A stretch of DNA of 64,000 nucleotides from Sphaerotilus mobilis (GTDB lineage Bacteria > Pseudomonadota > Gammaproteobacteria > Burkholderiales > Burkholderiaceae_C): NCBI RefSeq assembly GCF_004216565.1, contig NZ_SGWV01000007.1, forward strand, positions 496,001 through 560,000. Direction: 5' to 3'. The translations under genes were made by a program, and so were the position numbers. Positions 1 to 64,000 of the stretch are shown piece by piece. The notes under the pieces were generated by a model that saw only the letters and a list, made by a program, of their open reading frames with translations, ran no database searches and was not told where the DNA came from. How positions within the stretch are numbered: position 1 is the stretch's first letter; every line of letters starts with the position of its first letter.

Positions 1-1361
1 TTGCGGCTGGTGCGACCAGGCATCAGGTCGGCCGTGTAGCTGTCGCGGAAGACGAAGCGCAGGTCCTGCTCGGTGCTGCGGTGGCGGTAGTTCAGGTCGA
101 AGGTGCCGATGGCCAGCTTCTGGTCGGTGCCGGTCAGCGTCGGGTTCTGGGTCAGCTCGGGCAGGCCGCTGATGGGCGAATCGCGGAACTCCTCCGAACG
201 GACCTTGGACTGGCCGCCGTAGTAGTACAGGCCGGCCGAGCCGTTGACCGTCGTCGTGGCGGCCTGCTTGCGCGGCGCCTCGGCCGTCGCAGCGGTCTCG
301 GCCGGCAGCGCGGCCAGGCGGGCGGCGACACGCTGGCTGTCCGGGCCGGTCGGGTAGAGCTTCAGGAAGGTCTCGAACTCGCGCCGCGCGCGGGCCGTGT
401 CGCCCGCGTTCAGGCGCACCAGACCGATCAGTTCCTGCGCCTCGCGGGAGGCGCGGTTGGGCGGCAGGTCCAGCAGGCGGTTGAGCCGGTCCAGCGCGCT
501 CGCCGTGTCACCGGCCTGGTTGGCGGCGCGGGCCTCGGCCAGGAGCGTGGCGGCCGTGGCTTCGACGTTGACGGGCACCCCGGGTGCTGCCTGCGCGGTG
601 GGGGCAGGCGCCGCCGGCAGGGTCACGATGGCCGCCCCCGGGAAGCGGGCCCGCGCGATCTCGAGCGCGCGGCGCGCCTCGGCCACATCGGCAAAGGGGC
701 CCAGATGGATCTCGTGCCGCGTCTGGCCGTCGACCACGCGGGTGGCGGTGTTGACGTCCAGCGACTGCAGCTGCTTGGGCACCGGCACGTTGAGCTGCAG
801 GTTGGGATCGGTCGAGCTTTGCAGCACGATGACCGTGGCGCCGCCGGCGGCCAGCGCCGGGGCCAGGGCCGTGGCTGCCGGGGCCGATGCCGTCGGTGCG
901 GCCTTCACGCGGGCGCCCAGGCCGGGCAGGACCAGCTCGATGCTGCGGTTGTCACGCCCGGCGCGCACCCGCATGCGGGTGGCCGGGTCGATGCGCACGA
1001 CCAGCTTGCGCTGGGTCACGCTGCCCAGCAGCGGTTCCTCGTTGACCGTCAGCGTGGGCAGGCCGTTGATGGCCTGCAGGCGCCGCTGGCTGGGCTGGAT
1101 GGCGGCATCGCGCAGGTCCGGCGCGTCGAAGTAGATCTGGAACAGGTCACCGCTGCGGGTGCTGACGCTGCGGCCGTAGCGCACCAGGGTCTGCAGGCGC
1201 ACCTGCACGATCGCATCGGCGCCCTCGCGGCGCAGCTCCAGCTCGTCGAGCAGCTGGGCCCGGGCCACGGACGGGGCCAGCGTCAGGCAGGCGACGACGC
1301 AGGCGAGGGCCAGAGGAGCCAGTGGGGCCAGTGCTCGGTGCGGTTCTTGGCGATGGATCAC
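1..1361 (-). CDS. Outer-membrane porin with periplasmic SPOR-like/TPR region (3' end outside window)
   Basis: Last gene of the cytochrome operon, 66 bp after the 24-heme gene; 453 codons are visible and the frame runs off the window. The GTG start at 1361 has an AAGGA seven bases upstream. Residues 1-35 form a signal peptide ending ARA|Q. A beta-rich domain of AMIN-like look follows, then a SPOR-like stretch (HEIHLGPFADVAEARRAL), then at least two TPR-like helical repeats (about residues 280-350). The visible C-terminal part (GSAGLYYYGG... TFDLNYRHRS) looks like the first strands of a beta-barrel. I infer a porin that holds a multiheme cytochrome across the outer membrane, with the N-terminal domains in the periplasm. 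The domain calls are by eye; a plain TPR lipoprotein cannot be excluded without the missing 3' part. Confidence 0.6.
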   Translation of the reverse strand, partial: MIHRQEPHRALAPLAPLALACVVACLTLAPSVARAQLLDELELRREGADAIVQVRLQTLVRYGRSVSTRSGDLFQIYFDAPDLRDAAIQPSQRRLQAINGLPTLTVNEEPLLGSVTQRKLVVRIDPATRMRVRAGRDNRSIELVLPGLGARVKAAPTASAPAATALAPALAAGGATVIVLQSSTDPNLQLNVPVPKQLQSLDVNTATRVVDGQTRHEIHLGPFADVAEARRALEIARARFPGAAIVTLPAAPAPTAQAAPGVPVNVEATAATLLAEARAANQAGDTASALDRLNRLLDLPPNRASREAQELIGLVRLNAGDTARARREFETFLKLYPTGPDSQRVAARLAALPAETAATAEAPRKQAATTTVNGSAGLYYYGGQSKVRSEEFRDSPISGLPELTQNPTLTGTDQKLAIGTFDLNYRHRSTEQDLRFVFRDSYTADLMPGRTSR

Positions 1362-1427
1362 GGTCGGGTCCTTGCTGTCGTTCTTGTCGGGTGCGTGGCG
1401 GGACGGCGCGGGCGCGGCGCGCCGGCC

Positions 1428-3530
1428 TCAGTCCCAGTTCGTGTAGGTGCTGCCGGAGTTGCCCAGCGGGCGGTGGCAGCCGGACATGGAGCAGTCGGTC
1501 GGCACCGGCGAGCGACGCTCGTGCGTGAGCGATTCCTTGTCCATGTTGCCGAGGAAGTTGGTGCCGCTGAGGTGGCAACCCTTGCACCAGCCCGCGCCGT
1601 TGCCCATCGTGCCGTTGTGGTTCATGCGCACCGTGGTCCAGGCCGTCGTGCCGGTGTGGCAGGACTTGCAGTCCAGCGAGGCGCCGTTGAGCAGCTGGGT
1701 CGCCTCCGGGATGTGGTTGGTCGGCTTGCCCAGCGCACCGACGATGCCCTGCGAGACAAAGGCGCCGCTGTGGCAGCTCTTGCAGGTGGCGGTCGCCACG
1801 ACGTTGTGGTTCATCGTCACGGCGGTCGCAAACGAGCTTTGCGAGCGGTGGCAGGAGTCGCACTTGGCCGTGCCCACTGGCACGGGGATGTGCGTGCCCG
1901 GCGGCTTGCCCTTGGCCTGCACGCCGTTGTGGCAGGTGTCGCAGGTGCCTGTCCCCACCGCGTTGGCCGGCGAGTGGGCGAAGGTGGCCGAGGCCCAGGA
2001 CGACGTGCTGCGGTGGCAGCTCTCGCAGTTGCCGGTCACGCCGATGTGCACGCCGGTGTTGGGCTTGACGGCGATGTGGCAGGTCGCGCACTGGCTGGTC
2101 ACGGTGATGCTGGCGTGCAGCCGCGCGGGCGTCCACGACAGGTAGCCGGCCTTGTGGCAGGTGTCGCAGTTGGTGATCGCCACGCCGGTCAGCGACTGGT
2201 AGGGCACATGCGTTGCCGGACGTCCGTCGGCCGGCGGGTAGCTGCCGCTGTGGCAGGTGCTGCACTGGTTGGTGACGACCACCTGGCTGTGCGTGAAGCG
2301 GTGCGGCTTCCAGCCGGTCGTCGTGTGGCAGCTGATGCAGTTGGTGGCGGCCACGGGGATGTGCGTCATCGGCTTGCCGGTCGCGCCACTGCCGTTGTGA
2401 CAGGTGGTGCAGTTGGTCGCCGTGGTGAAGGTGCTGTGGTTGACCGCCGTGCTGGCGGCCCAGCTGGTGGTCGACTTGTGGCAGGTGTCGCACTGCGCGG
2501 TCGTCACCAGGTGGGTGGCCGACTTGCCGCTGGCGTTGTTGCCGTTGTGGCAGGTCGAGCAGGTGTTGGCCACCACCATCTGGCTGTGGTTCCAGCTGCT
2601 GGGCGTCCAGGTGGTCGTGCTGTGGCAGGACGTGCAGTTGAGCGTGCCAGTGGTGATGTGGCGGGCCGTCTTGCCGGTGGCGGTCGTGCCGTTGTGGCAG
2701 GTCGAGCAGTTGGTCGCGGCCGAGAAGGTGCTGTGGTCGACCTTGGTGCTGGCCGTCCAGCTGGCGGTCGACTTGTGGCAGGTGTCGCACTGCGCCGTCG
2801 TCACCAGGTGGGTGGCCGACTTGCCGCTGGCGTTGTTGCCGTTGTGGCAGGACGAGCAGGTGTTGGCCACGGCCATCTGGCTGTGGTTCCAGCTGCTGGG
2901 CAGCCAGCCGCGGGTGCTGTGGCAGCTGGTGCAGTTGAGCGAGCCGGTGGCGATGTGACGGGCGGTCTTGCCGGTCGCGCTGCTGCCGTTGTGGCAGCTC
3001 GCGCAGTTGGTGGCGGCGGTGAAGGTGCTGTGGTCGGTGCCGGTCGCGGGCAGCCAGGCGGTGGTGCGGTGGCAGGTGTCGCAGCTGGCGGTCGTGGCGA
3101 TGTGGTTGGTCGGCTTGCCCGGTGCGTTGCGGGTGTTGTGGCAGGTCGCGCAACTGCCGCGGGCGACGCCGGCATGGCTGAAGCGCGCACCGCTGAAGGA
3201 CTGGCTGGTGTGGCAGGTCTGGCAAGGCGCCGTGGTCGGGATGTGGTTGGCCGACTTGACGGTGTTGTTGCGGGCCAGCCGGCTGCCACTGGTGTGGCAG
3301 GTCTGGCAGTCGCGCGGCGTGCCCTTGAACACACCGTTGACGTGGCAGGACTCGCAGCGCTCGCGTGCATGGGCACCGCTCAGCACGAAGCCGGTGCGGT
3401 TGTGGTCGAAGTCGCGGCCCATGGTCTGGGCCTGCGCGGCGGGGGCGATCAGGCCGCTGGCGACGAGCACCAGCAGGGCCAGCAGGTGCCGCAGCAGCGA
3501 CATCAGGTCAGGCGTTCGGGGCTGGTTCAT
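1428..3530 (-). CDS. Secreted multiheme c-type cytochrome, 24 CXXCH plus one CX4CH
   Basis: A 700-residue protein with a signal peptide (MNQPRTPDLMSLLRHLLALL... AQAQ, about residues 1-35). I count 24 CXXCH heme-binding motifs and one C-terminal CX4CH (CSMSGCH). The linkers are rich in Ser, Thr, Asn and Gly, with repeated GKxxxH elements. That low-charge, Ser/Thr/Asn-rich composition contrasts with the Lys/Asp-rich partner encoded upstream and suggests a surface-exposed or porin-embedded cytochrome. I chose the start at 3530 because it is preceded by GGAG and overlaps the upstream stop as ATGA (3527-3530), implying translational coupling; a longer frame upstream is Arg-rich and unlikely. The middle carries a tandem duplication. 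The protein is probably part of an electron conduit; donor and acceptor are unknown. Confidence 0.85.
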   Translation of the reverse strand: MNQPRTPDLMSLLRHLLALLVLVASGLIAPAAQAQTMGRDFDHNRTGFVLSGAHARERCESCHVNGVFKGTPRDCQTCHTSGSRLARNNTVKSANHIPTTAPCQTCHTSQSFSGARFSHAGVARGSCATCHNTRNAPGKPTNHIATTASCDTCHRTTAWLPATGTDHSTFTAATNCASCHNGSSATGKTARHIATGSLNCTSCHSTRGWLPSSWNHSQMAVANTCSSCHNGNNASGKSATHLVTTAQCDTCHKSTASWTASTKVDHSTFSAATNCSTCHNGTTATGKTARHITTGTLNCTSCHSTTTWTPSSWNHSQMVVANTCSTCHNGNNASGKSATHLVTTAQCDTCHKSTTSWAASTAVNHSTFTTATNCTTCHNGSGATGKPMTHIPVAATNCISCHTTTGWKPHRFTHSQVVVTNQCSTCHSGSYPPADGRPATHVPYQSLTGVAITNCDTCHKAGYLSWTPARLHASITVTSQCATCHIAVKPNTGVHIGVTGNCESCHRSTSSWASATFAHSPANAVGTGTCDTCHNGVQAKGKPPGTHIPVPVGTAKCDSCHRSQSSFATAVTMNHNVVATATCKSCHSGAFVSQGIVGALGKPTNHIPEATQLLNGASLDCKSCHTGTTAWTTVRMNHNGTMGNGAGWCKGCHLSGTNFLGNMDKESLTHERRSPVPTDCSMSGCHRPLGNSGSTYTNWD
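2412..3005 (-). repeat. Tandem 297-bp (99-residue, four-heme) duplication inside the cytochrome gene
   Basis: Two consecutive 99-residue units (3005-2709 and 2708-2412) each hold four CXXCH motifs in the same order and spacing: CxxCHNG, CTSCHST, CSxCHNGNN, CDTCHKST. The two are nearly identical in protein and mostly identical in DNA. A third, diverged unit starts at 2411. This points to growth of the heme wire by unequal recombination. Confidence 0.85.
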
Positions 3531-5548
3531 GAGGGACTCCGGTTCGATCGGGCGGGCTTCTGTGCGGGTGCGACGGGCGCGGCGGGTGCGGCGGGTGCGG
3601 CCGATGCCGCCGGTGCCGCCGGTGTCGCCGATGTAAAGGCAGGCGCCGGACTCATGCTGCGGTTGACGATGCGTTTCCACCGGTCGACCACGTGGCACTG
3701 CTCGCAGCGGTTGCCGAAGGCGCCGTCGTGCACGTCGTCCTTGCGGTGGCAGGCCACGCAGGTGGTGCCGGTCGGGGCGACCTTCTTGCCGGTCGGTGCC
3801 GGCCGGCTGTGGCAGGTGATGCAGGCGACCTTGGCGTGCGGGCCTTCCAGCCGGTAGCTGGTCTGGCGGTCATGGTCGAAGTTCCAGATGCCCCAGGACC
3901 GCGTGTTGTGGCAGCTCTCGCAGCCCACGCCCAGCGTCAGTTTGTGCTTGTCGGCCTTCTTGTGGCAGCTGTAGCAGTCCATCGGCGCGTCCTTGAAGCG
4001 CGCGCCGGTGGTGTGGCAGTCCTTGCAGACGGTGGTGATGTGGCGGCCGGTGAGCGGGAAGCGCGTCTTGGCGTGGTCGAAGCCGATGGTGGTCTTCCAG
4101 GTCTTGTCGGTGTGGCAGTTCTCGCAGCGCGGGCCGAGCTGGCCTTCGTGCTTGTCGTCCTTCTTGTGACAGCTCAGGCAGTCCAGCGGCGTCTTGCGCA
4201 TCTCCTTCAGGCTCTTGTGGCAGGCCTTGCATTCGAGCTTGGGCACGGCATGGCCGTTGCGCAGCGGGAACTGGGTCTTGTCGTGGTCGAACTTGCCCTT
4301 GGTGGTCTTCCAGTCGCGCTCGCCGTGGCAGGCACCGCAGTCGCGGCCCAGGGTCTTCTCGTGCTTGTCGTCCTTCTCGTGACAGCCGATGCAGTCCTTG
4401 GGGGCCTCGTTGAAGACCTGCGACTTGTGGCAGGCCTTGCACTCGGCCTCGATGTGCTTGCCCAGCAGCGGGAACTTGGTCTTGTCGTGGTCGAACTTGC
4501 CCTGGTCCTTCCAGCCGCGTTCGTTGTGGCAGGACGCGCAATCCTTGCCCAGCGTGCCCTTGTGCTTGTCATCCTTGACGTGGCAGCTCAGGCAATCGCT
4601 CTTGACCGGGTTCTTGTAGAGGTGGCCGGTGTGGCAGGCCTTGCATTCGAGCGGCTTGTGCTTGCCCTTGAGCAGGTACTTGGTGTCGACGTCATGGTTG
4701 AAGGTGCTGGGCTTCCAGGCCTTGGCGTTGTGGCAGCTCTCGCACTTCTCGCCGTACTGGCCCTGGTGACCGCGACGGCCCTTGATCAGCTGTTCGTCGT
4801 CCTTGCGGTGACAGCCGATGCAGGTGCGCGGCGTCTCGCGGTAGTTGCTGTCGCGGTGGCAATCGCCGCACTTGGCATCGGCGTGTTTGTCCTTGAGCGC
4901 AAAGCGGGTCTTGTCGTGGTCGAAGGTGGTCTTCTTCCAGTCGCTTTCGGTGTGGCAGTCGGCACACTTCGGGCCCAGCGAGCCTTTGTGGGTGTCGTCC
5001 TTCTTGTGGCAGGACAGGCAGTCCTGCGGCGCCTCGCGCCACTTCTTGCCGGGCAGGTGGCAGCTCTTGCACTCGGTCTTGATGTGCGCGCCGCGCAGCG
5101 TGTAGTCGGCCAGGCCGGTGTGGTCGAAGGTCTTGGGATCGAACTCGACGATGCGTGCGTTGCGGCCCTTGTGGTCGGTGTGGCAGTCGCGGCACGGCGC
5201 TGGCTCGGCGGCCAGCTTGCGGCCGTGGAAGCCGGCCTTGTCGCGCACGTCCGCGCCAATGTCCTTGTGGCAATCGATGCACAGGCGGTCCTGCGCGTTG
5301 CGGTCGAACTTGACGTGGCAGCTCTTGCACTCGGCCTCGGCCTTGGCGTGCGACTGCACCACCTTGCCGGGCGACAGCACCGACTCGATGCCCTGGGCCC
5401 GGGCGACGCCCGTGCCCGCCAGCATCGCCAACATGGCCAGGATCACGAGGACCAGGCCGGCGACCCCGCGCCGGAGCAAGGCCCATCCCGCCTGCGCGCC
5501 CTTCAAGAGGGCGCGCAGCGGATGGCAGGGGCGGTGCACATCGGACAT
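3527..5548 (-). CDS. Periplasmic 24-heme c-type cytochrome
   Basis: A 673-residue protein. A long hydrophobic N-terminus (about residues 20-52, ending VARAQG) acts as signal peptide or anchor. There are 24 CXXCH motifs, arranged as a repeating three-heme module of about 70 residues; each module has a CxxCHKKDDKHxG element followed by FDHDKTxFxLxGxH, and the free histidines could be distal heme ligands. The protein is rich in Lys and Asp, unlike the Ser/Thr-rich cytochrome encoded downstream. The C-terminus is a low-complexity Ala/Pro tail. The start overlaps the upstream stop by one base (TGATG), and the 3' end overlaps the next gene by four bases. I infer a periplasmic relay between the inner-membrane b-type protein and the outer-membrane porin/cytochrome. 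Confidence 0.85.
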   Translation of the reverse strand: MSDVHRPCHPLRALLKGAQAGWALLRRGVAGLVLVILAMLAMLAGTGVARAQGIESVLSPGKVVQSHAKAEAECKSCHVKFDRNAQDRLCIDCHKDIGADVRDKAGFHGRKLAAEPAPCRDCHTDHKGRNARIVEFDPKTFDHTGLADYTLRGAHIKTECKSCHLPGKKWREAPQDCLSCHKKDDTHKGSLGPKCADCHTESDWKKTTFDHDKTRFALKDKHADAKCGDCHRDSNYRETPRTCIGCHRKDDEQLIKGRRGHQGQYGEKCESCHNAKAWKPSTFNHDVDTKYLLKGKHKPLECKACHTGHLYKNPVKSDCLSCHVKDDKHKGTLGKDCASCHNERGWKDQGKFDHDKTKFPLLGKHIEAECKACHKSQVFNEAPKDCIGCHEKDDKHEKTLGRDCGACHGERDWKTTKGKFDHDKTQFPLRNGHAVPKLECKACHKSLKEMRKTPLDCLSCHKKDDKHEGQLGPRCENCHTDKTWKTTIGFDHAKTRFPLTGRHITTVCKDCHTTGARFKDAPMDCYSCHKKADKHKLTLGVGCESCHNTRSWGIWNFDHDRQTSYRLEGPHAKVACITCHSRPAPTGKKVAPTGTTCVACHRKDDVHDGAFGNRCEQCHVVDRWKRIVNRSMSPAPAFTSATPAAPAASAAPAAPAAPVAPAQKPARSNRSPS

Positions 5549-6504
5549 CAGTAGGCGTGCACCGCGATCACGTGCACGACGCCCGCGATCACCAGCAGGA
5601 ACACGAAGGGGATGTGGGCCACGTGCCAGAGCGCGAAGACACGCTCCCAGGCGGCGAACAGCGCCACCCGCATCACCGCCACAAAGTAGGACACCAGCGA
5701 GCGGCGCGCCTGACGCTGGCGCTGGCGCAGCAGGCTGCCCTGCCAGTTCTGTTCACGCGCCAGCACACGCAAGGCCAGTCGGATGTCGCGCTGGGCCTTC
5801 AGGCGCACCGACCAGCTGCGCACCGGCAGCACCAGCAGCAGGCGCAGCCAGTGGCGGCCGGCACCGGCCTTGACCGAGCCACGCTCGACCACGTCGGCCT
5901 CGAAGGCGTTGAGGGATTCCTGCACCTGCGGCGCAAACCACAGCATGGAGCGGCGCTCGCCATCGAAGCCCATCTGTCGCCGCAATTCGCCCAGGGCATT
6001 GCGTTCTGCGACGAGGCCACGGTTGACGCGCACGTACAGGAATCGGCCGATCACGCCGCTCGCGGCGACGATGCACATGCTGTAGAGGGCGGCGGCGGCA
6101 TTCATCGAGCCGACCTGGAAGCCGCAGTGCAGCAAGATGAGCAGCGGCCCGCCGATGCCCAGCACCATGTGGCCGGCCAGCCAGACCTTGGGCGAGCCCC
6201 AGCCGCGCATCGCGCGCACATGCTTGCGCAGCGGATAGAGCAGCAGCAGCAACATCATCGAGCCGCCCACGACCCCGAGCCAGTAACCGATGTCGTCGCC
6301 GGCTGTGAAAAAACCGCGCCGGCTGATTTCCCAAGCCCCACCCAACAGGGTGCCCAAGGTGACCAGGACCGAGGCATTGCGCTGTCCGCGCTGACGCGCC
6401 GGCGCGTTCGTGTCTGCACGCGCCGATGAGCCGGCGTCGGCCTGCGGACGGGCCGTGACCTGGCCGGCATGGGCCGGATGCGAGGCGGACAGTGCAGTGC
6501 TCAC
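5548..6504 (-). CDS. Inner-membrane b-type cytochrome-like protein with two H-x13-H pairs
   Basis: First gene of the operon; 318 residues, GTG start with AGGA nine bases upstream. After a 42-residue hydrophilic N-terminus come about four hydrophobic segments (residues 45-62, 70-93, 106-130, 134-158). A soluble Arg-rich part follows, then a C-terminal hydrophobic region (about 270-318). Two histidine pairs have the 14-residue spacing of membrane heme-b ligands: H112/H126 (GHMVLGIGG...LLHCG) and H297/H311 (AHIPFVFLL...VHVI). The likely role is a quinone-linked diheme cytochrome b exchanging electrons with the periplasmic cytochrome. I do not recognise a named family. The heme assignment is inferred from histidine spacing only. 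Confidence 0.65.
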   Translation of the reverse strand: MSTALSASHPAHAGQVTARPQADAGSSARADTNAPARQRGQRNASVLVTLGTLLGGAWEISRRGFFTAGDDIGYWLGVVGGSMMLLLLLYPLRKHVRAMRGWGSPKVWLAGHMVLGIGGPLLILLHCGFQVGSMNAAAALYSMCIVAASGVIGRFLYVRVNRGLVAERNALGELRRQMGFDGERRSMLWFAPQVQESLNAFEADVVERGSVKAGAGRHWLRLLLVLPVRSWSVRLKAQRDIRLALRVLAREQNWQGSLLRQRQRQARRSLVSYFVAVMRVALFAAWERVFALWHVAHIPFVFLLVIAGVVHVIAVHAY

Positions 6505-6886
6505 GGGCGGATTCCTGTAGGTCGGGAGAGCGGCGATCAGACGGGGCCAGGCACGTCACTTGGGGGTTGGCACCCGAACTGATCTCGCTCAATGGAACGA
6601 TTTCCCAGGATCCTAGGGTCGGTGCATGAAACCTCGCTGAAGCCAGCGGTGAACAAAGGTAAGGCGGGACACAGGTGAAGGAAGTCTGAACCGTCACGTG
6701 TGGCGGGCCCTTGACACCGCCGCAGCCCCACGCCGATGCCTCGGATGCTGCATTGCAGCAGGGAGAATTCGTGGAATCCGGCACGGGTGGTCGCCGGAAA
6801 AGCAGGCGCTTTTCCATCTTGTCGGGGGTCAAATCCCCCAAATGGGTGGACCCGATCGGTGCCGCTGCGATGCAGTTGTTACATGT
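6505..6886. other. Intergenic region upstream of the cytochrome operon
   Basis: About 380 bp without a credible gene. It must contain the minus-strand promoter for the cytochrome operon and the 3' end of the diguanylate cyclase transcript. I see a strong short hairpin (6796-6815), a weaker GGGGG/CCCCC hairpin near 6824-6838, and no convincing -35/-10 or sigma-54 element. Confidence 0.5.
6796..6815. terminator. Possible bidirectional terminator hairpin
   Basis: A perfect 8-bp stem, GGAAAAGC/GCTTTTCC, with an AGGC loop. It has the A-rich/T-rich stem flanks of a bidirectional terminator, though no extra T run follows. It lies 71 bp past the end of the diguanylate cyclase gene and would separate that transcript from the cytochrome operon. 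Confidence 0.4.
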
Positions 6887-9037
6887 TCACGCGTCGGGGC
6901 GCACACGCTCGGCGACCCAGACCGCGTGGCGACCCGACTGCTTGGCGGCGTAGCAGGCCAGATCGACCGCGTGCATCAGCACATCGGGCTCGCGCAGGGG
7001 CGGCTCGATGACCAGCACACCGACGCTGGCCCCGACCTGCAGCAGGTGCTCGCCCCAGGGCAGGCGGATCTGCTCGATCGCCTGCTGCAGCTTGTGCGCC
7101 AGACGTTCGGCCGCCGGCGGATCGCAGGCGTCGAGCAGGACCGCGAACTCGTCGCCACCCAGCCGCGCCACGCACTCGTCGCGGCGCAGGCTGCTGTCCA
7201 GAGCCCGCGCGACCGCCCGGAGCATCTCGTCGCCGGCGGCGTGGCCGGCGCTGTCGTTGACCTGCTTGAACAGGTCCAGGTCGATGAACAGCAGCGCCGC
7301 ACCCGACCAGGGCAAGGACTGCTGTTCGGCCAGCCGCTGGCGGTCGACCAGTGCCGCCAGCGAACGCTCGAACTGACGCCGGTTGATCAGCCCGGTCAAC
7401 GCGTCGTGGCTGGCGCTCCATGCCAGCTCGCGCTGGTCGGCACGCTCGCGGGTGACGTCGCGCAGCAGCCAGATGGTGCCGGCGCCCGAGTCGCTTGGAT
7501 CGACCGGCCGCCCGACCAGCTCGCCGATGAAGCGACCACCGTCGCGCCGGACGAACTCGTGGTCGCCGCTGTAGCGTCGCCCTTCGGCAAAGGCCTGCAC
7601 CACCTTCGGTCCGAGCCCGGCGTACTCCTCGTCGGAGGCATAGATCAGCCGGGCCGTCTCGCCGACCAGGCCGCCGGGTGGATGGCCAAACAGGCGGCAG
7701 AACTCATCGCTGACCAGCTCGAAGGTGCGCGAGCGGGTGAAGGCCAGACCGATCGGTGCGGTGCTCATGACCGATCTCAGCTTGACCAGCAGCTCGGCAT
7801 TGCTGGCCTCGGCACGGACCTGTTCCTGCAACGCGGCGCGCAGCGCGTGCTCCAGCTCGCCGACCTCGCCGCTGGCATCGGGCCAACCCTGTTCGAGCGG
7901 AGGGCCACCCGGCCCAAGCAGGCGGGTGCGGTCTTCCAGCCGGGAGAGCGGCCGCAGCAACCACGTCACCCAGGCCCAGAGCAGCAGCATGGCCAGCAGC
8001 GCCATCAAGGCACCAAAGGCGATCGCCTCGCGCACGCCGGAGCGCAGGCCACCGAGCAGCGCATCGGAGCTGGCGACGCGGAAGATCATCCAGTCCGGCC
8101 CGGGCACGCCCGCTGCGGCGACGACGTAGCCGGCGTCGCTGTAGGCCTCGGGCATCGGCTCGATCGGACGCCCCGCCCTCACCCACCGCGCGGCCGCCAG
8201 GCGCAGGCCGGGCACCTCGTCGATCTGGCGCAGCACGACGGCGGGATCCGGGTGTGCGAGCACGAGGCCGCTGGCGTCGGTGATGATCGTCTGCATCACG
8301 GCGGGATCCGCGGCCATCTGGGTGCTGAGGCCGTAGAGCAGATCGCTGGAATTCAGCTTCAGGGTGCCCAGCAGCACCGCCCGCAGCTGGCCATCGGCGC
8401 CCAGCACCGGCATCGTCAAGGCGACGATCGCCTCGCGCGAGACGCGGCCGATCAGCGGCTCGGAAATCATCGGCCGACCCTGGTGGCGGGTGGCCAGGAA
8501 ATAGGCCCGGTCGCCGATGTGGATGTCAGGGTGGCCGATGTCCGCCCCGTTGCGCAGCACCAGCACGCGGCCATCCAGGTCGACCAGCGCGATGGTCGAG
8601 AACAGCGTGGCCAGCACCTGGCGCTGGCTCATGTAGCGCTGCTGGGCCAGCCGGTCGTGCAGGACCAGGTCGTCGACCGGCTGGGCAGCCGCCCGCAAGG
8701 CCAGCTGCAGCCGCACCACGCGGTCACGCAGCAGGACCGCGAGGTGATCGACATTGGCCGCCTCGTTGTCGAGCACCGCCTGTTCGCTGTGCAGCGCCCC
8801 GCGCTGCACCACCACCGTGGTGACGGCGATCACGCTGACGGCGATCAGGGCCCCACAGGCCAGCGCCAGCTGCAGCCGCAAGGAGCCGAACCACGGCGCC
8901 AGCTGGCGCGGCGCTCGCCGCAGCAGCGCTCGAACACGGATCAGGGGTAGGGACCAGAGGGACACGAAGGCAGTGTAGGGACGCCCTGAGGCGTCGCCAC
9001 CGGGATCAGACCAGCTTGAAGCTCGCCACCGTGTCAT
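6887..9037 (-). CDS. Membrane diguanylate cyclase (Cache-PAS-GGDEF)
   Basis: A 716-residue protein from the longest start. TM1 is at about residues 52-76 and TM2 at about 340-362, with a double-Cache-like periplasmic sensor between them. A PAS-like domain (about 440-550) and a GGDEF domain (about 560-716) follow, the latter with an intact RLGGDEF motif, so it should make cyclic di-GMP. The inhibitory I-site is not standard: RRDE sits where RxxD is expected. The ATG at 9037 overlaps the upstream chemoreceptor gene by 32 bp; a GTG at 8965 is an alternative start but has no visible ribosome-binding site. It is probably co-transcribed with the chemoreceptor, linking motility and c-di-GMP control. 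Confidence 0.9.
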   Translation of the reverse strand: MTRWRASSWSDPGGDASGRPYTAFVSLWSLPLIRVRALLRRAPRQLAPWFGSLRLQLALACGALIAVSVIAVTTVVVQRGALHSEQAVLDNEAANVDHLAVLLRDRVVRLQLALRAAAQPVDDLVLHDRLAQQRYMSQRQVLATLFSTIALVDLDGRVLVLRNGADIGHPDIHIGDRAYFLATRHQGRPMISEPLIGRVSREAIVALTMPVLGADGQLRAVLLGTLKLNSSDLLYGLSTQMAADPAVMQTIITDASGLVLAHPDPAVVLRQIDEVPGLRLAAARWVRAGRPIEPMPEAYSDAGYVVAAAGVPGPDWMIFRVASSDALLGGLRSGVREAIAFGALMALLAMLLLWAWVTWLLRPLSRLEDRTRLLGPGGPPLEQGWPDASGEVGELEHALRAALQEQVRAEASNAELLVKLRSVMSTAPIGLAFTRSRTFELVSDEFCRLFGHPPGGLVGETARLIYASDEEYAGLGPKVVQAFAEGRRYSGDHEFVRRDGGRFIGELVGRPVDPSDSGAGTIWLLRDVTRERADQRELAWSASHDALTGLINRRQFERSLAALVDRQRLAEQQSLPWSGAALLFIDLDLFKQVNDSAGHAAGDEMLRAVARALDSSLRRDECVARLGGDEFAVLLDACDPPAAERLAHKLQQAIEQIRLPWGEHLLQVGASVGVLVIEPPLREPDVLMHAVDLACYAAKQSGRHAVWVAERVRPDA

Positions 9038-10271
9038 CCAGCCGCTCGCCCTCGGCGCTGAGCGCGTTCGAGGCCAGCGCCATCTGGTCGACCAGGCGGT
9101 GGTTCTCCTGGGTCAGCTCGCCCAAGCGGCGCAGCTCGGCGAGGATTTCCTGCGAGCTGGTCTGGCCGGCGCGGGTCAGGCCCACGATCTGCTGCATCTC
9201 GTCGTGGATGCGTTCGACCTGGCTGTCGGTCTGGCGCAGCGCCTGTGCCGCCTCGCCGGCCAGCACATGGCCCTGGGCAATGTCGTCGGTCGAGCCGGAG
9301 ATGATCTCGCCGATGCGGCGGGCCGACTCGGCGCTGCGGCCGGCCAGGCTGCGGACCTCCTGGGCGACGACCGCAAAGCCGCGCCCGGCCTCGCCCGCCT
9401 TGGCCGCCTCGATCGAGGCGTTGAGCGCCAGGATGTTGGTGCGGAAGGCAAGGTTGTCGATGAGCGCGACGATCTCGACGATCTCGCGGCTGCGGCTTTG
9501 CAAGGCCTGCATGCGGTGATCGAGCTGCGTCATCTGGTGGCGTGCATGGGCAGCGTCGAGGCGCATGCGCTGCACCACCGCCTCGGCCTCGTCCACGCGC
9601 AGGCCGCTGGCATCGAGCTGCTCGATGTACTGGCCGACCCCCGCCAGCACCTGGTCGATGGCCGCCGCCGCCGCCGCTGTGCGACGTGCCAAGTCGTGGT
9701 TGCCAGCGGCGATCTCGCGCGAGGCGTGCGAGGACGCCGCCACACCTTGACGGACCACCGCGAACAGGTCGGCCAGACGGCCCAGCGACTGGCCGAGCGA
9801 GTGCATCGCATGCGCCACCTCGTCGCGCCCCCAGGGCTGGGGCCGCATGCTGAGGTCGCCACTGGCCATGCGACCGACCTGCTCCTTCAGATGGGTCAAG
9901 CCGCCATGGGTGACGCGGTAGAAGGACAGCAGCATGTAGAGCGCCAGCGCCAGACAGAAGCCGATGCTCATCAGCAGCAGGGTCATTTCCTGCGGGTCAT
10001 GGGGCTGGTGCTCAAAGAGCCGGTGCAGGGCCAGCGCGAGCGGCAGCATGAAGGCGGTGGCCAGCAGGGTGGCCTTGCCACGCACCGACATCGCCCGCAT
10101 CAGGCGCACGCCCGGCGCGTAGATGCCGTGGTAGCGGAAGTAGTTGCGCAGGGCGGTGCTCGCGCCGTCGTGACCTCGTCGGTCGGCGTCACCCGCGTCA
10201 AGACCGGCGGCGGGATCCGGGTGGGTCGGGCTCAGGTCAGGCGGCGATGGCGCCACGAGGTTCATCGACAT
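9006..10271 (-). CDS. Methyl-accepting chemotaxis protein (short, two TM)
   Basis: A 421-residue chemoreceptor. The ATG at 10271 is preceded by AAGGA at good spacing; more upstream frame exists but reads through a GGGT repeat and is rejected. A hydrophilic N-terminus precedes TM1 (about 65-85) and TM2 (about 96-117) with almost no periplasmic loop, so it probably senses membrane or cytoplasmic signals. A HAMP-like segment and the conserved signalling hairpin follow (NLAFRTNILALNASIEAAKAG, a standard CheA/CheW-binding tip). It is divergent from the main chemotaxis operon. Confidence 0.9.
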   Translation of the reverse strand: MSMNLVAPSPPDLSPTHPDPAAGLDAGDADRRGHDGASTALRNYFRYHGIYAPGVRLMRAMSVRGKATLLATAFMLPLALALHRLFEHQPHDPQEMTLLLMSIGFCLALALYMLLSFYRVTHGGLTHLKEQVGRMASGDLSMRPQPWGRDEVAHAMHSLGQSLGRLADLFAVVRQGVAASSHASREIAAGNHDLARRTAAAAAAIDQVLAGVGQYIEQLDASGLRVDEAEAVVQRMRLDAAHARHQMTQLDHRMQALQSRSREIVEIVALIDNLAFRTNILALNASIEAAKAGEAGRGFAVVAQEVRSLAGRSAESARRIGEIISGSTDDIAQGHVLAGEAAQALRQTDSQVERIHDEMQQIVGLTRAGQTSSQEILAELRRLGELTQENHRLVDQMALASNALSAEGERLDDTVASFKLV

Positions 10272-10282
10272 CCAACTTCCTT

Positions 10283-10301
10283 GGTGGGTGGGTGGGTGGG
10301 T
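10283..10301 (+). other. G-quadruplex motif, four GGG runs with single-T loops
   Basis: Four consecutive GGGT units on the plus strand form a canonical parallel G-quadruplex sequence with one-base loops, the most stable class known. It lies 12 bp upstream of the chemoreceptor start at 10271, just beyond its ribosome-binding site, on the template strand for that gene. Confidence 0.7.
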
Positions 10302-10493
10302 GAGTGGCTGAGCGGCGCGCGCGACAGATGGACGCCAGCACAGACCCGATGAAGCGATTCTTCCGTGACGCCTGTCCACCGATACCTGAGAAGTAAACGG
10401 TTCCGCCGGCCGATATCCGGGCATCGCCGGGGGCCTTACCGCCCGACAGTTGAACCTGAGCGCTTCGGCATGCCCGTCCGGCAGGCAGGTTGG

Positions 10494-11747
10494 ATGCGAC
10501 CCACGACAACGGTTTTTTCAGATGGAGAGCGCGCACATGGTCTCTTGCACACGCCAACGCGGCCCGCTCCCGACACGGGGGCTGCGTTGACACACGACAA
10601 GACTTCCCGCACGGCCTCCGGCGCCGCCCGGACCGGCGCGACTCGGACCGGCATTGACCTGCTGGCCACCAGCGGCTGCCTGCTGGTCGCCGGCGTCGCC
10701 GTTGCCGCCCCCGCATGGCCGATCGGCGTGGGGCTGGCCTTGTCCGGCGCCCTCTTGACCGGCTGGCTGGTGCGCCGCCAGCGCGGCAACGGCCACCGGC
10801 CGGGCGACGCCGCCGGCAGCGCCGAAGACAGCGGCGCGCGCCTGATGGTCAGCCAGGTCGTGCCGGTCTGGAAGCGCCACATCGACGCCTCGCGCAACGA
10901 GGCCGGCCAGAAGATCGACGCGCTGCTGCAGGCCTTCTCCAGCCTGTCCGACGGCCTGTCGGTGGCTGCCCGCGAGGTCGAGGGCAGCTCGATGAGCCTG
11001 CGCGCGGGCACCACCGACGAGCTGGTCGACACCCACCGCGACGCGATCGACGGCCTGCTCGGCCCGATGCAGGAAGCGACCCGCCAGCGCCAGGCCATGG
11101 TCGAGGAAATCGCCGGCCTGCACGACGAACTTCACGCCCTGCAGCGCCTGGTCAAGGACGTTCGCCAGATCGCGGCCAACACCGGTCTGGTGGCGCTCAA
11201 CGCCTCGATCGAGGCCCACCGCGCCGGCCGCGAAGGCCAGGGCTTCGCGGTGGTCGCGCAGGAGGTCCGTTCACTCTCGGGCCAGTGCGACCGCAACGGC
11301 GCCCAGCTGGCCCAGCGCATCCAGTCGCTGGCCGAACGCATCGAGCGCACCCGCAACCAGGCCATCGCCCAGACCCGCTCCGACGAGGAGATCGAGCTGC
11401 GCGCCCGCCTGCAGGCCCGAGACGTCGTCACCGTGCTGGTGCGCGACCTGTCGCGCTCGCTGGCGTCCTCGCGCGAGTTGCAGTCGCTGAGTTCGCGGCT
11501 GGGCCAGGACCTCGAACAGATCTTTGTGGGCTTCCAGTTTCAGGACCGGCTGACGCAGATGCTCGATGCCATCGGCAACGACATGAACCGCTTCGCCACC
11601 TGGATCGAGACGCACCAGGACGCCACCCACGCCGACGCGGCACGCTGGCTGGAAGACCTGGAGCAGACCTACACGATGGAAGAACAGCGCAACCACCACC
11701 ACGGCACCGTGGACATCCAACGCACCAGCGGTGTCGAGTTCTTCTGA
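10494..11747 (+). CDS. MCP-like signalling protein with CheZ-like QDRLTQ motif
   Basis: About 417 residues. Two adjacent TM segments (about residues 54-92) form a hairpin without a sensor domain. A coiled-coil region with an unusual receptor tip follows (IAANTGLVALNASIEAHRAG, then GFAVVAQEVRSL). The C-terminus differs from a normal receptor: FVGFQFQDRLTQML holds a D-x3-Q arrangement like the catalytic Asp/Gln of the CheY-P phosphatase CheZ (QDLTGQ). No other cheZ is visible in the cluster, so a phosphatase role is possible. The start is uncertain: 10365, 10470, 10494 and TTG 10587 are all in frame, and codon use looks coding only from about 10580. It is the first gene of the plus-strand che operon, 34 bp before the first cheY. 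Confidence 0.75.
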   Translation: MRPTTTVFSDGERAHGLLHTPTRPAPDTGAALTHDKTSRTASGAARTGATRTGIDLLATSGCLLVAGVAVAAPAWPIGVGLALSGALLTGWLVRRQRGNGHRPGDAAGSAEDSGARLMVSQVVPVWKRHIDASRNEAGQKIDALLQAFSSLSDGLSVAAREVEGSSMSLRAGTTDELVDTHRDAIDGLLGPMQEATRQRQAMVEEIAGLHDELHALQRLVKDVRQIAANTGLVALNASIEAHRAGREGQGFAVVAQEVRSLSGQCDRNGAQLAQRIQSLAERIERTRNQAIAQTRSDEEIELRARLQARDVVTVLVRDLSRSLASSRELQSLSSRLGQDLEQIFVGFQFQDRLTQMLDAIGNDMNRFATWIETHQDATHADAARWLEDLEQTYTMEEQRNHHHGTVDIQRTSGVEFF

Positions 11748-11781
11748 CCCGCCACCAACCTCAACGACAAGGAGATCTGCC

Positions 11782-12153
11782 ATGGGCAGCAAGAACGTGA
11801 TGGTCATCGACGACTCCAGCAGCTTCCGCACCGTGGTGGCGCTGGCCCTCAAGCGTGTCGGCTACGGCGTGGTCGAGGCCAGCGATGGGCAGGACGCCCT
11901 GCGCAAGCTCGCCACCAGCCCCGTCGACCTGCTGGTCTGCGACGTGAACATGCCCGGCATGGACGGCCTGAGCTTCGTGCGCCAGCTGCGCACCCAGCCC
12001 AAGCATGGCCGCACCCCGGTGGTCATGCTGACCACCGAGACCAGCGAGGCGAAGAAGGCCGAAGGCCGCGCCGCCGGGGCCAATGCCTGGATCACCAAGC
12101 CCTTCCAGCCCTCCAAACTGGTGGAGCTGGTCACCTCGTTCTTCAAGGAGTAA
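11782..12153 (+). CDS. cheY: Single-domain response regulator, CheY type (copy 1)
   Basis: A 123-residue receiver domain only. Acidic pair D10/D11, phospho-acceptor D54 (CDVNMPGMDG), switch Thr (VVMLTTE) and Lys (WITKPF) are all present. The start at 11782 was chosen for the AAGGAG ribosome-binding site; 17 extra codons upstream run back into the previous gene. It would be phosphorylated by the CheA encoded downstream and control the flagellar or type IV pilus motor. It is clearly paralogous to the next gene, so this is a tandem duplication. Confidence 0.9.
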   Translation: MGSKNVMVIDDSSSFRTVVALALKRVGYGVVEASDGQDALRKLATSPVDLLVCDVNMPGMDGLSFVRQLRTQPKHGRTPVVMLTTETSEAKKAEGRAAGANAWITKPFQPSKLVELVTSFFKE

Positions 12154-12159
12154 GACGAC

Positions 12160-12525
12160 ATGAGCAAGACCGTCATGGTCGTGGACGACTCGAGCAGCTT
12201 CCGCACCGTCGTGAAGCTGGCGCTGCAGAAGGCCGGCTACGCGGTCGTCGAGGCCGGCGATGGCAAGGACGCGGTGGCCAAGCTCACCGGCCAGAAGATC
12301 AACCTGATCGTCTGCGACGTGAACATGCCGCAGATGGACGGCCTGACCTTCCTGCGCCACATCAAGACGCTGGCGGCCTACAAGTTCACCCCGGTGATCA
12401 TGCTGACGACCGAGAGCCAGGAGGCCAAGAAGGCCGAGGGCCGTGCGGCCGGCGCCCGCGCCTGGATCACCAAGCCCTTCCAGCCCTCGCAGCTGGTCGA
12501 GGCCGTCCACAAGCTCTGCGTCTGA
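12160..12525 (+). CDS. cheY: Single-domain response regulator, CheY type (copy 2)
   Basis: A 121-residue receiver domain with phospho-acceptor D53 (CDVNMPQMDG) and conserved ITKPFQPS near the C-terminus. It begins 6 bp after copy 1 and shares long identical peptide blocks with it (DDSSSFRTVV, EAKKAEGRAAGA). One copy probably acts at the motor; the other may be a phosphate sink or address another output, as in multi-CheY systems. Which does which cannot be read from the sequence. Confidence 0.9.
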   Translation: MSKTVMVVDDSSSFRTVVKLALQKAGYAVVEAGDGKDAVAKLTGQKINLIVCDVNMPQMDGLTFLRHIKTLAAYKFTPVIMLTTESQEAKKAEGRAAGARAWITKPFQPSQLVEAVHKLCV

Positions 12526-12533
12526 GGCCGGCC

Positions 12534-12863
12534 GTGACCCATGCGCTGCACGCACTGAGCGGCGACCTCGACATCCAGCAGGCCATGGCCCAGCGCGAGG
12601 CCCTGCTGGCCATCGTCGCAAGCCATGCGGCGAGCACGCCCGAGGCCGACCTGGCACTGGACCTCAGCGCCGTCACCACCTGCGACAGCAGCGGCGTGCA
12701 GCTGCTGCTGGCCACCCGCAACACGCTCAAGCTCGGCGGTGCGCAGCTGCGCATCGTGCAGGCGAGCGCCGTGGTGCGCGACGTCCTGCAGACCTTCGGC
12801 CTGCAGTCGCTGCTGGCCACGCCCGCATCGACGCCCGCATCGACGCCCGCTCCGTCAGCCTGA
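12534..12863 (+). CDS. STAS-domain protein (anti-sigma-factor-antagonist type)
   Basis: A 109-residue protein with a GTG start, 8 bp after the second cheY. It is a STAS domain with the DSSG motif (residues 51-54) that holds the phosphorylatable serine in SpoIIAA-like proteins. No cognate serine kinase or anti-sigma factor is encoded nearby. In the che operon it may bind CheA or a chemoreceptor, or belong to a partner-switch located elsewhere. The C-terminus is a short Ala/Pro/Ser/Thr tail encoded by 2.5 copies of a 12-bp repeat (about 12829-12859). Confidence 0.8.
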   Translation: MTHALHALSGDLDIQQAMAQREALLAIVASHAASTPEADLALDLSAVTTCDSSGVQLLLATRNTLKLGGAQLRIVQASAVVRDVLQTFGLQSLLATPASTPASTPAPSA

Positions 12864-12878
12864 CCCCCAGGACACCCG

Positions 12879-15245
12879 ATGAACGACGACGACGAGATCC
12901 TTGCCGCAGCCCGCGACGGCTTCCTCGAAGAGGCCGACCAGCTGCTGCAGCAGTTCGAGGACGCGCTGCTCGGGCTGGAGTCCGCGCCCGACGACCACGA
13001 GCTGCTCAACGCCGCCTTCCGCGCCGCACACACCATCAAGGGCACCGCCGGTCTGTTCGGCTGCGAGGCCGTGGTTGCCTTCACCCACGAGGTGGAGACG
13101 CTGATGGAGTCGCTGCGCAGCGACGCGCTCGCCTTTGGCGACGAGGTCGCCGCCGCCCTGCTGCTCTCGCGTGACCAGATGGGCCGGCTGCTGCTGGAGG
13201 TGCGTGCCGGCCGTCAGGGCCTGGCCGACTGCGACGCCGAGGTGCAGGCGCACAGCGCGACGCTCGGCGCCGAGCTGCGTCGCCTGATGGGCCAAGGTCC
13301 GGTGGTGGCGGGTGTAGCGGTGATGGCCGCGAAGGCGTCCGAGGCGACGCCGGAGTCGACCCCTGCCGGCCCGGCGGCCAACGCAGCCGACCCGGCCACG
13401 CTGGCCCTGGCCGACCGGCCCGGACACGGCCTGTGGCTGCTGTCGCTGCGCTTCGGCGCGGACGTGCTGCGCAACGGCCTGGACCCGCTCGCCTTCATCC
13501 GCTACCTGACCACGCTCGGCACGGTCGAGGCGATCGACACGGTCGCCGACGGCCTGCCGGCCCTGGCCGAGCTGGACCCGGAGTCCTGCCACCTCGGCTT
13601 CGAGATCCGCCTGGCCAGCACCGCCAGCCGCGAGGCCATCGAGCAGGTCTTCGAGTTCGTGCTGGACGACTGTTCGCTGGAGATCCTGGCGCCGGACGCC
13701 GACACCCAGGCCCATGACGCCCTGCTGGACCTGCGCAGCGCCGGCGAGAGCGAGGCCCGCCGCGCGCTGCTGCAGCGCTGGCTGGCGCTCGGCATCGTGC
13801 TGCCGCTGCGCCGCACCGACGGCGCCGGCACGCTGGACCTCGCCGAGGTGCTGGACGTGATGGACGCGGTCGAGGCTGGCAGCCCTGCGGCGGCCGTCGC
13901 CGCGATCGACATCGAGCGCCGTGGCACGGCCGATCGCCGCGCCAACGAGCCCGAGCGACGCCACGCTGGCCCGGACCGCCGCCACGAGGCACCGTCGGCC
14001 AAGAAGCCCGACAAGCGCGGCGATGAGAACCGCTACCTGCGCGTGTCGGCCGACAAGCTCGACCACCTGATCGACCTGATCGGAGAACTGGTGATCGCCG
14101 GCTCGGGGGCCCAGCTGGTCGCCCAGCGCGAGAACTCGCCCGGCTTCACCGAGGCCGCGCAACGCATCCACGACCTGGTGCAGGAAGCCCGCGACGGCGC
14201 GCTCAGCCTGCGCATGGTGCCCATCGGCGAGACCTTCGCGCGCTTCCAGCGTGTCGTGCGCGACGTCAGCAAGACGCTGGGCAAGGACGTCGCCCTGGAG
14301 ATCACCGGCGGCGACACCGAACTGGACAAGGCCATGGTCGAGTCCATCGCCGACCCGCTGATGCACCTGGTGCGCAACAGCCTGGACCACGGCATCGAAT
14401 CGGCCGATGACCGCATCGCCAGCGGCAAGTCCGGCCGCGGCCGGCTGGCCCTGAACGCCTACCACGAGAGTGGCCAGATCGTCATCGAGGTCAGCGACGA
14501 CGGCCGTGGCCTGGCGCGTGATCGCATCTTCGCCAAGGCGGTCGAACGTGGCTTGATCCCCGAGGACGCCGTGATGAGCGCCGCCGAGGTCAACCAGCTG
14601 ATCTTCGCGCCGGGGTTCTCCACCGCCGACAAGGTCACCGACATCTCCGGGCGCGGTGTCGGCATGGACGTGGTCAAGCGCAACATCGACGCGCTGCGCG
14701 GCCAGATCCACATCGCCAGCGAGGTCGGCCGCGGCACCACGATGCAGATCCGCCTGCCGCTGACGCTGGCCATCATCGACGGCTTCCTGACCAGCGTCGG
14801 CGACGTGCACTACGTGCTGCCGCTGGAGACCGTGGTCGAGTGCATCGAGACCCCGCCGGCCTGCCGCAGCGACGCCGATTCGCGCCTGAGCGGCTGCTTC
14901 GACCTGCGTGGCGAGGTGCTGCCCTGGGTGGACCTGAGGACCTGCTTCGGCGTGGCGGGCAACCGTCCGGCACGCCAGAGCATGCTGCTGGTGCGCACGT
15001 CCACCGGCAAGGTCGGCCTGATGGTCGACCGACTGCTGGGCGAGCACCAGACCGTGCTCAAGCCGCTCGGCCGCATCTTCCAGCACCTGCCCGGTATCGC
15101 GGGATCGACCATCCTGGGCAGCGGCGAGGTCGCGCTGGTGATCGACGTGCCCAGCCTGATGACCCATGTGACGCCGCAGCGCGGCGGGCACGCCGCCGCA
15201 CTGGCTCACGCCACGAGCCAGGGCCGTCCGATCGCCCACCCCTGA
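12879..15245 (+). CDS. cheA: Chemotaxis histidine kinase CheA
   Basis: A 788-residue protein. An HPt domain at the N-terminus carries phospho-acceptor H51 (AAHTIKGTAG). A second, diverged domain (about 180-310) is probably the response-regulator-binding region, then comes a charged Arg-rich linker (about 345-385). The dimerisation domain (RVSADKLDHLIDLIGELV) follows, then the HATPase domain with N box (HLVRNSLDHGIE), G1 (VSDDGRGLA) and G2 (ISGRGVGMDVV), and a C-terminal CheW-like domain. It is complete and looks active. It phosphorylates the CheY proteins and CheB encoded in the same operon. It lies 15 bp after the STAS gene. Confidence 0.95.
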   Translation: MNDDDEILAAARDGFLEEADQLLQQFEDALLGLESAPDDHELLNAAFRAAHTIKGTAGLFGCEAVVAFTHEVETLMESLRSDALAFGDEVAAALLLSRDQMGRLLLEVRAGRQGLADCDAEVQAHSATLGAELRRLMGQGPVVAGVAVMAAKASEATPESTPAGPAANAADPATLALADRPGHGLWLLSLRFGADVLRNGLDPLAFIRYLTTLGTVEAIDTVADGLPALAELDPESCHLGFEIRLASTASREAIEQVFEFVLDDCSLEILAPDADTQAHDALLDLRSAGESEARRALLQRWLALGIVLPLRRTDGAGTLDLAEVLDVMDAVEAGSPAAAVAAIDIERRGTADRRANEPERRHAGPDRRHEAPSAKKPDKRGDENRYLRVSADKLDHLIDLIGELVIAGSGAQLVAQRENSPGFTEAAQRIHDLVQEARDGALSLRMVPIGETFARFQRVVRDVSKTLGKDVALEITGGDTELDKAMVESIADPLMHLVRNSLDHGIESADDRIASGKSGRGRLALNAYHESGQIVIEVSDDGRGLARDRIFAKAVERGLIPEDAVMSAAEVNQLIFAPGFSTADKVTDISGRGVGMDVVKRNIDALRGQIHIASEVGRGTTMQIRLPLTLAIIDGFLTSVGDVHYVLPLETVVECIETPPACRSDADSRLSGCFDLRGEVLPWVDLRTCFGVAGNRPARQSMLLVRTSTGKVGLMVDRLLGEHQTVLKPLGRIFQHLPGIAGSTILGSGEVALVIDVPSLMTHVTPQRGGHAAALAHATSQGRPIAHP

Positions 15246-15371
15246 ATGCCAGAACACCGGATCGCCCGAACGCTTGACCACAAGAGCCGCCAGAGCCGCA
15301 ACAGCCGCAGAAGCCGCAAACCCGATTCCTTCGAACACGCCCACCACAACGACATGCACCGAGACCCCACC

Positions 15372-17351
15372 ATGCGCATCCCACCAACGTCACGCCTGAG
15401 CACCTACACCGCCTTGCTGGCGCCGATCGCGGCACTGGCCGCCGGGCATGCCGGTGTCCTGACGCCGACGCTGGGTGGTGGCCTGCTGGCCGTCGCGGCG
15501 GCTGCACTGGCGGGCGTCTCGACCTGGGCGGCCGCACAGTCCGGCGCCCGCTCGGCCGCCACGCTGGAGGCCCTGCAGTCCGAGGCTGCCGCGCAGGCCG
15601 ACCAGCTGGTCACGCTGCAGGCCGCGCATGACGAACACGCCGATCGTGGTGACCAGCTGCAGCAGCTGATCGCCTGCTGCAGCAGCGCCATGGGCACCTG
15701 CCGCAGCGACGGCACGCTGGCGGTCGTCAGCCCGGCGCTGCAGGCCCTGCTTGACCAGGTGCATGCCCGCCGGCCCAGCGCATCGGCCCATGCCGGCGCT
15801 GAACGTGGCACCTGGGTGGGTCAGCGACTGAGCCAGCTGTTCGGCGGTGCGGGCGCACGCATCGACCTGGGCGCGGAGCGCCAGCACATCGAGGCCCACG
15901 GCCTGACGCTGGAACTGTCGCTCACGCCGATGCACGATGCTGCCGGCCAACGCGCCGGCCTGCTGTGCGAATGCCGCGACCTGACGGCCAGCCTGCGCGC
16001 ACAGGCTGAGTCGCAAGCCCGTGCCGCCACCGAACAGGCCGAGCGCGAAGCCGGCCTGCGCATCCGTCAGGCCCTCGACGCCGCCGCGATGCCGGTGCGC
16101 ATCGCCGATGCCGACGGCACCATCGTCTACCTCAACGATGCGCTGCGGCAGATCCTGCGCCGCGACGCCGCCGCCTTCCGCCAGGACCTGCCCGGCTTCG
16201 ACCCGGAGGCCGTGCTGGGCGCCTCGGTGGGCGTGTTCTACAAGGACCCGCAAGCGGCGGTGGCGCGCCTGCGCGGCCTGACCCAGCGGGTCCAGACCCG
16301 CATGGTGCTGGGCGGGCGGACCTACGAGGTCATCACCACGCCGGTGCGCGATGCCAGCGGCAAGACGCTGGGCAGCGTCGGCCAGTGGTCAGACCTGACC
16401 GACCAGCTGGCCGCCGAACAGGCCCTGACGACGCTCGCAGAAGCCGCCGCCGCTGGCGACTTCTCGGCCCGCGTGACCCTGACGCGCGCCGAAGGCTTCT
16501 ACCGCAGCCTGGGCGACATGCTCAACCGGGTGATGGACGGCGTCGGCCTGACGCTGGGCCAGGTGCGCGAGGCCGCTGCGCGGCTGTCGATCGCGGCCTC
16601 GCAGGTCAGTGGCACCTCGCAGTCGCTGGCCCAGTCGGCCTCGGAGCAGGCCGCCAGCATGGAAGAGACCAGCGCGTCGCTGCAAGAGATGTCGGGCAGC
16701 GTGGCCGACAACACCCGCAGCGCGCGACAGACCGATGAGATCGCCACCCGTGCGGCCCAGGAAGCGACCCAGGGCGGCAGCGCCGTGTTGCAGACCGTCG
16801 AGGCGATGAAGGCGATCGCCACGCGCATTTCCATCATCGACGACATCGCCTACCAGACCAATCTGCTGGCGCTCAACGCCGCCATCGAGGCCGCCCGGGC
16901 CGGTGACCACGGCAAGGGCTTTGCGGTCGTCGCCGCCGAGGTCCGCAAGCTGGCCGAACGCAGCCAGGTCGCCGCCCGCGAGATCGGCGAGCTGGCCAGC
17001 GACAGCGTCGGCATGGCCGAACAGGCCGGCGCGCTGCTGCAGCAGATGCAACCCTCGATCGCCCGCACCTCCACGCTGGTGCAGGACATCGCCCGCGCCT
17101 CGCAGTCGCAGGCCGATCAGGTCCACCAGCTGCATGCGGTGATGGACCAGGTCAGCCAGGCGACCCAGATCAGCGCCGCCTCCGCCGAGGAGCTGTCGGC
17201 CACCGCCGACGAACTCGACGACGAGGCCAGCCAGCTGCAGCACCTGATCTCGCAGTACCGCTTGAGCGCACCGCCCGCACCGGCCCCCGCCGCCAGCGGA
17301 CGCCGCAGCCCTTCATCCCAGACCCACAGCCCGCAAGCCGTGCGTGCCTGA
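15372..17351 (+). CDS. Methyl-accepting chemotaxis protein with PAS domains
   Basis: About 659 residues from ATG 15372; in-frame starts at 15354 and 15246 would add an Arg/Ser-rich stretch that looks non-coding. Two closely spaced TM segments at the N-terminus (about 12-55) leave no periplasmic sensor. At least one clear PAS domain follows ([17 protein letters not shown]..., residues about 235-350), with another PAS-like region before it. A HAMP-like segment (ADGRFSARV type) and the signalling domain with tip [22 protein letters not shown] complete it. Cytoplasmic PAS sensing suggests redox or oxygen taxis. It shares a 101-bp identical block with the next gene. Confidence 0.9.
16797..16897 (+). 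repeat. 101-bp block identical to 19788-19888
   Basis: The DNA encoding the receptor tip is identical for 101 bp in the two neighbouring chemoreceptor genes; similarity stays very high for about 80 bp more. Synonymous sites are identical too, which protein conservation does not explain, so recent gene conversion or duplication is likely. Confidence 0.9.
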
Positions 17352-17417
17352 CGGCCGCCCTGCTGGCTCGACGCGCCACCGTTCACACCTATTCCGCACC
17401 CCACTCGGGAGACCGCC

Positions 17418-20400
17418 ATGACCCAGACCCCCGCCACCCACCGCCCCCAGCGCCTGTTCGCGCCGGTGACCCCGCTGCTCCAGCGCATGACGCTGGGCGC
17501 CAAGTTCGCGCTGGTCACCACCGTGCTGACCGTGCCCTTGCTGGCCCTGCTGGGTGCCATGGTGGTCAAGCAGAACGCCGACCTCGACTACACCCGCGGC
17601 GAACTGGCGGCCACGCCGCTGGCCAATGAGTTGATCGACGCGGCCGACCCGGTTCGGGCCTTCCGCTCGGCCCTCAAGCTGGCGGCCAGCAAGGTCGACG
17701 GCGCCGAGACGCTGGTGGAGGGCCGTCGCCAGCAGCTCGCGGCCGACCTGGCCATGATCGACAAGGCCGTGGCCAGTTCGGAAGCGGCGGCTCACCCCGA
17801 GTTCGCAAGCCTCTGGAAGGACACCCGCACGCAGATCGAGCAGTTCACGCGCCTGAACGGCCAGACCGACCCGACCCTGCTGGACGCGGCGTACAACACG
17901 CTGGCCGGGCAGTTGGCGACGTTGACACACGGCGTGCTGGACCGTTCGGGCGTGCTGCTCGAACCCGAGGCCGGCCCCTACTTCCTGCAGGACGCCGCCT
18001 TCAACCGCATCGTGCCCTTCCTGGACGCCTTGGCCATGCTGCGCGACGCCGCCATCCACCCGGTCGCCGCCGGTCAGGTCGATGCCGCCGACGTGGCCCG
18101 GATCGAGGCCATCAGCCATGAGCTGAGCACGACGGAAGAGGGCCTCAAGCGTGCCATGGCCGCCTACGAGCGCAACGGCCTGAGCGCCCCCGAGGGCTGG
18201 ACCGAAGCGATGACCGCCGTCGACGGCTTCAAGGCCAAGGTCCGGCAGATGGCCGTGGTCGGGCCGACGCGGGTGGACCCGAACGCGCTGTTCGACGCCA
18301 GCAACATGGTGCAGGAGAAGATCTTCGCGTTCCACGATGCGGCCGTCACCAGCCTGAACGAGCAACTGCAGGGCCGCGTCGAGCGTATCAGCCGCGAGCG
18401 CATGACCATGATCGGCCTGTCGGCCGCTGGCCTGCTGGCCGCGCTCTACCTCTACAGCGCGACGGTCGGCTCGATCCGCCGCTCGGCCCGCCTGCTGCGT
18501 GAGGACGCCGGCCGCATCGCCGTCGGTGCGCTGGACCAGCCGGTCCACAGCAGCGGCCGCGACGAGTTCGCGCAGATCGCGCAATCCTTCGAACAGGCCC
18601 GCCACACCCTGACCCAGCTGATCGGCGAGATGAACCGCATGGCGGCCGAGCATGAGGCGGGCGACATCGACGTCAAGATCGACGCCCAGCGCTACCAGGG
18701 CGACTACGCCCGCATGGCCAGTGGCATCAACGGCATGGTGGCCGGTCACCTGGGCACGCAGCTGCAAGCGCTGGGTGTCGTGCAGGCCTTCGGCGAGGGT
18801 GACTTCGACATGCCGCTGGCCACCTTCCCCGGCAAGAAGCGTTTCGTCAACGAGGCCATCGAGCCGGTGCGCGAACGCCTGCGCGAGGCCGCTGCTGCGG
18901 CGGCCGAGAACCTGCGCATCCGCATGGCGCTGGACGGCGTGCCCAGCGCCGTGCTGATCGCCGACGGCGACGGCGTGATCCGCTACAACAACGATGCCGG
19001 CCGCTCGCTGCTGGCCCGCATCGAGCCGGACCTGCGCAGCCAGCTGCCGAACTTCGAGGCCAGCCGCCTGGTCGGCCAGAGCTACGACGTCTTCCACGCC
19101 GACCCGGTGGCGCAACGCCGGCTGATCGAGAACCTGCGGGCCACCGAGCGCCGCCAGTGGACGGTTGGCAAGGTCACGGTCGCGCTGGCCACCAGCCCGA
19201 TCGCCGATGCGAACGGACGGCGTGTCGGCACGGTCTTCGAATGGACCGATCGCACCGAGGAGGTCAAGCTCGAAGAGGCCGTCACCCAGGTGGTGCAAGG
19301 TGCCGCCCGCGGCGACTTCGCCAACCGCATCGACACGGCCAGCGCCACCGGCTTCTACAAGACGCTGGGCGACGGCATCAACACGGTGGTCAGCACGACC
19401 GAGACCAACCTCAACGTCTTCAGCGATGCGCTGACCCGCATCTCCGATGGCGACCTGAGCCGCACAGTCGAGGGCGAGTTCGAGGGCATCTTCGAACGCC
19501 TGCAGGGTGACCTGAACCAGATGATTGCGCAGCTGGTCACGACCATCGCGCAAGTCAATGCGGCCAGCCAGTCGCTGACCGCTGCGGCCAACCAGGTGTC
19601 GAGCACCTCGCAGTCGCTGTCGCAGTCGGCCTCCGAGCAAGCCGCGAGCATCGAGCAGACCAGCGCCTCGCTGCAGGAGATGGCGTCGTCGGTCAAGCAG
19701 AACGCCGACAACGCCCACATCACCGACGGCATGGCGACCCAGGCCGCCCGTGAGGCCGGTGACGGCGGCAGTGCTGTGGCCCGCACGGTCGAGGCGATGA
19801 AGGCGATCGCCACGCGCATTTCCATCATCGACGACATCGCCTACCAGACCAATCTGCTGGCGCTCAACGCCGCCATCGAGGCCGCCCGTGCCGGCGACCA
19901 CGGCAAGGGCTTCGCGGTCGTTGCCGCCGAGGTCCGCAAGCTGGCCGAACGCAGCCAGGTCGCGGCACAGGAGATCGGCCAGCTGGCCGGCTCCAGCGTG
20001 ACCATGGCAGAAAAGGCCGGCTCGCTGCTCTCGCAGATGGTGCCCTCGATCAACAAGACCAGCGAGCTGGTGCAGGAGATCGCGGCCGCCTCGGGCGAAC
20101 AGGCCGAGAGCGTCACGCAGATCAACGCCGCGATGGAACACGTCAACGGCTCGACCCAGCAGAACGCATCGGCGGCCGAAGAGCTGTCGGCCACCGCCGA
20201 GGAGCTGTCGGCCCAGGCCACGCAGTTGCAGGAGCTGATGGCCTTCTTCCGGCTGCAGTCCGATGCCATGGCGCAGGCAGGCGTTGCCCCGACGCCGGTC
20301 AAGGCCCGCCGGCACAGCCCGGCAGCGGTCGCCAGCGCACCGCCGGCCTCGGCACGGCCGCGCAAGGCGGCGTCGGGCGCAACGTCGAGCATGTCGTCCA

Positions 20401-20492
20401 ACACGTCGTCCAGCACGTCCGCACGCTCGGCCGGTGGCTCGTCCGTCACCTGGGCCGACGTGATCGACGAAGCTGCCTTCACGCGCTTCTAA
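17418..20492 (+). CDS. Large methyl-accepting chemotaxis protein (periplasmic sensor, HAMP, PAS)
   Basis: A 1024-residue protein with GGAG before the ATG. TM1 is at about 30-50 and TM2 at about 334-352. Between them is a helical, roughly 280-residue periplasmic sensor resembling nitrate/nitrite-sensing (NIT-like) or four-helix types; the ligand is unknown. HAMP-like units (about 355-480), a PAS domain ([23 protein letters not shown], about 500-610), another HAMP-like unit and the signalling domain follow. The C-terminus is a Ser/Ala/Pro-rich linker ending [15 protein letters not shown]. No CheR-docking xWxxF pentapeptide is present. Confidence 0.9.
19788..19888 (+). repeat. 101-bp block identical to 16797-16897
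   Basis: Second copy of the identical receptor-tip sequence; the copies are 2991 bp apart in direct orientation and could recombine to delete or fuse the two receptors. Confidence 0.9.
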
Positions 20493-20494
20493 GT

Positions 20495-20515
20495 CCTGAG
20501 CCCTGAGCCCTGAGC
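20495..20515 (+). repeat. Three tandem copies of a 7-bp unit (CCTGAGC)
   Basis: Three exact 7-bp repeats lie between the receptor stop and cheW, with a fourth diverged copy after them. They look like a slippage product in a short intergenic spacer; no function is evident. Confidence 0.7.
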
Positions 20516-20564
20516 CCGTATCCCGAGCCTTGATCCCTGACACCACCCGACCGGAGCGACGCCC

Positions 20565-21176
20565 ATGAGCGCCACCATGTCCCCCGATGGCCAAGAACCG
20601 ACCGGCCAGCTGCTGCGCCTGGCCCTGGGCGACCAGCGCTACGCGGTCGCGATCGAACAGGTGCGCGAGATCCTCAAACTGACCTCGATGACCGCCCTGC
20701 CCCTGATGCCGGCCTTTGTCTGCGGCGTGATGAACCTGCGTGGCGCGGTCGTGCCGGTGATCGACCTGGCGGCCCGGCTGGGCCTGGGTCGCGCCACCCG
20801 CAGCCGGCGCAGCTGCGTCGTGATCGTGGAAAGCCATGACGAGCAGAGCCAGCGGCCGCAGACCCTGGGCCTGCTGGTCGACGCGGTCCACGAAGTGGCC
20901 GATGCACCTGCCGGCGGACTCGAAGCGGTGCCCCCGCTGGGGACCGCCATCTCCGCCCACTACATGGCCGGCTATGCACGCCTGCGCGGCGAGGTCACGC
21001 CCGTGCTGGCACTGGCACAGGTGCTCGACGAGGCCTCGATCGGTGCGGAGATCAGCGCCCATGCACAGCCGGTGCATGCGCAGTCTCACCTGGCGCCGAG
21101 CGCGCAGGGTCATGCACATGCGCACGCACATGCGCACGCACATGCTCAAGCCCACGCCACGAGGCTCACCGCATGA
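20565..21176 (+). CDS. cheW: Coupling protein CheW with His-rich tail
   Basis: A 203-residue protein with a GGAG-type ribosome-binding site. The CheW/SH3-like fold covers about residues 14-160 (LALGDQRYAVAIEQVREIL, GVMNLRGAVVPVIDL). It bridges CheA and chemoreceptors. The C-terminal 35 residues are unusual: alternating His and Ala (HAHAHAHAHAHAQAHA), encoded by a 12-bp tandem repeat at 21116-21145. Such a tail could bind Ni, Zn or Cu, or be a neutral slippage product. Its stop overlaps cheR (ATGA). Confidence 0.93.
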   Translation: MSATMSPDGQEPTGQLLRLALGDQRYAVAIEQVREILKLTSMTALPLMPAFVCGVMNLRGAVVPVIDLAARLGLGRATRSRRSCVVIVESHDEQSQRPQTLGLLVDAVHEVADAPAGGLEAVPPLGTAISAHYMAGYARLRGEVTPVLALAQVLDEASIGAEISAHAQPVHAQSHLAPSAQGHAHAHAHAHAHAQAHATRLTA

Positions 21177-21985
21177 GCCTGTCACAAGGTTCCTTCGACG
21201 CGGTCGCCGGCCTGTTCGAGAAGGTCTCGGGCATCCGGCTGGTGGCCGCCAAGAAGCCGCTGGTCGAAGGTCGACTGCAGCGCCTGGCGCAGCAGGCCGG
21301 CCATGCCCGTCTGGACGACTATGTGCACCAGCTGATGCACGCCGCCTCGGCCGAGGAGATCACCCGCGTAGTCGACAAGCTGACCACCAACGAGACCTAC
21401 TTCTTCCGCGAACCGCAGCACTATGACCACCTCAAGGCCCAGTTGCCGACGCTGCTGAACCTGCTGGCCGGCCAGCCGCTGCGGGTCTGGAGCGCGGCCA
21501 GCTCGTCGGGCGAGGAGGCCTACAGCCTGGCCATGCTGCTGGACGAGGAACTGGGCGACCAGACGCGCTGGGAGATCGTCGGCACGGACCTGTCAACCCA
21601 GATGGTCCAGCACGGCAAGCGCGCGCTCTACACCCTGGACCGCGCGCGCAACCTCAGCCCGGCGCGGCTGAAGCGCCATTGCCTGCGCGGCACCGGTGAG
21701 TACGAGGGCCATGTGCTGGTGCAGCGTCACCTGCGTGAGCACGTCAACTTCGGTGCCGCCAACCTGATGCGTGAGCTGCCGCGCACGCTCGGCCGCTTCG
21801 ACGTGATCTTCCTGCGCAACGTGCTGATCTACTTCGACCCCCCCGCCAAGGCCGCCATCGTGCGGCGTGTGCTGGGCCAGCTCAAGCCTGATGGACTGCT
21901 GTACACCGGCCATGCTGAATCCCTCGCCAACCTCGACGTCCCGGTCCGATCGGTCGCCACGGCCGTCTATGCACACGCGACGTGA
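21173..21985 (+). CDS. cheR: Chemoreceptor methyltransferase CheR
   Basis: A 270-residue protein. The N-terminal helical domain (residues about 5-75, ending TTNETYFFREPQH) and the SAM-dependent methyltransferase domain (WSAASSSGEEAYSLAM as the SAM motif, VIFLRNVLIYFD later) match CheR. It methylates glutamates on the chemoreceptors. The SAM loop reads AASSSGEE where most family members have AGCSTGEE, a mild variation. The start overlaps cheW by four bases, so the two are probably translationally coupled. Confidence 0.93.
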   Translation: MSLSQGSFDAVAGLFEKVSGIRLVAAKKPLVEGRLQRLAQQAGHARLDDYVHQLMHAASAEEITRVVDKLTTNETYFFREPQHYDHLKAQLPTLLNLLAGQPLRVWSAASSSGEEAYSLAMLLDEELGDQTRWEIVGTDLSTQMVQHGKRALYTLDRARNLSPARLKRHCLRGTGEYEGHVLVQRHLREHVNFGAANLMRELPRTLGRFDVIFLRNVLIYFDPPAKAAIVRRVLGQLKPDGLLYTGHAESLANLDVPVRSVATAVYAHAT

Positions 21986-22574
21986 ACACGCCCATCGGCG
22001 TGCCCATCTGCAGGGTCATCAGCAGGGCCACCCGCAGGGCCGGGCGTCTCATGCGCTGAGCGCCCAGGCGGTCGCCCGCCTGCCCGTCGGCGTGGTGGCG
22101 CGCGCCCAGCCCGGCTCGGACCTGCTCTTGATGCCCGGCCAGCTCTACTTCGGCAACCAGCCCGCGTCGCTGCGCACCCTGCTGGGATCGTGTGTGGCGA
22201 TCACGCTGTGGCACCCGCTGCGCCACATCGGCGGCATGTGCCACTACTTGCTGCCCGAGCGCAGCGGCATCGAACACACGTTGCGCGACGGTCGCTACGC
22301 CGCCGAGGCGGTGGCGCTGCTGCTGGAGGCGATCGCCCATGTCGGCACTCGCCCGGACGAGTACCACGCCCACCTCTACGGCGGCGCGGACACCTTGCCC
22401 GATCACCTCGCGCACAAGCCCAACATCGGCGTGCGCAACATCGAGATCGGCTGGGAGCTGGTCGACCGCCACGGCTTTCAGTTGATGGGCGTGGACGTCG
22501 GCGACGACGTGCCGCGCAGCGTGCGGCTGGACATGCGCAGCGGCGAGGTGCTGATGAGACGTTCCGAACGTTGA
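21969..22574 (+). CDS. cheD: Chemoreceptor glutamine deamidase CheD
   Basis: About 201 residues from ATG 21969, overlapping cheR by 17 bp. The core has the CheD signature [13 protein letters not shown] with catalytic Cys75, and GGMCHYLLP with catalytic His92. It deamidates receptor glutamines to glutamates and in some systems aids CheC-type phosphatases, which are not seen here. The first 30 residues are His/Arg/Gln-rich (eight His) and not part of the fold; a GTG start further in is possible. That would also remove the cheR overlap. Confidence 0.9.
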
Positions 22575-22629
22575 AGACCGTCACAAGACCACTCGTTCAC
22601 ACGCTTTGGGAACCAGGGAAGTACCCAGC

Positions 22630-23739
22630 ATGACCCCCATCCGGACCATGATCGTCGACGACTCCGCCGTCGTCCGCAAACACCTGTCGGACCTGCTGAC
22701 CCAGGCCGGCATCGAGGTCATCGCGACCGCCTCCGACCCGCTCTTCGCGCTGCCCAAGATGCGCGCCGACTGGCCCGACGTTCTGGTGCTGGACGTCGAG
22801 ATGCCGCGCATGGACGGCATCAGCTTCTTGCGCCAGCTGATGGCCGAACGGCCCACCCCGGTGGTGATGTGTTCGACGCTGACCGAGGCCGGCTGCGAGA
22901 CCACGCTGCAGGCCATGGCCGCCGGCGCGGTCGGCTTCGTCACCAAGCCAAGGATCGGCCTGCGCAACTTCCTGGAAGACGCCAGCAACGGCCTGGTCGA
23001 GGCCGTGCGCGCGGCCGCCCAGGCCAATCTGCGGGCGGTGCGTGCGGCCATGCCACGCGCACCGGCCCCGGCTGCAGCGGCAGGTCTGCGGGCGTCGGCG
23101 CGGCCTGCGCCGCCCCCGCCCGCAGCACCGACCGGCGCGATGGCTCGCACCACCGACCGCGTCATCGCGATGGGCCTGTCGACCGGCGGCGTGCAGACGC
23201 TGGAGAAGATCCTGCGCGAGCTGGCCCGCACGGTGCCGGGCATCGTCATCGTCCAGCACATGCCGGCCAACTTCACCGCCAGCTTCGCCGCCCGGCTGGA
23301 CCGCATCTGCCAGGTCGAGGTGCTGGAAGCGCGCGACGGCGAGCGCGTCTTCAACGGCCGCGTGCTGATCGCACCGGGCGGGCGCCACATGCGCCTCAAG
23401 CGCAGCGGCGCGCAGTACGTGGTCGAGGTGCTGGACGGCCCGTTGATCAACCACCACCGACCGTCGGTGGACGTGCTGTTCCGCTCGGTCTCCCAGGTGG
23501 CTGGCGCCAACGCGGTCGGCCTGGTGCTGACCGGCATGGGCGACGACGGCGCGCGCGGCCTGCTGGAGATGCGCAAGGCCGGTGCCCTCACCGCCGCCCA
23601 GGACGAGGCCACGTCCATCGTCTACGGCATGCCGCGCGAAGCGGTGCGCCTGGGCGGCACCGACACCCAGCTCGCGCTCGATGACATCGCGCCCTGGTTG
23701 CAGCGGCTGGACGTGCCCCACGGACGTGTGATGGCCTGA
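22630..23739 (+). CDS. cheB: Chemotaxis protein-glutamate methylesterase CheB
   Basis: A 369-residue protein. The receiver domain has phospho-acceptor D55 ([10 protein letters not shown]). After an Ala/Pro-rich linker (about 138-172) comes the methylesterase domain with catalytic S184 (GLSTGG), H210 (VQHMPANF) and D306 (GMGDDGARG). It removes methyl groups from receptors when phosphorylated by CheA. ATG 22630 has AGGGAAG upstream; an in-frame TTG at 22606 was rejected. Last gene of the che operon. Confidence 0.95.
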
Positions 23740-23745
23740 TCAACC

Positions 23746-23761
23746 GGGCCGCGAGCGGCCC
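23746..23761 (+). terminator. Possible terminator hairpin after cheB
   Basis: A GC-rich hairpin, GGGCCG/CGGCCC, lies 6 bp after the cheB stop. A run of five T follows only about 22 bp later, so it is a weak intrinsic terminator at best. Confidence 0.3.
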
Positions 23762-23791
23762 GTCCCGGGCGCGGCTAAACTGGTTTTTGGG

Positions 23792-23861
23792 TGCCCAGGC
23801 GCGGGAGCGTCGGGGCAGGTTGTCGCGAAGGTCGGGCCGCCTCGCGGACCTCACCTTGCCC
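23792..23861 (+). promoter_or_regulatory. Structured leader with two mutually exclusive stems before the antiporter-like gene
   Basis: GGGCA (23813-23817) can pair with TGCCC upstream (23792-23796). As part of GGGCAGGT (23813-23820) it can instead pair with ACCTTGCCC downstream (23853-23861), which abuts the start codon at 23869. A nested CGCGA/TCGCG stem (23824-23828 with 23842-23846) supports the long form. The arrangement would expose or hide the start region, as in riboswitches. It is by-eye folding only; no known riboswitch consensus was recognised. Confidence 0.35.
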
Positions 23862-23868
23862 AGGCCCC

Positions 23869-25170
23869 ATGACCCCCACCACGATCGACCTGATCGCCGC
23901 CCTGCTCTTTGGCATCGCGGTCCTCCACACCTTCGCCGCCAAGCTGTTCGAGCGCCTCGCGCACCGCTCGCCACGCCATGCCGGGCTGCTGCACCTGCTC
24001 GGCGAGGTCGAGGTGGTGTTCGGCTTCTGGGCCATGGTGCTGGTCCTGGTGATGGCCCTGATCGCGGGCGGCGACGCGGCGCTCGGCTACGCCGAATCGC
24101 GCAACTACACCGAGCCCTTGTTCGTCTTCGTCGTGATGGTGGTGGCGGCCTCGCGCCCGGTGCTGCAGGCCGTGCTGTGGGTCGTGGCCGCGACGGCGCG
24201 CCTGTTGCCCCTGCCGACGCCCTTGGCCAGCGCCTGGCTGGGCCTGGCGGCCGTGCCGCTGCTTGGCTCGCTGATCACCGAACCGGCGGCGATGACGCTG
24301 GCCGCGCTGCTGCTCGCGCCGCTGGTGTTCAGGCCCGGCATGCCGGAGCGGCTCAAGTACTTCGCGCTCGGCGTCTTGTTCGTCAACGTCTCGATCGGCG
24401 GCACGCTGACCTCTTACGCCGCGCCGCCGGTGCTGATGGTCGCGGCCACCTGGCAATGGGACAGCGCCTTCATGCTGGCGACCTTCGGCTGGAAGGCCGC
24501 GCTCGCGGTGCTGGTCAATGCGACGCTGGCCGCGCTGCTGCTGCGGCCCCATCTGGTCACGGCCAACGTCAAGGCCAAGGTCAGCGACGACGGGGCCGAT
24601 GCGGGCACCGATGCGGGCACCGATGCAGGGACCCCACCCGTGCCATGGACCGTGATCGCCGTGCACTTGGGGCTGCTGGCCGGCGTGGTGATGCTGGCGC
24701 ACCACCCGGTGGCCTTCCTGGCGCTGTTCCTGCTGTTCCTGGGTTTCACGCAGGCCTATGAACGCCACCAGTCGCCGCTGATCCTCAAGGAGGCCCTGCT
24801 GGTGGGCTTCTTCCTGGCTGGGCTGGTGGTGCTCGGCGGCCTGCAGCGCTGGTGGCTGCAGCCCATCGTGTCGAGCCTTGAGCCGCTGGCGCTGTTCTTC
24901 GGCGCGCTGGGTCTGACGGCGCTGACGGACAACGCGGCCCTGACCTACCTCGGCTCGCTGATCACCGGCATCGACGACACGTCGAAGTACATGCTGGTCG
25001 CCGGTGCCGTCGCCGGGGGCGGCCTGACGGTGATCGCCAACGCACCGAATCCGGCCGGCGTCGCCTTGCTCAAGCGCGGCTTCGACGACGGCTCGATCGG
25101 CGCGGTCGGCCTGCTGCTGGGCGCGGCCGCGCCGACCGCCGTGGCCGCAGCGGCGTTCCTGCTGTTGTGA
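23869..25170 (+). CDS. Putative Na+/H+ antiporter-family membrane protein
   Basis: A 433-residue protein with about 11-12 TM segments and no signal peptide. It resembles the putative Na+/H+ antiporter family of the ion-transporter superfamily; recognisable parts are GSLITEPAAMTLAALLL, GGTLTSYAAPPVLMVA and GLTALTDNAALTYLGSLI, with IANAPNPAGVALL near the end. The paired re-entrant-like, Pro/Asn-rich motifs suggest an inverted-repeat transporter. The ATG at 23869 was chosen over an in-frame upstream start. The central cytoplasmic loop carries three copies of a DAGT repeat. Substrate is unproven. Confidence 0.7.
   Translation: MTPTTIDLIAALLFGIAVLHTFAAKLFERLAHRSPRHAGLLHLLGEVEVVFGFWAMVLVLVMALIAGGDAALGYAESRNYTEPLFVFVVMVVAASRPVLQAVLWVVAATARLLPLPTPLASAWLGLAAVPLLGSLITEPAAMTLAALLLAPLVFRPGMPERLKYFALGVLFVNVSIGGTLTSYAAPPVLMVAATWQWDSAFMLATFGWKAALAVLVNATLAALLLRPHLVTANVKAKVSDDGADAGTDAGTDAGTPPVPWTVIAVHLGLLAGVVMLAHHPVAFLALFLLFLGFTQAYERHQSPLILKEALLVGFFLAGLVVLGGLQRWWLQPIVSSLEPLALFFGALGLTALTDNAALTYLGSLITGIDDTSKYMLVAGAVAGGGLTVIANAPNPAGVALLKRGFDDGSIGAVGLLLGAAAPTAVAAAAFLLL
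24598..24633 (+). repeat. Three tandem 12-bp repeats in the antiporter loop
   Basis: Three in-frame copies of a 12-bp unit (GATGCGGGCACC and a variant) encode DAGT-DAGT-DAGT in the hydrophilic central loop. This would be length-variable between strains. Confidence 0.85.
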
Positions 25171-25201
25171 CGGCTCGGGCTGGCTGGCAGCGCCGAGACC
25201 G

Positions 25202-26487
25202 TCACCGCGTCTGAAGCAGGATCAGCGTGATCGCCGCCGTCCACGAGAAGTCCGGGCCGCCAAGGCCTTCACCGGTGTCGGGCGCGAAGTACTCGAACAG
25301 TCCGCCCGCTTGGACCAGCGCGAGCGTGTCGTCGCGCAGACGCTGCGCCTGCGCGGCATGGCCGTGTTCGGCCAGGCCTTCGGCGACCAGCCAGTTGATG
25401 TGCGGCCATACCGCACCCCGCCAGTAGCGCCGCGGGTCATAGCCCGGATCGGTCGGGTGGGTCGAGGCCAGGGCATGGCGGGTCGCACCCAGGAACTCGT
25501 CGAGTTCAGCGAGCAGGTCGAGCTGCCGTTGTGGCCCGGACTCGCCGGTGAACACATGGGCGTACCAGGCCAGGAAGCCGGCGTGGGTGCGCGAAGGCAG
25601 GGGCTTGCCGCTGCGCGTGTCGAGGCTGACGTGGCGCCTGAGCGTGGGTGACCAGAGCGTCGCGATCGCAGCGGCGCCGCGCTGGTGCCAGTCGCGCAGC
25701 TGCGCGGCGTCGCTGTGCAGGCCCAGGGCCTCGCACAGGTGGGCCAGATCGAGGTTGGCCCGCAGCAAGATGGCGTTGAGCGCGAAATCGACGATGCGCA
25801 AGGGGCACTCGTCATAGATCCGGCGCGGGTCAAAGCGGCAGTCGCGAAAGAAGTCCAACAGGTAGACGAAGCGGTCGTATTCGGCCTTGTGCGGCCGCAT
25901 GCTGCCGTCGACGACGCCGGTGTCGCGGCGCTGGTAGCTGCGTGGGGTCGCCGGCACACGCGCCAGTGGCTCGTCCCAGGCGGGCGAGTTGTCGCTGCCG
26001 GTCTCCCAGGGGTGGTAGGTGACCACCAGACCGGTCTGCTCGGGGTCGCGGTCGCGGTACCACCAGCGGTGCCAGTCGACGATCTTGGGCACGATGGTGC
26101 GCAGGCGCTGGTCGACCTGCGGATCGCGGCTGTGATCGCGCATGCGCCGCACCATGGTCGCCAGCAGCGGCGGCTGCGAGATGCTGGTGGTCGGCGGCGT
26201 GAGGTGGTCGCAGCCCCATTCCTGCGGACCGGGAAAGTAGCTGTCGGCCGGCCGGTGGAAGACGATGCTGGGCAGCAGGCCGTTGGCCCACTGACCCGTC
26301 AGCAGCGTCTCGATCTCCTGCCAGGCGCGTGGCTCGTCGAAGGTCTGCCAGCCCACGGCGTTGACCGCCGCGTCCCAGTTCCACTGGAAGGGGTAGAGCC
26401 GGGGCGACGGCACGGCATAGCCGCCGCGGTCATTGGCTCGCAGCGTGGCTTGCGCGGCGCTGCGCAGCTGATCTTGTTGTTGCGGTG

Positions 26488-26491
<4 letters not shown>
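25202..26491 (-). CDS. GH63-like glycoside hydrolase (mannosyl/glucosylglycerate hydrolase type)
   Basis: A 429-residue cytoplasmic protein with an (alpha/alpha)6-barrel look. Markers of the GH63/mannosylglycerate-hydrolase group are YPFQWNWDAAVNAVGW near the N-terminus, YHPWETGSDNSPAWDEPL in the middle, and RYWRGAVWPHINWLVAEGL with FEYFAPDTGEGLGGPDFSWTAA near the C-terminus; the Glu of FEYF is a candidate catalytic base. It ends the ABC-importer operon and overlaps the ATPase stop by four bases (ATGA), so it probably cleaves the imported solute. Candidates are glucosyl- or mannosylglycerate or another alpha-glucoside. Confidence 0.75.
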
Positions 26492-27507
<1,016 letters not shown>

Positions 27508-27523
27508 GTCGTGTGTCTTCCGG

Positions 27524-28396
27524 TTATCGGTTGGCGATGCCCCACATGGCAAACAGGTACTTGCGCACGACGAAGATGAAGACGAGCGAGGGCACGACGA
27601 GGAAGAAGCCCCCGGCATAGCGGAAGTGCAGCGGGCTCTCTTCCAGGCTGGCGAACAGGAAGGCCGTCAACGTGCGGTTGTTCAGCGTCAGCACCGAAGC
27701 CGCGAAGACCTCGTTCCACGAGATCACGAACGAGAAGATCATGGCGGCCGCCAGACCCGGCAGCGCCAGCGGCATGACGATCATGAAGAAGGCCGTCAGG
27801 CGCGAGCAACCGAGCGTCCAACCGGCCTCTTCCAGCTCACGCGGGATGCCCATGAACAGGCTCGACGAGACGAGGATCGCAAACGGCAACGCCAGCGCCG
27901 TGTGCACCAGCGCCACGCCGAGCAAGGTGTCGTACAGGCCGATGGCGATGAAGCGGGTGACGAGCGGCAGGGCGAGGATCGCCAGCGGAAAGGCACGCGT
28001 CATGATGATCATCACGCGGTAGACGCCCTGACCCTTGAAGTCGAAGCGCGCCAGCGCATAGCCGGCCGGCGCGCCCAGCAGCAGCGCGAAACTCATCGTC
28101 ATCGCAGCGACGATCAAGCTGTTGAGCGTGGCCGTCCACACGCCCGACACGTTGAAGAAGAACGCCATCGTGTCGAGGCTGAAACGGGTCGGGATCAGTT
28201 GCTTGGGCCAGGCCGAGACAACGTCGCGCGGGCTCAGCGCCGACACCGCGATGATCAACACCGGGATCAGCCAGCACACGCTGATGACCACCGCCATGAC
28301 GCCCAGGAAGCGGGCGCTCGCCCGGCGCGCCGACGGGGTGGCTGCCGGGGTGGCTGTGGGGGATGGGGCCGGGGAACGGGCCACGTCGACACTCAT
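27524..28396 (-). CDS. Sugar ABC transporter permease (MalG type)
   Basis: A 290-residue protein with six TM segments after an Ala/Pro-rich N-terminus of about 28 residues. The EAA loop motif that docks the ATPase is present (EEAGWTLGCSRLTAFFMIVMP). The C-terminus ends with a short hydrophilic tail as in MalG-type permeases. Its start overlaps the previous permease by four bases (ATGA) and the ATPase gene follows after 16 bp. Confidence 0.9.
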   Translation of the reverse strand: MSVDVARSPAPSPTATPAATPSARRASARFLGVMAVVISVCWLIPVLIIAVSALSPRDVVSAWPKQLIPTRFSLDTMAFFFNVSGVWTATLNSLIVAAMTMSFALLLGAPAGYALARFDFKGQGVYRVMIIMTRAFPLAILALPLVTRFIAIGLYDTLLGVALVHTALALPFAILVSSSLFMGIPRELEEAGWTLGCSRLTAFFMIVMPLALPGLAAAMIFSFVISWNEVFAASVLTLNNRTLTAFLFASLEESPLHFRYAGGFFLVVPSLVFIFVVRKYLFAMWGIANR

Positions 28397-29244
28397 GCCA
28401 GCGTCTCCTTGCGCACCCGCAGCACGCGCAGGTAGATCAGCGTCGAGGCGATCGAGACCGCCAGGATCAGCAGGGCATAGGCCGACGCGACGTGTGTGTT
28501 CTGGTACTGGGCCTGCCAGTTGTAGGCCTCGCCGACCAGCACCGGCAGGTCACGCCCGGCCAACGCATAGACGACCGCAAAGACCTCGAAGGCCAGCACC
28601 GTGCGCAGGATCAAGGCCGACTGCAGCGAGGGCTTGAGCAGCGGCAGCGTGATCTGGAAGAAGCGCTTCCAAGGCCCGGCGCCGAAGACCTCGGCGGCCT
28701 CGTCGTACTCCTTCGGGATCAGCTGCACACCGGCCACGAGGATCACCAACACGATCGCCGTGGCGCGCCAGATCTCGGCCACGATCACGCAGGCGAACAG
28801 CGCCACCGGCGCCTGGATCGACAGCCACGTGGTCGGACCGTCCAACAGTCCGACGGCCTGCAGCAGCGAGTTGAGGTAGCCCCGATCGGTCAGGATGGCC
28901 AGCCAGACGATGCCCGCAGCCAGGTCGGAGATGCCCAGCGGGATCGTCCAGATGTAGAGGTGGGTCATGCGACCGCGCTCGACCTTCTGCAACATCACCG
29001 CCATCGCCAGCGCGATCCCCACCTGCAAGGGCACGACGATCGCAACCAGGATCAGCGTGTTGCGCATCGCGACGCCGAAGTTCAGGTCGCCCGCCATCTT
29101 GCGCAGGTACTCGGTGGTCGCCACGCCTTCCGGCGTGATGAAGGCCATCAGCACCGTCTCGACCAGCGGCCACAGGAACAGCAAGGCCAGGAACGCGGCC
29201 GACGGCGCGATCAGCAGGTAGGGCAGGCGCGGGTTGCTGTTCAT
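28393..29244 (-). CDS. Sugar ABC transporter permease (MalF type)
   Basis: A 283-residue protein with six TM segments. The EAA motif reads DEAAEVFGAGPWKRFFQITLP. It pairs with the MalG-type permease encoded downstream, whose start it overlaps. It follows the binding-protein gene by 32 bp. Confidence 0.9.
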   Translation of the reverse strand: MNSNPRLPYLLIAPSAAFLALLFLWPLVETVLMAFITPEGVATTEYLRKMAGDLNFGVAMRNTLILVAIVVPLQVGIALAMAVMLQKVERGRMTHLYIWTIPLGISDLAAGIVWLAILTDRGYLNSLLQAVGLLDGPTTWLSIQAPVALFACVIVAEIWRATAIVLVILVAGVQLIPKEYDEAAEVFGAGPWKRFFQITLPLLKPSLQSALILRTVLAFEVFAVVYALAGRDLPVLVGEAYNWQAQYQNTHVASAYALLILAVSIASTLIYLRVLRVRKETLA

Positions 29245-29276
29245 GTGACGGCACCGTCAGGGGTGGTCAGGCTGGA

Positions 29277-30554
29277 TCAGGGCGTGACCGGGCAGGGGTT
29301 GCTGCCCGAGCTGGCATCCGGCGCCCAGCACGGCGCATTGGCGTCCTTCATCAGCTGCCCCAGCACCTTGCCCTGATCGGCCAGCACGGTCTTGATGTCC
29401 TCGTTGCGCAGCACGATGCGCTGGAAGGTGTCGATGAAGACCTTGTTGAACTCGCCGTTCTTCGCCCCCAGGCCCGCCGGCAGCATCGAGGCCCTGGCGT
29501 CCTTGGCCGCGAACACCTTGTTCATGCCATCGGCGGCCAACTGGACGCCCGGCGACAGCGTGCCCAGGTCAGCCTTGACGACCGGGAAGAAGCCGACCTC
29601 GCGCAGGATCGTGGCCTGCGTGGCGGGCTTGGTCAGGTGATCGATCACGCGCTCGGCGGCGGCGCGATCCGGTGCGTTCTTCGGCACCGCGATGCCGACC
29701 ATCACCGGCATGTAGCCGCGACCCTTGGCGGCCGAGGGCGCCGGGAAGGTCACGAAGTCGTTGGGCTTATCGGTCAGCGCGGGCAGAAGCCGCGCGGTGT
29801 GGTCAAAGGCGACCCAGACCTCGCCGGCGGTCAGCGGCTCCTCCATGAAGCCGTAGGCGCTCGAACGCGGGTTGACGTATTGCCACAGGTCCTTGAACTC
29901 GGCCCACATCGCGGCCGCATCGGCGTTGGCATAGGTGCGCACCACGCCACCGGTGTAGCTCGGGTAGAGCGAGCCCTGGAAATAGCGGTGCATCAGCCCC
30001 TTGGGCCCTGCTGGAAAGCCCAGCTTGGCCTCGCCGGTGGCGTCCTTCATCGCCTTGGCCCAGGCCTTCAGCTGCGCGTAGGTCAGCGCGTTGAGGTCGG
30101 CGCCGGCGGGCAGGTGTTTCAGCGCCTGCTTGTTGGCCACCATCTGGAAGGTGTTGGTCATCACCGGGATGAAGCGCTGCTTGTCACCGCCCAGCTTGCC
30201 CAGCGCCAGCGACGCGGCCGAGAACTGGCGCGACGTGCCGAGCCGTCCGACGATGTCGTCGAGATCCTGCAAGCCGCCCAGCGTGTTGACGGGCCCAAGC
30301 TCGCCGTCCAGCGCCATCGTGGCGTGCACCTTGCCCTGCGCGGCACCCAGCTCGGCCTTCATGCGCGTGAGGTAGGTGTTGCCGTCCTCGGGCACGAAGT
30401 TCACCGCATCGGGCGCGCCCTTGAGGATGGTGTTGCGCATCTTCTCGGCCTCTTCGATCGGCCGCAGCTGCGTCGAGACGATGGTGGTCTGAGCGGTGGC
30501 CAGCGCACTGCCCGAGAGCAGCGCGGCCAGGGCAACGAGGCGGAAGGTCGTCAT
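29277..30554 (-). CDS. Extracellular solute-binding protein of a carbohydrate ABC importer
   Basis: A 425-residue protein with a signal peptide (MTTFRLVALAALLSGSALATAQT, cleavage after about residue 21) and an SBP family 1 fold. It has no lipobox. Two Cys close to the C-terminus (PCWAPDASSGSNPCPV) could form a disulfide. The ribosome-binding site AAGGAAT is well placed. It is the first gene of the importer operon and so the direct target of the operator at 30630. Ligand unknown; the GH63-like hydrolase in the operon suggests a glycoside. Confidence 0.9.
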   Translation of the reverse strand: MTTFRLVALAALLSGSALATAQTTIVSTQLRPIEEAEKMRNTILKGAPDAVNFVPEDGNTYLTRMKAELGAAQGKVHATMALDGELGPVNTLGGLQDLDDIVGRLGTSRQFSAASLALGKLGGDKQRFIPVMTNTFQMVANKQALKHLPAGADLNALTYAQLKAWAKAMKDATGEAKLGFPAGPKGLMHRYFQGSLYPSYTGGVVRTYANADAAAMWAEFKDLWQYVNPRSSAYGFMEEPLTAGEVWVAFDHTARLLPALTDKPNDFVTFPAPSAAKGRGYMPVMVGIAVPKNAPDRAAAERVIDHLTKPATQATILREVGFFPVVKADLGTLSPGVQLAADGMNKVFAAKDARASMLPAGLGAKNGEFNKVFIDTFQRIVLRNEDIKTVLADQGKVLGQLMKDANAPCWAPDASSGSNPCPVTP

Positions 30555-30629
30555 GGTCGGATTCCTTGGTTGGGTGACATCGAGGTCGCGAGCCCAGGCG
30601 ATGCACGTGCAATCCCTGCGGGTGACGTG

Positions 30630-30651
30630 TCACCAAAAACGTTTTTGGTGA
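30630..30651. promoter_or_regulatory. 22-bp perfect palindrome, LacI-type operator (importer side)
   Basis: The half-site TCACCAAAAAC is followed directly by its exact reverse complement, with a central CG as in LacI-family operators. It lies 76 bp upstream of the binding-protein start on the minus strand and 171 bp upstream of the divergent lacI-type gene. Confidence 0.75.
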
Positions 30652-30760
30652 ACGTATTGAAGCGCCACGGGCCGCACCGCCACATCAGAGTTAACCCGAT
30701 CAGGTGCCGACCGGCGCGTCGTTCCAGACGGGCAGACGCCCAGGTCCCTCGGCCTAGAAT

Positions 30761-30776
30761 CCAGAAGCGCTTCTGG
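30761..30776. promoter_or_regulatory. 16-bp perfect palindrome, LacI-type operator (regulator side)
   Basis: CCAGAAGCGCTTCTGG is a perfect palindrome with the AAGCGCTT core typical of LacI-family sites. It is 45 bp upstream of the lacI-type start, suited to autoregulation. Its sequence differs from the operator at 30630. Confidence 0.6.
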
Positions 30777-30821
30777 CGGCCCGCCCGGTCACCGCCCCTC
30801 TTGTCCTCGGAGACTTGCCCC

Positions 30822-31850
30822 ATGTCGATCGCCAGCCTGGCCAAGGCGCTCAACCTGTCGATCTCCACCGTCTCGCGGGCGCTGAACAACTACGACGACG
30901 TCGCGCCCGAGACGCGCCGGCGGGTCCTGGCCAAGGCCAAGGCCCTGAACTACCGCCCCAACGCGGCGGCCCGCCAGCTGGTCTCGGGATCGACCCGCGC
31001 CGTCGCGGTCACCTTGCCGGCGGTGGAGACGGGCGAAGAGTTCATCGACTGGATGTACTCCGGGCTGCTCGCCGGCGTTTCAGCCGCGCTGGACGGCTCG
31101 GGCTACTACCTGCTGGCCACCAGCGCGGGCGGACGCGGCATCGACCGGGAAATGGCGCTGTACCGCAACCTGATCGAAGCCAACTCGGCCGACGCCCTGC
31201 TGATCGTGCGCACGCTGGTCGACGATCCGCGCGTCAAGCTCGCGCAGGAGGCCGGCATCCCCTTCGTCACCTACGGTCGCACGCAGACCGACCTGCCCTA
31301 CTCCTGGATCGACACCGACAACGAAGGCGCCTTCGCCCTGGCCGCCCATCGCCAGCTCGGCTTCGGCCACCGACGCATCGCGCTGCTGAACGGCCCATCG
31401 GCCTACTACTTCGCCCAGCTACGGCGTCGCGGCTACGACAAGGCGCTGACGGCCGCCGGCGTGGCGCTCGATCCAGCGCTGGTGGTGGAAGGCAACCTGT
31501 CGATCCAGAGCGGCTATAGCCTGACGATGGAACTGCTCAACCAGAAGTCGCCGCCGACCGCCTTTCTGTGCGCCGTCGACAACATGGCCTTCGGCGCCAT
31601 TGCCGCCTGTCGGCAGCGGGGTCTGGTCGTCGGGCGTGACGTGTCGATCATGGGCTACAGCAACTCACCAATGGCGTCCTTCTGCGACCCGACGCTGACC
31701 ACGATCGAGCACAAGGTCTTCGAGAACGGCCGCCATGTCGGCGAAGGGCTGTTGCGCCTCCTGGGAGGGGAAGCGCCGGGCCAACTCGGCTACCTGGAGC
31801 CGGTGCACCTCGTGCCACGCGCATCGGACGGCCCGCTGGTGACGTCGTAG
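30822..31850 (+). CDS. LacI-family transcriptional regulator
   Basis: A 342-residue protein. The N-terminal HTH is MSIASLAKALNLSISTVSRA followed by the hinge region YRPNAAARQLVSG; the rest is a periplasmic-binding-protein-like effector domain. The start at 30822 has GGAG nine bases upstream; more upstream frame is antisense to the binding-protein gene. It is divergent from the importer operon and almost certainly represses it, with the transported sugar or its product as inducer. Confidence 0.92.
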   Translation: MSIASLAKALNLSISTVSRALNNYDDVAPETRRRVLAKAKALNYRPNAAARQLVSGSTRAVAVTLPAVETGEEFIDWMYSGLLAGVSAALDGSGYYLLATSAGGRGIDREMALYRNLIEANSADALLIVRTLVDDPRVKLAQEAGIPFVTYGRTQTDLPYSWIDTDNEGAFALAAHRQLGFGHRRIALLNGPSAYYFAQLRRRGYDKALTAAGVALDPALVVEGNLSIQSGYSLTMELLNQKSPPTAFLCAVDNMAFGAIAACRQRGLVVGRDVSIMGYSNSPMASFCDPTLTTIEHKVFENGRHVGEGLLRLLGGEAPGQLGYLEPVHLVPRASDGPLVTS

Positions 31851-31965
31851 TTCTGCACACCCGCCGGTTGACGCCACATCGGGTCGCGGCAGGGGATGCG
31901 GACAACGACGTGGTTGCGCCAAGCCGCGCTGTCTGGCGGACCGGACTCCTGCCCGCTGCGTGCAG

Positions 31966-32001
31966 GATATGGGCACCGAAGCAGGCACCAGAGCCCATAT
32001 C
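31966..32001. repeat. Perfect 9-bp inverted repeat with 18-base loop
   Basis: GATATGGGC and GCCCATATC flank an 18-base loop that itself contains GGCACC twice (counting the stem end). No T run follows on either strand. It lies between the regulator gene and the tRNA terminator; function unknown. Confidence 0.5.
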
Positions 32002-32010
32002 GACGCCACA

Positions 32011-32047
32011 AATCAAAACGGGCTAGCTCCTTGTGAGAGCTAACCCG
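32011..32047 (-). terminator. Intrinsic terminator of tRNA-Pro
   Basis: On the minus strand an 11-bp stem (CGGGTTAGCTC with GAGCTAGCCCG, one G-U pair) and a 7-base loop are followed by TTTTGATTT. It begins 12 bases after the encoded CCA end of the tRNA. Confidence 0.9.
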
Positions 32048-32058
32048 TTGATTTTCTT

Positions 32059-32135
32059 TGGTCGGGGTGGCGGGATTCGAACTCGCGACCCCTTGCACCC
32101 CATGCAAGTGCGCTACCAGGCTGCGCTACACCCCG
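32059..32135 (-). tRNA. tRNA-Pro (anticodon GGG)
   Basis: A 77-base cloverleaf with encoded CCA. The acceptor stem begins CGGGGTG and ends CACCCCG-A-CCA; the D-arm AGCGCAGCCTGGTAGCGC, the anticodon stem CTTGC/GCAAG with loop ATGGGGT (anticodon GGG), and the T-loop GTTCGAATC are all standard. It reads CCC and CCU codons. Confidence 0.97.
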
Positions 32136-32211
32136 ACTGAGTCAAATAGTATATGCCAGAAATGTCTGGGCTGTCCAGACGCTGCGAGAGTCATCTGCGC
32201 CGCGACGGCGC

Positions 32212-32733
32212 TCAGCTGTCCAGATCGAGCAGGCTGCGGATCGACAGCAGTTCCTCGCGCACCGACAGACGCGGAGCGTCGGGCAGGACGACGGTCGTGG
32301 CGGCTTCGGCGGGTGGCATCGCCAGCGCGGCGCTGGCGTATTGCGGGGCGCGGGCGTTGGTCAAACCCGGGATCGGCACGCCGCTGACGGGCGCATTCAG
32401 ATCGAGATCGTCGTGGGAAGGGTCGTCGGCCGGACCGGAAGCGCCCATCGGCAGAGACGCGCCAGGTGCAGCGACAGCCCCCAGTTCAATCAAGCGATTG
32501 CGGGCACCGCTGATCGTGAAGCCTTGCTCGTAGAGCAGGTCGCGGATCCGGCGGATCAACAGCACCTCGTGGTGCTGGTAATAGCGACGATTGCCGCGTC
32601 GCTTCATCGGCCGGAGTTGCGTGAACTCCTGCTCCCAGTAGCGCAGCACATACGGCTTGACACCACAAAGCTCGCTCACCTCACCGATGGTGAAGTAGCG
32701 TTTTGGCGGGATGTCCGGGAGCGAATTTTCCAT
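32212..32733 (-). CDS. MerR-family transcriptional regulator
   Basis: A 173-residue protein from ATG 32733; a TTG three codons upstream is also in frame. The winged HTH is at residues about 12-80 (KRYFTIGEVSELCGVKPYVLRYWEQEF, then RRYYQHHEVLLIRRIRDLL). The C-terminal half is Ala/Pro/Asp-rich, without the cysteines of metal-sensing MerR proteins. A regulator of this type directly after ihfA and before tRNA-Pro is a conserved arrangement in Burkholderiales; its target is not known to me. It begins 35 bp after ihfA. Confidence 0.88.
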   Translation of the reverse strand: MENSLPDIPPKRYFTIGEVSELCGVKPYVLRYWEQEFTQLRPMKRRGNRRYYQHHEVLLIRRIRDLLYEQGFTISGARNRLIELGAVAAPGASLPMGASGPADDPSHDDLDLNAPVSGVPIPGLTNARAPQYASAALAMPPAEAATTVVLPDAPRLSVREELLSIRSLLDLDS

Positions 32734-32767
32734 TGAAATCAATGGGATTCAGGAGTCTCTCGACACT

Positions 32768-33133
32768 TTACTCGAACTCGCCAGGGGGCGGAGCCTCGCC
32801 TTGCACGATGGCCTTGAGTTTGTGGCTGGCGTGAAACGTGACCACCTTGCGGGCTCGGATCGGGATGGCCTCGCCGGTGCGCGGGTTGCGACCCGGCCGC
32901 GGCGCCTTGCGGCGGACCTGGAAGTTGCCGAAGCCAGAGAGCTTGACGTCCTCGCCGCTGACCAGCGCATCGTGGATGAACTGGAAATAGGCCTCGACCA
33001 TGTCCTTGGACTCGCGCTTGTTCAGCCCGAGCCGCTCGAAGAGCAGGTCGGCCAGCTCAGCCTTGGTCAGGGTCGGGGTCTCGAGCGAGATCACGCGGTC
33101 CAGGGGCAGCGCCGGTTCAGGGGTGTCGGCCAT
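32768..33133 (-). CDS. ihfA: Integration host factor subunit alpha
   Basis: A 121-residue HU/IHF-family protein. The body ([29 protein letters not shown]) and the DNA-contacting arm ([27 protein letters not shown]) are clear. It is longer than E. coli IhfA by an N-terminal extension of about 20 residues and a C-terminal Pro/Glu tail. It bends DNA as a heterodimer with IhfB. It is encoded after pheT, as in most proteobacteria. Confidence 0.95.
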
Positions 33134-33165
33134 CTTGGTGTGCGCTCAGGTTGGCTATCGAGGGA

Positions 33166-35619
33166 TCAGGCGCCGCGCAGGCGAGCGCCGAGACGCTGGC
33201 CAACGGCCTCAACGACGGCCTGGACAGCCGCGTCGCTGCGCGCGTCCGTCAGCGGCGCCGATTCATCCAGCAGGTCGATGCGGAAGGCCAGGCTGCGCTC
33301 GCCGGCGGCAAAACCTGCCACGCCAGCCGCCGGGCGGTAGACGTCAAACAGCTTCGCAGCGCGCACCAGGCCATCGGTCGGCGCGGCCAGGATGGCATCG
33401 ATCAGCGCGTCATGGGTGACGCTTTCGCCGGCGATCAGGGCCAGGTCGCGCGTGACAGCCTGCTGGCGGGCCACCGGCTGGTAGACGGGGACCGGACGGC
33501 GCAACAACACACCGGCGTCCAGCTCGAACAGCACCGGCGCACTCGGCAGCTCATAGGCCTGACGCCAACGCGGGTGCAACTCGCCGACGTGGCCGATCAC
33601 GACGCCGTCAAGCACGACACGGGCGCAACGACCTGGATGCATCGCCGGATGTTCAGCTGCCTCGAAGCGCGGCTGCAGCGGCGCCAGCAGCGCCTCGACG
33701 TCACCCTTGACGTCGTAGAAGTCCACAGCACGCTCTTTGACGCCCCACTGCAGCTCGTCGATCGGACCCCAGGCCAGACCGGCCACGCGCAGCGGCTGGT
33801 CGACACCGGCGACGTCCTGTTCACTGCCCTGCACCGCCGGATCGCGACGGAAGACACGGCCGAACTCGAAGACGCGCACGCGCGACGCCCGACGCGACAG
33901 GTTGTGGCGCAACACCTGAACGAGGCTGCCCAGCAGGCTGGAACGCATCACCGACAGCGGCGCGGCGATCGGGTTGAGCAGGCGGATCGGGTCGGCGTTG
34001 CCGGCCAGCTCCTGTTCCCAGCGGGCCTCGACGAAGCTGAAGTTGATCGTCTCCTGGTAGCCCTGCGCGGCCACCGCGCGGCGGACAGCGTGCGGGCTGC
34101 GGCGGTCTTCGGTGCGCACGCGGGCGGTCACCGGCGCGAGGGGCGGCGACAGCGGGAGCTGGTCGAAGCCGATCACGCGGATGACCTCCTCGATCAGGTC
34201 TTCCTCGATCTGCAGGTCGAAGCGCCAGCTCGGCGGCGTGACGCTGAGCACCCCAGGCGCCGTTTCCGCGCAGCTCAAGCCGAGCCGTTCAAACACCTGC
34301 ACGCATTGCGCCTGCGACACCGGCATGCCAATGACCTTGGCCGCGCGCGCCACGCGCAGCGCCACCGGGCGGCGCTCCGGCAGTCGGGTGGTCTGGTCGT
34401 CGATGGGGCCGATGCGGGTGTCGGCGGTGCCGCAGATCTGAACGATCAGCGCGGTGATGCGTTCGATGTGTTCGACCGTTAGGGCCGGGTCGACGCCACG
34501 CTCGAAGCGATGGCCAGCGTCGGTCGAGAAGTTGTAGCGGCGCGAGCGACCGGCCACCGCCTCGGGCCACCAGAAGGCGGCTTCGACGTAGACGTTGCGC
34601 GTGGTGTCGCCCACGGCCGTGGCGTCGCCACCCATGATGCCGGCCAGAGATTCGACGGTCTGAACGTCCGCACATTCATCGGCGATGACACCGACCTGAC
34701 CGTCCAGCGTGACGGTGTTGCCGTTGAGCAGCTTGAGCGTCTCGCCCTCGCGGCCCCAGCGCACCACCAGGTCGCCCTCGATCTTGTCGCGGTCGAAGAT
34801 GTGGCTGGGACGGCCAAACTCGAACATGACGTAGTTCGAGATGTCGACCAGCGCGCTGACCGAACGTTGGCCGCAGCGCGCCAGGCGCTCGACCATCCAC
34901 GACGGCGTCTTCGCCTGCGGGTTGATGCCGCGGATAACGCGGCCGGAGAAGCGACCGCACAGGTCGTCGGCCTCGATGCGCACGGGCAGGCGGTCGTCCG
35001 CAGTGACGGGCACCGGCGCAAAGGTCGGCTGGGCCAGCGCCGAGCCGGTCAGCGCGGCCACCTCGCGGGCGATGCCGTAGACGCTCAGGCCGTGGCCCAG
35101 GTTGGGCGTGAGCTTGAGCGTGAACAGCGTGTCGTCCAGGTTCAGGATCTGGCGGATGTCCGCACCCACCGGCGTGTCGGTCGGCAGTTCCAGCAGGCCG
35201 CCGTGGTCGTCGGACAACTTGAGTTCCCGCGCCGAGCACAACATGCCCTGGCTCTCGACGCCACGCAGCTTGCCGAGCTTGATCACGAAGGGCTTGCCGT
35301 CGTCACCCGGCGGCAGTTCAGCGCCGACCAGCGCCAGCGGCACACGGATGCCCACGCGGGCGTTCGGTGCACCGCAGACGATCTGCAGCGGGCCGTCCTG
35401 GCTGTGCGGACCGGCATCGACGGTGCACACGCGCAGGCGGTCGGCATTGGGATGCTGATCGGCGGTGACGATCTCGGCCACGACGATGCGGCTAAAGGGC
35501 GGCACGGCGCGGTGCTGCTCCTCGACCTCCATGCCGGACATGGTCAGCAGGCGGGCCAGGCCGTCGCTGTCGAGGGCGGGGTTGCAGAACTCGCGCAACC
35601 AGGATTCTGGGAATTGCAT
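33166..35619 (-). CDS. pheT: Phenylalanine-tRNA ligase beta subunit
   Basis: An 817-residue protein. Domains in order: an N-terminal part with a tRNA-binding OB fold (about 39-155, PNADRLRVCTVDAG), B3/B4 editing domain (about 215-395, GIMGGDATAV), B5 (about 410-480), the synthetase-like core and the C-terminal FDX-ACB anticodon-binding domain (PVYQPVARQQAVTRDLALI). The length is normal for the family. It forms an alpha2-beta2 enzyme with PheS, encoded 71 bp upstream. Confidence 0.96.
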   Translation of the reverse strand: MQFPESWLREFCNPALDSDGLARLLTMSGMEVEEQHRAVPPFSRIVVAEIVTADQHPNADRLRVCTVDAGPHSQDGPLQIVCGAPNARVGIRVPLALVGAELPPGDDGKPFVIKLGKLRGVESQGMLCSARELKLSDDHGGLLELPTDTPVGADIRQILNLDDTLFTLKLTPNLGHGLSVYGIAREVAALTGSALAQPTFAPVPVTADDRLPVRIEADDLCGRFSGRVIRGINPQAKTPSWMVERLARCGQRSVSALVDISNYVMFEFGRPSHIFDRDKIEGDLVVRWGREGETLKLLNGNTVTLDGQVGVIADECADVQTVESLAGIMGGDATAVGDTTRNVYVEAAFWWPEAVAGRSRRYNFSTDAGHRFERGVDPALTVEHIERITALIVQICGTADTRIGPIDDQTTRLPERRPVALRVARAAKVIGMPVSQAQCVQVFERLGLSCAETAPGVLSVTPPSWRFDLQIEEDLIEEVIRVIGFDQLPLSPPLAPVTARVRTEDRRSPHAVRRAVAAQGYQETINFSFVEARWEQELAGNADPIRLLNPIAAPLSVMRSSLLGSLVQVLRHNLSRRASRVRVFEFGRVFRRDPAVQGSEQDVAGVDQPLRVAGLAWGPIDELQWGVKERAVDFYDVKGDVEALLAPLQPRFEAAEHPAMHPGRCARVVLDGVVIGHVGELHPRWRQAYELPSAPVLFELDAGVLLRRPVPVYQPVARQQAVTRDLALIAGESVTHDALIDAILAAPTDGLVRAAKLFDVYRPAAGVAGFAAGERSLAFRIDLLDESAPLTDARSDAAVQAVVEAVGQRLGARLRGA

Positions 35620-35690
35620 GGCTTCAGGAGACGACGGTGATCGGGTGGACGACGGCTTGAGGCGCGGACGGGGTCGCGGGCATCAGGGGG

Positions 35691-36734
35691 TCACTGGAAC
35701 TGCGCGAGGAAACGCAGGTCGCCCTCGAAGAACAGGCGCAGGTCGTTGACGCCGTAGCGCAGCATGGTCAGGCGGTCCGGCCCCATGCCAAAGGCGAAGC
35801 CGATGTAGCGCTCCGGGTCGAGGCCGAAGTTGCGCACCACGTTCGGATGGACCTGGCCGGAGCCGGCGACCTCGAGCCAGCGCCCCTTGAGCGGGCCGCT
35901 TGAGAAGGCGATGTCGACCTCGGCGGACGGCTCCGTGAAGGGGAAGAAAGACGGCCGGAAGCGCAGCTCGAGGTCGTCGGTCTCGAAGAAGGTGCGGAAA
36001 AAATCGGTGAAGACGGACTTGAGGTCCTTGAACGACACGTTCTCGCCGATCCACAGGCCTTCGCACTGGTGGAACATCGGCGAGTGGGTCGCGTCGCTGT
36101 CGACCCGGTAGGTGCGGCCCGGCGCGATCACGCGGATCTCGGGCATCGGGTCGGCGCCGGCATGGCGGGCGGCATGCTGACGCGAGTAGCGCACCTGCAT
36201 CGGCGAGGTGTGCGGGCGCAGACACAGCGGGCGGCCGGCCTCGTCGTTCATGTCGACGTAGAAGGTGTCCTGCATGGAACGCGCCGGATGGTTCTCCGGG
36301 TTGTTCAGCGCGGTGAAGCTGTGCCAGTCGGTCTCGATCTCCGGACCGTCGGCGACGTCGAAGCCCATCGACGCGAAGATCTGCTCGATGCGCTCCATCG
36401 TGCGCGAGACCGGGTGCAGACCGCCACCGCCACGCTGACGACCGGGCAAGCTGACGTCGAGCGACTCGGCCTTGAGCTGGGCCTGCATCTCGGCGTCGGC
36501 AAGCGCCTGGCGACGCGCGGTCAGCGCGGCCTCGATGCGCTGCTTGGTCTCGTTGATGGCGGCGCCGCGGGTCTTTTTCTCCTCGGGCGACAGGGCGGAC
36601 ATGCCCTTGAGCAGTTCGGTCACACGACCGGTCTTGCCGAGGAAGCGGGCCTTGGCGTCTTCGAGTTGGGCCGGCGTGCCGGCGGCGGCGAAATCCGCCT
36701 CGGCGGCCTGGACCAGGGTATCGAGATCGTTCAT
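35691..36734 (-). CDS. pheS: Phenylalanine-tRNA ligase alpha subunit
   Basis: A 347-residue class II synthetase. The N-terminal coiled-coil arm (about 1-95) is followed by the catalytic core with motif 2 ([23 protein letters not shown]) and motif 3 ([17 protein letters not shown]). The start [11 protein letters not shown] at 36734 was preferred over a 19-codon extension. A strong terminator sits 54 bp upstream, so it needs read-through or its own promoter. Confidence 0.96.
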
Positions 36735-36787
36735 CACGGACAGGTCAGCTGGATGGGTCTTGTGGCAACCACCACACGGCGGCAGAC

Positions 36788-36817
36788 ACAAAAAAGGCCG
36801 AACACAGGGTCGGCCTT
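36788..36817 (-). terminator. Intrinsic terminator between rplT and pheS
   Basis: On the minus strand AAGGCCGA and TCGGCCTT form an 8-bp stem with an 8-base loop, followed by a run of T. It should end the infC-rpmI-rplT message or limit read-through into pheST. No Phe-rich leader peptide was found between it and rplT. Confidence 0.9.
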
Positions 36818-36866
36818 GGGGTGCGAGGCACGTGACACCGGACGGGCCGGCGTCACGCTGTCAGGC

Positions 36867-37223
36867 TCAGGCGAGCTGGGCCTTCACCTTGTCGACGATG
36901 CTGCTGAAAGCAGCCGGATCGTGGATGGCCATGTCCGACAGGACCTTGCGGTCGATGCCGATCTGCGCCTTCTTCAGACCCGCCATGAAGCGGCTGTAGG
37001 TCAGGCCCAGGGCACGGCTGGCGGCGTTGATGCGCGCGATCCAGAGGCGGCGGAATTCACGCTTCTTGGCGCGGCGGTCACGGTAGGCGTACTGGCCCGC
37101 CTTCATCACCGCCTGTTTGGCGATGCGATAGACGTTCTTCCGACGACCGCGATAGCCCTTGGCCAGGGCGAGGACCTTCTTGTGACGAGCGCGGGCGGTA
37201 ACACCACGTTTGACGCGAGGCAT
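36867..37223 (-). CDS. rplT: 50S ribosomal protein L20
   Basis: A 118-residue, highly basic protein with the canonical L20 sequence ([45 protein letters not shown]). AAGGAG precedes the start. It binds 23S rRNA early in 50S assembly. In E. coli L20 also represses rpmI-rplT translation; no such site was examined here. Confidence 0.97.
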
Positions 37224-37250
37224 GTGTTGACTCCTTCAGTGCGTGGTGGA

Positions 37251-37454
37251 TTACAGACCGGCAAACGGCAGCATCTGCGCCATGTGACCCATGTTGGTCT
37301 CATGAACGCTGACGGTCCCGCGCAGGTGGCGCTTGTTCTTGGTGGTCTTCTTGGTCAGGATGTGGCGCTTGAACGCCTGACCGCGCTTGACGGTGCCACC
37401 CGGACGAACGCGAAAACGCTTCTTCGCGCTGCTCTTGGTCTTCATCTTGGGCAT
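37251..37454 (-). CDS. rpmI: 50S ribosomal protein L35
   Basis: A 67-residue basic protein starting [20 protein letters not shown], the family's normal beginning and length, with AAGGAG upstream. The 38-residue upstream frame is not part of the protein. It lies between infC and rplT in the usual order. Confidence 0.97.
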
Positions 37455-37580
37455 GACTGCTCCTTCTGAGTTGTTCCCGTGAGGCGCCGTGAAACTTCTC
37501 CACGGTCTTGGTGGCCTACGGGCACTGGGACGCTGCGGCGACCAAACCGCAACGACCTCATCCTTCAAAACCTCGAACGC

Positions 37581-38129
37581 TTACTTCTTCCTCTTGGGTG
37601 CCAGCACCATGATCATCTGGCGGCCTTCGAGCTTGGGCATGTTCTCAACCAGGCTGACATCGGTCAGCTCGTCGCGGATACGCTCAAGCAGGCGCATGCC
37701 GATGTCCTGGTGCGTGATCTCGCGACCCCGGAAACGCAGCGTGACCTTGCCCTTGTCGCCCTCTTCGAGGAAGCGGCGCAGGTTGCGCATCTTGATCTGG
37801 TAGTCGCCCTCGTCCGTACCGGGACGGAACTTGACTTCTTTGATGTCGATGACGTGCTGCTTCGCCTTGGCCTCGGCCGCTTTCTTCTGCTCTTGGTACT
37901 TGAACTTGCCGTAGTCCATCAAACGACAGACCGGCGGGTTCGCAGTGGCGGCAATCTCGACCAGATCAACATCGGCCTCAGCCGACAGTCGCAAGGCTTC
38001 CTGGATGCTGACGATGCCCATGGGCTCGTTCTCAGGTCCGTTCAGACGGACCTCCAGGGCAGTGATCTCGCGGTTCAGCCGATGCTTGCGCTCGACGTTG
38101 GGCATCCGGCGGTCAAGAAAAGTAGCGAT
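37581..38129 (-). CDS. infC: Translation initiation factor IF-3, probable ATC start
   Basis: A 182-residue protein if translation begins at ATC 38129, the codon placed eight bases after AGGA (AAGGAAA). The ATG at 38105, eight codons in, has no ribosome-binding site. Rare start codons (ATT, ATC) are the rule for infC because IF-3 rejects them and so represses its own synthesis. The N-terminal domain has [11 protein letters not shown] and [22 protein letters not shown]; the C-terminal domain has [19 protein letters not shown]. It is followed by rpmI and rplT. Confidence 0.93.
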
Positions 38130-38202
38130 GGTTCGTTTCCTTCGGGGCTTGCGCCCAAATTGATGAATGCGCCGTCAACCAAGCCGATGGCCCGACCCGG
38201 TG

Positions 38203-40122
38203 TCACTGCTCCGGGTTGAGTTCGGCCGAGATCTTCTGGGAGAAGGCCGCCAGGGCCATCACACCGAGGTCCTGGTTGCCTCTGGCGCGCACTGCAACGG
38301 TGCCTGCTTCCCTCTCCTTGTCACCGACAACGATCAGGTAAGGCACCTTTTGCAAGGAATGCTCGCGGATTTTATACGTGATCTTTTCGTTGCGCAGGTC
38401 CAGCGTGACCCTAAGCCCTTGTTTCTGCAGCGTTCTGGCCACTTCCCGGGCGTAATCGGCCTGGCCGTCGGTGATGTTCATGACGCTGACCTGCACCGGC
38501 GACAGCCAAGTGGGCAGTGCGCCAGCGTGCTGTTCGATCAGGATGCCAATGAATCGCTCGAGGCTGCCAACGATCGCGCGGTGCAACATGATCGGCCGAT
38601 GGCGGGCGCCGTCCTCGCCGACAAACTCGGCATCGAGCCGCTCCGGCAGGTTGGGATCGACCTGGATCGTGCCGCACTGCCAGGGCCGGCCCAGCGCGTC
38701 CTTTAGCGTGTATTCGATCTTCGGACCATAGAAGGCGCCCTCGCCGGGCAGGTACTCGAAGTCACAGCCCGAAGCCTTCAGGCCTTCAGCCAGCGCGTGT
38801 TCGGCGCGGTCCCAGCTTTCCTCGCTGCCGATGCGCTTATCCGGCCGGGTCGAGAGCTTGTAGATGATGTCGGTGAAGCCGAAGTCGCGGTAGACCTTCT
38901 GCAGCAGCGTCGTGAAGGCCACCACCTCGGCCTGGATCTGGTCCTCGGTGCAGAAGATGTGCCCGTCGTCCTGCGTGAAGGCGCGCACCCGCATGATCCC
39001 GTGCAGGCCGCCGGTCGGCTCGTTGCGGTGGCACTGGCCGAACTCGCCAAAGCGCAGCGGCAGGTCGCGATAGCTCTTGATGCCCTGCTTGTAGATCAGG
39101 ATGTGGCCGGGGCAGTTCATCGGCTTGAGCGCGTAGTCGCGCTTCTCCGACTCGGTCACGAACATGTTCTCGCGGTACTTGTCCCAGTGGCCGGTCTTCT
39201 CCCACAGGCCCTGGTCAAGGATCTGCGGGCCCTTGACCTCCAGGTAGCCGTTGTCGCGGTAGACACGGCGCATGTACTGCTCGACCTCCTGCCACAGGGT
39301 CCAGCCCTTGGGGTGCCAGAACACGGTGCCGGGCGAGTGCTCGTCGATGTGGAACAGGTCCAGTTCGCGGCCGAGCTTGCGGTGATCGCGCTTCTCGGCC
39401 TCTTCGAGCATCGTCAGGTACTTCTGCAGGTCGTCCTTGCTGGCCCAGGCGGTGCCGTAGACACGTTGCAGCATCTCGTTGCGGTGGTCGCCGCGCCAGT
39501 AGGCGCCCGCCACCTTCATCAGCTTGAAGAACTTCAGCTTGCCGGTGCTGGGCACGTGGGGGCCGCGACACAGATCGGTGAAGCTGCCCTCGCTGTAGAG
39601 CGAGACGTCCTCGCCGGCGGGGATGCTGGCGATGATCTCGGCCTTGTAGGCCTCACCGATGGACTTGAAGTAGGCCACGGCCTCGTCGCGCGGCAGCACG
39701 CGGCGGGTGACGGGCTCGTCCTTGGCGGCCAGCTCGCTCATCTTCTTCTCGATGGCGGCCAGGTCATCCGGCGTGAACGGGCGCTTGTAGGAGAAGTCGT
39801 AGTAGAAGCCGTGCTCGATGGTCGGTCCGATCGTGACCTGCGCTTCGGGGAACAACGTCTTGACCGCATAGGCCAGCAGGTGGGCGGTCGAATGGCGGAT
39901 CAGCTCCAGCCCGTCGGCGTCCTTGGCGGTGACGATGGCAAGCGCCACATCTGCCTCAATGCGGTGACTCAGGTCGACCAGGCGGGCGGACTCGCCGCTG
40001 CCGATGCGACCGCCGAGGGCGGCCTTGGCCAGGCCGGCGCCGATGGACGCGGCCACCTCGGCCACCGTCACCGGGCCTTCGAATTCGCGGCGCGAGCCGT
40101 CGGGCAATTGGATAGCGACCAT
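38203..40122 (-). CDS. thrS: Threonine-tRNA ligase
   Basis: A 639-residue protein of normal length. TGS domain (about 1-62), editing domain with [11 protein letters not shown] and [12 protein letters not shown], class II core with zinc-site [14 protein letters not shown], motif 2 ([15 protein letters not shown]) and the C-terminal anticodon-binding domain ([22 protein letters not shown]) are all present. GGAG lies about nine bases before the ATG. The leader holds a terminator hairpin and a short Thr-containing open frame, which suggests attenuation by charged tRNA-Thr level. Confidence 0.97.
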
Positions 40123-40145
40123 CTGCAGAACTCCGTGGGGGACAA

Positions 40146-40172
40146 GAAAAAAGCGCGGGGTCGCCGCGCTTT
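40146..40172 (-). terminator. Attenuator-type terminator in the thrS leader
   Basis: On the minus strand AAAGCGCGG and CCGCGCTTT form a 9-bp stem with a 5-base loop, followed directly by further T residues. It lies only 24 bp upstream of the thrS start and well downstream of the separate aceA terminator, so it is placed to act on thrS itself. Confidence 0.8.
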
Positions 40173-40205
40173 CTCGAGGGGGAGAGGGGATGGCGAACGG
40201 CGACC
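40159..40205 (-). promoter_or_regulatory. Candidate antiterminator of the thrS leader
   Basis: GGTCGCCG (40205-40198, minus strand) is perfectly complementary over 8 bases to CGGCGACC (40166-40159), which forms the loop and the top of the terminator stem. Pairing would open three stem base pairs and block the terminator loop. Confidence 0.5.
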
Positions 40206-40210
40206 GGCGA

Positions 40211-40258
40211 TCAGGCCCGGTTGGGGCCGGTGTTCGACGTTCGCGGTGTCATAACCAT
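40211..40258 (-). CDS. Candidate thrS leader peptide, [15 protein letters not shown]
   Basis: A 15-codon open frame with AAAGG five bases before its ATG. Three of 15 codons are Thr (ACA, ACG, ACC). The stop at 40211 lies just before the candidate antiterminator. A short hairpin (GGCCC/GGGCC) overlaps its 3' end and could act as a pause signal. Thr codons plus terminator and antiterminator in front of a Thr synthetase fit ribosome-mediated attenuation. Thr enrichment is moderate, so chance is possible. Confidence 0.45.
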
Positions 40259-40298
40259 GGTGCCTTTCCCCGTTCCTTGTCATGTCCGAAAACCGGCG

Positions 40299-40304
40299 AT
40301 TCTA
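40299..40304 (-). promoter_or_regulatory. Possible -10 element of the thrS promoter
   Basis: TAGAAT on the minus strand lies 40 bp upstream of the leader peptide start. No good -35 element is seen at 17 bp; the call is weak. Confidence 0.25.
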
Positions 40305-40333
40305 AGCAGAAAGCCCAGGGGATCGCCCTGGGC
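40305..40333 (-). terminator. Intrinsic terminator of aceA
   Basis: On the minus strand GCCCAGGG and CCCTGGGC form an 8-bp stem with a 5-base loop followed by TTTCTGCTT. A second perfect 7-bp hairpin (GGCCGCC/GGCGGCC, 40345-40362) lies between it and the aceA stop. Confidence 0.75.
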
Positions 40334-40396
40334 CTGGGGTGACGGGCCGCCGGTTGGCGGCCTTCGGTCACAACACGATCACCGCGGTCGCCGCGA

Positions 40397-41713
40397 TCAG
40401 TGGAACTGCTCTTCTTCGGTCGAGCCGGTCAGCGCCTTGACGCTGGACGAGCCGCCCTGGATCACCGTGGTGACATCGTCGAAGTAGCCCGCGCCGACTT
40501 CCTGCTGGTGCGACACGAAGGTGTAGCCCTTTTCGCGCGCGGCGAATTCCTGCTCCTGCACCTGCTCCACATAGTGCTTCATGCCTTCGCCGCGGGCGTA
40601 GGCGTGGGCAAACTGGAAGGTGTTGTACCAGTTGATGTGGATGCCAGCCAGGGTGATGAACTGGTACTTGTAGCCCAGCGCGGACAGGTCTTCCTGGAAG
40701 GCGGCGATCTGCTTGTCGTCGAGGTTCTTCTTCCAGTTGAAGGACGGCGAGCAGTTGTAGCTCAGCAGCTTGCCCGGGCAGGCGGCGTGCACGGCCTGGG
40801 CGAACTCGCGGGCGAAGCCGATGTCGGGCACGCCGGTCTCGCACCACACCAGGTCGGCATAGGGCGCGTAGGCCACGCCGCGGCTGATGGCCTGCTCCAG
40901 GCCGTTCTTGACGCGGTAGAAGCCTTCCTGGGTGCGTTCGCCCGTCAGGAAAGGCTGGTCGTTGGCGTCGTGGTTGCTGGTGATCAGGTTGGCCGCCTCG
41001 GCATCGGTGCGGGCCAGCACGATGGTCGGCACGCCCATGACGTCGGCGGCGAAGCGCGCGGCGATCAGCTTCTCGACCGCCTCATGCGTCGGCACGAGCA
41101 CCTTGCCGCCCATGTGGCCGCACTTCTTGACCGCCGCAAGCTGGTCCTCGAAGTGCACGCCGGCCGCGCCCGAGGCGATCATGTTCTTCATCAGCTCGAA
41201 GGCGTTGAGCACGCCGCCGAAGCCGGCTTCAGCATCCGCCACGATCGGCAGGAAGTAGTCGATGAAGTCCTTGCCGCCCGGCTCGATGCCACGCGACCAC
41301 TGGATCTCGTCGGCGCGCTTGAAGGTGTTGTTGATGCGGCGGACCATCGTCGGCACCGAGTCGTACGCATAGAGCGACTGGTCGGGGTACATGGTCTCGG
41401 AGGTGTTGCCGTCGGCCGCGACCTGCCAGCCCGACAGGTAGACCGCTTCCAGGCCAGCCTTGGCCTGCTGCATCGCCTGGCCGGCGGTGATCGCGCCGAA
41501 GGCGTTGACGTAGCCCTTCTTGGCGCCACCGTTGACGAGGTCCCACAGCTTCTCGGCGCCGCGCTTGGCCAAGGTGTACTCAGGCTGCAGGCTGCCACGC
41601 AGGCGTACCACGTCGGCGGCGCTGTAGCCGCGCTTGACGGTCTTCCAACGGGGGTTCTGCTCCCAGTCGGTGATCAGTGCGTCAATCTGTTGCTGGCGGG
41701 TCGGTTGGCTCAT
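40397..41713 (-). CDS. aceA: Isocitrate lyase
   Basis: A 438-residue protein with the ICL signature and catalytic Cys ([18 protein letters not shown]), a metal-binding [15 protein letters not shown] region and [11 protein letters not shown]. Length and sequence match prokaryotic isocitrate lyase; a methylisocitrate lyase would be shorter. It splits isocitrate into succinate and glyoxylate in the glyoxylate shunt for growth on acetate or fatty acids. GGAG lies seven bases before the ATG. It has its own terminator and is divergent from the agmatinase gene. Confidence 0.96.
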
Positions 41714-41803
41714 CGGATGCTCCGGTTCAGGTGACGGGAAGATGGAAAAACGGGTGACTCGATGGCTCTCAGCTTAGCGACGACCACCTCGCCTCGGCAA
41801 GAC

Positions 41804-41825
41804 TTATGTCTTATATAAGATATAA
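41804..41825. promoter_or_regulatory. 22-bp near-perfect AT-rich palindrome upstream of aceA
   Basis: The centre TCTTATATAAGA (41809-41820) is perfectly palindromic; four further matching positions on each side follow after one mismatched pair. It lies 90 bp upstream of aceA in an AT-rich island inside GC-rich DNA. It looks like a dimeric-regulator operator (GntR-sized), probably controlling aceA. Confidence 0.65.
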
Positions 41826-41866
41826 ATTAGAACCCAATAAAATCAACAGCTTGCGATCGTTTTTTT

Positions 41867-41940
41867 ACGATGCGGAAGGCATTTTCTCTAGACGGAAGAT
41901 TTTGCGGCGGCGCAGCATGGGTCGTTTTCACGATGCGGAA
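41867..41940. repeat. Direct repeat of an 11-bp element in the aceA/agmatinase intergenic region
   Basis: ACGATGCGGAA occurs at 41867-41877 and 41930-41940, each preceded by a T-rich run, spaced 63 bp (about six helical turns). The rest of the 346-bp intergenic region (41714-42059) has no gene I can support. Confidence 0.55.
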
Positions 41941-42059
41941 CGGGACTTCATCACCGTGAAACCCGGGCGGGTCCTCGGCCCGAAGAGCGCCGCAGGCGGG
42001 CCGCCATCGGCTGTGCGATCCTTTCCGCTGCGCTCCGACTGCACCCACCCGCCGACGCC

Positions 42060-43094
42060 ATGACCAGCTTTGCCTACCTCAGCAACGACACCTTCCTGAA
42101 GGCCCCCTCCGCCGCACCCGCAGGGCAAGCCGACAACCTGTCCGGCGCACGCTACGGCGTTGCCGGCATCGCCTGGGACGGCGCGGTGACCAACCGCCCC
42201 GGCGCGCGCTTCGGACCGCGCGCCATCCGCGTGGCAAGCCACATGCTGTGCGACGGCATCCACCCGCTGTTCGACAACAGCCCGCTGGGCGAGCCCGGCG
42301 TCAGCGGGCCTGACCTGGTCGACCACGGCGACCTGGCGCTGCCCAACACCTCGCTGGCGACGATGCGCGAGGCGCTGGAAGCGCAGGCCGCCGCGTTGAT
42401 CCGCCAGCGCCACATGGCCTGGCTGGGTGGCGACCACTCGGTGACGCTGTCGCTGCTGCGCGCCTACCGGACCTGGCTGGGCCGCCCGCTCGGTCTGCTG
42501 CACTTCGATGCCCATTGCGACACCTGGACCGACCACTTCGGCGAACCCAGCGGCCACGGCACCTGGGTCTACGAGGCAATCCGCGAAGGCCTGGTCGACC
42601 CGGCCGCCTGCGTGCAGGTCGGCATCCGCTCGGCCGGTACGCGTGAAGCCCGCGAGTACGTGCGTGCCTGCGGGGGTGACATCTTCAGCGCCCGCGACCT
42701 GCGCGGGCTGGACGGCGCCGGGCTCTCGCCCGTGCTGGCCGCTATGCGCCAGCGCTGGCATGAGCGCGGCTTGCCGCCGCTCTACCTCAGCCTGGACATC
42801 GACTGCCTCGACCCGGCCTTTGCGCCCGGCACCGGCACGCCCGAGCCCGGCGGCCTGACCAGCAACCAGGTGCTGACGCTGCTGGAGTCACTGGCCGACC
42901 TGCCCTGGGTCGGCATGGACTGCGTCGAAGTGGCCCCCGCCTACGACCATGCCGAGCTGACCAGCCTGGCTGCGGCAACCTTTGTGTGGACCTATCTGTG
43001 CGGGCGCATACATCAAGGGTCGCACCAAGGGTCGCACCCAGCGTCGCACCACGAGCCGCATCACATCGGCGCCACCGGCAACCACCCGGCTTGA
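42060..43094 (+). CDS. speB: Agmatinase/ureohydrolase family protein
   Basis: A 344-residue protein of the arginase fold. Manganese-binding motifs are WLGGDHSVTL, HFDAHCDTW and SLDIDCLDPAFAPGTGTPEPGG. Agmatinase (agmatine to putrescine and urea) is favoured because a putrescine-degradation island follows, but guanidinobutyrase or guanidinopropionase remain possible from sequence alone. The C-terminal 27 residues are a His-rich tail (HQGSHQGSHPASHHEPHH) encoded by imperfect 12-bp repeats, not seen in typical family members. No clear ribosome-binding site. Confidence 0.85.
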   Translation: MTSFAYLSNDTFLKAPSAAPAGQADNLSGARYGVAGIAWDGAVTNRPGARFGPRAIRVASHMLCDGIHPLFDNSPLGEPGVSGPDLVDHGDLALPNTSLATMREALEAQAAALIRQRHMAWLGGDHSVTLSLLRAYRTWLGRPLGLLHFDAHCDTWTDHFGEPSGHGTWVYEAIREGLVDPAACVQVGIRSAGTREAREYVRACGGDIFSARDLRGLDGAGLSPVLAAMRQRWHERGLPPLYLSLDIDCLDPAFAPGTGTPEPGGLTSNQVLTLLESLADLPWVGMDCVEVAPAYDHAELTSLAAATFVWTYLCGRIHQGSHQGSHPASHHEPHHIGATGNHPA

Positions 43095-43160
43095 CGCGGC
43101 GCAAGCCGGCCCCCGCCCGGCTGCGAACAATGGCCGCATCAACGCACCGAGGATGCCGCC

Positions 43161-43700
43161 ATGACCCGCCAGACCCGCCTGCCCCTGCAGACCCTGAACG
43201 CCCGTCTCGTCGAGACCGTGCCGCTGACGCCGCTGGAGGTGCTTGATGACGAACACCGCCAGATGGTCCAGATGCTGGCCCGGCTGGACCGCCTGGTCGA
43301 CGCCGACCTGGACCTGCCCGACGCCGAAATCCGCGCGCTGGCGCATGAGGTCCACACCTTCTTCGGCGAACACGCCCGCCAGCACCACGCGCTCGAAGAG
43401 TTGCATGTCTTCCCCGGCCTGCTCAACAGCGCCGACGAGCGTCTGCGCGAGCAGATCGAACGCCTGGTGCAGGACCACGGCTGGCTCGAACAGAACTGGC
43501 TGGAACTGGCGCCCAATGTGTCGGCCATCGCCGAAGGCATGGTCGGTGGCGACATGGACCTGCTGCGCGAGTCGGTGGCACTCTTCAATGCGCTCTACCA
43601 CGACCACATCCGGGTCGAGGAAACACTGGCCTACCCTGAAGCGCGACGGCGCGAGGCCGAACTCGCTGCGGCCGCTGCCGCGCGCCGTCTGGGCAGCTGA
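43161..43700 (+). CDS. Hemerythrin (HHE cation-binding) domain protein
   Basis: A 179-residue helical protein. Metal-ligand-type histidines and carboxylates are in the expected order: DDEHRQM (His32), HTFFGEHARQHHALEELH, QDHGWLEQNW and YHDHIRVEETLAYPEA. It would bind a diiron centre and sense or store O2, or respond to NO or iron. It sits between agmatinase and the polyamine island in the same orientation, but I see no functional link. GAGG lies before the ATG. Confidence 0.88.
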   Translation: MTRQTRLPLQTLNARLVETVPLTPLEVLDDEHRQMVQMLARLDRLVDADLDLPDAEIRALAHEVHTFFGEHARQHHALEELHVFPGLLNSADERLREQIERLVQDHGWLEQNWLELAPNVSAIAEGMVGGDMDLLRESVALFNALYHDHIRVEETLAYPEARRREAELAAAAAARRLGS

Positions 43701-43790
43701 CTCGAACGGGGCGGCCGGGTCGCCTAGACTGGACGGCGAGGTGCCGACGACGCCGCGCGGTGCGGCCCGTCCAGGCGCCTGGAGCCTCCG

Positions 43791-45119
43791 ATGACCCAGA
43801 ACCCGCACACCGACCTGCCCGCGATGGACGCCTACTGGATGCCGTTCACCGCCAACCGGCAGTTCAAGAAGAACCCTCGCCTGCTGGCCCGCGCCGAGGG
43901 CATGCACTACTGGACGGCGGACGGCCGCCAGATCCTCGACGGCGTCGCCGGCCTGTGGTGCGTCAACGCCGGCCATGCCCGAGCGCGCATCGTCCGCGCG
44001 ATCGCCGAGCAGGCCGCCGAGATGGACTACGCGCCGCCCTTCCAGATGGGCCACCCCAAGGCTTTCGAGCTGGCCGAGCGGGTTGCGGCGCTGGCGCCGG
44101 CGGGGCTCAACCGGGTCTTCTTCACCAACTCGGGCTCCGAGTCGGTCGACACGGCGCTGAAGATCGCGCTCGCCTACCACCGCTCGCGCGGCGAGGCCTC
44201 GCGGACCCGCCTGATCGGCCGTGAGCGCGGCTACCACGGCGTCAACTTCGGTGGCATCTCAGTCGGCGGCATGGTCGCCAACCGCAAGATGTTCGGCAGC
44301 CTGCTGGCCGGCGTCGACCACATCCGCCACACCCACGACCCGGCGCGCAACGCCTTCTCGCGCGGCCAGCCGGCCCACGGCGCCGACCTGGCCGATGACA
44401 TCGAGCGCCTGGTGGCCCTGCATGACGCGTCGACCATCGCGGCGGTGATCGTCGAGCCGGTGGCCGGATCGACCGGTGTGCTGGTGCCGCCGGTGGGCTA
44501 CCTGCAGCGCCTGCGCGAGCTTTGCGACAAGCACGGCATCTTGCTGATCTTCGACGAGGTCATCACCGGCTTCGGCCGCACCGGCGCCCCGTTCGCGGCC
44601 CAGACCTTCGGCGTCACGCCCGACCTGATGACGCTGGCCAAGGGCATCACCAACGGCTGCGTGCCGATGGGCGCGGTGCTGGCCAGCCAGAAGATCCACG
44701 ACACCTTCATGGGCGGTCCCGAGCACGTCATCGAGCTGTTCCACGGCTACACCTACTCGGCCCACCCGCTGGCCTGCGCGGCTGGCATCGCCACACTGGA
44801 CACCTATGCCGACGACGGCCTGCTGACCCGCGCGGCCACGATGCAGTCGACCTTCGTCGACGCGCTGCACACGCTGCGCGAGGCGCCCCATGTGATCGAC
44901 ATCCGCAACATCGGCCTGGTCGGCGGCATCGAGCTGGCGCCGCGTCCGGGCGAACCCGGCAAGCGCGCCTTCGAGGTCTTCCTGAACTGCTTCGAGCAGG
45001 GCGTGCTGATCCGCACCACCGGCGACACGATCGCGCTGTCGCCGCCGCTGATCATCGAGGCGCAGCAGATCGGCCAGATCGTCGAGACCATCGGCGCCGC
45101 GCTGCGCCGCGTGGCCTGA
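43791..45119 (+). CDS. Class III aminotransferase, beta-alanine/omega-amino acid:pyruvate type
   Basis: A 442-residue PLP enzyme with the omega-amino acid:pyruvate transaminase look: MDAYWMPFTANRQFKKNPRL at the N-terminus, LIFDEVITGFGRTG, and the PLP lysine in TLAKGITNG. It may transaminate GABA or beta-alanine, the end products of putrescine or spermidine breakdown, with pyruvate as acceptor. It is first in the polyamine island, GGAG before the ATG, 38 bp before the oxidase gene. Confidence 0.88.
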   Translation: MTQNPHTDLPAMDAYWMPFTANRQFKKNPRLLARAEGMHYWTADGRQILDGVAGLWCVNAGHARARIVRAIAEQAAEMDYAPPFQMGHPKAFELAERVAALAPAGLNRVFFTNSGSESVDTALKIALAYHRSRGEASRTRLIGRERGYHGVNFGGISVGGMVANRKMFGSLLAGVDHIRHTHDPARNAFSRGQPAHGADLADDIERLVALHDASTIAAVIVEPVAGSTGVLVPPVGYLQRLRELCDKHGILLIFDEVITGFGRTGAPFAAQTFGVTPDLMTLAKGITNGCVPMGAVLASQKIHDTFMGGPEHVIELFHGYTYSAHPLACAAGIATLDTYADDGLLTRAATMQSTFVDALHTLREAPHVIDIRNIGLVGGIELAPRPGEPGKRAFEVFLNCFEQGVLIRTTGDTIALSPPLIIEAQQIGQIVETIGAALRRVA

Positions 45120-45157
45120 GGCGCCTCGCCCGCACGAGGCTTGCAAGCATCGACGCC

Positions 45158-46474
45158 ATGGGACGCCTGCTCTCGATCGACAAGAACCTGTCGCGCGACT
45201 CGTACTACGCGGCCACCGCGCCGCGAGACCACCACTGGCCGACGCTGGACGGCGACCTGCGCTGCGATGTCGCGGTGGTCGGCGGCGGGCTGGCCGGGCT
45301 GTCGGCGGCGCTCGAACTGGCCGAACGCGGCCACCAGGTCGTGCTGCTCGAAGCGCGCCAGGTGGGCTGGGGTGCCTCGGGCCGCAACGGCGGACAGGCG
45401 ATCCACGGGCTGGCCTGTGACCAGACGGTGATCGAGGAACAGCTCGGTCTGGACGCGGCCCGCCAGGTCTGGGCGCTGTCGCTTGAAGCGGTCGCCCGCA
45501 TCCGCGACATCAGCCGCCGCCACAGCATCGACTGCGACTGGCGCGACGGCTACCTGGGGGTCGCCACCAGCGCCCGCAAGGCCACCGCGCTGAAGGCCTG
45601 GGCCGAGCGCATGGCCGATGTCTACGGCCATCGCTTCGACTGGCTGGGGCCGGACCGGCTGGGCGACTTCATCCGCAGCCCGCGCTATCACAGCGGCCTG
45701 CACGACCCGGCTTCCGGCCACCTGCACCCGCTGAAGTACGCGCTCGGCATCGCCCGTGCCGCGTCGCTGGCCGGCGTGCGCATCGTCGAGCACACACCGG
45801 TGACGCGGCTCGAACGCGGCAGCCCGGCGACGCTGCACACCCCGAAAGGCCGCGTCGTCGCCGACCAGTTGCTGCTGGCCGGCAACGTCTACCAGCAGGG
45901 GCTTGCCCCCGAACTGGACGACCGCATCATGCCGGTGGGCACCTACATCGTCTGCACCGACCCGCTGCCGCAGACGCAGATTGACGCGCTGCTGCCGCGC
46001 GGCACGGCGGTCTGCGACAGCAACTTCGTGCTCGACTACTTCCGGCCGACCGCCGACCGCCGCATCCTCTACGGCGGTCGTGTCAGCTACAGCATGGTCA
46101 CGCCGCCGCGGCTGCGCGAGGCCATGCAGGCCCGCATGGCACGCACCTTTCCGGCGCTGGCCGGCGTGCGCGTCGCCCATGCTTGGGGCGGCTTCGTCGA
46201 CATCAGCATGAACCGCGCGCCGGACTTCGGCCGGCTGGCGCCCGTGGCCGGACAGGCGGCGTCGAACGTGTACTACCTGCAAGGCTTCTCGGGCCACGGC
46301 CTGGCCTTGACCGGTCTGGCCGGCCAGATGGTGGCGCAGGCCATCAGCGGCGATGCCAGCCGCTTCGACCTGTTCGCACGGCTCAAGCACCGGCCCTTCC
46401 CCGGTGGACCCCTGCTGCGCATGCCCTCGCTGGTGCTGGGCATGGCCTGGTACCGCCTGATGGACCTGCTGTGA
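45158..46474 (+). CDS. puuB: Gamma-glutamylputrescine oxidoreductase (FAD)
   Basis: A 438-residue DAO-family flavoprotein. The Rossmann dinucleotide motif VAVVGGGLAGLSAALELAERG is at about residues 38-58, with WGASGRNGGQAIHGL after it and YYLQGFSGHGLALTGLAGQ near the C-terminus. It oxidises gamma-glutamylputrescine to gamma-glutamyl-aminobutyraldehyde. The start at 45158 gives the family N-terminus (SYYAATAPR); a longer upstream frame overlaps the transaminase gene. Confidence 0.88.
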   Translation: MGRLLSIDKNLSRDSYYAATAPRDHHWPTLDGDLRCDVAVVGGGLAGLSAALELAERGHQVVLLEARQVGWGASGRNGGQAIHGLACDQTVIEEQLGLDAARQVWALSLEAVARIRDISRRHSIDCDWRDGYLGVATSARKATALKAWAERMADVYGHRFDWLGPDRLGDFIRSPRYHSGLHDPASGHLHPLKYALGIARAASLAGVRIVEHTPVTRLERGSPATLHTPKGRVVADQLLLAGNVYQQGLAPELDDRIMPVGTYIVCTDPLPQTQIDALLPRGTAVCDSNFVLDYFRPTADRRILYGGRVSYSMVTPPRLREAMQARMARTFPALAGVRVAHAWGGFVDISMNRAPDFGRLAPVAGQAASNVYYLQGFSGHGLALTGLAGQMVAQAISGDASRFDLFARLKHRPFPGGPLLRMPSLVLGMAWYRLMDLL

Positions 46475-46641
46475 ACGACGGTCCCTGAAGGCACAAGCTG
46501 GAAGGAATGCCCTCGGGACAAGCCCGCAGGCCACGACGGAATGCCTCTGGCACACTCAATGCAACGGTGTTCCGCAACCGTCCGATCAACCTTCAGCAAG
46601 CCCAGTGCTGCCGGGTCAACAAGCCGGTCGCAGCAAGCCCA

Positions 46642-47460
46642 ATGAGCCCCTCTCCAGCGCCCCAGGCGCCCCCTGCATCCCGCCAGCCCATCGTGCTGGT
46701 GCCGGCCTGCAACCGCATGATCGGTGCGCACCCTTTCCACGTCGCCGGACAGAAATACGTCGACGCCGTGCGACTGGCCGGCGCGCTGCCGCTGGTCGTG
46801 CCGTCGGCCACCCCCGAGCAGCTCGATGCCCTGCTCGACCTTGCCGATGGCGTGCTGCTGACCGGCTCGCCGTCCAACGTGCACCCCAGCCATTTCGGCG
46901 AGACGGTCCATGACCCGAGCCTGCCGCTGGACCCGGTGCGCGACGACTGGACGCTGCCGCTGATCCCCAAGGTGCTCGCCCGGCACATGCCGCTGTTCGC
47001 GATCTGTCGCGGCTTCCAGGAGGTCAACGTCGCGCTCGGCGGCAGCCTGCACCAGGCCGTGCAGGAGGTCCCCGGACAGCACGACCACCGCGCCCCCGCC
47101 GATGCCTCGGTCGACGTGCAATACGGCCCGTCGCACCGGGTGCGCGTGACGGCGGGTGGGCTGCTCGAACGCCTGCTGGTCGACCTCGCCGAAGGCGGCG
47201 ACATCACCGTCAACAGCGTGCATGGTCAGGGCGTCAAGCGCCTGGCCGACGGCCTGCGCGTCGAGGCCCGCGCGCCCGACGGTTTGATCGAGGCCTACAC
47301 CCTCGAAGACAGCGCCGATGCACACGCCGGCTTCGTGCTCGGCGTGCAGTGGCACCCCGAATGGCGCGCCGCCGACAACCCCGTCTCCATCCAGTTGCTG
47401 CAGGCCTTCGGTGCCGCCTGCCAGGACTACCGCGACCTGCATCGCCCACCGAACCGTTGA
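46642..47460 (+). CDS. puuD: Gamma-glutamyl-GABA hydrolase
   Basis: A 272-residue class I glutamine-amidotransferase-like hydrolase. The nucleophile Cys lies in FAICRGFQEVNVALGG, and the His/Glu pair in LGVQWHPEW. It releases GABA and glutamate from gamma-glutamyl-GABA, the last step of the Puu route. The start at 46642 is the first that gives the family N-terminus; about 170 bp before it have no gene I can support. Confidence 0.9.
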   Translation: MSPSPAPQAPPASRQPIVLVPACNRMIGAHPFHVAGQKYVDAVRLAGALPLVVPSATPEQLDALLDLADGVLLTGSPSNVHPSHFGETVHDPSLPLDPVRDDWTLPLIPKVLARHMPLFAICRGFQEVNVALGGSLHQAVQEVPGQHDHRAPADASVDVQYGPSHRVRVTAGGLLERLLVDLAEGGDITVNSVHGQGVKRLADGLRVEARAPDGLIEAYTLEDSADAHAGFVLGVQWHPEWRAADNPVSIQLLQAFGAACQDYRDLHRPPNR

Positions 47461-47551
47461 CCTGTCCACCACGGACGGGTGTCGGCGTCGCAGCCTCGGC
47501 GCAGCGGCCTTCAGGGCCTTGCAGCAAATGCGTCGCGCAACGGGAAACCAC

Positions 47552-48919
47552 ATGGTCACGAGAGAAAACTTCACCTTCAGCGAACTCGAGAACTGGCTCA
47601 ACGAGCGTCGCGTCACCGAAATCGAATGCCTGGTGCCGGACCTGACCGGCGTGGCGCGGGGCAAGATCCTGCCGCGCGAGAAGTTCACCGAAGACCGCGG
47701 CATGCGCCTGCCCGAGGCGGTCGTCGCGATGGGCGTCACCGGCGAGTTCCCTGAAGAAGGGCCTTACTACGACGTCATCAACCCCACCGACCGCGACATG
47801 CACCTGCGCCCCGACCCGCGCACCGTGCGCATCGTGCCGTGGGCCACCGACCCGACCGCGCAGGTCATCCACGACTGCTACGACAAGGAAGGCCGCATCG
47901 TGCCCTTCGCGCCGCGATCGGTGCTGCGGCGCATTTGCGAGCGCTACGAAGCCGAGGGCTGGAAGCCCATCGTGGCGCCCGAGCTGGAGTTCTACCTGGT
48001 CGCGCGCAACACCGATCCGGACATCCCGCTCAAGCCGCCCAAGGGCCGCAGCGGCCGGGCCGAGACCTCGCGCCAGGCCTATTCGATCGATGCGGTCAAC
48101 GAGTTCGACCCGCTGTTCGAAGACGTCTACTCCTACTGCGAGCAGATGGAGCTCAACGTCGACACGCTGATCCACGAGGTCGGTGCCGGCCAGATGGAGA
48201 TCAACTTCTTCCACGACCAGCCGCTGCAGCTGGCCGACGAGGTGTTCTTCTTCAAGCGCACCGTGCGGGAAGCGGCACTGCGCCACGACATGTTCGCGAC
48301 CTTCATGGCCAAGCCGATCGCCGGCGAGCCAGGCAGCGCGATGCACATCCACCAGTCCATCGTCGACCTCGCCAGCGGCCGCAACATCTTCAGCAACGAG
48401 GATGGCAGCCCGAGCCGCGAGTTCTTCTGGTACATCGGCGGCCTGCAGAAGTACATCCCGGCGGCGATGGCGCTGTTCGCGCCCTACGTCAACAGCTACC
48501 GCCGGCTGTCGCGCTTCACGGCCGCGCCCATCAACATCCAGTGGGGCACCGACAACCGCACCGTGGGCATCCGCTCGCCGGTGGCCGGCCCGGCCGCGCG
48601 CCGGATCGAGAACCGCGTGATCGGCGCCGATGCCAACCCCTATGTCGCGCTAGCGGCGACGCTGGCCTGCGGCTACCTGGGCATCAAGAACCGCATCGAG
48701 CCGACGCCCGAGTGCAAGGGCGATGCCTACCTGGGCGACTTCCAGCTGCCGCGCAGCCTGGGCGAGGCGCTTGAACTGCTGCGCAATGAAAAGGACCTGG
48801 CCGACGTGCTGGGTGCCGAATTCATCACCGTCTACACCGAGGTCAAGGAGATCGAGTACGCCGAGTTCATGAAGGTCATCTCACCGTGGGAACGCGAGCA
48901 CCTGTTGCTGCACGTCTGA
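47552..48919 (+). CDS. puuA: Gamma-glutamylputrescine synthetase (glutamine synthetase family)
   Basis: A 455-residue protein. Metal- and substrate-site motifs are APELEFYLV, EVGAGQMEINF, GSAMHIHQS, NSYRRLSRF and NRTVGIRSP; RVIGADANPYVALAATLACG is typical of the PuuA/SpuI group. It ligates glutamate to putrescine with ATP, the first step of the gamma-glutamyl route. An in-frame ATG eight codons earlier exists; 47552 has GGGAA upstream. Confidence 0.9.
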   Translation: MVTRENFTFSELENWLNERRVTEIECLVPDLTGVARGKILPREKFTEDRGMRLPEAVVAMGVTGEFPEEGPYYDVINPTDRDMHLRPDPRTVRIVPWATDPTAQVIHDCYDKEGRIVPFAPRSVLRRICERYEAEGWKPIVAPELEFYLVARNTDPDIPLKPPKGRSGRAETSRQAYSIDAVNEFDPLFEDVYSYCEQMELNVDTLIHEVGAGQMEINFFHDQPLQLADEVFFFKRTVREAALRHDMFATFMAKPIAGEPGSAMHIHQSIVDLASGRNIFSNEDGSPSREFFWYIGGLQKYIPAAMALFAPYVNSYRRLSRFTAAPINIQWGTDNRTVGIRSPVAGPAARRIENRVIGADANPYVALAATLACGYLGIKNRIEPTPECKGDAYLGDFQLPRSLGEALELLRNEKDLADVLGAEFITVYTEVKEIEYAEFMKVISPWEREHLLLHV

Positions 48920-48954
48920 CCCGCCACGAGACACCCACCTTCCGGAGAACCCCG

Positions 48955-50373
48955 ATGAACACGAGCAACACGACCTCGACGAGCGCCTCGACGCGCAGCA
49001 CGGCCGAGTGGCAGGCCGCCGACGCGGCGCATTTCCTGCACCCCTTCACCGACTTCCAGGCGCTGGCCCGCAAGGGTTCGCGCGTCATCGCCAAGGCCGA
49101 CAACCTCTATCTGTGGGACAGCGAGGGCCACAAGCTGTTCGACGCGATGAGCGGCCTGTGGTGCGTCAACGTGGGCTATGGCCAGAAGTCCCTGGTCGAC
49201 GCAGCCGCCCGCCAGATGCTGGAACTGCCCTTCTACAACGCCTTCTTCCAGACCACCACGCCGCCGGCCGTGGAACTGGCCGAGCTGCTGGCCGAGGTCG
49301 CCCCGCCGGGCTTCCAGCATGTCTTCTTCTCGGGCTCCGGCTCGGAGGGCAACGACACCGTCGTGCGCATGGTGCGGCGCTACTGGGAACTGCAAGGCCA
49401 GCCCGGCCGCGACGTCATCATCAGCCGCTGGAACGCCTACCACGGCTCGACCATGGCGGGCGCCTCGCTCGGCGGCATGAAGTACATGCATGCCCAGGGT
49501 GGCCTGCCGATCCCCGGCATCACCCACATCGACCAGCCCTACTGGATCGAACATGGCCGGGGCATGGACCGCGCCGACTTCGGCAAGCTGGCCGCGAGCT
49601 GGCTGGAGCAGAAGATCCTTGAGGTCGGGCCGGACAAGGTGGCCGCCTTCATCGGCGAGCCCATCCAGGGCGCCGGTGGTGTGATCGTGCCGCCCGAAAC
49701 CTACTGGCCCGAGATCCAGCGCATCTGCGACCAGTACGGCATCTTGCTGGTCAGCGACGAGGTGATCTGCGGCTTCGGCCGCACCGGCCAGTGGTTCGGC
49801 TGCCAGACCGTCGGCAGCCGGCCCGATCTGATCACCTTTGCCAAGGGCGTCACCAGCGGCTATGTGCCGCTCGGTGGCGTGCTGGTGGGCGAGCGTGTGG
49901 CCAAGGCCCTGATCGAGCAGGGCGGCGAGTTCGAGCACGGCTACACCTACTCGGGCCATCCGGTGGCCTGCGCCGTTGCGCTGGCCAACATCAAGCTGAT
50001 CCGCGAACAAGGCCTGGTCGAGCATGTGCGCGACGACGTCGGCCCCTACCTGGCCGCGAAGTTCGAGGCCTTGCGCGATCACCCGCTGATTGGCGACACG
50101 CAGACCTGCGGCCTGATGGGCGCGATGCTGCTGGCCAAGGCCAAGACGAGTGCGGCCGGTGGTCCCGAACTGTTCGATCCGGCGCTGGAAGTCGGCATGG
50201 TCTGCCGCAGCCACTGCTTCGCCAACGGCCTGGTGATGCGTGCGGTCGGCGACCGCATGATCATCGCGCCACCCCTGGTCATCACCCGTGCCCAGGTCGA
50301 TGAGCTGATGGGCCTGATCCATCGCTGCCTGGACCTCACCGTGGCCGAGCTGCGAACGCGCGGCCAGTTCTGA
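48955..50373 (+). CDS. spuC: Putrescine-pyruvate aminotransferase
   Basis: A 472-residue class III PLP aminotransferase. Motifs: HFLHPFTDFQALARKG, SGLWCVNVGYG, LVSDEVICGFGRTG and the PLP lysine in FAKGVTSGYVPLGG. It is close to SpuC-type enzymes, which turn putrescine into 4-aminobutanal with pyruvate. GGAG lies eight bases before ATG 48955. It offers a second, glutamate-independent entry route that also feeds the aldehyde dehydrogenase in this island. Confidence 0.88.
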   Translation: MNTSNTTSTSASTRSTAEWQAADAAHFLHPFTDFQALARKGSRVIAKADNLYLWDSEGHKLFDAMSGLWCVNVGYGQKSLVDAAARQMLELPFYNAFFQTTTPPAVELAELLAEVAPPGFQHVFFSGSGSEGNDTVVRMVRRYWELQGQPGRDVIISRWNAYHGSTMAGASLGGMKYMHAQGGLPIPGITHIDQPYWIEHGRGMDRADFGKLAASWLEQKILEVGPDKVAAFIGEPIQGAGGVIVPPETYWPEIQRICDQYGILLVSDEVICGFGRTGQWFGCQTVGSRPDLITFAKGVTSGYVPLGGVLVGERVAKALIEQGGEFEHGYTYSGHPVACAVALANIKLIREQGLVEHVRDDVGPYLAAKFEALRDHPLIGDTQTCGLMGAMLLAKAKTSAAGGPELFDPALEVGMVCRSHCFANGLVMRAVGDRMIIAPPLVITRAQVDELMGLIHRCLDLTVAELRTRGQF

Positions 50374-50426
50374 ATGGCGCCCTCACCAGCGTCTGTCGTC
50401 GTGTCCGAAAAACAGGAGTCGCTCAC

Positions 50427-51557
50427 ATGAACTTGCCTCGTCTCTCGCATCGACCGATCCGACGCTGGGCGCTGGCCGCGCTCGCGGCCTGTGCCCTCGG
50501 CCCGCTGGCCGCCCAGGCACAGGAGGAGGAGAAGGTCCTCAACATCTACAACTGGTCGGACTACATCGCCGAGGACACGATCCGGAACTTCGAGAAGGAG
50601 ACCGGCATCCGCGTGCGCTACGACAACTTCGACAACAACGAGATCGTTCACGCCAAGCTGGTGGCAGGCAAGACCGGCTACGACATCGTCGTGCCGTCGT
50701 CGAACTGGGCCAAGCTGCAGATCGACGCTGGCCTGATCCGCAAGCTCGACAAGGCGCAGATCCCCAACCTGAAGAACCTCGACCCGGCGCTGCAAGCCCA
50801 GCTGGCGACGATGGATCCGGGCAATGAACACATGGTGAACTGGCTCTGGGGCTACACCACGGTGGGCATCAACGTCGACAAGGTCAAGGCCGCGCTGGGC
50901 AACCTTCCCATGCCGGAGAACGCCTGGGACTTGGTCTTCAAGCCGGAGTACATCAGCAAGCTCAAGAGCTGCGGCGTGTCCTTCCTGGACTCGGCCACCG
51001 AAGTCGTCCCTGCTGCCCTGCACTACCTGGGCAAGGCGCCCTACAGCAAGGTCGCGGGCGACTACGCGCAAGCGGCGGCGCTGCTCAAGAGCGTGCGTTC
51101 GAACGTGACGCTGTTCAGCTCATCGGGCTACATCAACGACATGGCCGCGGGTGGCATCTGCGTCGCGCTGGGCTGGTCGGGCGACATCAACATCGCGCGC
51201 CAGCGCGCCATCGACGGCAAGACCGGGCAGAACATCCAGGCCATGATTCCCACGACCGGCGGCATCTTGTTCTTCGACTCGATGGTGATCCCCAACGATG
51301 CGGCCCACCCGGGCAATGCGCACAAGTTCATCAACTACATCCTGCGCGCCGAGGTGCATGCGGCCATCACCAACAAGGTCTTCTACGCCAACCCGAACAA
51401 GGAGTCGCTGAAATTCGTCAAGCCCGATGTCGCCAACAACCCGACGGTCTTCTTGTCCGCTGCGGACATGGCAAAAATGAAGCCGCCAGGCGCGCTGAAC
51501 AACGACATGCGCCGCCTGATGACCCGCACCTACACGGCCTTCAAGACCGGTCTCTGA
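50427..51557 (+). CDS. Putrescine-binding periplasmic protein (PotF/SpuD type), copy 1
   Basis: A 376-residue protein with a signal peptide (to about residue 31, AQAQ). It aligns well with PotF: VLNIYNWSDYIAEDT, SCGVSFLD, SSSGYINDMAAGGICVALGWSGD, FYANPNK. The binding-site NWSDY and the two Cys of the PotF disulfide are kept. Copy 2 is encoded about 3.1 kb downstream and differs at ligand-contact positions (NWADY, GSDYIDQ), so the pair may serve different polyamines. It has no permease beside it and must share PotGHI. Confidence 0.92.
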   Translation: MNLPRLSHRPIRRWALAALAACALGPLAAQAQEEEKVLNIYNWSDYIAEDTIRNFEKETGIRVRYDNFDNNEIVHAKLVAGKTGYDIVVPSSNWAKLQIDAGLIRKLDKAQIPNLKNLDPALQAQLATMDPGNEHMVNWLWGYTTVGINVDKVKAALGNLPMPENAWDLVFKPEYISKLKSCGVSFLDSATEVVPAALHYLGKAPYSKVAGDYAQAAALLKSVRSNVTLFSSSGYINDMAAGGICVALGWSGDINIARQRAIDGKTGQNIQAMIPTTGGILFFDSMVIPNDAAHPGNAHKFINYILRAEVHAAITNKVFYANPNKESLKFVKPDVANNPTVFLSAADMAKMKPPGALNNDMRRLMTRTYTAFKTGL

Positions 51558-51581
51558 CCGGCCCCTGATCGGGAGCACGAC

Positions 51582-53045
51582 ATGAAGCATCTTCACCCCA
51601 TCCCCACGCCGCTGGCCCTCGCGGCGGCCGCGTTGCTGTCCTGCGGTCTGGCCGCACCGGCTGCGGCGCAATCCAACGACGAGCTGCTGCGCGAGCTGCG
51701 TGCGCTCAAGGACCGCGTCAACCAGCTCGAACAGCAGCTGCAGGCGGGCAAGACGGCATCGCCCGCGACCGCAGCACCGGCCGGGCAGTGGGGCATGACG
51801 CCTGAGCAGAGCCAGGAACTCAGCCGTGTCGCCACCAAGGCCGAGGCGCTGGAGGACAGCCGCGACGAATCCGGCTTCAAGGGCCTGAAGGTCTCGGGCT
51901 ACATGGACCCGACCTTCATCATCGACCGCAACCAGAACCGGGCCGGCTTCCAGTTCCTCAGCGGCGTTGGCGACGACGGCTACGGCTATGCCAACTCGAC
52001 CTTCGGCGCGGTCGCGCTGGACTTCACCAAGGAGACCGACAGCGGCACGCGCTGGCGCCTGACGCTGGTGCCCGACCGGGGCACCCAGGCCATCATGAGT
52101 GGCGCCAACCGGCTGGTGCACGAGGCGTCGGTCAGCGTGCCGATCGACGGCGATGACACGACCCGGCTGCTGGCCGGTCATGTGCCGGACTGGTCGGGCT
52201 ATGAGTACGCCCAGCCCACGCTCAACAAGCTGATCACCCACAACCTGCTGTTCGACTTCACCCTGCCAACCGCCTACACCGGCGCCGGCCTGGAGCTGTC
52301 GCGCGGCAACTGGGTGCTCAAGGGCATGCTGGCCAACATGAACAGCGCGATCAAGGCCAGCGGCGAACGCGCCCCGGTGTTCGCCTGGCGGGCCGATCAC
52401 GAGATCAACGAGTTCAGCGGCTACGGCATGGCCGGCCTGCATGGCAAGGCGGCGAACTTCAGCGAGAACCTCGATGACGGCACCGGCACGGGCACCGCTG
52501 CGGCGCTGCCGAACTCGCGCGTCGACCTGATCGAGATCGACGGCTGGTACACCCGCGGCGACCTGACGCTGAACGGCCAGATCAGCTGGGGCCGGCAGTC
52601 CCGGGCGGCCATCGGCACGGCCACCGGCGCGATGGTCTTCGATGCCGCCGACCTGCGCGATGCCGAATGGAAGGGCGTCTCGGCCCTGGTCGCCTACAAG
52701 CTGTCGCCGCGCCTGGAAGGCGTGGTCCGCGGGGATGCCCTGTTCAACAAGAAAAACGGCGGCGGTCTGCTCGGCTACACCTCGTCCGACGAGGTCAATG
52801 GCATCGGCCCCGAACTGATCGGTCGAGACGCAAATGGCGACCTCATCATCGGTTCCGATCCGCAGGCCGGTGTCAACCGCTACGCGCTGTCCTTCGGCCT
52901 GAACTACGCAGTCGATCCGTCGGTCATGTTCAAGACCGAGGTCCGCTTTGACAGTGCCAGCAAGACGGTCTTCGAGAACGTCAAGTCCAACACCTTCGTC
53001 AAGACCAACCGGCTGTTCGCCACCTCGCTCGTCGTGAGCTTCTGA
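51582..53045 (+). CDS. DUF3138-like outer-membrane porin
   Basis: A 487-residue protein with a signal peptide (to about residue 30, AAAQ). A short coiled coil follows (ELRALKDRVNQLEQQLQAG), as in trimeric porins that contact peptidoglycan. Then come alternating amphipathic strands typical of a beta-barrel, ending in an aromatic Phe (FATSLVVSF). It resembles DUF3138 proteins; function is unassigned. Position between two polyamine-binding-protein genes suggests an outer-membrane channel for polyamines. GGGAG precedes the start. Confidence 0.7.
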   Translation: MKHLHPIPTPLALAAAALLSCGLAAPAAAQSNDELLRELRALKDRVNQLEQQLQAGKTASPATAAPAGQWGMTPEQSQELSRVATKAEALEDSRDESGFKGLKVSGYMDPTFIIDRNQNRAGFQFLSGVGDDGYGYANSTFGAVALDFTKETDSGTRWRLTLVPDRGTQAIMSGANRLVHEASVSVPIDGDDTTRLLAGHVPDWSGYEYAQPTLNKLITHNLLFDFTLPTAYTGAGLELSRGNWVLKGMLANMNSAIKASGERAPVFAWRADHEINEFSGYGMAGLHGKAANFSENLDDGTGTGTAAALPNSRVDLIEIDGWYTRGDLTLNGQISWGRQSRAAIGTATGAMVFDAADLRDAEWKGVSALVAYKLSPRLEGVVRGDALFNKKNGGGLLGYTSSDEVNGIGPELIGRDANGDLIIGSDPQAGVNRYALSFGLNYAVDPSVMFKTEVRFDSASKTVFENVKSNTFVKTNRLFATSLVVSF

Positions 53046-53047
53046 CC

Positions 53048-54559
53048 ATGTCCGCCGCCACCTCCGACAGCAAGAAACCCGACTGGCACGCCCGTGCCCG
53101 CGAGATCACGATCGACGGGCGGGCCTGGATCAACGGCGAGCGGGTCGACGCGGCTTCCGGCGCCACCTTCGACAAGCACTCGCCGGTCGATGGCCGGCGG
53201 CTGGCGGCGGTGGCGCGCGGCGAGGCGGTCGACATCGACCGCGCCGTGGCCGCCGGCCGTGCCGCCTTCGAAGATGGCCGCTGGTCGCGCAAGGCGCCGG
53301 CCGCGCGCAAGCGCATCCTGCAGCGCTGGTCCGAGCTGATCACGGCCGCGCGCGACGAGTTGGCGCTGCTGGAGACGCTCGACATGGGCAAACCGATCCA
53401 GTACGCGCTGAGCGTGGACGTGCCGGCAACGGCGCGCACCATCGCCTGGTATGGCGAGGCGATCGACAAGGTCTACGACGAGATCGCGCCGACCGGCTCG
53501 AATGCGCTGGCCCTGATCACCCGCGAGGCGATGGGCGTGATCGGCTGCATCGTGCCCTGGAACTACCCGATGATCATGGCGGCCTGGAAGCTCGGGCCGG
53601 CGCTGGCCACGGGCAACTCGGTGGTCATGAAGCCGAGCGAGAAGTCGCCCCTGACCGCCTTGAAGCTGGCCGAACTGGCGGTGCAGGCCGGCATCCCGCC
53701 GGGTGTGTTCAACGTCGTGCCCGGCTACGGCCACGAGGCCGGCGAGGCACTGGCGTTGCACATGGACGTTGACGCCATCGGCTTCACCGGCTCGACCCGC
53801 ACCGGCCGTCGTATGCTGGACTACGCTTCGCGCTCCAACCTCAAGCGGGTCTGGAACGAACTGGGCGGCAAGTCGGCCTTCCTCGTCTTCCCCGACCACC
53901 ACGACCCGGCGCTGGCCGCACGCACCGTGGCCGGCGCGATGTACTTCAACCAGGGCGAGTCCTGCAATGCGCCCTCGCGCGTGCTGGTGCACGCGTCGAT
54001 CGCCGACGACTTCGTGGCCGTGCTGCGCGAGGAGGCCCCGAAGTACCGGCCGGGCGACCCGCTGGACGCATCGACCGTGATGGGCGCGCTGGTCGACGAT
54101 GGCCAGCTGCGCACCGTGATGGGCTACATCGCGTCCGGCAAGGCCGAGGGCGCACGCTGCATCAGCGGTGGCGAACAGGTCCGCACCGACAGCGGCGGGC
54201 CCTATGTCGAGCCAACGCTGTTTGACGGCGTGACCCCGCAGATGAAGATCGCCCGCGAGGAGATCTTCGGCCCGGTGCTGTCGGTGCTGCGCTTCGAGAG
54301 CGAGGCCGAGGCCATCGCGCTGGCCAACGGCACCGACTACGGCCTGCAGGCCAGCGTCTGGAGCCATGACATCAACCGCGCGCACCGTGTGGCACGTGCC
54401 TTGCGTGCCGGCACGGTGCATGTCAACCAGTACGACGAGGACGACATCACGGTGCCTTTCGGCGGCCATCGGCAAAGCGGCAACGGCCGCGACAAGTCGC
54501 TGCATGCGCTGGAGAAATACACCGAGCTGAAGACCACCTGGCTGCGCATCGACCGCTGA
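53048..54559 (+). CDS. puuC: Aldehyde dehydrogenase, gamma-glutamyl-aminobutyraldehyde/aminobutanal type
   Basis: A 503-residue NAD(P)-dependent aldehyde dehydrogenase. Catalytic Glu in WNELGGKSAF and catalytic Cys in YFNQGESCNAPSR are present, as are the N-terminal IPWNYP-type segment (IVPWNYPMIMAAWKLGPAL) and GFTGSTRTGR. It should oxidise the aldehydes made by PuuB and SpuC. It begins 2 bp after the porin stop. Confidence 0.9.
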   Translation: MSAATSDSKKPDWHARAREITIDGRAWINGERVDAASGATFDKHSPVDGRRLAAVARGEAVDIDRAVAAGRAAFEDGRWSRKAPAARKRILQRWSELITAARDELALLETLDMGKPIQYALSVDVPATARTIAWYGEAIDKVYDEIAPTGSNALALITREAMGVIGCIVPWNYPMIMAAWKLGPALATGNSVVMKPSEKSPLTALKLAELAVQAGIPPGVFNVVPGYGHEAGEALALHMDVDAIGFTGSTRTGRRMLDYASRSNLKRVWNELGGKSAFLVFPDHHDPALAARTVAGAMYFNQGESCNAPSRVLVHASIADDFVAVLREEAPKYRPGDPLDASTVMGALVDDGQLRTVMGYIASGKAEGARCISGGEQVRTDSGGPYVEPTLFDGVTPQMKIAREEIFGPVLSVLRFESEAEAIALANGTDYGLQASVWSHDINRAHRVARALRAGTVHVNQYDEDDITVPFGGHRQSGNGRDKSLHALEKYTELKTTWLRIDR

Positions 54560-54704
54560 TCCGCAGGCCCGGAAAGCGTGAAAACCTTGCACCATAATTC
54601 GCGCCGCAACGCGCACCGGTGGCACCGCTCCTTGGGTGCAAACGGTGGCCGACGCAGTGCCTTGACGACCTGACCCTTACCCAATCACCCGTGCAGGAGC
54701 CCTG

Positions 54705-55832
54705 ATGAACACGAAGATGACCCGCCCCACGTCGCTGCTCAAGACCCTCGTGGCCACGCTTGCTTTCGCCGCGTCCATCGGCGTGCAGGCGCAGGAAGAG
54801 AAGGTCCTGAACATCTACAACTGGGCCGACTACATCGCCGAAGACACGATCAAGAACTTCGAGAAGGAAACCGGCATCAAGGTCCGCTACGACAACTTCG
54901 ACAGCAACGAGGCGCTGCACGCCAAGCTGGTCGCGGGCAAGTCGGGCTATGACATCGTGGTGCCCGGTTCGCACTTCGCCAAGCAGCAGATCGAGGCTGG
55001 CCTGCTGATGAAGCTCGACAAGAGCAAGCTCACCAACTACAAGAACCTCGACCCCGCCATTCAGGCCCAGCTGGCCAAGATGGACCCGGGCAACGAGCAC
55101 ATCGTCGACTGGCTGTGGGGCTACACCACGGTGGGCATCAACGCCGAGCGCGTCAAGAAGGCCCTGGGCGACACGCCGATGCCCGAGAACGCCTGGGACC
55201 TGGTGTTCAACCCCGAATACGCCAAGAAGCTCAAGGGCTGCGGCGTGTCCTTCCTGGACACCGCCTCGGAAATCATCCCGATCGCGCTGAAGTACGTCGG
55301 CAAGGACCCGCACAGCAAGAACGCGGACGACTACAAGGCGGCGGCCGAGATGCTCAAGACCGTGCGCCCCTACGTGACGCGCTTCGCCGGCTCGGGCTCG
55401 GATTACATCGACCAGATGGCCACCGGCAAGCTCTGCGCGGTGGTGGGCTGGTCCGGTGACATCCTGATCGCCAAGGACAAGTCGGCCAAGGCCAAGAAGC
55501 CGCAGAAGCTTGAGGTGCTGCTGCCGAAGATGGGCGGCCTGCTGTTCTTCGACACCATGGCCATCCCCAAGGACGCCAAGCACCCGGACAACGCGCACAA
55601 GTTCATCGACTTCATCCTGCGTGCCGAGGTCCATGCATCGCTGACCAACTCGGTCTTCTATGCCAACCCGAACAAGGCCTCGCTGAAGTTTGTCGAGCCG
55701 GCCATCGCCAATGACCCGGCGGTGTTCCCGAACGAGGCGGCCATGGCCACGATGATCGCCCCGGGCACGCCCGACAACGCGACGCGTCGCCTGATCACCC
55801 GCACCTTCACCAACTTCAAGGCCGGCCGCTGA
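54705..55832 (+). CDS. Polyamine-binding periplasmic protein (PotF/SpuD type), copy 2
   Basis: A 375-residue protein with a signal peptide (to about residue 27, VQAQ). It is closely related to copy 1 but has NWADY in place of NWSDY and GSGSDYIDQMATGKLC in place of SSSGYINDMAAGGIC. Those positions contact ligand in PotF, so a different preference (for example spermidine or agmatine) is plausible. AGGAG lies before the ATG. A 145-bp gap upstream may hold its own promoter; potGHI genes follow. Confidence 0.92.
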   Translation: MNTKMTRPTSLLKTLVATLAFAASIGVQAQEEKVLNIYNWADYIAEDTIKNFEKETGIKVRYDNFDSNEALHAKLVAGKSGYDIVVPGSHFAKQQIEAGLLMKLDKSKLTNYKNLDPAIQAQLAKMDPGNEHIVDWLWGYTTVGINAERVKKALGDTPMPENAWDLVFNPEYAKKLKGCGVSFLDTASEIIPIALKYVGKDPHSKNADDYKAAAEMLKTVRPYVTRFAGSGSDYIDQMATGKLCAVVGWSGDILIAKDKSAKAKKPQKLEVLLPKMGGLLFFDTMAIPKDAKHPDNAHKFIDFILRAEVHASLTNSVFYANPNKASLKFVEPAIANDPAVFPNEAAMATMIAPGTPDNATRRLITRTFTNFKAGR

Positions 55833-55896
55833 GCCGAGCCTGGATGGGCCGGCGCGCCGCCTCGCGCGACCGGCCCCACAGCCACGAGGGAGCCAC

Positions 55897-56997
55897 ATGA
55901 GCACAGCACCGGGCGACAGCGCCTTCCTGCGGATCGAGTCCGTGGTGAAGGATTTCGGTGAATTCCGCGCCGTCGACCAGGTCAGCCTGGACGTCGCGCG
56001 TGGCGAGATCTTCGCCCTGCTGGGCTCGTCGGGCTGCGGCAAGAGCACGCTGCTGCGCATGCTGGCCGGCTTCGAGTCGCCGACCTCCGGCCGCATCGTG
56101 CTCAACGGCCAGGATCTGGCGGGCCTGCCGCCCTACCGGCGGCCGGTCAACATGATGTTCCAGTCCTACGCGCTGTTCCCGCACCTGACCGTGTGGGACA
56201 ACATCGCCTTCGGCCTGCGTCGCGACGGCCTGCCCAAGGCCGAGGTCGAGCAGCGTGTCGAGGAGATGCTGCGGCTGACCCAGCTGGGCAAGTTCGGCAA
56301 GCGCAAGCCGCACCAGCTCTCAGGCGGTCAGCAGCAACGGGTCGCGCTGGCCCGCAGCCTGGCCAAGAAGCCGCAGTTGCTGCTGCTGGACGAGCCGCTG
56401 GGCGCCTTGGACAAGAAGCTGCGCGAGCAGACCCAGGTCGAGCTGGTCAACATCATCCGCAGCGTGGGCGTGACCTGCGTGATGGTCACGCACGACCAGG
56501 AAGAAGCGATGACCATGGCCTCGCGCCTGGCCGTCATGAGCGAAGGCCGCTTCCTGCAGGTTGGCGGCCCAGCCGACATCTACGAGACCCCGACCACCCG
56601 CTTCGTCGCCGACTTCATCGGCAACGTCAACCTGATGGACGGCACGATCACGCTGGACGAGCCGGACCGGGCCGAGATCGGCTGCCCGGACGTCGTGCAC
56701 CACATCGGCCACGGCATCACCGGCTACCTGGGCATGCCCGTCACCGTGGCGGTGCGGCCCGAGAAGATCCACCTGACCCGAGTCCCGCTGGATCAGGCAC
56801 ACAACCAGGTTCGCGGCATCGTGCATGCGGTGTCCTACTTCGGCAGCCACACGCTCTATCACCTCAAGCTCGCCAGCGGCGCGACGCTCAAGGTCAACGT
56901 CGAGAACGAAGAACGGCTGCACAGCGGCAACCCGGTCATGGGCGACGAGGTCTGGGCCAACTGGTCACCGACCGCCCAGGTCGTGTTGACCCAATGA
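55897..56997 (+). CDS. potG: Polyamine ABC transporter ATP-binding protein
   Basis: A 366-residue protein. Walker A GSSGCGKSTLL, Q-loop MMFQSYALFPHLTVW, signature LSGGQQQRVALARSL, Walker B LLLLDEPLGALD, switch VTHDQ and a C-terminal TOBE domain are all present. GAGGGAG lies before the start. It energises PotH/PotI encoded directly downstream. Confidence 0.93.
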   Translation: MSTAPGDSAFLRIESVVKDFGEFRAVDQVSLDVARGEIFALLGSSGCGKSTLLRMLAGFESPTSGRIVLNGQDLAGLPPYRRPVNMMFQSYALFPHLTVWDNIAFGLRRDGLPKAEVEQRVEEMLRLTQLGKFGKRKPHQLSGGQQQRVALARSLAKKPQLLLLDEPLGALDKKLREQTQVELVNIIRSVGVTCVMVTHDQEEAMTMASRLAVMSEGRFLQVGGPADIYETPTTRFVADFIGNVNLMDGTITLDEPDRAEIGCPDVVHHIGHGITGYLGMPVTVAVRPEKIHLTRVPLDQAHNQVRGIVHAVSYFGSHTLYHLKLASGATLKVNVENEERLHSGNPVMGDEVWANWSPTAQVVLTQ

Positions 56998-57010
56998 GCG
57001 CGAGCGCCTG

Positions 57011-57961
57011 ATGCCCGCCGCCCGCCCTCCCCTCCTGCAGCGCCTGCTGGCCTTGCTGCGTTCGCTCGGCGGACGTGGCAGCGTGCTGGGCCTGCCCTAT
57101 CTGTGGCTGCTGATCTTCTTCCTGCTGCCCTTCCTGATCGTGCTGCGCATCAGCCTGGCGCAGATGGACGGCGCGCTGGTCAGCGACCTGTTCCACTGGA
57201 CCGAGACCGAGCTGACGCTGACGGTGCGACTGGGCACCTACCAGCTGCTGTTCACCGATGACCTGTACTGGTCGACCTACGGCCTGTCACTGCTCTATGC
57301 CGGCGTCACCACGGTGGTCTGCCTGCTGATCGGCTATCCCTTCGCCTACTTCATGGCGCGCTCGTCGACCTCGCTGCAGCCGCTGCTGCTGATGGGCGTG
57401 ATGCTGCCGTTCTGGACCAGCTTCCTGCTGCGCGTCTATGCCTGGAAGGCCTTGCTGGATGCCGACACCGGCTGGGTCGGCACGGCGCTGAAGGCCCTGC
57501 AGGTCGACGACCTGCTGTTTGCGATCGGCGCGATCCCCGCTGAGGGGCAGTTCATGTACAGCCCCTTCTCGCTGGTGATCGGCATGGTCTACACCTACCT
57601 GCCCTTCATGGTGCTGCCGCTGTTTGGCACGCTCTCCAAGCTCGACATCCGCCTGCTCGAAGCCGCGCAGGACCTCGGTGCGACGCCCTGGCAGACCTTC
57701 TGGCGCGTGACCGTGCCGCTGTCGCGCGGTGGCATCGTCGCCGGCGCAATGCTGGTCTTCATCCCGTGCGTGGGCGAGTACGTCATCCCCGAGCTGCTGG
57801 GCGGCCCGGAGACGCTGATGATCGGCCGCGTGCTCTGGGACGAGTTCTTCAGCAACAACGACTGGCCGATGGCGTCGAGCGTGGCGGTCATCATGATCAT
57901 GCTGATCCTGGTGCCGCTGGCGATCTTCAACCGGACCCAGAGCGAGGCCGACAAGCGATGA
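57011..57961 (+). CDS. potH: Polyamine ABC transporter permease (PotH/PotB type)
   Basis: A 316-residue protein with six TM segments. The EAA motif reads LEAAQDLGATPWQTFWRVTVPLS. It lies 13 bp after potG, and its stop overlaps the potI start (ATGA). GEYVIPELLGGPETLMIG near the C-terminus is characteristic of PotB/PotH permeases. Confidence 0.93.
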   Translation: MPAARPPLLQRLLALLRSLGGRGSVLGLPYLWLLIFFLLPFLIVLRISLAQMDGALVSDLFHWTETELTLTVRLGTYQLLFTDDLYWSTYGLSLLYAGVTTVVCLLIGYPFAYFMARSSTSLQPLLLMGVMLPFWTSFLLRVYAWKALLDADTGWVGTALKALQVDDLLFAIGAIPAEGQFMYSPFSLVIGMVYTYLPFMVLPLFGTLSKLDIRLLEAAQDLGATPWQTFWRVTVPLSRGGIVAGAMLVFIPCVGEYVIPELLGGPETLMIGRVLWDEFFSNNDWPMASSVAVIMIMLILVPLAIFNRTQSEADKR

Positions 57962-58797
57962 TCACCACGCCCACCGCCCGCTGGGTCAGCCGGCTCTGGC
58001 TGTTCGCCGGCTTCGCCTTCCTCTACCTGCCGATCGTCTCGCTGGTGGTCTTCAGCTTCACCGAATCGCCAGTGCCCAACGTCTGGGGCGGCTTCTCGCT
58101 GCGCTGGTACGAGAAGCTGGTCGGCGACGAGGACATCCGTTCCGCGCTGTGGCTGAGCCTGCAGGTGGCCGCCGCGTCGGCGACCGGCTCGGTCGTGCTG
58201 GGCACCATGGCGGCCTTCGCGCTGGTGCGCTTCGGCAAGTTCCGCGGCCGCACCTTGTTCGCCGGCATGGTCAACGCCCCGCTGGTGATGCCCGAGGTCA
58301 TCGTCGGCCTGTCGCTGCTGCTGATGCTGGTGTCGGTGCAGCGGGTCTTCGGCTTCCCCGAACGTGGCCTGATGACGATCTGGCTGGGCCACCTGCTGGT
58401 CGGCATGGCCTATGCCACGGTGGTCATCTCGGCCCGTCTGCGCGACCTGAATCCTCAGTTCGAGGAAGCCGCGCAAGACCTGGGCGCCCGCCCGGCGCAG
58501 GTCTTCTTCCTGGTCACGCTGCCGATGATTGCCCAGAGCATGATGGCCGCCTGGTTGCTGACCTTCACGCTGTCGCTGGACGACGTGGTGATGTCGGCCT
58601 TCCTGTCCGGACCGGGCTCGACCACGCTGCCGCTGGTGATCTTCTCGCGCGCCCGGCTGGGCCTGGACCCGACCGTCAACGCGCTGGCCACCGTGGTGAT
58701 CGCGGTGGTCGCGGTCTTCGTGGTCGTCTCCAGCTACATGATCGCCGCGCGCGAACGCCGGCTCTACAAGGAACAGCAGGCGGCGCTCAAGGGCTGA
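57958..58797 (+). CDS. potI: Polyamine ABC transporter permease (PotI/PotC type)
   Basis: A 279-residue protein with six TM segments. The EAA motif reads EEAAQDLGARPAQVFFLVTLPM, and LDDVVMSAFLSGPGSTTLPL is typical of PotC/PotI. It forms the heterodimeric membrane channel with PotH. It overlaps potH by four bases, so the two are translationally coupled. Confidence 0.93.
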   Translation: MITTPTARWVSRLWLFAGFAFLYLPIVSLVVFSFTESPVPNVWGGFSLRWYEKLVGDEDIRSALWLSLQVAAASATGSVVLGTMAAFALVRFGKFRGRTLFAGMVNAPLVMPEVIVGLSLLLMLVSVQRVFGFPERGLMTIWLGHLLVGMAYATVVISARLRDLNPQFEEAAQDLGARPAQVFFLVTLPMIAQSMMAAWLLTFTLSLDDVVMSAFLSGPGSTTLPLVIFSRARLGLDPTVNALATVVIAVVAVFVVVSSYMIAARERRLYKEQQAALKG

Positions 58798-58811
58798 CCC
58801 GCGGCGCACGC

Positions 58812-60176
58812 ATGACCCAGGCCCGGATCGACGAGTTGGCGCGCCAGGGCGTGCACACGCTGCTGGTGCAGTTCACCGACGTGCTCGGCGTGCCCAAGGG
58901 CAAGCTGGTGCCGCTCGACCAGCTCGACGCGGTGCTGCGCGACGGTGCCGGCTTCGCCGGTCCGTCGATCGCCGGCACCGGCCTGCCACGCACCGGTCCG
59001 CGCGCCGAGTTCATGGCCCGCGGCGACCTCGACACGCTCAAGCCTCTGCCCTGGTGGCCGGGTGTCGCCCGCATCGTCGGTGACGGCCACGTCGCGGGTA
59101 CACCGTTCGACGCCTGCCCCCGTCAGGTGCTGCGCCGCCAGATCGCGCGTCTGGCCGCACACGGCTGGCAGATGCAGGTCGGCATCGAGCCTGAGTTCTT
59201 CTTGCTGCAGCGCGACGCCGCTGGCCGCTGGCAACCGGCCGATCCGCTGGACCGCTTAGACAAGCCCAGCTACGACCTGCAGAGCCTGCCGCGCCAGACC
59301 CCGCTGCTGCAGGCCCTGCGCGCGGCGCTGGAGGCCGACGGCGCGCAGGTCCAGCAGATCGACCATGAGGACGCACACGGCCAATACGAGCTGAACTTCC
59401 GCCACGCCGATGTGCTGACCAGCTGCGACCGGCTGATGCTGTTCAAGTTGGCGGCGCAGCGCCTGGCCGAACAACACGGCTGCACCTGTTCCTTCATGCC
59501 CAAGCCCTGGGCCGACCAGCCCGGCAGCGGCATGCACTTCCACGTCTCGTTGTGGGACGGCGAACGGCCGGTCTTCGAGGACCTCGATGAACACGGGCAT
59601 CTGGCCGATCCCGCCTATCCCGCCGGAACACCTCGCACGTCCGACCGGCTGGCCCGCCACTTCGTCGCCGGCGTGCTGGCCCACAGCGCGGCGCTGTGTG
59701 CGCTGGCCGCGCCGACCGTCAACTCCTACAAGCGTCTGGTGGTCGGAGAGAGCCTGTCGGGCACCAGCTGGGCGCCAGCCTATGTGGCGCACGGGCCCAA
59801 CAACCGCACCGCACTGGTCCGCACCTTGCCGGGCCGTTTCGAATGGCGTTTGCCGGACGCCAGCGCCAACCCCTACCTGGCGGCGGCCGGCCTGATCGCC
59901 GCTGGGCTGGACGGCATCGCGCGCCAGCTCGATCCGGGCCCTGCCGTCAGCGACGACCTGTTCACGCTCGACCTCGCCGCGATCCGCGCGCGCGGCATCG
60001 CCGTGCTGCCGCAGAGCCTGGCCGAAGCCGCTGATGCGCTGGCTGACGACAGCGTCCTGGCCGATGCACTGGGCGCGACCCTGCACACCCAGCTGCTGGC
60101 GCTGCAGCGTGACGAGGCCCTGCGCTACGCCCGTCACGTCAGCGACTGGGAACTGGCCCGCTATGCCGCGCGCTGA
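58812..60176 (+). CDS. Second glutamine-synthetase-family ligase
   Basis: A 454-residue protein, 14 bp after potI. It has the GS catalytic layout (GIEPEFFLLQ, GQYELNFRHAD, GSGMHFHVSLWDG, NSYKRLV, NRTALVRTLPGRFEWRLPDASANPYLA). It is distinct from the PuuA-type gene at 47552: the Arg-binding loop reads NRTALVR rather than NRTVGIR. It is probably a gamma-glutamyl-amine ligase acting on another amine (spermidine, ethanolamine, methylamine) rather than housekeeping glutamine synthetase. Substrate is unknown. Confidence 0.82.
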   Translation: MTQARIDELARQGVHTLLVQFTDVLGVPKGKLVPLDQLDAVLRDGAGFAGPSIAGTGLPRTGPRAEFMARGDLDTLKPLPWWPGVARIVGDGHVAGTPFDACPRQVLRRQIARLAAHGWQMQVGIEPEFFLLQRDAAGRWQPADPLDRLDKPSYDLQSLPRQTPLLQALRAALEADGAQVQQIDHEDAHGQYELNFRHADVLTSCDRLMLFKLAAQRLAEQHGCTCSFMPKPWADQPGSGMHFHVSLWDGERPVFEDLDEHGHLADPAYPAGTPRTSDRLARHFVAGVLAHSAALCALAAPTVNSYKRLVVGESLSGTSWAPAYVAHGPNNRTALVRTLPGRFEWRLPDASANPYLAAAGLIAAGLDGIARQLDPGPAVSDDLFTLDLAAIRARGIAVLPQSLAEAADALADDSVLADALGATLHTQLLALQRDEALRYARHVSDWELARYAAR

Positions 60177-61131
60177 GACGGCGCTGACGGCGCGGGGAGT
60201 GCCATCGACGACGCCGTGGCTGTCCTACCTCTGCCTGGCCGCCAGCATGGCGCTGGTGGGCAGCTATGTCGGGCTGTCCAAGAGCCTGGTGGCCGTCTTC
60301 CCGGTCTTCCTGCTGGCGGGCCTGCGCTTCGCGATCGCGGCGGTGGCGATGGTGAGCTGGCTGCGCAAGCCGGCCGACGAACCCCCGCTCGGGCCGCAGC
60401 AGTGGCGGCTGCTGTTCCTGGAAAGCCTGCTGGGCAACTTCCTGTTCTCGATCTGCATGCTCTATGGCGTGGCGCTCAGCACGGCGCTGGCGGCTGGCGT
60501 GATCATGGCCGCGCTGCCGGCGGCTGTCGCGCTGCTCTCGCGCATCGTGCTGCGCGAACGGCTGGCGCCGCGCGTACTGGCCGGCATCGCCTGCGCGGTC
60601 GGCGGCATCGCGGTGGTGGCGCTGGTGAAGGCCGATGCGGCCGATGCGGCCGCTGCCGGCGCAGCGGTCGAGCCCTGGCGTCAGACCCTGGGCCACCTGC
60701 TGCTGATCGGTGCCGTGTTCTGCGAGGCCAGCTACGTCGTCATCGGCAAGCAGCTCACCGGCCATGTCGGCGCGCGCCGCATCAGCGCGATCGTCAACCT
60801 CTGGGGACTGCTGCTGGTCAGCCCGATGGCGATCTGGCAGGCCACGCGCTTTGACTTCGGCGTGATCACGCCGGGCACCTGGAGCCTGCTGGTCTTCTAC
60901 GCACTGGCGGCCAGCACCGCCACGGTCTGGCTGTGGATGACCGGACTGCGGCGCGTCAGCGCCTCACGCGCCGGCGTCTTCACCGTGATGCTGCCGCTGG
61001 CCGCCGCCGCCGTCGGTGTGGGCGTGCTTGGCGAACGCATCAGCACACCGCAGCTCGCCGCCTACGCCCTCGCCCTGACCGGACTGTTGCTGGCGACCTC
61101 TAGATCGAGCGATCAAACAGCGACTCATTGA
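60163..61131 (+). CDS. EamA/DMT-family transporter
   Basis: A 322-residue protein with about ten TM segments in two EamA halves. It starts inside the 3' end of the ligase gene (14-bp overlap) and its 3' end overlaps the convergent cyclase gene by 32 bp. DMT transporters of this type export amino acids or metabolites; here it may relieve excess GABA, glutamate or polyamine. Substrate is not inferable. Confidence 0.85.
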   Translation: MPRAETALTARGVPSTTPWLSYLCLAASMALVGSYVGLSKSLVAVFPVFLLAGLRFAIAAVAMVSWLRKPADEPPLGPQQWRLLFLESLLGNFLFSICMLYGVALSTALAAGVIMAALPAAVALLSRIVLRERLAPRVLAGIACAVGGIAVVALVKADAADAAAAGAAVEPWRQTLGHLLLIGAVFCEASYVVIGKQLTGHVGARRISAIVNLWGLLLVSPMAIWQATRFDFGVITPGTWSLLVFYALAASTATVWLWMTGLRRVSASRAGVFTVMLPLAAAAVGVGVLGERISTPQLAAYALALTGLLLATSRSSDQTATH

Positions 61132-63013
61132 CCGCGTTCTCATGGGCGCGGTGGCTGGCCTTCTGGGCGTACATGGCTTGGTCGGCGTCCTTGAGCACCT
61201 CGTCCGGGTCGTGATCCTGCGGTCCGAACACGCGCCAGCCGAGGCTGGCCAAGATGCCGTGCTGCAAGTCGCCGATCGCCAGCGGCTGCGACAGCGCATG
61301 GTCGAGCTTGACCATCAGGTTCTGCACGTCACGCAAGGCCGTTTCAGGGTCCGCGCCCAGGTCCGGGCAGACCACCACGAACTCGTCGCCACCCAGTCGG
61401 GCCACGGTGTCGCTCAGGCGCACATGTGCGCTCAGGCGCTGGGCGGTCTCCACCAGCACCCGGTCGCCCATCTCGTGGCCATGGGTGTCGTTGAGGTCCT
61501 TGAAGTGGTCCAGGTCGATGAAGACCAGCGCGCCGTGACAGCGGTCGCGACGCGCCCGCACCAGCGCTTGGTTGAGCCGGTCCAGCAAGAGACGCCGGTT
61601 GGGCAGGCGGGTCAGCGGATCGAGGAAGGCGAGGCTGCGGATCTCCTCTTCCATCGCCTTCTGGCGGGTCACGTCGCGGCCGATGCTGGAGGCACCGATG
61701 ACCCGGCCGTGGTCGTCGTAGAGCGGCGCCACCGAGACCGACATGTCGACGCGGTGGCCGTCGCGGTGCAGCCGCACCGTGTCGAAGGCCTCGACCACCT
61801 CGCCGCGCACGATGCGGGCCATGAGGTCCACCTCTTCCTGCTGGCGATCGGCCGGCAGCACGCGGGAAATCGAGTGGCCCACCATCTCGTCCTCACGCCA
61901 ACCCAGGGCCGCTTCGGCACCCGCATTCCAACTGGTCACGCGGCTGTCCAGCGACTTGGAGATGATGGCGTCGCGCGAGAACTGCACGATGGCCTCGAAG
62001 CGCTGCTCGGCCGCACCGATGCGTCGTTTCGAGGCCCGATACAGCAGCCACACCAGCACCGCCACGGTCAGCACGGCCACGCCGGCCAGCAAGCCGACCA
62101 AGGTCAGCTGGCGTTGCCAGTCGGCCTCGAAGTCGTCGACCGCCAGGCCAACGATCACCACCAGCGGCAGGCCCGGCACGCGACGCCAGGCGTTGACACG
62201 CTCGATGCCGTCGAGGGCGGTGCTGGCGGTGTAGAAGCCGTCGACGCCTGGACGGCTCATCTCGTCGCGCAGCTGGCGCGACACCTCGGTGCTGGCGATG
62301 ACCTTGTCCTCGTTGTCCGGCCAGGGCTTGCGGTAGACCAGCGCCATGCGCTGCGTGCGCACGGTGGCGGCGCCGTGATCGCCCAGCGCCAGGCCGTCGA
62401 AGACCCGGTCGAGCCGGCGCAGCGGCAGGTCGGCAACAACCGCACCGAGGAAGCGCCCGCCGGTGTCCAGCACCGGCCGCATCAGCGTCAGCACCCAGAT
62501 GCCGGATGGCGCGTCGCGGCGCGGGCCCTCGATCAGCAGGCGCGCGGTCTGGGACTGGGACAGGCGCGCCAGCGCACCACCGTCGGCCAGCGACGCATCG
62601 TGTTCACCGCCGGCCAGCCAGCGGCCTTGGGCATCGGCGATGCGCAGGTGACGCAGACCGCTGGCCACCTCGACCTGCTGGCGCATGGCCGGCGACAGCG
62701 CGCTCTCGCCCTGCGGCCGGCGGGCCTCGCGCGCGGCCACCACCATCAGGCTGGCATCGGCCTGCTCGAACAGGCTGCGCAGATTGGCGTCCAGCAGACG
62801 GGCGATGTTGTGGGTGGCCAGTGCCGCCCGTTCGCGCTGGCGCTCGCGCTCCAGGTGCAAGGTGATCGCCGCCAGCCCCAGCACCAGCGCCAGCACCAGC
62901 GCAACGGTCAGCAGGTAAGGCCAGCGCGAGGTGGGCGCGCGACCGAAGGGGCGAGCGGTCCAGCTGCGGCTGTTGGGGGTTGATGCCGCCGGTGCGGTGC
63001 CAGGCAAGGCCAT
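61100..63013 (-). CDS. Membrane diguanylate cyclase (Cache-PAS-GGDEF)
   Basis: A 637-residue protein. TM1 is at about 31-51 and TM2 at about 305-327, with a Cache-like periplasmic sensor between them. The PAS domain (VQFSRDAIISKSLDSRVTSWNAGAEAALGW, about 345-465) and GGDEF domain (RLGGDEFVVVCPD) follow. An I-site RLSD lies five residues before GGDEF, so feedback inhibition by c-di-GMP is likely. The start at 63013 is one base after the preceding gene's stop; a 15-codon longer frame overlaps that gene. Confidence 0.92.
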   Translation of the reverse strand: MALPGTAPAASTPNSRSWTARPFGRAPTSRWPYLLTVALVLALVLGLAAITLHLERERQRERAALATHNIARLLDANLRSLFEQADASLMVVAAREARRPQGESALSPAMRQQVEVASGLRHLRIADAQGRWLAGGEHDASLADGGALARLSQSQTARLLIEGPRRDAPSGIWVLTLMRPVLDTGGRFLGAVVADLPLRRLDRVFDGLALGDHGAATVRTQRMALVYRKPWPDNEDKVIASTEVSRQLRDEMSRPGVDGFYTASTALDGIERVNAWRRVPGLPLVVIVGLAVDDFEADWQRQLTLVGLLAGVAVLTVAVLVWLLYRASKRRIGAAEQRFEAIVQFSRDAIISKSLDSRVTSWNAGAEAALGWREDEMVGHSISRVLPADRQQEEVDLMARIVRGEVVEAFDTVRLHRDGHRVDMSVSVAPLYDDHGRVIGASSIGRDVTRQKAMEEEIRSLAFLDPLTRLPNRRLLLDRLNQALVRARRDRCHGALVFIDLDHFKDLNDTHGHEMGDRVLVETAQRLSAHVRLSDTVARLGGDEFVVVCPDLGADPETALRDVQNLMVKLDHALSQPLAIGDLQHGILASLGWRVFGPQDHDPDEVLKDADQAMYAQKASHRAHENAVNESLFDRSI

Positions 63014-63014
63014 G

Positions 63015-63998
63015 TCAGCCCTGCACGGTGTTGGGAGGGGCCACGCCCACGGCGCCACGCCCCTGCAGGCGCGCCTGCCCCAGCGCCTGTTCGGCCGCCG
63101 CGTAAAGGCGTTCGCACTGCTGCGGCACGGGCACCAGGGCCCGGCCAGGCTGGGCCGACACCGCCATGCAGGCGCCCGGCGTGGCGCTGCCCTCGGGCAT
63201 CGCCAGCTTGATGCGCCCGATCGCCAGCAGCAGCCGTTCGGCCAACACGCGGGCTTCCTCCTGGGTGGTCTGCGGCAGCAGGATGGCGAAGGACTCGTGG
63301 GTCATCCGGCCGACCTCGTCGGTGGCCCGCAAGCCCTCGATCAGCAGGTGGGCGACCGCCGTCAGCAGGCGCTCGGTCACGGCCACCCCCCAGCGCTCCT
63401 GGACCGAACGAAGCCCGTCAAGCTCGACCAGCACCAGACAGGTCTCGCCACCCTGGCGCTGCGCACGCATCAGCTCGCGCTGCACCTGGCGCAGCATCTC
63501 GACGCGGTTCCAGACCTGCGTCAGCGGGTCGCGCACCGCCTGCTGCTGCATCTCGGTGGTGCGCGCCTGCAGCTGCAGGCGACAGCTCTGCAGCTCGGCC
63601 GCCAAGGTCTCCTTGAGCACGTGCTTGCGCCAGATCATCAGGCTGACCACGAAGCCCAGGCCGCAGGCGATCAGGCCATCGACCCGGTTGCTGGTCAGCT
63701 GCGCGGTGTCGACCTGCGTCAGCCCCAGCGCCCAGGCATACCCGAGGAAGGCCAGCCCGTACATGACGGCCGCGCGTTGCGGGCGCAGCAGGAACAGCGC
63801 CCCCACCAGCACACAACCGATCAGGAAGGACGTGATGCTGGTGCCGATCCACTGGTCGATGCTGGCCACCGCGATGGTGAAGACCAGCGCACTGCCCAGG
63901 CCCCAGATCTCCAGCACCTCCTGCCAGCCACGTCGCAGCCGAGGCTGGCGACGGGTCCAGCCGATCAGGGCGCCAACCAGCGCGAGGTTGGCGGCCAT
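63015..63998 (-). CDS. Membrane protein with degenerate GGDEF domain (may extend past window)
   Basis: At least 327 residues; the 5' end is at the window edge and the gene may begin further upstream. About four or five TM segments precede a coiled linker (ETLAAELQSCRLQLQARTTEMQQQ) and a GGDEF-fold domain (DPLTQVWNRVEMLRQ). The active-site motif reads MTHESF where active enzymes have GGDEF or GGEEF, so it cannot be a normal diguanylate cyclase. It may bind c-di-GMP or GTP, or regulate the active cyclase encoded one base downstream. Confidence 0.75.
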   Translation of the reverse strand: MAANLALVGALIGWTRRQPRLRRGWQEVLEIWGLGSALVFTIAVASIDQWIGTSITSFLIGCVLVGALFLLRPQRAAVMYGLAFLGYAWALGLTQVDTAQLTSNRVDGLIACGLGFVVSLMIWRKHVLKETLAAELQSCRLQLQARTTEMQQQAVRDPLTQVWNRVEMLRQVQRELMRAQRQGGETCLVLVELDGLRSVQERWGVAVTERLLTAVAHLLIEGLRATDEVGRMTHESFAILLPQTTQEEARVLAERLLLAIGRIKLAMPEGSATPGACMAVSAQPGRALVPVPQQCERLYAAAEQALGQARLQGRGAVGVAPPNTVQG

Positions 63999-64000
63999 GA

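Follow-up and report, generated by a model that had tools for sequence, protein, structure and literature searches.

Clusters of the PCC3 type were described in 2017, among others in Leptothrix cholodnii SP-6, L. ochracea L12 and Sideroxydans lithotrophicus ES-1, and are defined by a porin, an extracellular multiheme cytochrome, a large periplasmic multiheme cytochrome and an inner-membrane protein (IMP) for which five helices are predicted; MtrA is not part of the set (He et al., 2017, PMC5566968). Their subunits carry 10-57 hemes, most commonly 21-29 (PMC13386937), and counts of 21, 24 and 27 are given for the periplasmic cytochrome (PMC10734462). The 2017 account also distinguishes PCC4, composed of a porin and three periplasmic multiheme cytochromes with no extracellular one, and notes pairs of a multiheme cytochrome and an IMP, mostly without a porin (PMC5566968). 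PCC3 has been called functionally unverified (PMC12442390).

The window analysed here (a stretch of 64,000 nucleotides of Sphaerotilus mobilis DNA) opens with four genes which, judged by their predicted products, are PCC3 itself and not a relative that lost MtrA. As in PCC3, there is a porin candidate, a low-complexity multiheme cytochrome of extracellular type, a large periplasmic multiheme cytochrome and an IMP with two WX3HX13H motifs and an SGxxG motif. An earlier note on this DNA had proposed a cluster of porin-cytochrome type, which agrees with a gene set co-occurring in many genomes, and had set it apart as related to PCC3 but without a short MtrA-like decaheme; that distinction falls away, since PCC3 is by definition without MtrA (PMC5566968), and a new PCC type for want of MtrA was dropped for the same reason. 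Identity with PCC4 was also rejected, two large cytochromes being encoded here, one of them of extracellular type. The following features were distinguished:

1..1361, minus strand: outer-membrane porin candidate, N-terminal 453 aa in the window, ending at contig position C1:494890
312..521, minus strand: TPR stretch of the porin candidate (residues 281-350; TPR_6, TPR_14 and TPR_9 matches)
621..773, minus strand: SPOR-like stretch of the porin candidate (residues 197-247; 17.8 bits vs Pfam cut-off of 21)
1428-3530, minus strand: extracellular-type cytochrome gene (P0002), 700 aa
1473..1493, minus strand: CX4CH heme site of P0002, first Cys 21 residues before the C-terminus
3527-5548, minus strand: periplasmic-type 24-heme cytochrome gene (P0003), 673 aa
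5144..5401, minus strand: N-terminal heme module of P0003 (residues 50-135), putatively IMP-facing
5315..5368, minus strand: G-x5-H-x6-CxxCH signature (sequence motif) at the first heme of P0003
5548-6504, minus strand: IMP gene, 318 aa
5572..5616, minus strand: second HX13H of the IMP (H297 to H311; alignment of 25 proteins)
6127..6171, minus strand: first HX13H of the IMP (H112 to H126; alignment of 25 proteins)

The tight four-gene arrangement read earlier from the letters alone is present on the minus strand, with overlapping or short junctions: the IMP stop and the start of the first cytochrome have one base in common (TGATG), the two cytochrome genes overlap by 4 bases (ATGA), and a gap of 66 bases lies between the second cytochrome and the porin candidate, which starts with GTG at 1361. 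Retrieval of the full porin gene, which the earlier note had called for, gave a frame of 823 aa extending beyond the window edge (L009:10890-13361). A scan of the locus revealed no sigma-70-like promoters (0.3 expected by chance) and five terminator-like sites (4.5 expected by chance).

The nearest named relative among the matches listed is Leptothrix discophora (83-87% protein identity). This match, together with a Uet-like locus in the genome, makes it likely that the cluster belongs to the same group as the mobilis-type Leptothrix PCC3 (Group 2, PMC13386937). A plasmid-borne relative was considered and dropped, every one of the 41 records showing less than 60% identity. In the named IMP loci (the best 80 of 365 relatives found), the periplasmic cytochrome was present in 78, the second cytochrome in 70 and the porin in 29, counts lowered in many cases where contigs or fetched stretches end first; the gene order IMP, cytochromes, porin is kept in relatives. 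Within the order, an IMP match was found in 27 of 200 genomes, the window's own included. Both multiheme cytochromes adjoin the IMP in all nine other strong matches (E below 1e-29), and a porin homologue lies within the fetched stretch in eight of these nine; beside the 17 weaker matches in other genomes, no porin homologue was found in the ten that were fetched, so an IMP on its own does not mean PCC3. Co-occurrence in other genomes had been named beforehand as one test of the cluster, and its genes do co-occur in many of them.

The IMP (318 aa, against about 300 aa for PCC3) contains W-x3-H-x13-H twice as well as SGxxG, and the residues W108/H112/H126, S149-G150-G153 and W293/H297/H311 are invariant in all 25 aligned proteins. 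Its main hydropathy peaks lie at residues 51, 83, 116, 143 and 304; smaller peaks are seen at 122, 131 and 151. No accepted Pfam match was obtained, nor a usable PDB match in a profile search of solved structures. With these invariant histidines, the b-type-like inner-membrane protein suggested earlier is likely a di-heme b-type protein forming the quinone side of a conduit.

The earlier description of P0003 as a Lys/Asp-rich 24-heme cytochrome is accurate: it contains 24 CXXCH motifs, for which the Cys and His content predicts about 0.3 by chance in a protein of this size, and 11.6% K and 8.3% D, and thus corresponds to the large periplasmic multiheme cytochrome of PCC3. The hemes are arranged in three-heme repeats (spacing autocorrelation of 0.80 at lag 3), and 24 hemes were also counted in 66 of the 72 periplasmic cytochrome frames complete within the fetched stretch. 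The protein shares 42-85% identity with the product of the same gene adjoining the IMP in relatives; a profile search yielded no usable homology to a solved structure. Each of the two cytochromes has 27 His residues outside the heme motifs, sufficient for a second axial ligand on each heme.

At the first heme of the PCC3 periplasmic cytochromes the signature G-x5-H-x6-CxxCH is present in 75 of 76 proteins, and at only 1 of their 1687 other heme sites. It recurs in all 17 other fetched IMP-partner cytochromes, and of the 25 genomes with a match to the N-terminal module, 24 match the IMP too, with the two matches adjacent. Pairs of an IMP with a 7-, 8- or 10-heme cytochrome share with PCC3 the N-terminal heme module and a protein resembling the IMP, but differ in their short cytochrome and in the lack of an adjoining PCC3 porin homologue (17 fetched loci). 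Being common to IMP partners, the signature suggests which end of the cytochrome faces the inner membrane, namely that the N-terminal end of the 24-heme protein would be turned toward the IMP; the module could also reflect common descent, not docking.

The second cytochrome, P0002, was correctly read as a Ser/Thr-rich 24-heme protein with an additional CX4CH, having 24 CXXCH motifs, one CX4CH and a composition of 15.7% T, 11.0% S and 10.4% A, as in the small-residue-rich extracellular cytochrome of PCC3, its location being predicted. In 20 of 30 relatives, three fragments having been set aside, the CX4CH lies at a matching position, 20-21 residues before the C-terminus. Across loci, the heme number of the outer cytochrome ranges from 12 to 67. 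By eye, the signal peptide of P0002 looks ordinary and lacks a lipobox, leaving no evident surface anchor. A type II secretin scored above its cut-off in the genome and is a possible export route.

The earlier proposal of SPOR- and TPR-like domains in the porin candidate stands for TPR, as TPR_6 (28.1 bits vs cut-off of 26.3) and TPR_14 exceed their cut-offs and TPR_9 gives E 4e-7 (30.3 bits, under its cut-off of 35); the SPOR-like stretch scores below its cut-off. Since TPR_9 is found at E <= 0.01 in 16 of 20 porin relatives, the TPR stretches are a family trait and no peculiarity of this protein. A beta-barrel is supported only indirectly. The C-terminal residue in 20 rows is F in 13, Y in 2 and I, L, Q or T in 5 (one of these five cut by a contig end), and weak matches to barrel families occur in single rows of the 20 porins (DUF481, 2; LamB, 1; OMP_b-brl, 1). 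An amphipathic-strand scan gave 18 peaks at the strictest threshold vs a shuffled mean of 12.7 (maximum of 300 shuffles, 19), and 20 vs 17.2 and 22 vs 21.0 at looser thresholds; with so modest an excess, a strong barrel argument from amphipathicity was dropped. Compared with solved structures, the porin profile finds matches in the TPR part, save one weak match elsewhere.

The MtrCAB, MtoAB and PioAB systems would work alike, combining a periplasmic cytochrome and a porin, in some cases with an outer cytochrome as well. Unlike them, the cluster has no DmsE-family decaheme partner (five matches in the whole genome, none above cut-off) and no MtrB/PioB-type porin match. The MtrB/PioB model search proposed in the earlier note came back empty, for the porin as for the whole genome, with a model that does match 23 of 274 genomes of the class; kinship with these porins was dropped, a profile-profile comparison giving a probability of 6.9% (E 0.005, 32 columns).

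In contrast to the PCC3 descriptions consulted, the cluster is joined to a ccm operon, a link of which the main texts of those papers make no mention. The porin gene overlaps ccmA and the cluster continues into the operon, in which ccmA to ccmG score above NCBIfam cut-offs, with weaker matches for ccmH and ccmI; the single CcmF_C match of the whole genome lies within it. Because the PCC3 genes run on into this operon, the PCC3 proteins are probably produced along with the heme-attachment machinery. Universal linkage was rejected: in 12 of 20 testable named loci (from the best 80 of 365 relatives) the gene right after the porin is ccmA, a position it has in none of 7 further loci outside the named set. 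Locus L136, with only 265 bases beyond its porin, was left out of this count and of the five changes in linkage counted among loci. This junction, the first-heme signature, and the contrast between a largely constant 24 hemes and a variable outer heme number go beyond the PCC3 accounts consulted.

We consider it probable that the cluster encodes an electron conduit spanning the entire cell envelope, for which we infer bound hemes, docking, a pore, an outside location, co-transcription and a direction of flow. The IMP, with two b-type hemes, would exchange electrons with quinone and provide the docking site for the three-heme module at the N-terminus of the 24-heme cytochrome; this cytochrome, built of three-heme repeats, would span the periplasm and enter the porin; and the Ser/Thr-rich second cytochrome would take electrons outward from there. 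Most likely, it would exchange electrons with donors or acceptors outside the cell whose potential is close to that of quinone, e.g., humic matter or Fe(II) minerals, and conditions would decide the direction. Counting against the conduit, one of the PCC3 clusters of strain ES-1 has an extracellular cytochrome whose value is 0 in each of the eight proteome columns (PMC12016527).

Outward flow, in which surplus quinol electrons would pass to minerals or other cells at low oxygen, is possible but rather doubtful: the architecture does not set the direction and PCC3 loci occur in many genera, while the sequence equally gives outward flow no preference and the literature text available holds no low-oxygen PCC3 expression or physiology. 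A dedicated Fe(II) oxidase feeding the quinone pool for growth appears unlikely. Several of the relatives' genera are, to our knowledge, not known as iron oxidisers, which counts against it. In its favour, several iron oxidisers carry PCC3 (PMC5566968, PMC10734462, PMC13386937), L. discophora is the nearest named relative among the matches listed, and both PCC3 copies of Sideroxydans CL21 show above-average expression, with an increase of the copy 2 IMP in cells capable of iron oxidation (PMC12442390). According to He et al., however, few of the known iron oxidisers have PCC3 (PMC5566968), and Sideroxydans ES-1 lowered the expression of both its PCC3 clusters on Fe(II) (PMC8788666). The ES-1 data thus weigh against Fe(II) oxidation as the main role, and the possible Fe(II) or Mn(II) oxidation advanced in the earlier note was overstated.

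It is improbable that both cytochromes are periplasmic and serve as an electron store instead of a surface wire, a reading that draws on the ordinary signal peptide of the second cytochrome and on the capacitor role discussed in PMC10734462. The porin gene in the same cluster, recurring in relatives, and the type II secretin in the genome argue against it. Least credible is Mn(II) oxidation through the conduit, as Mn(II) electrons lie at a potential well above ubiquinone, so that a quinone-linked IMP would have no downhill use for them. Mn-oxidising multicopper oxidases of L. cholodnii are named, and work on Mn oxidation by L. discophora is cited (reference titles), in PMC13386937, and Mn(II) oxidation was lost in ccm mutants of Pseudomonas putida (as told in PMC9634551); the genome, however, yields 10 matches to Cu-oxidase_2, of which some share a frame, the enzyme kind named for Mn(II) oxidation (PMC13386937).

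For the preferred conduit, we tentatively propose a modular wire, in which a fixed quinone-end unit (IMP and G-x5-H-x6-CxxCH module) would be reused in 7-10-heme systems and in PCC3, an eight-repeat periplasmic ruler would mostly hold 24 hemes, and the outer part would be free to vary (12 to 67), often in one transcription unit with the ccm operon. The N-terminal signature offers a simple search string for cytochromes exchanging electrons with an IMP. As PCC3 occurs in many genera, these comparisons bear on the orientation of the cytochrome, on heme number as a measure of the periplasm and on a shared ccm transcript.

Four consecutive genes on the minus strand at the edge of the window (C1:496001-560000; the genome comprises 4.65 Mb in 15 contigs) encode an inner-membrane protein (IMP), a periplasmic-type 24-heme cytochrome, a second, extracellular-type cytochrome and a porin candidate, and are followed by cytochrome c maturation (ccm) genes:

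5548-6504, minus strand: IMP
3527-5548, minus strand: periplasmic-type 24-heme cytochrome
1428-3530, minus strand: second cytochrome, 24 CXXCH and one CX4CH
1361 to C1:494890 (running out of the window), minus strand: porin candidate, full frame of 823 aa
C1:487247-494900 (L009:3247-10900), just left of the window, same strand as the porin: ccm operon

The tight operon with two 24-heme cytochromes, one carrying an additional CX4CH, that the earlier note had described was confirmed, the junctions being, in gene order, a 1-base overlap, a 4-base overlap and a 66-base gap. The compositions it had assigned to the two cytochromes were likewise borne out: the first is Lys/Asp-rich, with a heme spacing that repeats at each third heme (autocorrelation of 0.80 at lag 3), whereas the second is Ser/Thr-rich and shows this periodicity only weakly (0.27 at lag 3). 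Upstream of the operon lie the genes of a dCache-PAS-GGDEF protein (window 6887-9037, minus strand), part of which is kept at the same place in Leptothrix discophora (83% DNA identity), and of a methyl-accepting chemotaxis protein (9006-10424, minus strand).

The cluster has the features of the porin-cytochrome cluster type PCC3 (He et al., 2017; PMC5566968) that could be tested from sequence. PCC3 in that definition, with L. ochracea among its carriers, consists of a porin, an extracellular and a large periplasmic multiheme cytochrome and an IMP, and has no MtrA. In all 25 aligned proteins the motif residues of the IMP (two WX3HX13H and SGxxG) are the same, and the IMP may have the five helices predicted for this type. 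The porin is a candidate beta-barrel, as suggested by its homology to cluster porins, Phe or Tyr as the last residue in 15 of 20 rows, scattered weak matches to Pfam barrel families and an amphipathic-strand scan of modest strength. Among the best 80 of 365 relatives in a scan of named genomes, the nearest is L. discophora CCM 2812: its four proteins show 83-87% identity (ORF comparison), its cytochromes have the same heme counts and its DNA is approximately 88-90% identical in the longest pieces. The genome of the window also contains a Uet-like locus (L162; C1:398000-416000), encoding an 11-heme protein, triheme proteins and a frame with 4 CXXCH. Since PCC3 and UetJ are reported for mobilis-type Leptothrix (PMC13386937), the cluster, which is of an already-known type, probably belongs to a group in which PCC3 has been reported.

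The gene set is conserved in relatives. IMP matches occurred in 27 of 200 genomes of the order (the window's own included), and at all nine of the strongest other loci the IMP adjoins both a cytochrome with 24 or 27 hemes and another multiheme cytochrome with 11-62 CXXCH. A porin homologue lies within the fetched stretch at eight of them, the exception (L040) being a stretch that stops just beyond the second cytochrome; the porin start is visible at a comparable locus from the named-genome scan (L129). The co-occurrence of the cluster genes, on which the earlier note had staked its proposal, thus holds at the strongest loci. Seventeen further genomes of the order gave weaker matches; the partner cytochrome at the 10 loci fetched has 8 or 10 hemes, and no porin homologue was found next to the IMP. 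In the phylum set (matches in 16 of 398 genomes), 10 of the 14 loci other than the window's own and one already seen were fetched, and four are PCC3 loci whose periplasmic cytochromes have 24, 24, 24 and 21 hemes, the IMP partner at the other six having 7, 8 or 10. Of the best 80 of 365 named-genome relatives, 78 show the periplasmic cytochrome, 70 the second cytochrome and 29 the porin; the last two numbers are partly a data limit, as numerous second cytochromes are cut by the end of the contig or of the fetched stretch. Two PCC3 loci assigned to 'Methanoperedens' (L112) and 'Rhizobium' (L131) have betaproteobacterial neighbours in the tree and are therefore probably misbinned contigs.

Heme numbers were counted in ORFs whole within the fetched stretch of these best 80 of 365 IMP matches. 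Of 72 periplasmic-type ORFs, 66 have 24 CXXCH, two have 21 and one has 27, the remaining three being fragments (3, 9 and 13 CXXCH). Among 33 second-cytochrome ORFs, three fragments (4, 4 and 11 CXXCH) were set aside and the counts in the remaining 30 span 12 to 67; like the window's protein, 20 of these have a CX4CH located 20-21 residues before the C-terminus, three have a CX3CH at 30-31 residues, and seven have neither there. At L068, L078, L088, L103, L125, L129 and L136 the outer cytochrome is of a second type: it carries 36-67 CXXCH, and its C-terminus differs and lacks the CX4CH cap. The uniformity of 24 is inflated by kinship, as the sample consists of the best IMP matches, mostly from Burkholderiales. 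The contrast between fixed and variable heme numbers is already implicit in the literature and 24 is not universal, given the 21, 24 and 27 periplasmic and 10-35 outer hemes reported for Gallionellaceae (PMC10734462) and the PCC3 medians of 21 and 34, respectively (He et al., 2017).

At its N-terminal end the 24-heme protein matches the short (7-, 8- or 10-heme) IMP partners in the region around their first heme. All 17 short partners have the signature G-x5-H-x6-CxxCH at their first heme, as do 75 of the 76 PCC3 periplasmic cytochromes that contain at least 12 CXXCH (the lone exception, at L078, is the latter part of a gene split over two frames), and it occurs at only 1 of 1687 other heme sites of those 76; in second cytochromes it was found at the first heme in 0 of 71 and anywhere at 7 of 2156 sites. 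The window's own genome carries such a short pair (L052:8463-9847; C3, ~64.5-65.8 kb), an IMP-like gene with an 8-heme cytochrome bearing the signature, beside which no PCC3 porin homologue was found. In all 17 short partners a hydrophobic stretch precedes the signature heme (19-residue hydropathy of 2.1-2.8), and in two of four partners scanned (L058 and L171, not L050) an FHA domain scoring above its Pfam cut-off does so, as expected if the module sits just outside the inner membrane. An N-terminal FHA-like part together with a hydrophobic stretch was noted in the 10-heme partners L058, L171, L049, L050, L055, L057 and L059, in the last five by eye. In a separate search of the 200 genomes of the order, the module alone matched in 25, of which 24 also have an IMP match; G064 has the module (a 40-residue match) without the IMP, and G109, G113 and G185 the IMP without the module at the thresholds used. 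In the 24 shared genomes, where the hit coordinates were compared by eye, 26 module hits adjoin the IMP with gaps all below 1 kb (two each in G131 and in G000, which has one further weak hit inside the second cytochrome). This sharing and co-occurrence suggest that the 24-heme cytochrome docks by its N-terminus on the IMP, its C-terminus pointing toward the porin. Common descent of the IMP-cytochrome pair also explains these data, which leaves docking unproven.

The ATG of ccmA overlaps the porin end by 11 bases, and more ccm genes come after it in the same orientation. NCBIfam cut-offs are exceeded by the matches for CcmA to CcmG but not by the CcmH-like (NrfF) and CcmI-like (NrfG) ones, and the only CcmF_C match of the whole genome lies in this operon. 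Where at least 600 bases beyond the porin ORF were available, ccmA lies downstream of the porin in the same orientation, within ~32 bases of its end, at 12 of 20 named-genome loci (from the best 80 of 365) and directly follows it at none of seven order- and phylum-set loci from four genera (L044-L048, L163 and L165). At some other loci ccm genes precede the IMP in the same orientation (L093, L113, L116 and L129), flank it on both sides (L123) or lie on the opposite strand beside decaheme-type pairs (L050, L051, L053, L056 and L057). On a quick-search tree of 72 periplasmic cytochromes, linked (13) and unlinked (8) rows require at least five changes, at least three of them forced by well-supported branches, and the labels do not cluster clearly (58 of 500 shuffles as low); the linkage would thus have arisen more than once or been lost repeatedly. 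The link between PCC3 and ccm goes unmentioned in the main texts of the PCC3 papers: those of PMC5566968, PMC12442390, PMC12016527 and PMC8788666 do not mention ccm, and that of PMC13386937 contains 'ccm' once, in a strain number. The table of iron-oxidiser-distinct genes in PMC10734462 includes bactofilin CcmA and CcmH, without tying them to PCC3.

The genome contains 10 Cu-oxidase_2 matches. Mn(II) would be an energetically unlikely donor for a quinone-linked route. The direction of electron flow is not set by sequence. In the data reported for Sideroxydans ES-1, both PCC3 clusters are downregulated on Fe(II) (PMC8788666), and in the magnetite-study proteomes the percentiles are middling (26-63) for the IMP and one porin and lower for another porin and the periplasmic cytochrome, with the outer cytochrome scoring 0 in eight of eight columns (PMC12016527). 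For strain CL21, expression of both PCC3 copies above the mean is reported, with the IMP of copy 2 up in cells able to oxidise iron (PMC12442390). We favour the view that PCC3 would serve as a conduit for donors or acceptors near the quinone potential, in a direction set by conditions.
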